Of a DNA stretch of 26,230 bases, positions 1 to 26,230 are shown in pieces. Location of the stretch: IMG/VR virus record IMGVR_UViG_3300030119_000951, positions 1-26,230 of that record; one strand, written 5' to 3'. The position numbers were made by a program, and so were the translations under genes. Position 1 is the first letter of the stretch. Every line of letters begins with the position of its first letter. The notes under the pieces were generated by a model, which was not told the origin of the DNA, searched no databases, and saw only the letters and a program-made list of their open reading frames with translations. This stretch comes from a virus.

Positions 1-1310
1 TCGCCGGGCCCGGCGAGAAGATCGCCGGGCTCATGACGCTGACGGTGGTCCGCCCCGACGACCTAGCCGACCGGCTGCTCGACCGCGACAAGCACCCGCA
101 ATGGCAGGGCGAGCGCACGAAGATGGTGTACGGATTCCCCAGCGACGAAGCCCTGTGGGCTAAATACGCCGACGTGCGGGCGGACGGGCTGCGAAGTGAC
201 CGTGGCATCAAGGCCGCGACAGCGTTCTACAAGCGGCACCGCAAGGCCATGGACGCCGGCGCGGAGATCGCCTGGCCGGAGCGCTACAACCACGACGAGG
301 CGTCGGCGATCCAGCATGCGATGAACCTCCGCCTCCAGGACGAGGCAGCGTTCTTCGCGGAGTACCAAAACGAGCCGCTGCCCGAGGTCGAGGCCGACGA
401 CGACCTGCTGACAGCAGACCAGATCGCCGCGAAGCTCAGCGGGCAGAAGCGCGGCGAGGTCCCGATCGGGTGCTCGCACCTGACGATGTTCGTGGACGTG
501 CAGGGCAAAGCGCTGTTCTGGATGGTCGCCGCGTGGGAGGACGACTTCACCGGGTACGTCATTGACTACGGCACCGAGCCCGATCAGCAGGCTGCGTACT
601 TCACGCTGCGCGATGTCCGGAGGACCCTCGGCGCGGCGGCACCCCGGGCCGGTGTCGAGGGCGCGATCTACGCGGGGCTTGAGCGGCTCTTCGAGCGGAA
701 GCTCGGGCGCGAGTGGAAGCGCGACGACGGGGCCGCGGTCCGCATCGACCGGTGCCTCATCGACGCGAACTGGGGCACGTCCACTAACGTGGTCTACCAG
801 TTCTGCCGGCAGAGCCCGTTCGCATCGGTGCTGCTCCCCAGCCACGGCCGGTACGTCGGCGCGAGCAGCATCCCATTCAGCGAGTACAAGCGGAAGCGCG
901 GCGACCGCGTCGGGCTGAACTGGCGTGTGCCATTGGTGACGGGCAAGCGAGCGGTGCGGCATGTGGTGTTCGACACCAACTTCTGGAAGAGCTTCGTGCA
1001 CGCCAGGCTCGCGGTCCCCATGGGTGACCCGGGCTCGCTCGCGCTCTTCGGGCACAAGCCCGAGACGCACCGTCTCCTCAGTGAGCATCTGACCGCGGAG
1101 TACCGGGTGAAGACCGAGGGCCGCGGCCGCACGGTCGACGAGTGGAAGCTCCGCGTCAGCGGCCTCGACAACCACTGGCTTGACTGCCTGGTCGGGTCGG
1201 CCGTGGCCGCGTCGATGCAGGGGGCGGTGCTGTTCGGGACGGATGTGAAGCCGAGTCCGAGGGTCCGCCTCAGGCTGTCCGATGCCAAGCGTGCCCGCAC
1301 TGGTTTCTGA
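1..1310 (+). CDS. Phage terminase large subunit, GpA family, 5'-truncated (nuclease part)
   Basis: This is the C-terminal part of the DNA-packaging motor. The reading frame is open to the window edge (codons in phase from base 3), so the ATPase half and true start lie upstream; the ATG at 33 is internal. The visible part matches the nuclease domain that cuts concatemeric DNA. Counting from the ATG at 33, candidate metal-binding acidic residues are D155 in a FVDVQ motif, D244 in IDANWG and D384 in HWLDC, the spacing expected of an RNase H-fold terminase nuclease. The segment before D155 (AFFAEYQNEP) is also typical of GpA-type terminases. In related phages a small gpW-position gene and the portal follow at once; here an mcrBC pair comes between. 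The family call is strong; the precise subfamily is inferred. Confidence 0.9.
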   Translation, partial: AGPGEKIAGLMTLTVVRPDDLADRLLDRDKHPQWQGERTKMVYGFPSDEALWAKYADVRADGLRSDRGIKAATAFYKRHRKAMDAGAEIAWPERYNHDEASAIQHAMNLRLQDEAAFFAEYQNEPLPEVEADDDLLTADQIAAKLSGQKRGEVPIGCSHLTMFVDVQGKALFWMVAAWEDDFTGYVIDYGTEPDQQAAYFTLRDVRRTLGAAAPRAGVEGAIYAGLERLFERKLGREWKRDDGAAVRIDRCLIDANWGTSTNVVYQFCRQSPFASVLLPSHGRYVGASSIPFSEYKRKRGDRVGLNWRVPLVTGKRAVRHVVFDTNFWKSFVHARLAVPMGDPGSLALFGHKPETHRLLSEHLTAEYRVKTEGRGRTVDEWKLRVSGLDNHWLDCLVGSAVAASMQGAVLFGTDVKPSPRVRLRLSDAKRARTGF

Positions 1311-1356
1311 CCATGAACCCCAATGGCTCGTACCATGTAGCCGAGGAAGGTACCAC

Positions 1357-3123
1357 ATGGCGAAGCTAACCGGTTGTCCACCAGCGTGCTACGACGCTCT
1401 CCACCGAGTGCGGGAAACCGCGCTGGTCGACTTTGGGAGCCTCTTTACTCCCGATCGGAAGATCTGGACGTCGCGAAACCTCCAGCGACACCACGAGATG
1501 GTCGTGCAGCGGTTCGACGAAGGCGAGGGAAACTTCCTCAGCAAGTACCAGCACCAACTCGATGGCGCGGACGACGACACCATCCAACTTGCCGCCGAGC
1601 TCGTGTACGTCCAGCAGATCTTCACCACGGTCACAGGTCCCAAGAAGAAGATCGCGAACGTTCAGGAGATCCTGACGTGGTGTGATCGAGCCGTCGACAT
1701 CCCGCAGTGGGCGATCGACGGCGCTGCCGGACACGCCGGAGACCAGAGCTTCAACCAGCACCGACCGTGGCACCTGGCATGGATCAACGAGTATCTGCTC
1801 CACTGGCATGAGCTGCCCGAGCCTCGCAGGGCGGAGATCCTCGCTGATCCATGGGCATTCCGAGAGGATGTGTTCGGGCACAAGACCTCGTTGCAAGCCT
1901 TCCAACCGATGCGGGAGGCATGGCTCTACATCGCGTTCCCCGACACGTTCGAGAACATCTCATCCCGCAAGGACAAGAAGGCGATCAGAGCTGGCTTTGA
2001 GAGTCTCTTGCCCAACGGCCCGACCGACAACATCGATCGCGATCTCCTGGCTATACGAGAATCGCTCGGCACAGACGCAGAGCCCGGCTTCCACTTCTAT
2101 CGAAAGCCCTTCCTTCAGCAGTGGAAGGAGCCAAAGGAGCAGAAGTCGAAGAAGCAGGCAGGTGCCGGCGCGGCGAAGGCCGTGACACCGGGCCCCGGTC
2201 TGTCCGCGAGCGATGCACCAGTAGTGATCGAGTCGCTGGACGCGCTTGCCGAGTCACTGATGCTGGAGCCAGTCGACACTTTGTCGCGATGGGCGGCGCT
2301 GCTTGTAGAGAAGGGCCAGATCATCCTCCAAGGACCGCCCGGCACTGGAAAGACCTTCATCGCTCGCAAGATGGCGGAGTCGCTCGCGGGTTCCGCGGAT
2401 CGCGTGACGGTCGTGCAGTTCCATCCGTCGTATTCGTACGAGGACTTTGTTGAGGGCTTCCGCCCTGCCGGCCCCAATCACTTCGAGGTTAAAGACGGTC
2501 CGCTGAAGAGGCTGGCGGCACGTGCGGCGGCCGATCCCAGCGCACGCTTCGTGCTGATCATCGACGAGATCAACCGAGGCAACATCGCGAAGGTGTTCGG
2601 CGAGCTGCTGTTCTTGCTCGAGTACCGCGATGAAGCCATCACCCTGCAGTACTCCGAGGCCCCATTCCGTCTACCGCGGAACCTCCTGATCATCGGAACG
2701 ATGAACACTGCAGACAGATCGATCGCCTTGCTCGACATGGCTCTGCGGCGGCGGTTCCGGTTCATCGACCTTGTCCCCGGCGAGGCGCCGATCGAAGGGT
2801 TGCTGGAGAGGTTCTTGGAATCTAACGCTCCGGACATGGTGTATCTCGCCGGCATGATCGACGCCGTCAACGAGATTGTGGGCGACCGGCACGCGATGGT
2901 TGGTCCGAGCCATTTCCTCACCGATGACCCGCGGGCCCTCACCGAGGAGTGGGCAAAGCAGATCTGGGAGCATTCGGTCATTCCCGCTTTGGCGGACCGC
3001 TTCTTCGACAACCCCAGCGAGATGAGTCAGTTCCTCTACGACACCGTTAGAGACCAGGTTACCGCCGACGATGTTGTGGCCGACCAATCGGAGGACGAGG
3101 ATGCGTCGGCTGACGCTGACTGA
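1357..3123 (+). CDS. mcrB: McrB-like AAA+ GTPase of a type IV (modification-dependent) restriction system
   Basis: The product is the NTP-driven, DNA-recognising subunit of an McrBC system, which in characterised cases cleaves methylated or hydroxymethylated DNA. The ATG at 1357 was chosen over the in-frame ATG at 1282, which overlaps terL, because GAGGAAGG at 1343-1350 lies 6 nt upstream; this gives 588 aa. The C-terminal half is a textbook McrB motor: Walker A GPPGTGKT (residues 326-333), the QFHPSYSYEDFVEGFRP signature soon after, Walker B IIDEINRGN (about 401-409, D403/E404) and sensor-1 GTMNTADRS with M449/N450. The first 300 residues form the variable N-terminal region; FPDTFENISS with nearby basic residues is a pattern seen in other McrB-type proteins, but its DNA target cannot be read. 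The C-terminus is acidic. It overlaps mcrC by 23 nt. GC looks lower than in the flanking phage genes, suggesting separate acquisition. Confidence 0.93.
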   Translation: MAKLTGCPPACYDALHRVRETALVDFGSLFTPDRKIWTSRNLQRHHEMVVQRFDEGEGNFLSKYQHQLDGADDDTIQLAAELVYVQQIFTTVTGPKKKIANVQEILTWCDRAVDIPQWAIDGAAGHAGDQSFNQHRPWHLAWINEYLLHWHELPEPRRAEILADPWAFREDVFGHKTSLQAFQPMREAWLYIAFPDTFENISSRKDKKAIRAGFESLLPNGPTDNIDRDLLAIRESLGTDAEPGFHFYRKPFLQQWKEPKEQKSKKQAGAGAAKAVTPGPGLSASDAPVVIESLDALAESLMLEPVDTLSRWAALLVEKGQIILQGPPGTGKTFIARKMAESLAGSADRVTVVQFHPSYSYEDFVEGFRPAGPNHFEVKDGPLKRLAARAAADPSARFVLIIDEINRGNIAKVFGELLFLLEYRDEAITLQYSEAPFRLPRNLLIIGTMNTADRSIALLDMALRRRFRFIDLVPGEAPIEGLLERFLESNAPDMVYLAGMIDAVNEIVGDRHAMVGPSHFLTDDPRALTEEWAKQIWEHSVIPALADRFFDNPSEMSQFLYDTVRDQVTADDVVADQSEDEDASADAD

Positions 3124-4345
3124 GTACATCACGGCCACCGGGGTGGCTCTTGATGCCGTCGAGGTCGCGATGCTCCGCCGTGTACACCCAACGTTGCGGA
3201 TCGAGCCCGCGATGGGTCTGCCGGGACGATTTGACCTGACCCCGGATCAGCACATCGGACTCGTTCAACTGCCCTCAGTTGCCATCGAAATCCTACCCAA
3301 GACGCCGATGTCTTCGGTTGTCTTTCTAGTCTCGTACGCGGCTGACCGCGTGAACTGGTCCCGAATACAGACAGCATGGCAGGATGATGCGACGCTGGTT
3401 GATCTGATTGCGACCGTGCTGTGCCGATCCATCGAACGCGCGACCCGAAAGGGACTGCTCGCGGGGTATCGCTCCCACGAGGAGTCGCTGTCGGCGCCTC
3501 GGGGCCGGATTCGGTTCCCTGAACACCTCAGCAAGCGACTCGCGCAAGCGCCACCGATCGAGATCGAGCACGATCTGTTCACGACGGACATCGTCGAGAA
3601 TCGAGTGTTGCTCAGCGCCCTCTCACAGCTGCGTCGCCTCACGTTGCGATCAACGACGATCACCCGCGAGATTGGTCGCGCCGCGCGGCTCTTTGGTGGC
3701 GTGGAGCTCTTCCACTATCCGAAGCACAGCATTCCAGAACCGGCCATCACGCAGCTGAATCGGCACTATGAGCCGTCGCTGCAAATCGCCCAGCTCGTCC
3801 TCCGTTCCTCGTCTGTCGATGCCGGAGCGGGAGCTCGGCGGGCGGACGCCTTCCTCGTGGACATGAACGCTGTGTTTGAGATGTTCCTGCGGACGGCGTT
3901 GCGGGAATCGCTCGCTTGTTCCCTGAGCGCGTTCCCCGACAGGCCGCCGCGACTCCGTCTGGATGCCGCGGAGCGCATCCCACTCAAGCCGGACTTGTGC
4001 TTGATCGCGAACGGGGAAATTTCCTGGGTGGGCGACGCAAAGTACAAGCGCCTCAGCCCGGCCGGCTATCAGAACGCCGACGTCTATCAGATGCTCGCGT
4101 ACCTGACGGCCACCGGATTGTCATCAGGGACGCTTATCTACGCTGCCGACGCCGGCTTGACCTCGACTACGCACGTCATCGACGGCGGGGCTCGTGAGGT
4201 TCGGGTACGCACCCTCGATCTGCAGAAGCCCCCGCTCGGCATTCTGCGGGATGTCGCGTCTATCGCAAAGGAGATCCAGGCGTCTGCGACTGTGCCCGAG
4301 ATCAGCGTTCATCCGAAGGGCTCGGCCGTTTCGGTAACCCGGTAG
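3101..4345 (+). CDS. mcrC: McrC-like nuclease subunit of the type IV restriction system
   Basis: McrC supplies the endonuclease and stimulates GTP hydrolysis by McrB; the two act as one complex. The ATG at 3101 has a GAGGACGAGG ribosome site directly upstream and starts inside the end of mcrB, so the two are translationally coupled. An in-frame ATG at 3071 is possible but less likely. The 414-aa product carries the PD-(D/E)XK-type active site: D298 in KPDLCL and D312-A-K314 in GDAKYKR. The N-terminal half includes the EILPK and GRIRF motifs typical of McrC (PF10117-like). No frameshift or missing catalytic residue is visible, so the pair looks intact. It is the last gene of the insertion between terminase and portal. 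Confidence 0.92.
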   Translation: MRRLTLTEYITATGVALDAVEVAMLRRVHPTLRIEPAMGLPGRFDLTPDQHIGLVQLPSVAIEILPKTPMSSVVFLVSYAADRVNWSRIQTAWQDDATLVDLIATVLCRSIERATRKGLLAGYRSHEESLSAPRGRIRFPEHLSKRLAQAPPIEIEHDLFTTDIVENRVLLSALSQLRRLTLRSTTITREIGRAARLFGGVELFHYPKHSIPEPAITQLNRHYEPSLQIAQLVLRSSSVDAGAGARRADAFLVDMNAVFEMFLRTALRESLACSLSAFPDRPPRLRLDAAERIPLKPDLCLIANGEISWVGDAKYKRLSPAGYQNADVYQMLAYLTATGLSSGTLIYAADAGLTSTTHVIDGGAREVRVRTLDLQKPPLGILRDVASIAKEIQASATVPEISVHPKGSAVSVTR

Positions 4346-4453
4346 CCCTGAGCGGCGGGTTGCCTTCGTTACCTCGATCGATCCCAAGACTCGGCACGAG
4401 GCTATGCGTCAGGCGATGCGCAGTTGCCGCCTGGACGGCATAGGTGACCAATG

Positions 4454-4475
4454 AGGGCCCGCGGACCGCGGCCCT
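4454..4475. repeat. GC-rich imperfect inverted repeat after mcrC
   Basis: AGGGC(C)CGCGG and CCGCGGCCCT are separated by a single A and form an arm pair with one bulged C. It lies in the 142-nt gap between mcrC and the gpW-position gene. No T tract follows, so it is not a standard intrinsic terminator. It could be a weak pause hairpin or a trace of the insertion junction. The rest of 4346-4487 shows nothing recognisable. Confidence 0.4.
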
Positions 4476-4487
4476 GCGAGGTCGCCA

Positions 4488-4715
4488 GTGCCGGATCAGG
4501 ATCCACAACTCGACCAGGCGATCGCCGAGAACGCCGTCGGGCCGTCGAAGGCGTCGGTGGACGGGCAGTCGGTCGAGCAGCACGCGATCCGTGACCAGAT
4601 CGAGGCCGATCGCTACCTCGAGTCCAAGAAGGCCTCGCGGAAGCGCGGCATGGGCATCCGGTTCGTGCGGCTGTCGCCGCCCGGCGCCGAAGGCGGCGGG
4701 GAGGGCGGATGCTGA
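4488..4715 (+). CDS. Small head-tail-joining-position protein (gpW-like position)
   Basis: A 75-aa protein starting at GTG 4488, placed between terminase and portal where lambda-like phages encode gpW or a functional equivalent. The pattern is DGQSV, then DQIEADRYL, then a basic stretch, then RFVRLSPPGA. This resembles small uncharacterised proteins found beside lambda-type portals, although sequence identity to gpW itself is not evident. Its end overlaps the portal start (ATGCTGA, 4709-4715), so the two genes are co-translated. Role in head completion or portal assembly is inferred from position. Confidence 0.72.
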   Translation: MPDQDPQLDQAIAENAVGPSKASVDGQSVEQHAIRDQIEADRYLESKKASRKRGMGIRFVRLSPPGAEGGGEGGC

Positions 4716-6211
4716 AGCGTCTGCTCGGATCCCGTCCGTCCGACACGGCGCAGCCCCGCCGCGGTGCCCTCGCCGTGGTCCGCCGCCCGCGTGCGGTCCG
4801 GGCCCGGTTCGACTCGGCCCAGACGACGGCGGACAACCGCCGGCACTGGGCCGCGGCAGACGGGCTCTCGCCCAACGCCGCTGTGAACCCCGAGGTCCGC
4901 CGGATCCTGCGGAACCGCTCCCGCTACGAGGTGGCCAACAACTCCTACGCCAAGGGCATCGTTCTCACGCTGGCCAACGACACGATCGGGACCGGCCCGC
5001 GGCTGCAGATGCTGACCGATGATGCGGACGCCAACCGGCGGATCGAAGAGGCGTTCAGCGACTGGGCCCGCGCGGTTGACCTGGCGGCGAAGCTCCGGAC
5101 CGCGCGGATGGCCCGGGCCGAGAGCGGCGAGGCGTTCGGGCTGCTGACCAGCAGCCCGATGCTGGACACGCCGGTGAAGCTCGACGTCCGGCTGGTCGAG
5201 CCCGATCAGGTCTGCTCTCCGTGGACCCGCAACGCCCGCCCCAACGACGTCGACGGCATCGTCTTTGACGCGGCGGGGCACCCGGCCGCGTACCACGTGC
5301 TCCGGCGGCATCCGGGAGACGGGATCACCTGGGGCCGAGCCGCGGGCAACGACGAGTACGACACGCTGCCTGCCTCGGCCGTGCTGCACTACTTCCGCGC
5401 CGACCGTCCGGGTCAGTGGCGTGGCATTCCAGACATCACGCCGGCGCTCCCGCTGTTCGCGCAGCTGCGGCGGTACACGCTCGCGGTGATCGCCGCGGCC
5501 GAGACCGCCGCCGACTTCGCCGCGGTGCTCTACACCGATGCGCCCGCCAACGGCGAGGCCGACCCGCTCGAGCCGATGGACGAGATCGAGCTTGAGAAGC
5601 GGATGGCGACCGTGCTGCCGGGCGGCTGGAAGCTCGGGCAGCTGCACGCCGAGCACCCGTCGACGACCTACGGCGAGTTCAAGCGGGAGATTCTCAACGA
5701 GATCGCCCGCTGCCTGAACATGCCGTTCAACGTCGCGGCGGGGAACAGCTCGGGGTACAACTACGCCAGCGGCCGGCTGGACCACCAGACGTACTTCAAG
5801 AGTCTGCGCGTCGAGCAGCGGCACCTCGAGGTAACCGTGCTCGACCGCGTGCTCCGCGCGTGGCTGGCCGAGGCGGTGCTCGTCGAGGGCCTGCTGCCGC
5901 AGTGGATGCGGACGCGCGAGTTCGCGATGCAGCCCTCGATCCCGCATGGCTGGTTCTGGGACGGCGTCGAGCACGTCGACCCCGCCAAGGAAGCCAGCGC
6001 GCAGGCGACGCGGCTCGCCAGCCACACCACGACGCTCGCCCACGAGTACGCCCGCCAGGGGCGTGACTGGGAGACCGAGCTGCGGCAGCGGGCCAAGGAG
6101 CTCGTGCTGATGAACGAGCTAGGGCTCGGCGCCGCGGTCGCAGCGCCCGCCCCTGCCGACCCCGACACCCCCGATCCCGACGAGGACGAAGCCCTCAAGG
6201 AGGCCGCGTGA
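4709..6211 (+). CDS. Phage portal protein, lambda family
   Basis: This 500-aa protein forms the dodecameric ring at the capsid vertex through which DNA enters and leaves. It matches the lambda portal family (PF05136-like): an N-terminal RARFDSAQTTADNRRHW segment, a region with RSRYEVANNSYAKGI and NDTIGTGPRLQ, the RLVEPDQV motif, HYFRADRPGQWRGIPDI, and a late NMPFNVAAGNSSGYNYASGR segment followed by DHQTYFKSLRVEQRH. Length is in the family's usual range. The C-terminus is Pro/Asp-rich. The stop overlaps the protease-capsid gene (GTGA at 6208-6211), continuing the tightly coupled late operon. Confidence 0.93.
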   Translation: MLKRLLGSRPSDTAQPRRGALAVVRRPRAVRARFDSAQTTADNRRHWAAADGLSPNAAVNPEVRRILRNRSRYEVANNSYAKGIVLTLANDTIGTGPRLQMLTDDADANRRIEEAFSDWARAVDLAAKLRTARMARAESGEAFGLLTSSPMLDTPVKLDVRLVEPDQVCSPWTRNARPNDVDGIVFDAAGHPAAYHVLRRHPGDGITWGRAAGNDEYDTLPASAVLHYFRADRPGQWRGIPDITPALPLFAQLRRYTLAVIAAAETAADFAAVLYTDAPANGEADPLEPMDEIELEKRMATVLPGGWKLGQLHAEHPSTTYGEFKREILNEIARCLNMPFNVAAGNSSGYNYASGRLDHQTYFKSLRVEQRHLEVTVLDRVLRAWLAEAVLVEGLLPQWMRTREFAMQPSIPHGWFWDGVEHVDPAKEASAQATRLASHTTTLAHEYARQGRDWETELRQRAKELVLMNELGLGAAVAAPAPADPDTPDPDEDEALKEAA

Positions 6212-8223
6212 CCATGCGCACCGAGTTCCCGACGACCGAGCCCCGTTCCCTGATGATCCGCGCCACGGCCGCGCCCGAAGCCCTGACTTCGAAGCTGCCC
6301 GGGCTCTCGTTCACCGCGCAGGCGGAGTTCGAGGTCGAGGCAGCCGGCGAGGCCGGCGACGGACCAGCGCCGCTGCCCCGGTTCCGGATGGTCGCGTACA
6401 CCGGCGGACCGATGAAGGTCAGCGGGTGGCGGCACCCGGTCGTGATCGACCTGGCCGGCCTGCACATCCCCTCGCCGTCGCGGCCGATCCGCTTCGGGCA
6501 CGACGCGGCGGCCGGGGTCGGGCACACCGACGCGGTCGCGGTGGAGGCCGGGCAGCTGATCGCCACGGGGATGATCTCCCGCGACACGGCGGCAGCCCGC
6601 GAGGTCGTGGTGTCGGCCCGGAACGGCTTCCCCTGGCAGGCGTCGGTCGGCGCCAGCGTTGAGGCCTTCGAGTTTCTCCGCGAGAACCAGACCGCGACGG
6701 TCAACGGCCGCGAGGTCGCGGGGCCACTGAACATCGTGCGCAAGTCCACGCTCGGTGAAATCAGCTTCGTCGACCTCGGGGCCGACGGGGCCACTACGGC
6801 GACGATCGCCGCGGGGGCGGAGCCGACCCCGGCAACGGCCCCGGCCGCGGGCGAGACGCCCGAGACGCCGGCGTTGTCCGCCGCCCCGGCGCCGGACCCG
6901 GTCCGCGAGATGCGGGCCCAGGTCGCCGCCGAGACCGAGCGGATCGCCGCGGTCCGTCGCCTGTGCGCCGGCCAGCACCCGCAGATCGAGGCGCAGGCCA
7001 TCCGCGACGGGTGGGACTCGACCCGCACCGAGCTCGAAGTCCTCCGGGCCAGCCGCCCGAAGGCGCCGGCCGTTCACGTGCCCGCCGGCTCCAGCCCGCT
7101 GTCGCAGCGCGTGCTCGAGGCCGCGTGCGTGCTCTCGGGCCGGCTGGCCAGCCCCGAGCGGCACTGCGCCGAGCAGGACCTCGAGGCCGCGAGTCGGGAG
7201 TTCGGGCAGTCGATCGGGCTCCAGGAACTCCTGCTCCACGCCGCGTGGGCCAACGGCTACACCGGGCGGACGTTCCGCGATTCGCGCGGCGTGATGGACG
7301 CCGCGTTCGGCCGCGGGATTGAAGCGGCGGGCAACTCGACGATCAGTATCGCCGGCATCCTCTCCAACGTCGCCAACAAGTTCCTGCTCGAGGGGTTCTT
7401 CAGCGTCGAGCGCACCTGGCGGAACATCTGCTCCGTCCGCAGCGTCGCCGACTTCAAGACCGTCACGAGCTTCCGCCTCACCGGCGGGGACACCTATGAG
7501 CGCGTCGCGCCCGGCGGCGAGATCAAGCACGGCTCGCTCGGCGAGGAGAGCTACAGCAACAAGGCGGACACCTACGCCCTGATGCTCTCGATCGACCGCA
7601 CCGACATCATCAACGACGACCTGGGCGCCATCACGACCGTGCCCCGCAAGCTCGGGGCGGGTTCGGGCAAGACCATCAACGAGGTCTTCTGGACCACGTT
7701 CCTGGCCAACTCGGCGTTCTTCACCGCCGGCAACAAGAACTTCATCTCGGGCGCCGACACGGTCCTCTCGATCGACGGCCTGACCAAGGCCGAGGTCACG
7801 TTCATGGATCAGGTGGACAAGGACGGCAAGCCGATCGGCGTGCTGCCGCAGGTCCTGCTGGTCCCGACGGCGCTCTCGGCGATGGGCAGCCAGCTCTTCA
7901 AGAGCATGGAACTGCGCGACAACACCTCGGCGGCCAAGTACCCGGTGACCAACCCGCACCAGGGCAAGTTCCGCGTGGAGGTCAGCCGGTACCTGGGCAA
8001 CGCGGCGTTCACGGGCAACTCGAGCAAGGCGTGGTACCTGCTCGCCGACGCGAACGACCTGCCGGTGATCGAGGTCGCGTTCCTCAACGGCCAGGAGGCC
8101 CCGACCATCGAGACCGCCGAGCAGAGCTTCAACCGGCTCGGGATCCAGATGCGCGGGTACCACGACTTCGGCGTCGCGCTGCAGGACCCGCGCGGCGGCG
8201 TGAAGAGCAAGGGTGAGGCATGA
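6208..8223 (+). CDS. Prohead protease fused to major capsid protein (HK97-fold, gpT-like)
   Basis: One 671-aa reading frame holds two head functions. Residues 1-195 look like a prohead serine protease: H98 in IRFGHDAA and S146 in WQASVGA fit its catalytic His/Ser, followed by KSTLGEISFVDLGAD. A Pro/Ala-rich linker (about 196-240) and a helical, charged region (240-370) suit a scaffold or delta domain removed after assembly. Residues from about 370 (NSTISIAGILSNVANKFLL onward) form the capsid protein, with the TYERVAPGGEIKHGSLGEES and LSIDRTDIINDD segments of Mu gpT-type major head subunits. The start is GTG 6208 (4 nt after AAGGAGG) or ATG 6214 (10 nt after); the sequence does not decide. Self-cleavage between the halves is inferred. 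Confidence 0.88.
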   Translation: MTMRTEFPTTEPRSLMIRATAAPEALTSKLPGLSFTAQAEFEVEAAGEAGDGPAPLPRFRMVAYTGGPMKVSGWRHPVVIDLAGLHIPSPSRPIRFGHDAAAGVGHTDAVAVEAGQLIATGMISRDTAAAREVVVSARNGFPWQASVGASVEAFEFLRENQTATVNGREVAGPLNIVRKSTLGEISFVDLGADGATTATIAAGAEPTPATAPAAGETPETPALSAAPAPDPVREMRAQVAAETERIAAVRRLCAGQHPQIEAQAIRDGWDSTRTELEVLRASRPKAPAVHVPAGSSPLSQRVLEAACVLSGRLASPERHCAEQDLEAASREFGQSIGLQELLLHAAWANGYTGRTFRDSRGVMDAAFGRGIEAAGNSTISIAGILSNVANKFLLEGFFSVERTWRNICSVRSVADFKTVTSFRLTGGDTYERVAPGGEIKHGSLGEESYSNKADTYALMLSIDRTDIINDDLGAITTVPRKLGAGSGKTINEVFWTTFLANSAFFTAGNKNFISGADTVLSIDGLTKAEVTFMDQVDKDGKPIGVLPQVLLVPTALSAMGSQLFKSMELRDNTSAAKYPVTNPHQGKFRVEVSRYLGNAAFTGNSSKAWYLLADANDLPVIEVAFLNGQEAPTIETAEQSFNRLGIQMRGYHDFGVALQDPRGGVKSKGEA

Positions 8224-8648
8224 GCCAGTTCGGCGGGGGGCAGCTCCCCGGCGAGTTCGACACCCTCTTCGACACCGACCACGACTCGGGCCCCGGGCCC
8301 GGAACAGGAGATTCTCGGATGACCAGATTCGTCCACGAAGGCAACGCGATCGACTACACCCCGGCGGCGGACACACCCGCGGGCACCGTGGTCCTGCAGG
8401 GCGACCTCATCGGCGTCACGCGGACCGACATCGCCGCCAACCGCCTCGGCTCGCTCGCGGTCGACGGCGTGTTCGACTTCCCCAAGGCGACCACCGCGGG
8501 GACGGGGTTCACGGCCGGGGCGCTCGCGTACTGGGACAACACCAACAAGGTCGCGACGAAGACGGCGACGGGCAACAAGCTCATCGGCAAGGCGGTCGCC
8601 GCGGCGGCCGACGCCGCCGAGACCGTCCGCGTCCGGCTCTCGCAGTAA
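8220..8648 (+). CDS. Capsid decoration/stabilisation protein, DUF2190-like
   Basis: The conserved part (FVHEGNAIDYTPAADTPAG, GVFDFPK, ALAYWDNTNK, GNKLIGKA) follows the DUF2190 pattern of capsid cement proteins that bind the outside of the head lattice. Two starts are possible. ATG 8220 overlaps the capsid stop (ATGA) and gives 142 aa with a 33-residue Gly/Asp-rich N-terminal extension. ATG 8319 has CAGGAG at 8305-8310 with 8-nt spacing and gives 109 aa, close to the usual family length. Both forms may be made. It sits directly after the major capsid gene, the standard position. Confidence 0.82.
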   Translation: MSQFGGGQLPGEFDTLFDTDHDSGPGPGTGDSRMTRFVHEGNAIDYTPAADTPAGTVVLQGDLIGVTRTDIAANRLGSLAVDGVFDFPKATTAGTGFTAGALAYWDNTNKVATKTATGNKLIGKAVAAAADAAETVRVRLSQ

Positions 8649-8662
8649 CGGGGTGACCACAC

Positions 8663-9046
8663 GTGGGCGACCTGCTGGCCAAGGGCTCTGAGCTGATCGA
8701 TCGCACGCGGCGGGCGCACCTGTCGCGCACGGTGGTCTACCGCCGGGGCGATGACACTGTCGAGCTCGCGGCCACGGTCGGGTCGACGGCGTTCGACCGC
8801 ACGGACGAGTACGGCGTGATCCACCGGATCGAGTCGCGGGACTACCTCGTCACCGCGGCGGACCTGGTGCTCGGCGGTCAGGTGGTCACGCCGAAGGCTG
8901 GCGACCGGATCACCGAGGCCGACGGGGCCCGCGTGCACGAGTACGAGGTCATGGCCCCGGAAGGAGAACCGGCGTGGCGGTACAGCGACCCGCAGCGGAT
9001 GACGCTGCGGATCCACACCAAGTTCGTACGGACGGGGGCGTCGTGA
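8663..9046 (+). CDS. Head-tail joining/head completion protein
   Basis: A 127-aa protein starting at GTG 8663 with GGGGTGA upstream. It has features of small phage neck proteins encoded after the decoration gene: MGDLLAKG at the start, VVYRRG, RIESRDYLVTAADL, P-x-GD-x-I (PKAGDRIT), and YEVMAPEGEPAWRYSDP followed by RIHTKF at the end. It probably connects the portal or head to the tail; the exact homologue (adaptor or stopper) cannot be fixed from sequence reading. The stop overlaps the next start (GTGA). Confidence 0.7.
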   Translation: MGDLLAKGSELIDRTRRAHLSRTVVYRRGDDTVELAATVGSTAFDRTDEYGVIHRIESRDYLVTAADLVLGGQVVTPKAGDRITEADGARVHEYEVMAPEGEPAWRYSDPQRMTLRIHTKFVRTGAS

Positions 9047-9312
9047 GCAACGGCAACGGAACCAGCACGGCGAACGGCAATGGCAACGGGAAAGCACGCT
9101 GGGCCGGCGTCGTGCTCACCGGCGGCCTCGCCATCGCGGCGCTGATCGTCCAGTGGGGCGTGGTGACCACCAAGCTCGACCAGGTCGAGAAGCGGCTCGA
9201 CGAGCTGATCTACGAGGCCCGCACGCTGCGGCACGAGTACCAGGGCATCGAACGCCGGCTCTCCTACGTCGAGGGCCGGCTCAACGGAGATCACGGGAGG
9301 ACCGGCCCATGA
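9043..9312 (+). CDS. Small single-pass membrane protein with coiled coil, unknown function
   Basis: An 89-aa product starting at GTG 9043, which overlaps the previous stop (GTGA). It has an Asn/Gly repeat head (residues 2-16), one hydrophobic segment (about 20-41, WAGVVLTGGLAIAALIVQWG), then a heptad-like charged helix (44-80). It lies among neck genes but a membrane protein is not expected in the virion neck. Possible roles are a holin-like or spanin-like lysis factor or a superinfection-exclusion protein. An in-frame ATG at 8974 would run through the neighbour's coding sequence and is less likely. I do not recognise a named family. Confidence 0.65.
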   Translation: MSNGNGTSTANGNGNGKARWAGVVLTGGLAIAALIVQWGVVTTKLDQVEKRLDELIYEARTLRHEYQGIERRLSYVEGRLNGDHGRTGP

Positions 9313-9737
9313 GCGTGCTCGTTCAGATCGCCGACGCCGTCGCGGCGTCGATCAACGGGGCCACATTCACCGAGCCGCTCACGGCCGTGCGGGCCTACCG
9401 CCCCTCGTACGACCTCGAGCAGCTCGCCGAGACCCGCGTCACGGTCGTGCCCCGGTCCATGACGATCGCGGCGCTGGCCCGCCTGCAGAGCCAGGTCGAC
9501 TGCACGGTGGACGTCGGCATCCAGCAGCGCGTGCCCTCCGGCGACGAGGCCCGGATCGATGCGCTCCTCGATCTCGCCGAGGAAGTCGGCGACCACCTGC
9601 GGCACAAGCGGCTGACGGACTTCCCCGAGGCCGCGTGGCTCTCGATCGCCCACGACCCGGTGGCGGCGAGCGAGCACCTCGACGAGCGGTCGACGCTGAC
9701 GACGGTCCTGAGTGTCACCTACCGGGTGAGGAGGTAA
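9309..9737 (+). CDS. Tail completion/minor tail protein
   Basis: A 142-aa protein starting at ATG 9309, overlapping the stop of the preceding gene. The pattern (IADAVAASINGA, AVRAYRPSYDLEQL, VTVVPRS, DCTVDVGIQQRV, then a C-terminal beta-rich VLSVTYRVRR) resembles tail terminator or completion proteins encoded just before the tail tube gene. Such proteins cap the tail end that joins the head. GAGGAGG before the stop lies about 10 nt upstream of the tail tube ATG and is likely that gene's ribosome site. Confidence 0.65.
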   Translation: MSVLVQIADAVAASINGATFTEPLTAVRAYRPSYDLEQLAETRVTVVPRSMTIAALARLQSQVDCTVDVGIQQRVPSGDEARIDALLDLAEEVGDHLRHKRLTDFPEAAWLSIAHDPVAASEHLDERSTLTTVLSVTYRVRR

Positions 9738-9740
9738 CCC

Positions 9741-10160
9741 ATGGCGATCCGGCTCGGTATGGAGGCCGTGCTCAACTACAAGACGGGGGCCAGCTCGTGG
9801 ACCGAGCTCGCCAACGTCCGCGACGTCACGCTCACGCTCGAGACGGGCGAGGCGGACGTCACGACCCGGGCCAACGCCGGCTGGCGGGCAACCGTGGCGA
9901 CGCTCAAGGACGCGAGCGTCGAGTTCGAGATGGTCTGGGACACCACCGATGCGGGGTTCACGGCCATCAAGAACGCGTACCTGAACAACACGGCGATCGG
10001 TCTGCAGGTCCTCGACGGCACCTCGGGCGAAGGCCTCCAGGCGGACTTCATGATCACGAGCTTCTCGCGGTCGGAAGCGCTGGAAGAGGCCATCACCGTC
10101 TCGGTCACGGCCAAGGTCACCTACTCGACAACGCCGCCCGACTGGCTGGAGGGGAGCTGA
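9741..10160 (+). CDS. Major tail tube protein
   Basis: A 139-aa protein with the size, position and beta-rich composition of siphovirus tail tube subunits. It begins with MAIRLGMEAVLNYKTG; NVRDVTLTLETGEADVTTRA is a typical first sheet, and FEMVWDTTDAGF and the late VSVTAKVTYS strand fit the tube fold (TP901-1/lambda V superfamily). It polymerises into the tail tube around the tape measure. The gene is followed by a lower-GC stretch with an antisense ORF rather than directly by the tail chaperone gene. Confidence 0.8.
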   Translation: MAIRLGMEAVLNYKTGASSWTELANVRDVTLTLETGEADVTTRANAGWRATVATLKDASVEFEMVWDTTDAGFTAIKNAYLNNTAIGLQVLDGTSGEGLQADFMITSFSRSEALEEAITVSVTAKVTYSTTPPDWLEGS

Positions 10161-10525
10161 TGCAAATCGATTCCCGCCGATTCCGCACATGCCAGCACGC
10201 ATCGAGCGACCGTGCCAACTGTTTCTCCGCAGAACTTAATACACCTTGCGGAGTTCCCGGCAGCCAGCGTGGGTGCCTGCGACTTCAGCGCCGAATGTCG
10301 GCTGCGACCTGCCTCGTACCGCTCTATCTCAAGTCCTGCGAGTACCCCTCCGGTTGGCCGCCACCGAGTCGACAACCAAACATGCGGTCCAACGTCTGCT
10401 TGTACCGCAACCTCAAAGTCGCTGATACGCCAAGCGATCATCTTCTGCGTTTGGCTGGTTGGTGCGCCCAGAACACGTGAGAGCGTCGTGACCAGAGCAT
10501 CGACAGCTGGTTGGATGTTGGACAT
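10121..10525 (-). CDS. Hypothetical antisense protein, possible moron
   Basis: A 134-aa ORF on the minus strand fills the only gap in the plus-strand tail operon and overlaps the tail tube end by 40 nt. The predicted protein has balanced composition, unlike the Arg/Gly-rich shadow frames elsewhere: an N-terminal helix (SNIQPAVDALVTTLSRVLG), then MIAWRISDFEVAVQADVGPH, VWLSTRWRP, GGVLAGLEIERY, and a C-terminal helix with two cysteines. An AAGG about 8 nt before the ATG is a weak ribosome site. GC is lower than in the flanking structural genes. I do not recognise the family; the position suggests an independently expressed lysogenic cargo gene. Confidence 0.5.
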   Translation of the reverse strand: MSNIQPAVDALVTTLSRVLGAPTSQTQKMIAWRISDFEVAVQADVGPHVWLSTRWRPTGGVLAGLEIERYEAGRSRHSALKSQAPTLAAGNSARCIKFCGETVGTVARCVLACAESAGIDLHQLPSSQSGGVVE

Positions 10526-10551
10526 GTCTATGGCCTTGAACGGAGGCGTTG

Positions 10552-11043
10552 GTGAGAAAGTTCAATGATACGCAAGGCCGCGAGTGGACCATCGAGCTGC
10601 ACACGACCGCCATCAAGCGGGTCCGCTCGCTCACCGGCGTCGACCTGCTCGCCGACGACGGCGCGGGCGTGGTCGCCAAACTCATCCGCGACCCGGTGCT
10701 GCTCTGCGATGTGGTCTACGCGGCGGTGAAGCCGCAGGCCGACGAACGCGGCGTCAGCGACGAGGACTTCGGGCGCGCGATGCACGGCGATCCGATCGGC
10801 TCGGCGACCGAGGCGCTGGTGGACGAGCTCGTGTCTTTCTGCCCGAACCCGAGGGACCGGGCCGCCCTCGGGAAGGCCGTCGCGGCGATGTACGACGTGA
10901 TGGACAAGGCCCGCGACCTGGTCGAGGGGAGGCTCGACGAGCTGACGGCCCCCGAGTCGATCGGCGGCATGGCGACGGCGGCGCTCTCTGGCGAGCCGTC
11001 TACCAGTGCGCCGGCATCGCCGGAGTCGACCCGGGCCCCCTGA
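10552..11043 (+). CDS. Tail assembly chaperone, gpG-like
   Basis: This 163-aa protein follows the tail tube gene and precedes the tape measure, as lambda G does. The start is GTG 10552, 5 nt after GGAGG (10542-10546); an adjacent in-frame TTG at 10549 is less likely. It opens with RKFNDTQGREWTIELHTTAIKRV, has VRSLTGVDLL, and ends in a Ser/Ala/Pro-rich tail that reads like read-through of a region whose conserved signal lies in the -1 frame. It probably binds the tape measure with its GT-like partner during tail assembly. Confidence 0.72.
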   Translation: MRKFNDTQGREWTIELHTTAIKRVRSLTGVDLLADDGAGVVAKLIRDPVLLCDVVYAAVKPQADERGVSDEDFGRAMHGDPIGSATEALVDELVSFCPNPRDRAALGKAVAAMYDVMDKARDLVEGRLDELTAPESIGGMATAALSGEPSTSAPASPESTRAP

Positions 11044-11291
11044 CGCTGCGCGAGCTTCTGGCGATGGCCGAGGCCCGCCAGCGACACGACTGGGCGATGA
11101 CGAGCAGCCTGCTCGCGCTGCTCGCCAACTGTCACCGCGACCCGAAGAAGTCGCGGCCGCTCAAGCCCGCGGACTTCGACCCGTTCGCACGGGGGAAGCA
11201 CGAGAGCGAGCGCATCCCGGCGGACGTCGGGGTGCTCAAGGACGTGTTCATCAGGAAGAAGGCAGAGCACGGAGGCTCGGATGAAGGTTGA
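10983..11291 (+). CDS. T part of a tail chaperone frameshift product (gpGT-like), no start of its own
   Basis: The -1 frame relative to the gpG-like gene encodes a coherent tail-chaperone T segment: ALWRAVYQCAGIAGVDPGPL, then LRELLAMAEARQRHDWAMTS, LLANCHRDPKKSRPLKP and ADFDPFARG. It ends at the TGA at 11289-11291. The frame is open far upstream but only as a shadow of gpG, and I found no ATG or GTG between 10923 and the first conserved residues. A programmed -1 frameshift is therefore the likely route, as in lambda G/GT. The given start is where clear conservation begins. No canonical X-XXY-YYZ heptamer was found; GGCCCCC at 10947-10953, after GAGGGGAGG at 10924-10932, is the best candidate. 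Confidence 0.65.
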   Translation, partial: ALWRAVYQCAGIAGVDPGPLTLRELLAMAEARQRHDWAMTSSLLALLANCHRDPKKSRPLKPADFDPFARGKHESERIPADVGVLKDVFIRKKAEHGGSDEG

Positions 11292-11796
11292 TCCCAAACA
11301 CATCATGTTCGCGTTCGGGCTCGTCATGGTCTCGCTCGGACTGGCCGCCTGCGCCGGCTTCGACCTTGGCGACGTCGTCAAGGTGAAGACGCCCAACGAG
11401 ATCCAGCAGACCCGCGGCCTGCCCCGCGCGACCACGCTCAACGAGGCCGAGGCCGAGTACCAGGCGTGGTTCGAGGACGTGCAGCGGACCGGGGCGCAGT
11501 GGAAGGCCTCGATCGAGCGCGGCGGTGAGATCCGCGGCCTGCTCGGGCAGCTGACTCTGACCGCCCTCGACGAGGTCGGACCGACGCTGGCCGGCGTGCC
11601 CGTCGCCGGTCCGGCCCTGCCGGCGCTGACGGGTCTCGTCGGGCTGTTTATCGGCGCGGGCCGGCTCCGCAAGGAGAAGGAGGCGTCCTTCAACAAGGGG
11701 CTGGAGAAGGGGCGTGTGCCGACGCCCGCGGTGCCGCTGCCCTCGCCCTCGCCGACCCCGGCCACCCCGACCGAGATCCGGGGGACCACCGCGTGA
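11281..11796 (+). CDS. Putative phage lipoprotein with C-terminal membrane segment
   Basis: The 171-aa product starts at ATG 11281, inside the end of the T segment. It has a lipoprotein-type signal: a hydrophobic stretch from residue 8 and a LAAC lipobox with C24. A helical, charged region follows (about 55-100), then a second hydrophobic segment (about 105-127, ending LTGLVGLFIGAG), a basic stretch and a Pro/Thr-rich tail. Lipobox plus downstream transmembrane segment is the arrangement of unimolecular spanins such as T1 gp11. Alternatives are a superinfection-exclusion lipoprotein or another envelope protein. No recognised family; the function is inferred from topology only. Confidence 0.68.
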   Translation: MKVDPKHIMFAFGLVMVSLGLAACAGFDLGDVVKVKTPNEIQQTRGLPRATTLNEAEAEYQAWFEDVQRTGAQWKASIERGGEIRGLLGQLTLTALDEVGPTLAGVPVAGPALPALTGLVGLFIGAGRLRKEKEASFNKGLEKGRVPTPAVPLPSPSPTPATPTEIRGTTA

Positions 11797-12230
11797 TCGA
11801 CATGCGGATCAAGAGCCTGTTCTTCGACCGTCCCGCGGTGATCCGCTCGGTGGACGCGGCCCGGCGCCGTTCGCTCTCCCGCGCCGGGGCGTTCATCCGC
11901 ACCCGGGCCCGGACGAGCATGCGGAAGCGCAAGGGCACCAGCCGCCCGGGCCAGCCACCGTTCGCCCACGAGGGGTCGATGCGCCGGCTCGTGCTGTTCG
12001 GCTACGACCGGGGCTCGGACAGCGTCGTGGTTGGCCCGGTGGGGTTCCGGCGCAGTAGTGCGCCCAACGTGCTGGAGTTCGGCGGCAGGACCACGATCGT
12101 CCGCCGACGCCGCGGGAAGCGTGAGAGCCGTGCCGTGACCATCAAGGCCCGTCCCTACATGGGCCCCGCCCTCGAGAAGGAAGCGCCCAACCTCCCCAAG
12201 GTCTGGAAGAACAGCGTGAGGGGAGGCTGA
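11793..12230 (+). CDS. HK97 gp10-like minor tail/neck protein
   Basis: A 145-aa, strongly basic protein starting at GTG 11793 (GTGA overlap with the lipoprotein stop). It has an N-terminal helical, Arg-rich region (SVDAARRRSLSRAGAFIRTR), the TSRPGQPPFAHEG motif and the ending KARPYMGPALEKEAPNLP, which together resemble HK97 gp10-like phage proteins. In typical late operons this type sits between the head and tail genes; here it lies just before the tape measure, which is somewhat unusual. A role in tail completion is inferred. Confidence 0.7.
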   Translation: MIDMRIKSLFFDRPAVIRSVDAARRRSLSRAGAFIRTRARTSMRKRKGTSRPGQPPFAHEGSMRRLVLFGYDRGSDSVVVGPVGFRRSSAPNVLEFGGRTTIVRRRRGKRESRAVTIKARPYMGPALEKEAPNLPKVWKNSVRGG

Positions 12231-12233
12231 TCG

Positions 12234-14201
12234 ATGGCCGACACTCGCGGCATCCGGGCCGGGCGTGCGTTCGTGGAGCTCGGCGTCAGCGACCGGCTCA
12301 CGGCCGCACTCAAGCGGGCCGAGCGCAAACTCAAAGCTTTCGGCGAGAGCGTGCGTTCGCTCGGGCTCCGGCTCGCCGGGCTGGGCGGCGCCGCGCTCGC
12401 GCCGCTGGCCGGCGCGGTGAAGCTGTTCTCCGACGCCGGCGACGCCCTCGACAAGATGAGCCTGCGGACGGGCGTCAGCGTCGAGGCCCTGAGCGAGCTC
12501 GGGTTCGCGGCCGAGCAGTCCGGGGCGGATCTGCAGACGCTCGAGAACGGCGTCCGTGTGATGCAGCGCACGCTCAACGACGCCGATCGCGGGCTCGCGA
12601 CGGCCAAGGACGCACTGGCCGACCTCGGGCTTGCCGCCGATGACCTCCGCGGGCTCTCGCCCGAGCAGCAGTTCAAGACGCTGGCCGAGGCGATCAGCCG
12701 GATCGAGGACCCGAGCAAGCGAGCCGCGGTCGCGATGCAGGTCGTCGGCCGCGCCGGGACCAAGCTCCTGCCGCTGATCGAGGGCGGCGTCGACGGCATC
12801 GAAGCCCTGCAGGCGCAGGCCCGCTCCCTCGGCCTGACGATCTCGACCGAGACCGCCAAGGACGCGGCCCTGCTCAACGACACCATGAACATCCTGTTCC
12901 GTGTGCTCAAGCAGGGCGTGTTCATCATCGGCTCGGCGCTGGCGCCCACGGTGATCAAGCTTTCCAACGCGATCACGCGTGTGGTGGTGGCCGCGAGCGA
13001 GTGGGTCAAACAGAACAAAGCGGTCGTCGTCTCGGCGGCCACGATCGCGGCGGGTGTCTTGCTCGCGGGCCTGGCGCTCGTGGGCATCGGCCTGGCGATC
13101 ACGATCGTTGCCGCCGGGTTCGGCGGGCTGGCAACGGCGGTGACCGCCGCCGGGGCCGTGCTCGGGGCGATCCTCTCGCCGATCGGGCTCGTGGTCGCGG
13201 CCATGGTCGGCCTCGGCGTGGCGATCGTGCGGTACACCGACGCGGGCGGGCAGGCCCTGTCGTGGCTCATGGAGCGGTTCGGGGAGCTTCGGGCGTTCGT
13301 CGGCCGGGTCGCCGGCGGGATCGGCGATGCGCTCGCTGCGGGCGACATCGCACTCGCCGCCGAGGTGCTCTGGCTCGGGCTCAAGGTCGCCTGGGAGCGG
13401 GGCGTCGCCGAGCTGAACGCCGTCTGGCTGCGGGCCCGGGCCTTCTTCGTCGGTAACGCCCAGAAGATGTGGTACGGCGCATTGGCCGCGGCGCAGGTCG
13501 TGCTGCACGCCCTCGAGACCGCGTGGATCGAGAGCACGGCGTTCCTCTCCAAGACCTGGACCCGTTTCACGGCGGGGTTCCAGAAGGTCTGGGAGCGGGC
13601 GTCGTCGTTCGTCGCCAAGCGGATGCTCGAGATCCAGGGGCTCTTCGACGACGGGCTCGATGTCGAGGCCGCGAAGCGGGCGGTGGACGAGCAGCTCGAT
13701 GCCCGGCTCGGCGAGATCGACGCCGGTGCACGCCGCGACATCGACCAGCGAGAGCAGCGCCGGGCCGCGGACCGGTCGCGATCGGACGCCCTGAATGAGG
13801 CCACGCTCGCCGAGATCGGGCGTCAGTTCGAGGAAGCGCAGGACGCGCTCCGGGAGGGCACGGACGCCCGTCTCGAGGAAACCCAGCGCCGGCTCGACGA
13901 AGCCCGGGCCAAGCTCGACGCCGCGATCGCCGAGGCCCGCAGACGCCGCGAAGAAGCAGAGGGCGATGCGCCGACCGGACCCCGAAGCCTGCTGACAGAG
14001 CTTGAGGACCGTCTCGGCGGGCTCGGGGACGCCATCGCCGAGCGGATCGAGGTGCGGGGCACATTCAACGCGCTGGCGGTCCAGTCGCTCGCCGGCGGGG
14101 ACGCCGCGGCCGAGCGCACCGCCAAGGCCACCGAGCAGACCGCCCGCAACACCAAGCGGCTGGCCGACGCCGCGCAGACCGGCGGCCTGACTTTCGCCTG
14201 A
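12234..14201 (+). CDS. Tail tape measure protein
   Basis: The largest tail gene encodes 655 aa, starting at ATG 12234 after GGGGAGG. It sets tail length and is ejected with the DNA. An N-terminal segment (LKRAERKLKAFGESVRSLGL, then SDAGDALDKMSLRTGVSVEA) matches the phage tape-measure core. Residues about 262-330 are strongly hydrophobic and could form membrane-spanning helices during DNA entry. Residues about 480-590 are long, charged and heptad-like (coiled coil). At the empirical 0.15 nm per residue the tail would be roughly 100 nm, which is an inference. No peptidase or lysozyme domain is visible. Confidence 0.88.
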   Translation: MADTRGIRAGRAFVELGVSDRLTAALKRAERKLKAFGESVRSLGLRLAGLGGAALAPLAGAVKLFSDAGDALDKMSLRTGVSVEALSELGFAAEQSGADLQTLENGVRVMQRTLNDADRGLATAKDALADLGLAADDLRGLSPEQQFKTLAEAISRIEDPSKRAAVAMQVVGRAGTKLLPLIEGGVDGIEALQAQARSLGLTISTETAKDAALLNDTMNILFRVLKQGVFIIGSALAPTVIKLSNAITRVVVAASEWVKQNKAVVVSAATIAAGVLLAGLALVGIGLAITIVAAGFGGLATAVTAAGAVLGAILSPIGLVVAAMVGLGVAIVRYTDAGGQALSWLMERFGELRAFVGRVAGGIGDALAAGDIALAAEVLWLGLKVAWERGVAELNAVWLRARAFFVGNAQKMWYGALAAAQVVLHALETAWIESTAFLSKTWTRFTAGFQKVWERASSFVAKRMLEIQGLFDDGLDVEAAKRAVDEQLDARLGEIDAGARRDIDQREQRRAADRSRSDALNEATLAEIGRQFEEAQDALREGTDARLEETQRRLDEARAKLDAAIAEARRRREEAEGDAPTGPRSLLTELEDRLGGLGDAIAERIEVRGTFNALAVQSLAGGDAAAERTAKATEQTARNTKRLADAAQTGGLTFA

Positions 14202-14214
14202 GGAGACCGCGCGC

Positions 14215-15024
14215 GTGCCGACGATCGTCACGGAGAAGTTCGAGAGCCGGCGTTCAACCACGGGCGACAACCCGTCGGCCGAGCTGGTCTACGACATCCG
14301 CGGCGTCGAGAACGACCTCACCGCCCGCGGCCACGCCGATACCGCGAGCCCCGCGAACTACGACGGGCTCACCAAGCTCTCGATCTCGATCGAGCCGGTC
14401 GGGCCGGACCACTGGGAGGCGACGGTCCGCTACGGCCGCGAGGAACTCGGCGGGTTCCCACAGACCGGCGAGAGCGTCTTCAGCTTCGATACCGGCGGCG
14501 GCACGCAGCACCTCACCCAGAGCAAGCAGACCGTGCAGCGCTACGGCGCATCTGGCACGACCGCGCCAGACTTCAAGGGCGCGATCGGCGTCACCGCCGA
14601 CGGGGTCGAGGGCGTGGACATCGCGGTGCCGGTCTACCAGTTCAGCGAGACGCACTACCTGCCGGCGACACAGGTGACCCAGTCGTACAAGGGCGCGCTG
14701 TTCAGCCTGACGGGCAAGGTCAACAGCGGCTCGTGGAAGGGGTTCAACGGCGGCGAGGTGCTGTTCCTCGGCGCGTCCGGCTCCCGTCGCGGCACGAGCG
14801 CCGACTCCGACTGGGAGATCACGTTCCGCTTCGCCGCGAGCCCGAACGCGTCGGGCATCTCGGTCGGGCCGATCAGTGGCATCAGCAAGAAGGGCTGGGA
14901 GTACCTGTGGGTCCGCTACGCCGACGCGGAGGACTCGGGATCGAACGCAATCGTGAAGCGGCCCGTCGCGGCGTACGTCGAGCGGGTGTACGACGAGGGC
15001 AACTTCTCGGCGCTGGGGATCTGA
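14215..15024 (+). CDS. Uncharacterised tail protein downstream of tape measure
   Basis: A 269-aa protein starting at GTG 14215, with GGAG nine nucleotides upstream. It is beta-rich: FESRRSTTGDNPSAELVYDI, WEATVRYGREELGG, then LPATQVTQSYKGALFSLTG and the conserved-looking ending KKGWEYLWVRYAD with YVERVYDEGNFSALGI. Position directly after the tape measure is where distal tail or hub proteins are encoded. I do not see a known distal-tail or gp27-like motif, so the role in the tail tip is inferred from order alone. Confidence 0.65.
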   Translation: MPTIVTEKFESRRSTTGDNPSAELVYDIRGVENDLTARGHADTASPANYDGLTKLSISIEPVGPDHWEATVRYGREELGGFPQTGESVFSFDTGGGTQHLTQSKQTVQRYGASGTTAPDFKGAIGVTADGVEGVDIAVPVYQFSETHYLPATQVTQSYKGALFSLTGKVNSGSWKGFNGGEVLFLGASGSRRGTSADSDWEITFRFAASPNASGISVGPISGISKKGWEYLWVRYADAEDSGSNAIVKRPVAAYVERVYDEGNFSALGI

Positions 15025-15027
15025 CGC

Positions 15028-16056
15028 ATGGCAGACGCCTTCCGCAAAGTCCGATCCGGCCAGCCGCTGGTGATCCCCGCGAGGGCGTACAACGCCTTCG
15101 TCGATGCGGCCGTGGCCGAGCGCCGGCGCGAGCAGACGCAAGGCGGCGGGCCGCTTGCCGATGCCGTGCCCCGCGGGCTGGTGCTCGTGCGGAACGACTC
15201 AGACCAGACCATCGAGCCCTACCACGTGCTGGCGATCTCCGGCGTGCTCGTCGAGCCGGGCGAGGACGATCAGGAGCGGACGTTCCACAGCCGGACACCG
15301 CTGACGGGCAAGATCGCGGCCGAGGAGTCCAGCCCCATGACGTTCGTGCTGGCGACCCAGCCGATCAAGGCGGGCGAACTCGGGCGGTGCGTGCTGACGG
15401 GCGTCACCCCCGCGCGGGTGTATGTGGCCAGCGAACTCGACACGACCTGCGAGCTCGCGCCCGAGGAGACTGTGCTCACCAGCACGCCGATGGGCGGCGT
15501 GCCGATCCTCTGGAAGGAAGCCGGCGTCGGCGAGAAATGGGCGGTCATCGAGATGGGCCGGCCGTCATCGGGCCGCGTCACCGCGATCCTCGGCGCGGCC
15601 CAGCCGATCCCGACCGAGAGCAACCGCTGGCGGTACCCGTGGCAGGAGGCCCGGCTCGACGGCGACCCGGGCAGCGAGACCTACCTGCGCTACGTCGCCG
15701 TCCCCGAGGGGCTCTCATCGCAGCTTCCCAGCGGCGGCGAGGACCCCACCAAGCTCGCGATCAATCGCTTCGAGGCTCACCACATGAACGAAGGCACGCC
15801 CGGAACGGGCTTCGAGGGCCTGCTGGGCCTCGGCCCGGTCTGCGACCTGCCCGGCGTGCTGCCCAACTGCCCGCCAGCCCGGTCGCTCCGCCCGAAGCTC
15901 GTGCCGATCCCCGAGGGCGTCTGCGTGCAGCTGACCTGCGAGCGCAACAGCAAGGGCCGGCCTGTCTGGGTCTTCGAGGCGATGACTCTGATGGAGCTGG
16001 CCGACCCGGCCGACGGGGACCGGAAGTTCAACCTGTTCGTGGAGGGTGCGGGATGA
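15028..16056 (+). CDS. Uncharacterised phage structural protein
   Basis: The 342-aa product begins MADAFRKVRSGQPLVIPARAYNAFVDAA, a pattern I associate with phage proteins of unknown function encoded after tail genes. The middle is beta-rich (GLVLVRNDSDQTIEPYHVLA, TPLTGKIAAEE, CVLTGVTPARVYV), suggesting small beta-barrel units, followed by a less structured C-terminal half with several cysteines (residues about 272-310). It may be a tail or fibre component. Its stop overlaps the methyltransferase start (ATGA at 16053-16056), linking it to the modification cluster downstream. Confidence 0.62.
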   Translation: MADAFRKVRSGQPLVIPARAYNAFVDAAVAERRREQTQGGGPLADAVPRGLVLVRNDSDQTIEPYHVLAISGVLVEPGEDDQERTFHSRTPLTGKIAAEESSPMTFVLATQPIKAGELGRCVLTGVTPARVYVASELDTTCELAPEETVLTSTPMGGVPILWKEAGVGEKWAVIEMGRPSSGRVTAILGAAQPIPTESNRWRYPWQEARLDGDPGSETYLRYVAVPEGLSSQLPSGGEDPTKLAINRFEAHHMNEGTPGTGFEGLLGLGPVCDLPGVLPNCPPARSLRPKLVPIPEGVCVQLTCERNSKGRPVWVFEAMTLMELADPADGDRKFNLFVEGAG

Positions 16057-16628
16057 CCGCTCCGACGAGCGCCACTACCAACGAGCTCGACGCACGCCGC
16101 GAGCACGAGCGGAGCAAGTACGTGGCGCTCGCGTCGCGCTCGGGCTCGGGCTCGGCGTACGGCGCGACCAACCACGGCCGCGACGCCATCGCGATCGTGA
16201 AGCGATGGAAGCCCCGGTTCGTGGTCGACTTCGGCTGCGGCCGCAACGACTTCATCGCCGAGCTCCGCCGGCACGGCATCGACGGCCTCGGCGTGGACTT
16301 CGCGTTCCCCGAGGCGGACATCGCCAAGCCGATGCACGACACCGGCCTTGTCGAGGGCGTCACCGATGTCGTGACCAATTTCGATGCGCTCGAGCATCTG
16401 CTCACCGAGGACGTGGTCCCGGTGCTGAACGAGATGCGCCGAGTCGCCCGGCCGCGGGGGTGGTTCTGCGTCTCGGTCTGTACCCGACCCAGCCGCATCA
16501 CGGTCGCCGGCGAGAACCTCCACCCGACCGTCCGACCCCTGGCCTGGTGGATCGAGACGATCGGACGCGTTGGCGTGATCAGCGACACCCGCGCTGCCGG
16601 CCGCTACATCACCGGGAGGTTCCGGTGA
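16053..16628 (+). CDS. SAM-dependent methyltransferase-like protein (class I)
   Basis: A 191-aa protein with the class I fold signature: motif I FVVDFGCGRNDF, the GLGVDFAFPEADIAKP strand, and DVVTNFDALEHL, where DALEHL matches the Ubie/Methyltransf_11-type motif IV region. It is short and lacks an obvious substrate domain. First of five genes chained by 4-nt overlaps with glycosyltransferases and the Ser/Gly-rich protein, so a role in methylating a sugar or the target protein is plausible; no direct evidence for the substrate. Its stop overlaps the next start (GTGA at 16625-16628). Confidence 0.75.
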   Translation: MTAPTSATTNELDARREHERSKYVALASRSGSGSAYGATNHGRDAIAIVKRWKPRFVVDFGCGRNDFIAELRRHGIDGLGVDFAFPEADIAKPMHDTGLVEGVTDVVTNFDALEHLLTEDVVPVLNEMRRVARPRGWFCVSVCTRPSRITVAGENLHPTVRPLAWWIETIGRVGVISDTRAAGRYITGRFR

Positions 16629-17536
16629 ACAACCCCAACCAGTCCGACATCATCGCCCTGCAGCGTGGCATCAAGGCCCGTGCGCCCGCCCGCAGCGGGC
16701 TGCGGTTCTACACCAGCGACTTCGACTCGATCTCGCTCGGCGGGTTCTACAAGGGCCGCTCAGCGTTCCTCGTGTTGTCAGGCCCGTCGCTGAACGACAT
16801 CGACCTCACGCAGCTCAACCGGCGTGGCATCGTGACCATGGGCGTGAACAACTCATGGACCGTGCACCGTCCAACGCTTTGGACCTGCGTCGACGATCCG
16901 GGTCGTTTCATCGACACGGGGTGGAAAGACCCGGGCGTGCTGAAGTTCGTGCCGGTCTGCCACTGGGGCCGCAAGCTGCGGATCCAAACAAAGGACGGCA
17001 CGATGCGCGATAGCACGTTCCGCGTGGCGCAGATGCCGAGCGTGCTGTTCTTCCGCCGCAGCAACCACTTCGACCACGAGCGGTTCCTCACTTGCGACAC
17101 AGTCCCCTGGGGCAACGACCCGAAGTCCACCGACTCGCTGGGCATCAAGGGCAAGCGGAGCGTGATGCTCGTGGCGCTGCGGCTCCTGCACCACCTGGGG
17201 TTCCGGACAGTGTACCTGCTGGGCTGCGACTTCAGGATGGCGGCCGATCGCAAGTACGCCTTCGATGAGACCCGCGAGGCCGCCGCAATCAGGCACAACA
17301 ACACGCTCTACGACTCGCTCAGCCGGCGATTCGAGGCCCTCCAGCCGCACTTCGAGAAACACAGGTTCCGCGTGGTGAACTGCTCACCCGGCAGCGAGCT
17401 CGGCGTGTTCGAGCGGATGGCCTACCGGGACGCGATCGCGGCGGCCAGCGCCGAGTGCGCTAAGCCCGTCAGCACGCAGGGGTGGTACACGCCGATCGAG
17501 CCGCCGAAGGAGGCCGCCCAGGGGACAAACCGATGA
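16625..17536 (+). CDS. Rossmann-type protein resembling DUF115/CST-I glycosyltransferases
   Basis: A 303-aa protein starting at GTG 16625. It has AFLVLSGPSLNDIDLTQL followed by VTMGVNNSW, the GPSL...N pattern at the start of DUF115 and CST-I-type sialyltransferase folds. Later SVMLVALRLLHHLGFRTVYL then LLGCDFRM matches the second half, where an Asp after the G-C or G-x motif is conserved. It probably transfers or handles an activated sugar. The alternative is another GPSL Rossmann enzyme not involved in glycosylation. Co-translated with the methyltransferase upstream and the Ser/Gly-rich gene downstream (ATGA at 17533-17536). Confidence 0.62.
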   Translation: MNNPNQSDIIALQRGIKARAPARSGLRFYTSDFDSISLGGFYKGRSAFLVLSGPSLNDIDLTQLNRRGIVTMGVNNSWTVHRPTLWTCVDDPGRFIDTGWKDPGVLKFVPVCHWGRKLRIQTKDGTMRDSTFRVAQMPSVLFFRRSNHFDHERFLTCDTVPWGNDPKSTDSLGIKGKRSVMLVALRLLHHLGFRTVYLLGCDFRMAADRKYAFDETREAAAIRHNNTLYDSLSRRFEALQPHFEKHRFRVVNCSPGSELGVFERMAYRDAIAAASAECAKPVSTQGWYTPIEPPKEAAQGTNR

Positions 17537-18492
17537 GCGAGCCGACCCGGTACTACCTCTACATCCCCGTCTGGGCCACGGGCCGCGCCCCGCAGGGCGG
17601 GGGCTCGAGCGATTACTCGACGCCCGGCACGCCGGACTCGTCGTACCAGACGCCGGCGAGCAGCACGCCGACGCCCTCGGAGGGCACGAGCTACTCGACG
17701 ACCGGCGATGTGATCTACACCACCGGCCCCAGCGGCACGCCGACACTCACCACTTACACCACGGATGCGTTTACGAGCGACAGCGGGACGTCTCCGAGCG
17801 AATCAGACTCACCCAGCGTCAGCGAGACTGCGCCGCTGAGCTCCAGCAGCGGCGGCGGATCGACCGGCGCTTCCAGCGGCGGTTCTTCGGCGGCTTCGAG
17901 CGGGGGATCGTCTGGCGGCTCATCGTTCAACTCCTCAATGGCTTCGACCGACGACCCGGGCTCGTCAGGCGGCGGGTCCTCCGGTGGTGGCGGATCGAGC
18001 GGCTGTGGAAGCGGCCCGGGCGGTTCGGGCTCGGGGCCCGGTGGCAGCGGTCCGGGCGGGTCCGGCCCCGGAGGATCAGGTTCCGGCGGCAGTTCCAACC
18101 AGTCGAGCATGGACTCGTCCGGCGCCAGCAGCGGCGCGTCGAGCGGCGAAAGCTCGGGTTCCGGATCGAGCAGCGAGAGCTCGTCCGTCGAGTCGCCGAG
18201 CGACAGCTTCAGCCAGACGCTCACCCTCGGCTCCGAGGGCACCATCAAGAACACGACCATCACCATCGGCACAAGCTCCGACTCGTTCACCGGCACGTGG
18301 ACCACCGATCCGAGCGGCACCATCGTCGGCACGGAGGTCACCATCGACCCCGGCTCCGGGTCTGGCAGCTCGGGCAACGACGCAGCCGCGCTGGGCAAGT
18401 TCGGCGAGCAGTTCATCGAGGGTGGCATGGAGGGCGTGCCGCCAGCCGGGTGGCAGGTCGAATCGAGCACCACGCAGGAGGCACCGAAGTGA
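17533..18492 (+). CDS. Ser/Gly/Thr-rich low-complexity protein, probable glycosylated virion or surface protein
   Basis: The 319-aa product has a short N-terminal anchor-like segment (MSEPTRYYLYIPVWATG), a Thr/Ser/Pro-rich part (to about 110), a dense Ser/Gly part with a GPGGSG repeat run (about 158-186, after C158), and a beta-like part with two copies of a 26-residue unit (GSEGTIKNTTITIG near 233 and SGTIVGTEVTID near 261). The last 50 residues are less biased (LGKFGEQFIEGGMEGVPPAGW). No signal peptide is visible. It is flanked on both sides by sugar-transfer genes within one overlapping chain, so O-glycosylation of its many Ser/Thr residues is the likely theme. Tail fibre or head fibre is inferred. 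Confidence 0.7.
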   Translation: MSEPTRYYLYIPVWATGRAPQGGGSSDYSTPGTPDSSYQTPASSTPTPSEGTSYSTTGDVIYTTGPSGTPTLTTYTTDAFTSDSGTSPSESDSPSVSETAPLSSSSGGGSTGASSGGSSAASSGGSSGGSSFNSSMASTDDPGSSGGGSSGGGGSSGCGSGPGGSGSGPGGSGPGGSGPGGSGSGGSSNQSSMDSSGASSGASSGESSGSGSSSESSSVESPSDSFSQTLTLGSEGTIKNTTITIGTSSDSFTGTWTTDPSGTIVGTEVTIDPGSGSGSSGNDAAALGKFGEQFIEGGMEGVPPAGWQVESSTTQEAPK

Positions 18493-19109
18493 TCCCCAAG
18501 ATTGTCTACACCGCGCACCTCGCCGAGTCGCCCGTGCCGGACACTTTCCGTCGATGGCAGGCCGAGTGGCAACGACACCACCCCGAGTGGGACATCCGCG
18601 TGATCACCCTCGACGACCGCGAGCCGATCTTCAACCACGCCCAGTGGGCCGAGACGTTCAAGCTGCCGGAGCCCGCGGGCGCGGCGTCGCGGCTCAATAT
18701 CCTCCGCTACGAGCTGCTCGCCCGCGAGGGTGGCGTGTTCGTCAACCCCGACCGCCTGCCAATGTGCCCGATCGAGGACCTGGTCAGCGGCGTCCGGGCG
18801 TTCTGCTCCACCACGCAGCAGCACGGCCGGCCGCACCTGCTCTCGCCCGCTGTGATGGGGGCCGTACCGTGCCACCCGACCCTTTGGCACTGCGTCCGCG
18901 ACCTCGCCTACTCCGTCGCGACGTTTCGGGGCGTCTGGGACCAGACGGGGCCGGGCTTCCTGAGCCGCGTGATCCGCGACCACGGCCACTTCCGCGATGT
19001 GGTCCCCTTTCACTGGGCCCTCTTCGAGCAGGCCGAAGCCGACGCCCGCGAGCATGGCGGTGCGTACCTCTTCAATGCGAGCCTTCAGCCCGTGGAGGCA
19101 GTCGCCTGA
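18489..19109 (+). CDS. GT32-like glycosyltransferase with altered DXD motif
   Basis: A 206-aa protein starting at GTG 18489 (GTGA overlap). It opens IPKIVYTAHLAESPVP, followed by FRRWQAEWQRHHPEWDIRV, then AASRLNILRYELLAREGGVF, the arrangement of DXD-type sugar transferases (Gly_transf_sug, GT32/OCH1-like). Where most members read Y-[LV]-D-x-D, this one reads VFVNPDR: the first metal-binding Asp is replaced by Asn. It could be inactive, metal-independent, or a partner of the intact GT that follows. The C-terminal half (GPGFLSRVIRDHGHF) still resembles the family. It lies immediately after the Ser/Gly-rich gene. Confidence 0.78.
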   Translation: MIPKIVYTAHLAESPVPDTFRRWQAEWQRHHPEWDIRVITLDDREPIFNHAQWAETFKLPEPAGAASRLNILRYELLAREGGVFVNPDRLPMCPIEDLVSGVRAFCSTTQQHGRPHLLSPAVMGAVPCHPTLWHCVRDLAYSVATFRGVWDQTGPGFLSRVIRDHGHFRDVVPFHWALFEQAEADAREHGGAYLFNASLQPVEAVA

Positions 19110-19837
19110 TGGTCGACGCCTCCCCTATCCCGAAGGTGCTCCACCAGATCTGGCTCGGCCGCGGCGAGATGCCCATCCAGCAGCGCCGCTGGCGACGCCG
19201 GTTCGCTGAGATGAACTCGGGCTGGACGCTCCACCTGTGGACCGACGACCACCTGCCTTTCCCGATCCTGAACCGCCGGGCATGGGACGTGTGCCTCGCG
19301 ATCGGCGGCGTCCCCGGCTGCGTCATGCGGAGCGACATCCTTCGCCTCGAACTCATGGCCCGCGTGGGTGGCGTATACCTCGACACGGACATCAAACCCG
19401 TCCGCCCGCTGGACGCCTGCTTCCCGCCCGGCGTCAACGCCTGGGTCGCCTGCGAGCAGGGAGACATCATTTCGAACGCGGCGATGGGTTTCGCACCCAA
19501 CCACCCCGCGGCGTGGCGGGCGGTGAACGCGATCGAGGAGTCGTTCTTTGAACGACGGGCCGTCGGCGAACAGGCAGGCCCGGGCTTCATCGCCCGGATG
19601 ATGCTCGAGCACGATGACGTGGTCCTCTGGCCGCCGGCGTGCTTCCACCCGACCGTCGCGGAGGTGGCGACGAATCCTGACCGGATTCGCCTGCTCATGC
19701 AGGCCCATCTCTTTGCGGGATCATGGGTAGAAGGCCGGCGGCATGACTATCGTGCCCTCTGGGCGTCGAATCTCGCCGATCGCACCCGCCGACTCACTCC
19801 CCCGGTTCAGCCGCCTCGAGCAGCAAACGCTTCTTGA
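19109..19837 (+). CDS. GT32-like glycosyltransferase, intact DXD motif
   Basis: A 242-aa protein starting at ATG 19109 with a TGATG overlap on the previous stop. Motifs in order: IPKVLHQIWLGRGEMP, WTLHLWTDDHLPF, MRSDILRLELMARVGGVYLD with DTDIKPVRPLD supplying the DXD metal site, ISNAAMGFAPNHPAAWRAV, and GPGFIARMMLEHDDVVLWPP. This is a standard capsule/OCH1-type transferase using a nucleotide sugar. It is the last gene of the late operon; its final 44 bp overlap the end of the convergent AAA+ ATPase gene, so no terminator lies between the two operons. Confidence 0.85.
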   Translation: MVDASPIPKVLHQIWLGRGEMPIQQRRWRRRFAEMNSGWTLHLWTDDHLPFPILNRRAWDVCLAIGGVPGCVMRSDILRLELMARVGGVYLDTDIKPVRPLDACFPPGVNAWVACEQGDIISNAAMGFAPNHPAAWRAVNAIEESFFERRAVGEQAGPGFIARMMLEHDDVVLWPPACFHPTVAEVATNPDRIRLLMQAHLFAGSWVEGRRHDYRALWASNLADRTRRLTPPVQPPRAANAS

Positions 19838-20645
19838 GGCGGAAGTACGTCGCCCGGGAGAGACCCGTTGCTTCCTGGAACGCGGCGAGGCGTTCAACCT
19901 CGGTGCTCAATCGGGGATCAGACACCACGGCGGCAACCATCGACATCGTTCGATTCCCACACATCATCTGGAGCAGGCTCTCCTGCCAATCAACGAATCC
20001 GGCCTCTCGCAGCCGCGCCGCCTTGGCGTACCACCGCATCGAGACGTGCGACACCAGATGCAGGTGACGACCGACGAACTCGTAGACCACGTCGTCGGTG
20101 CACCACTGTCCAGCCTCCTGATGGACCTCTGCGGTATCCGGATCAAAGTGCACGATGATGGCTCGGTCCTCCAGAGCCTGGACGTCGGCGTTGATGGTCT
20201 TCCACTCATTCGCGATGAGAACTACCGGGCTCCGTGTCTCAAACTCCTTTGGCAGCGTGACATCGTCGTCGGTCACGCGCGTCCGCCAAGCGACTCGCTT
20301 GACGGGCTTCGATTCGCAGAGCGGCTTGAGGAGACGTACGCAGTCTGGGTTGGCGTACAGCCGGTCGAGATCGTCGAGGATCACTGGCTGGTTCAGGTGC
20401 TCCCAGAGTTCTCGGTAGATCCCAAAGGGCTGGGCATGGCCTTCGACATACAGCGCATCACCGTTGCACTGCTCGAGGATGGCCCGACGCACCCGCTCGG
20501 TCTTCCCCGTTCCCGGTCGTCCGAGCAGCAGGAGCACGTACAGCGAGCCGTCGATGACCTTGCAGATGTACCGATCCAGTTCCGCGTAGGTGCCGACGGA
20601 GATCGCATCCCCCGGCGCAGTGGGTTGGCGACTTGGCTTGGTCAC
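19794..20645 (-). CDS. AAA+ ATPase with C-terminal HTH-like segment, linked to ParB-like genes
   Basis: A 283-aa protein starting at GTG (20645), 3 nt after the ParB-like gene 2 stop. Walker A is GRPGTGKT (residues 42-49), Walker B PVILDDLDRL with D91/D92, and a sensor-1-like VVLIANEW lies near 141-148. The C-terminus (about 255-275, ATGLSRATYFRLKKRLL) resembles a helix-turn-helix. The domain layout (compact AAA plus DNA-binding tail) fits a DNA-remodelling or partner-loading ATPase. It is the last gene of the recombinase-ParB-ParB-ATPase operon. No named family recognised; roles in integration, excision or replication are inferred from context. Confidence 0.75.
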   Translation of the reverse strand: MTKPSRQPTAPGDAISVGTYAELDRYICKVIDGSLYVLLLLGRPGTGKTERVRRAILEQCNGDALYVEGHAQPFGIYRELWEHLNQPVILDDLDRLYANPDCVRLLKPLCESKPVKRVAWRTRVTDDDVTLPKEFETRSPVVLIANEWKTINADVQALEDRAIIVHFDPDTAEVHQEAGQWCTDDVVYEFVGRHLHLVSHVSMRWYAKAARLREAGFVDWQESLLQMMCGNRTMSMVAAVVSDPRLSTEVERLAAFQEATGLSRATYFRLKKRLLLEAAEPGE

Positions 20646-20648
20646 GTA

Positions 20649-21551
20649 CTACGCCTCGGGCTGCCCGAGTTCGGTGATCTCCGAGAGCTTCTCGAACTCG
20701 GCGTAGATATCCGGGTACTTCCGCGACAGGAACTTCACGACGGCGGCATTGCCGAGCAATCGCCGGATGTACCCGACCGCCAGGACGAGGTTGAGGACGT
20801 TCCGACCGTGCGACTCCTCGAGAGAGCGGAAGTCCTGCTCGATCGAGGCCATCTCGCGCTCGATCCGTGCAACATCCTCAGGGCGAAGTCCATCGGCGTC
20901 CTTGCCGCGCTCCGGCTCAACGAGCTGATCCGGAGGCGTTGCGGCCACCAGACACTTGGCATACGGCGTAGCGAAGTTGTTCGATGCCACCATCAACTCA
21001 GCCATCTCAATCTGCCGCATCGGCTCCACGCGCCGGAGTTCGCGGATGGTGCCCTGCGTGGCGTGGCGGTCCTTCAGCAATTCGACTGCCTCTGGGCAGA
21101 TGCCGTCGAGCAGGTCGCGCTTCTTTCGGATCGCCGAGACATCGAGCTTGAGCGTGGCTGCGATCCGGTCTTCGGAGACACCGTTCTTGATCGCCTTGAC
21201 GATCATGAAGTGTTCTTGGATCGGCGAGATCTGGTTGATCTTGTGGTTGTACGTGAACGAATCGTCCGTTGTCGCGATGAGGCAGAACACCTCAGTCGCG
21301 CCCTGCTCCTTGAGAATGTCATACCGCAGCAGCCCATCGAGGATGAGGTACTTCTGGCCCCGACCGCGTGATCCCGCCTGCGGGAACACAACGATGGGCT
21401 CGATCATCCCAACCTGCCCCATCGAGGCCACGATCCTCTGGTAGCGAGAGGACGTCCGCGTCGACTTCGGCAGCGTCCTCAGCGGAAGCAACTGCGACAG
21501 GGTGATCATCTTGCCCTCCGGTCTGAACGCCATTCGGACAGACTGCCCCAT
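20649..21551 (-). CDS. ParB/RepB-like protein 2 (divergent box)
   Basis: A 300-aa protein whose ATG (21551) overlaps the stop of ParB-like gene 1 (TGATG). Ordered ParB features: a strand near ITLSQLLPLRTLP, SSRYQRIVASMGQVGMIEPIVV, YLILDGLLRYDILKEQG in place of the usual G-x-R-R box, then an HTH-like segment (about 123-148, NGVSEDRIAATLKLDVSAIR). The C-terminal 90 residues are helical. The GERR-type catalytic box of CTP-hydrolysing ParB proteins is reduced to DGLLR, so CTP use is uncertain. It belongs to the RepB_C-type group by general resemblance and is encoded between its paralogue and the ATPase. Confidence 0.78.
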   Translation of the reverse strand: MGQSVRMAFRPEGKMITLSQLLPLRTLPKSTRTSSRYQRIVASMGQVGMIEPIVVFPQAGSRGRGQKYLILDGLLRYDILKEQGATEVFCLIATTDDSFTYNHKINQISPIQEHFMIVKAIKNGVSEDRIAATLKLDVSAIRKKRDLLDGICPEAVELLKDRHATQGTIRELRRVEPMRQIEMAELMVASNNFATPYAKCLVAATPPDQLVEPERGKDADGLRPEDVARIEREMASIEQDFRSLEESHGRNVLNLVLAVGYIRRLLGNAAVVKFLSRKYPDIYAEFEKLSEITELGQPEA

Positions 21552-22429
21552 CAGCCACGCTCCCCGACTTCGGGTTGATCGACAAGCACCTGCGGCATCT
21601 CGTCCAGCGCCTCGTCTCGCAGGACTTGGACGAAGGAAGCGTCTTGAAGCAAACGCTTCAGGGCCGAACGCACGAAGAGGAGCCGAGTCTCGGTCACCTT
21701 GGCCTTGTTGATCTCCCGGCGCTGCTTGGAGACCTCTTCCTGGTATCGCTTCATCAGACCATCGGCGGTCATGGTGGACGCCCGGCCGCCAGCGCTCCGA
21801 ACGCCGCGAACGCGGCGTTGTTCGATCAACTTCCTAGCCCGGAGTAGCTCCTTCCCACGCAGCGTGCTCTTCTCGTACGCCTCCCGGAGCGCCTCCTGGA
21901 CCTCCTCGTGGTCAGAGCTGGCGATCGTGACAGCGATACTCAGCGGGATCTGGTTCTTCTCGACCGCCCGGATCAACCGGTCTTCGCCCTTGTTCACCAG
22001 CCGGATGATTCCCTTAACGTACGACAGCTGAAGATCGGTGATCTTCGCGATCTCCGCGTAGTTGTGGCCACGATCCTTCAGAGCGGCGATCTCACGCATG
22101 AGTTCGTTCGACCGGTACGAGCGGCGAGCGAGATTCTCCGCGAGGCTCATCAAGAGGAGCTCGTCCTTTGTTGCCTCGACGACGAACGCAGGCACCTCCG
22201 TCTCGCCGAGCAGCTTGTAGGCTTCAAGCCGCCCCTGGCCGCACACGAGGTCGTACCGAGGCGATCCGTTGTTGGTCGGCCGCTCGGCGACGGTGATCGG
22301 CTTCTTCAGCCCCAGGTTCGAGATGTTCCCGACGATCTGCTTGAACTTCTCGCGGCCTCGGGACCGCGGGTTCACGACCGTGATCCGATCGATCGGGATC
22401 ATCACAATCTCGCGTTCGCCCGCGGTCAT
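21551..22429 (-). CDS. ParB/RepB-like protein 1
   Basis: A 292-aa protein. The start is placed at ATG 22429, which overlaps the recombinase stop (ATGA) and has GAGGGGG a few bases upstream; an in-frame ATG at 22453 is inside the recombinase gene and less likely. Motifs: IPIDRITVVNPRSR (about 11-24), the ParB box as LVCGQGRLEA (C63-R67), SLAENLARR (95-103), an HTH (about 122-142, HNYAEIAKITDLQLSYVKG), and a long helical C-terminus like plasmid-partition RepB proteins. It should bind DNA at a specific site; partner protein 2 and the ATPase are encoded directly after it. Confidence 0.82.
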   Translation of the reverse strand: MTAGEREIVMIPIDRITVVNPRSRGREKFKQIVGNISNLGLKKPITVAERPTNNGSPRYDLVCGQGRLEAYKLLGETEVPAFVVEATKDELLLMSLAENLARRSYRSNELMREIAALKDRGHNYAEIAKITDLQLSYVKGIIRLVNKGEDRLIRAVEKNQIPLSIAVTIASSDHEEVQEALREAYEKSTLRGKELLRARKLIEQRRVRGVRSAGGRASTMTADGLMKRYQEEVSKQRREINKAKVTETRLLFVRSALKRLLQDASFVQVLRDEALDEMPQVLVDQPEVGERG

Positions 22430-23979
22430 GCGACCCCCTCGACACTGACGCACGTGGCCATGTCACGGAAGAAGCCGAGCGTGTCGAAGCGGTACGTATC
22501 GATCCTGGCCCCGTTGTGCTCGGAGAGCGCGAGCTTCGACCATTCGATGTCCAGCCTCGGGATCAGGTAGTAATCCGACGGCATGTCGTTCGCCGGATCC
22601 ATGCGCACCACGATGGTGATGTCGGCCGCTGACTCGCGGTCGAACCGGACCAGCCAGTGGGGCGAGCGGCTGTCCGTGTGACGACAGCGCGACAGGCACA
22701 TCGCGGCCGTGTAGGTCTCATTGATCGTGAGCAGACGAGACTCGGGGTCGTGGTCAACGCTGGCGCCCACCGCCTCGAGGTCCTGCATGACATCGCCAAG
22801 CAGGTGGGGGTGCTTGTCCCGGAGCCGCTTGTTGATCTCGATGTACTCGAAGTCCCGGTTCGGGGTGTACCCGACCAAGCGGTACGCGTTGACGAGGCTT
22901 GAGAATCGATACCGGAACGAGGCGCTGGAGGGAACGCCGTCGGCGTCATCGATAAGAGCCCCCGAGAGGTAGCCGTGCGTGTCCAGAACGGCCCGGAGCC
23001 GCTCGAGCATCTCCTCGTCGGTGAAGCGGCGATTCCGTTCCTGAATGATGCCTCGGGCGGTGAAGAACCACTCCGGCTCGACGATGGAATCGAATGCGGC
23101 GTCGGCGCGGACGAGCTGGTCGGGCGGATTGACAACCCGGTTCTTCTTGAGCTTGAAGGACACCCGGTTCCAGACGTTGTTCCCGATGTACTTCTCGTTG
23201 GTGAGGATCTGATGGACGCTGCCGCGGGTCCACGCCCGGCCAAGGTCCGTGGCGATGCCGCGATCGTTGAGAATCTGGGCGATCTCGCGTTCCGAGCGGT
23301 TCTCTTCGAGGAACATTCTGTAGATGGACCGAACCACGTCGATCTCTTCTGACGGGCCCGCGACGAGAACAACGCGGTCGGTCTGCAGGCTCTTATGCTC
23401 ACCCCTCTTGAGCACGCCCTTTGATTCGCCGCTCTGATCGATGAGTTGGCGCCGCAGCCCGAAGCCCGCCGGTCCGCCCTGACGGTACCCCATCTCGATG
23501 AGTCGGCACTGGCCTTTGAAGACCTTGGCCGACAACTCTCGGCTGTACTCGCCCGCCATGGCCCGCTTGACACCCTTGATGATTGTCGAGACCGGGCTGC
23601 CATCATTCTCAAACTGCTCGGCGCAGTAGACGAGCTTGATGCCCGCCCGCTTCAACCGATACTCGTAGTAGGCGCTCTCGTCGGTGTCCTGGAACCGACC
23701 CCAGCGGCTGACGTCATAGACGAGGATGGCTTCGAAATCGGTCTCCCCGGCCTCGACGTCGGCGAAGAGCCGCTTCAGACCCTCGCGTCCGTCGAGGCGT
23801 AGACCACTCTTACCGTCGTCGGCGTAGGTCTTGACGATCTCGTAGCCGCGGGCTGCGGCATACTCGCGGATTACGTCGGCCTGGTTCTCGGTCGAGTATT
23901 GCTGGTGCTCCGTCGACATCCGGACGTACTGTGCGGCCCGGATGTGAGGCATAGAAGGGATGGCATCGTCGCTGTGCAT
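22426..23979 (-). CDS. Large serine recombinase (phage integrase-type) without evident zinc ribbon
   Basis: The 517-aa protein starts at ATG 23979 (alternative M10). Residues about 14-160 form the resolvase catalytic domain: YVRMSTEHQ with R20 and S22 as nucleophile, LVYDVSRWGR, and IIKGVKRAMAGEYSRELS with the catalytic-type Arg residues. Residues about 185-295 form the DNA-binding recombinase domain (GYRQGGPAGFGLRR; SEREIAQILNDRGI; GSVHQILTNEKYIGNNVWN). The usual four-Cys zinc ribbon and its LLsGLLrCg.CG signature are not seen; the C-terminal 220 residues hold a different region ending YLIPRLDIEWSKL with DTYRFDTLGFF. It probably integrates and excises the element. First gene of a four-gene operon. 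Confidence 0.88.
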   Translation of the reverse strand: MHSDDAIPSMPHIRAAQYVRMSTEHQQYSTENQADVIREYAAARGYEIVKTYADDGKSGLRLDGREGLKRLFADVEAGETDFEAILVYDVSRWGRFQDTDESAYYEYRLKRAGIKLVYCAEQFENDGSPVSTIIKGVKRAMAGEYSRELSAKVFKGQCRLIEMGYRQGGPAGFGLRRQLIDQSGESKGVLKRGEHKSLQTDRVVLVAGPSEEIDVVRSIYRMFLEENRSEREIAQILNDRGIATDLGRAWTRGSVHQILTNEKYIGNNVWNRVSFKLKKNRVVNPPDQLVRADAAFDSIVEPEWFFTARGIIQERNRRFTDEEMLERLRAVLDTHGYLSGALIDDADGVPSSASFRYRFSSLVNAYRLVGYTPNRDFEYIEINKRLRDKHPHLLGDVMQDLEAVGASVDHDPESRLLTINETYTAAMCLSRCRHTDSRSPHWLVRFDRESAADITIVVRMDPANDMPSDYYLIPRLDIEWSKLALSEHNGARIDTYRFDTLGFFRDMATCVSVEGVA

Positions 23980-24048
23980 GGGTCACGTCGGGTGGTGGTC
24001 TGGGCGGCTGCTCCTCTGAGCGGTGCCGCACGGGGGTAGGGCAGGATC

Positions 24049-24078
24049 GGTGTCAGGTCACACCACGCGGTGAGACTT
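24049..24078. promoter_or_regulatory. Inverted repeats and TGAGAC site upstream of the recombinase operon
   Basis: The 192-nt gap 23980-24171 lies upstream of the recombinase. It holds GGTGT(caggtc)ACACC at 24049-24064, an overlapping CACC(acgc)GGTG at 24061-24072, and GTGAGACTT at 24070-24078. The last nonamer also occurs at 24740 in the upstream region of the winged-helix regulator gene, which suggests a shared operator. No clear sigma-70 promoter or terminator could be assigned, and no gene fits the gap. Confidence 0.45.
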
Positions 24079-24171
24079 CCAACACACTCTGCGCTGCCGC
24101 TGTGCAGTTGCCGTGGGGTGCGCGTGCGAAAGCTGTCCGATTTCGTCGGGGCGTTGCTCCTGAGGCGGAAA

Positions 24172-24597
24172 TCAGTCCAGCATCAGCACGTAGTAGCCAC
24201 GGTGGGTGCCGTCGATTCTGCGTGCCAGCTCCGGCATGTCGGCTTCGACGAGACGCCGCCGGAGGTCGCGGACGGCGCTGCGCACCGTCGATGTCGAGCG
24301 CCGACAGCCCCAAACGTCGTCCAAGAGGTCGGCGTGTGAGATGTAGTGGTTCGGCCGCCGGGCAAGTCGCTGAATCAGCCGGAAACTAATGGATGCGCCG
24401 AGAACGCACTCGTGCCCGTTCCACCGGACCGACAACGTGCCGGGGTCGACGATCAGAGCATGGCTAAGGCGGGATTCACCGACCGACGCGTTTGGCGTTT
24501 CGATCGCTGCAGATTCGATCTGGTCGGCCAGATCACGCAGTGAACGCGCGATGCTCAGGAGGTCTGCGGCTAAGGACGAGGGGGTGTGGCGTTCCAT
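24172..24597 (-). CDS. Stand-alone winged-helix transcription regulator (OmpR/PhoB-type DNA-binding domain)
   Basis: A 141-aa protein; ATG 24597 is preferred because GGAGG lies 6 nt upstream, rather than the in-frame ATG at 24642. Residues 1-40 form a helical, Ala/Leu-rich segment. Residues about 46-141 match the Trans_reg_C winged helix: LSVRWNGHECVLGASISFRL, HYISHADLLDDVWG, the recognition-helix-like STSTVRSAVRDLRRRLVEA, and the wing ending RIDGTHRGYYVLML. There is no receiver domain, so it is not a two-component regulator. Located between the recombinase operon and repeats upstream of its own gene, it probably controls itself and the recombinase operon. Confidence 0.8.
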   Translation of the reverse strand: MERHTPSSLAADLLSIARSLRDLADQIESAAIETPNASVGESRLSHALIVDPGTLSVRWNGHECVLGASISFRLIQRLARRPNHYISHADLLDDVWGCRRSTSTVRSAVRDLRRRLVEADMPELARRIDGTHRGYYVLMLD

Positions 24598-24660
24598 CGG
24601 ATGCCTCCGTGTTGGGGCGGCACCCGTGGCGTGCGACGGCACGCGGGCTCAGACTCGGCA

Positions 24661-24743
24661 GGAACCGCCGATCGTGACATCCTCAGGACGAAAAGCTGAT
24701 GTCGGCGTCATCGGGGCATCCACACGGAACCTCCAGATCGTGA
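24661..24743. repeat. Imperfect direct repeat upstream of the winged-helix gene
   Basis: GGAACCGCCGATCGTGA (24661-24677) and GGAACCTCCAGATCGTGA (24726-24743) differ by one base and one inserted A. The octamer AGACTCGG also recurs at 24651 and 24751, exactly 100 bp apart, near each copy. The region is noncoding and lies upstream of the regulator gene. These could be iterons, operator copies or part of an attachment region; the sequence alone does not separate these. Confidence 0.5.
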
Positions 24744-24838
24744 GACTTTGAGACTCGGGCCTGATTTGCCCGCCTGGGAACGCGGGAAGGGCGATTCCGG
24801 AGTCTCACTGACTGGTCTCAGCCATGAGACCTGAGACC
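24740..24838. promoter_or_regulatory. Cluster of six TGAGAC half-sites (candidate operators)
   Basis: TGAGAC occurs on the plus strand at 24741, 24749, 24825 and 24832, and on the minus strand at 24802-24807 and 24815-24820. GTGAGACT (24740-24747) pairs with AGTCTCAC (24801-24808). GGTCTCA(gcca)TGAGACC at 24814-24831 is a perfect 7-bp hairpin or palindrome, followed by a direct TGAGACC copy. A CGGGC(ctgattt)GCCCG hairpin lies between the arms. The cluster sits in the 276-nt noncoding stretch 24598-24873, upstream of the winged-helix gene and past the 3' end of the DUF4143 gene. Confidence 0.6.
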
Positions 24839-24873
24839 GATCAAGCTCATTTCGAACCGTTGTCATCGCGATG

Positions 24874-26061
24874 TCATCCCACCACCCCGATTCCCATCCC
24901 GTGCTCGTGCAGGCGGGCCCACGGGAGCAGCGCCGCAGTCGAGCGCTGCTGGGGCTCGTCACCCCCGTACACCACGACCGACTCGACCTTCCGATCCGTC
25001 GATTCGAGCAGGCCGCGAACACGGGCGGCCCCGTCGAAGAGGCTGGTCGACGCGGTCGCAGCGGCCTTCGCTTCCACGGCGACGAGCCGGCGCCCGTCCT
25101 CGATCACCAGGTCCGCCTCGACGCCATCCTTATCCCGGTAGAACGACACCCCGCCCGTGACGCCCCCGTTTGTCCGGTGCTTCATGATCTCGGAGACGAC
25201 CCAGGTCTCGAAGATTGCGCCGCGGAGCGGATGAGACCGGAGTTGATCGGCCGAGCGGATGCCGAGCAGCCAGCAAGCCAGCCCGGTGTCGTAAAAGTGC
25301 AGCTTCGGCATCTTCACCAGCCGCTTGCGCTGGTTGGAATGTAACGCCGGGAGCCGAAACGCGATGAAGCTGGTCTCCAGCACGCTGAGCCACGCCTTGG
25401 CCGTCGGCTGCGAGACGCCGCAGTCAGACGCGAGCGCCGAGTAGTTGAGCAACTGCCCGGTGCGCCCGGCGCAGAGCTCGACGAACCGCTGGAATGTGAC
25501 GAGGTCGCCGATGTTGCTGATCGTGCGCACGTCGCGCTCGATGTACGTCGCGACGTACGAGCGGAGCCAGTCGGCGGGATCGAGTCCCCGATCGAAGATC
25601 CGCGGGTAGCCGCCGGCGACGAGCGCTTCGTCGAGACTGCCGGGGTGGCGCTCGAAGCGCGCGATTTCGCTCCACGCCAGCGGGAGCAGGTGCAGTACCG
25701 CCGAACGCCCGGCGAGCGACTGGCTGACCGACTCGGACAGCGCGAGGTTCTGCGAACCGGTCAGGATCCACCGCCCCGGCGCCGGGTCTTCGTCGATGAT
25801 GCCTTGGAGGTACGACGGAAGCTCCGGGGTTCGCTGGACCTCGTCGAGGATCGCGCCCTCCGGGAACTGCGCCAGGAACGCCCGCGGATCGTCGGTCGCG
25901 AACGACCGCGTGTCCGGCGCCTCAAGGTTGGCGTAGGGCTTGTCCGGGAAGAGCCCACGGCACAGCGTCGACTTCCCGCTTTGGCGGGGACCGGTCAGCG
26001 TCACCGCCGGGTGCAGCCCGGCGGCTCGGAGGAGCAGGTTGGAGAGGTCGCGGCGGATCAC
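24874..26061 (-). CDS. AAA_14/DUF4143 ATPase
   Basis: A 395-aa protein starting at GTG 26061. It has Walker A GPRQSGKST (residues 24-32), Walker B GAILDEVQR (D73/E74) and sensor-1-like WILTGSQN, followed by the DUF4143 part: YPRIFDRG, YIERDVRTISNIGDL, SQPTAKAWLSVLETSFIAF, PKLHFYDTGLACWLLGI and a C-terminal nuclease-like strand pair GVEADLVIEDGRRLVAVEAKA (PD-(D/E)XK-like, E-x-K). The family is widespread and often mobile; its cellular role is largely unknown. It stands alone, with a palindrome over its upstream region, and may be host or cargo rather than a phage core gene. Confidence 0.88.
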   Translation of the reverse strand: MIRRDLSNLLLRAAGLHPAVTLTGPRQSGKSTLCRGLFPDKPYANLEAPDTRSFATDDPRAFLAQFPEGAILDEVQRTPELPSYLQGIIDEDPAPGRWILTGSQNLALSESVSQSLAGRSAVLHLLPLAWSEIARFERHPGSLDEALVAGGYPRIFDRGLDPADWLRSYVATYIERDVRTISNIGDLVTFQRFVELCAGRTGQLLNYSALASDCGVSQPTAKAWLSVLETSFIAFRLPALHSNQRKRLVKMPKLHFYDTGLACWLLGIRSADQLRSHPLRGAIFETWVVSEIMKHRTNGGVTGGVSFYRDKDGVEADLVIEDGRRLVAVEAKAAATASTSLFDGAARVRGLLESTDRKVESVVVYGGDEPQQRSTAALLPWARLHEHGMGIGVVG

Positions 26062-26090
26062 GGTGAAAGGGTACCCGCTCCATCGGCTAC

Positions 26091-26123
26091 TTCAAAGTGA
26101 CACTTTGAACTGGCCGCAGTCAA
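26091..26123 (-). promoter_or_regulatory. Perfect palindrome (candidate operator) with -35-like hexamer upstream of the DUF4143 gene
   Basis: TTCAAAGTG-A-CACTTTGAA at 26091-26109 has 9-bp perfect arms and is AT-rich against the GC-rich background. It lies 30 nt upstream of the GTG start of the ATPase gene. On the minus strand TTGACT (26118-26123 read in reverse) lies 8 nt upstream of the palindrome and could be a -35 element, with the palindrome over the spacer and -10. No good -10 hexamer is evident, so the promoter call is tentative, the palindrome is not. Confidence 0.6.
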
Positions 26124-26124
26124 T

Positions 26125-26142
26125 GTGGGCCTTCATGCCCAC
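26125..26142. repeat. Small inverted repeat at the right end
   Basis: GTGGGC(cttcat)GCCCAC forms a 6-bp stem with a 6-nt loop. No T tract follows on either strand, so it is not a clear terminator. The remaining bases to 26230 contain no gene or other feature that I can support. Confidence 0.4.
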
Positions 26143-26230
26143 CCAGAGTCTCTGAAGCGGGGGAGAGACGCCGTAGATACGGCTCGTGTTTGGGCTTGAT
26201 GAGTCCGGCGCTGACGCGGATGGTTCTAGG

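What the first reader, a model, noticed from the sequence alone, without database searches (positions are those of the whole stretch)
16053..19837. Five-gene chain suggests a phage-encoded glycosylated Ser/Gly-rich virion protein
Methyltransferase-like, GPSL Rossmann (DUF115/CST-I-like), Ser/Gly/Thr-rich protein, and two GT32-like transferases are linked by 1-4 nt stop/start overlaps at the end of the late operon. Sequence shows the chain and the motifs. Established knowledge: some phages glycosylate their capsid or tail proteins with their own glycosyltransferases (known in mycobacteriophages), and bacterial serine-rich adhesins are encoded with dedicated transferases. Inference: the 319-aa protein is the acceptor, giving a sugar-coated fibre or surface layer for host binding, immune masking or competition.
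Basis: partly seen in the sequence, partly recalled or inferred. Interest (0 to 1): 0.8.

Follow-up and report, generated by a model that had tools for sequence, protein, structure and literature searches.

The report
Phage sugar-transferase operon beside Ser/Gly-rich protein
Viruses of uncultured planctomycete bacteria carry, at the end of their structural-gene operon, a serine/glycine-rich surface protein packed tightly against a changing set of sugar-, methyl- and (in relatives) sulfate-transferring enzymes, which suggests that they build a sugar coat on their own particle.

Summary
In this phage group (hosts: Phycisphaerales, Planctomycetota) the Ser/Gly-rich (SG) gene directly follows the DUF115/CST-I-like gene in 72 of 80 distinct loci; most exceptions are distant phages. 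The CST-like fold is closest to Maf, the flagellin O-glycosyltransferase (Z 14.4). The GT32 pair is accessory, present if and only if SG has one particular C-terminal peptide (16/16 versus 0/45).

(1) In relatives SG is fused to a domain with a phage decoration/head-fibre-like fold and is followed by a GT25-sulfotransferase gene. (2) In most relatives SG carries an internal bacterial intein-like (BIL) domain, which the window's allele lacks.

Best reading: a glycan-decorated virion surface protein with a swappable set of transferases. Glycosylation itself, the sites and the place on the particle are inferred, not shown. The window's first GT32 has N for the first D of its DXD motif and may be impaired.

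The parts
15028..16056 (+). 'pre': virion surface protein whose N-terminal domain (residues about 46-178) has a phage decoration/head-fibre-like fold; the partner to which SG is fused in relatives
   Evidence: Conserved after tape measure in relatives; model and structural matches HFTV1 Z 10.2, phi29 gp12 9.0, T1 8.9; fusion in L078, L086, L089
16053..16628 (+). Class I SAM-dependent methyltransferase (MT)
   Evidence: Pfam Methyltransf_23 E 3.1e-9, Methyltransf_11 E 1e-8; precedes CST-like in relatives
16625..17536 (+). CST-like protein with Maf/sialyltransferase-type fold (GPSL, VNNSW, GxD motifs), presumed glycosyltransferase
   Evidence: phrog_4603 E 1.5e-10; alignment; AF2 pLDDT 82.9; 5mu5 Maf Z 14.4; sialyltransferases in PDB sequence search
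17533..18492 (+). SG: Ser/Gly/Thr-rich protein, presumed acceptor; Hint-less allele
   Evidence: Composition and relatives; third-position-biased change; alignment with Hint alleles
17548..17583 (+). Conserved N-terminal peptide of SG, (R)YYLYIPVWATGR, possible docking motif
   Evidence: Present across the group; absent where SG is fused to 'pre'
18402..18449 (+). C-terminal SG tail QFIEGGMEGVPPAGWQ (approximate bounds), the peptide that co-occurs with the GT32 pair
   Evidence: 16 of 16 with GTa, 0 of 45 without
18489..19109 (+). GTa: GT32-like, with NPD in place of the DPD seen in 18 of 20 homologues
   Evidence: PF04488 sub-threshold; alignment
19109..19837 (+). GTb: GT32-like with intact DTD motif
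   Evidence: PF04488 29.1 bits, PF12919 29.5 bits; alignment

Best explanation
This is the virion-modification module of a temperate phage of Phycisphaerales. SG is a flexible surface-exposed virion protein that probably docks through its conserved N-terminal peptide. The Maf-fold CST-like protein transfers a sugar, perhaps a CMP-activated nonulosonate supplied by the host, to Ser/Thr of SG; MT methylates sugar or protein. The accessory GT32 pair acts on SG variants with the FIEGGxEGVPPAxWQ tail and adds or extends glycans. Shown: gene order, linkage, folds, fusions, and the tail/GT32 association. Inferred: activity, donor, acceptor sites and benefit (altered adsorption, or shielding of the particle). 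In the window the GT32 step may rest mainly on GTb.
For: SG follows CST-like in 72 of 80 distinct loci, with MT before it. CST-like fold: Maf Z 14.4, ahead of HPPK 10.8 and Cst-I 10.0. CST-like is fused to a methyltransferase in L033. SG is fused to the decoration-like 'pre' domain in L078, L086, L089. GT32 pair and SG tail: 16/16 versus 0/45, in two separated CST-like clades, in L078 without MT/CST-like and in decayed prophage L251. GT25-sulfotransferase genes sit beside fused SG proteins. Hosts encode NeuB and CMP-sugar synthetases.
Against: No glycan, activity or particle data. CST-like falls below the Pfam PF01973 cut-off and has one domain where Maf has three (PMC11339370). NeuB is as common in genomes without the phage gene (18/20), so the donor test does not discriminate. 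Tail and GT32 genes are adjacent, so block inheritance could give their association without recognition. The window's GTa has lost the first Asp of DXD.
Confidence: 0.62

Rival explanations
1. The transferases modify something other than SG: another virion protein ('pre', tail or capsid) or the host's surface glycans (lysogenic conversion). SG is only a neighbouring structural protein.
For: Phages are known to alter host surface glycans (general knowledge). CST-like genes occur in distant phages L029, L030 and L033 without an SG neighbour. Acceptor identity is not shown.
Against: The genes overlap virion genes in the late operon instead of forming a separate moron. The GT32 pair tracks the SG tail. 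Different transferases appear beside SG while SG stays.
Confidence: 0.22
2. SG works as a bare Gly/Ser-rich fibre or linker, in most relatives processed by its BIL domain; the transferases are unrelated passengers.
For: Gly-rich repeats dominate part of SG; a BIL-type Hint domain is present in 60 of 67 scorable SG proteins.
Against: Persistent linkage with MT and CST-like, the tail/GT32 association and the recurrence of new transferases beside SG are unexplained by passengers. The window allele has no BIL domain yet keeps all the enzymes.
Confidence: 0.1
3. The CST-like protein is a pterin or nucleotide kinase (MptE-like) and not a glycosyltransferase.
For: Best Pfam match is MptE-like, sub-threshold; the archaeal HPPK 8sd5 is the second structural match, Z 10.8.
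Against: Maf scores 3.6 Z units higher; the PDB sequence search returns sialyltransferases, not HPPK; the neighbours are methyl- and glycosyltransferases.
Confidence: 0.06

Closest known systems
Maf flagellin O-glycosyltransferases (PF01973; structure 5mu5)
   Same: Predicted fold (Z 14.4 over 210 residues); a Ser/Thr-rich presumed acceptor coded alongside
   Different: Single domain of 303 aa instead of three domains; below the Pfam cut-off; phage virion operon instead of flagellin
Virion O-glycosylation of mycobacteriophages (Freeman et al. 2023, as cited in PMC11652166)
   Same: Phage-encoded glycosyltransferases proposed to modify the phage's own particle; the prophage record matched by GTb also holds several glycosyltransferases and methyltransferases
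   Different: In that record the genes lie upstream of terminase with no SG-like neighbour; here the enzymes are embedded next to a dedicated Ser/Gly-rich protein, and no glycan has been shown
A-type bacterial intein-like (BIL) domains (2lwy)
   Same: Hint domains of related SG proteins: Cys1, TxxH, terminal HN, mostly non-nucleophilic +1 Asp; closest PDB sequence
   Different: Absent from the window's SG; sits in a phage virion-type protein, although Hint domains also occur in virion proteins of Erwinia and Dickeya phages
Serine-rich repeat adhesins of Gram-positive bacteria
   Same: Ser-rich presumed acceptor linked to several glycosyltransferases (general knowledge)
   Different: No signal-peptide-like start or LPXTG anchor by inspection; phage structural operon; other enzyme families

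Membership tests
Maf / MptE-like (PF01973) | Fold of the central Maf domain | tested here: met
   5mu5 Z 14.4, rmsd 3.6, 210 residues, first rank
Maf / MptE-like (PF01973) | Sequence score above the curated Pfam cut-off | tested here: not met
   19.6 bits vs 34.6
Maf / MptE-like (PF01973) | Three-domain architecture of bacterial Maf | tested here: not met
   303 aa, one domain plus short ends
Maf / MptE-like (PF01973) | Transfer of nonulosonate to Ser/Thr | not testable with these tools
   Needs biochemistry; host NeuB present but not discriminating
GT32 (PF04488) | Domain score above cut-off and DXD motif, GTb | tested here: met
   29.1 vs 23 bits; DTD
GT32 (PF04488) | Domain score above cut-off and DXD motif, GTa of the window | tested here: not met
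   16.8 vs 23 bits; NPD. Orthologue L043 passes with DPD
A-type BIL domain (SG of relatives) | Cys1, TxxH, C-terminal HN, non-nucleophilic +1 | tested here: met
   64 distinct domains; TxxH in 64, +1 Asp in 59, Thr in 4, Gln in 1; Cys1 and HN were part of the search pattern; 2lwy E 5.7e-8
A-type BIL domain (SG of the window) | Hint domain present | tested here: not met
   No Hint match or motif
Phage virion glycosylation | Glycosyltransferases encoded by the phage beside virion genes | tested here: met
   Gene order and overlaps
Phage virion glycosylation | Glycan on a virion protein | not testable with these tools
   Needs mass spectrometry of particles
Serine-rich repeat adhesin | Secretion signal and LPXTG wall anchor | tested here: not met
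   By inspection of the SG sequence

The most novel reading that the evidence does not exclude
A modular glycan-decorated virion protein in planctomycete phages: one conserved Ser/Gly-rich surface protein, usually auto-processed by an internal BIL domain, around which phages swap modifying enzymes (Maf-like plus methyltransferase, GT32 pair, GT25-sulfotransferase), with the GT32 pair addressed to its acceptor by a short C-terminal peptide.
Probability: 0.45. Interest if true: 0.82.

Novelty: new variant of a known kind. Interest (0 to 1): 0.67.

Why it matters
Virion glycosylation has been demonstrated in few phages. Here the proposed acceptor and its enzymes travel together, and the enzyme set varies while the acceptor stays, so acceptor recognition could be tested with natural allele pairs. 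If true it would put a Maf-type enzyme, possible sulfation and BIL processing to work on one phage surface protein, in phages of a phylum for which the searched isolate collection gave no relative of the CST-like or 'pre' protein.

Tried and rejected
GTb alone found nothing in IMG/VR. The CST-like protein and 'pre' have no relative among 50,697 phage records. Host NeuB was tried as a discriminating test and is not one. The 433-aa minus-strand frame over SG (17754-19055) was rejected as a GC-rich shadow, because SG has conserved motifs and third-position-biased change. Foldseek alone gave no PDB match of the CST-like model below E 0.001. GTb copies without SG in G188, G076 and G073 were examined as counter-examples; they are N-terminally shortened or broken and have no full GTa beside them. 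Literature searches for BIL domains in phage fibres and for planctomycete Mu-like phages gave no clear precedent in the open library.

Full report
Setting. The window is a complete IMG/VR virus record of 26,230 bases. Its capsid protein has relatives up to about 80% identical, mostly in genomes labelled Planctomycetota and chiefly Phycisphaerales; several such genomes hold four to seven copies of the module. Head genes (TerL, portal, protease-capsid fusion, cement) and tail genes up to the tape measure (12234-14201) precede the chain.

Observation. Against L003 and L007, change is dominated by codon position 3 in MT, CST-like, SG and GTa, so SG is a translated gene under constraint and not a GC artefact. 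GTb lies beyond or at the contig ends in those two loci and was not in that test; it is conserved in 23 sequences.

The CST-like enzyme. Pfam gives sub-threshold MptE-like/DUF115 and CST-I matches and PHROGs gives phrog_4603. A 25-sequence alignment gave a model of pLDDT 82.9. VIA-align ranks the flagellin glycosyltransferase Maf first (5mu5, Z 14.4, 210 residues), ahead of archaeal HPPK (10.8), Cst-I (10.0) and mammalian sialyltransferases (about 9). A profile search of PDB sequences finds bacterial sialyltransferases at E 0.009 to 0.03. The fold is therefore well supported as Maf/sialyltransferase-like; the reaction is inferred. In L033 a relative is fused to a methyltransferase domain, which supports a functional link between MT and CST-like.

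Conservation of the chain. Among 80 distinct CST-like sequences from viral contigs and genomes, a gene with the SG N-terminal motif follows directly in 72. The other eight are five distant phages (L029, L030, L033, L185, L186), one contig end (L024), L133 with unrelated sequence after it, and L208, where a Hint domain lies downstream but the N-terminal motif was not recognised. MT precedes CST-like in the loci where the upstream DNA was available.

The GT32 pair. GTa/GTb occur in a minority. Every scorable SG with the tail FI[EP]GGxEGVPPAxWQ (minor variants) is followed by GTa, and no other is: 16 of 16 against 0 of 45. The script counted 15 plus one discordant; the discordant one, L194, has the tail with P for E and was missed by the pattern. 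Fisher p is 5e-15, which ignores relatedness. On the CST-like tree the pair falls in two separated clades and needs two changes. It also accompanies a similar tail in L078, which has no MT or CST-like gene, and in the decayed prophage L251. This suggests, but does not prove, that the tail is what the pair recognises; inheritance as one block is the alternative. GTb has DTD, or DLD in L078. GTa has DPD in 18 of 20 sequences, NPD only in the window and EPG in L078, so the window's GTa may be weakened.

SG in the virion. [quoted passage not shown] L057 and L234 have a doubled, split version. The predicted fold of that domain (window residues about 46-178) matches phage decoration and fibre proteins: HFTV1 Z 10.2, phi29 gp12 fragment 9.0, T1 8.9, phi29 gp8.5 7.3. 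The model is of moderate confidence (pLDDT 69.8) and matches below about Z 8 are weak, but the sixteen best rows are all phage virion proteins. Whether SG sits on head or tail is not decided. Beside these fused proteins, within the next few genes, lies a GT25-sulfotransferase fusion, so the modifying enzymes change while SG stays.

The BIL domain. Of 67 SG proteins that could be scored, 60 contain a Hint domain between Ser/Gly linkers, and one more (L230) matches the Hint profile. Sixty-four distinct Hint sequences were collected with a pattern that required Cys1 and a final HN; all have TxxH, the residue before Cys1 is N in 63, and the residue after HN is D in 59. Pfam Hint-clan matches are below cut-off, but the closest solved structure by sequence is a bacterial intein-like domain, 2lwy, E 5.7e-8. 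Reviews describe BIL domains as lacking the +1 nucleophile and giving mainly cleaved products (PMC7664689, PMC7765530). On the CST-like tree the Hint domain changes once, in the window's clade, which keeps the linkers and the tail.

Function. The most economical reading is glycosylation of SG by the CST-like enzyme and the GT32 pair, with methylation by MT; relatives may add sulfate. The donor is unknown. Hosts encode nonulosonate synthase (15 of 16), in most cases near a CMP-sugar synthetase, but so do related genomes without the phage gene (18 of 20). Altered adsorption, shielding or competition as benefits are speculation.

Comparison with the known. Phage-encoded virion O-glycosylation is established in mycobacteriophages (Freeman et al. 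2023 as cited in PMC11652166). In one mycobacterial prophage record matched by GTb, glycosyltransferases and methyltransferases lie together upstream of terminase, with no SG-like neighbour. Maf enzymes modify flagellin Ser/Thr with nonulosonates (PMC11339370). The present module works like a combination of these but is not shown to be a member of either.

Limits. All evidence is sequence and predicted structure. Counts are of distinct sequences, many of them related. Genomes were sampled and are often incomplete.

Noticed in passing
window 1282-4345: McrB-like AAA protein (AAA_5 E 2e-22) and McrC (PF10117 E 1e-56) sit between the terminase and portal genes: a type IV restriction pair carried inside the head module.
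   Followed up: no
window 20649-23979 (-): Two tandem RepB/ParB-like genes next to a large serine recombinase; a similar recombinase lies downstream of the SG region in L233.
   Followed up: no
window 19794-20645 (-): Minus-strand AAA-type ATPase gene overlaps the 3' end of GTb by 44 nt, tail to tail; similar minus-strand genes follow SG in L014 and L019.
   Followed up: no
L023, L025, L043, L143 and other SG proteins with a Hint domain: The flank after the Hint domain carries a lone-lysine motif, roughly K[SDN]SGSS[FM], in 42 of 44 proteins; absent from Hint-less alleles including the window. It could be a nucleophile for BIL-mediated ligation; untested.
   Followed up: partly
G001, G002, G003, G007: Single Phycisphaerales genomes carry four to seven copies of the CST-like gene, suggesting heavy poly-lysogeny.
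   Followed up: no
L033:8567-9949: CST-like protein fused to a C-terminal methyltransferase between other tail genes; BFVD also lists a phage methyltransferase-domain protein as a structural match of the CST-like model.
   Followed up: partly
L078:19653-21221 and L231-L235: GT25-like plus Sulfotransfer_3 fusion genes at the end of phage structural operons, which hint at sulfated virion glycans.
   Followed up: partly
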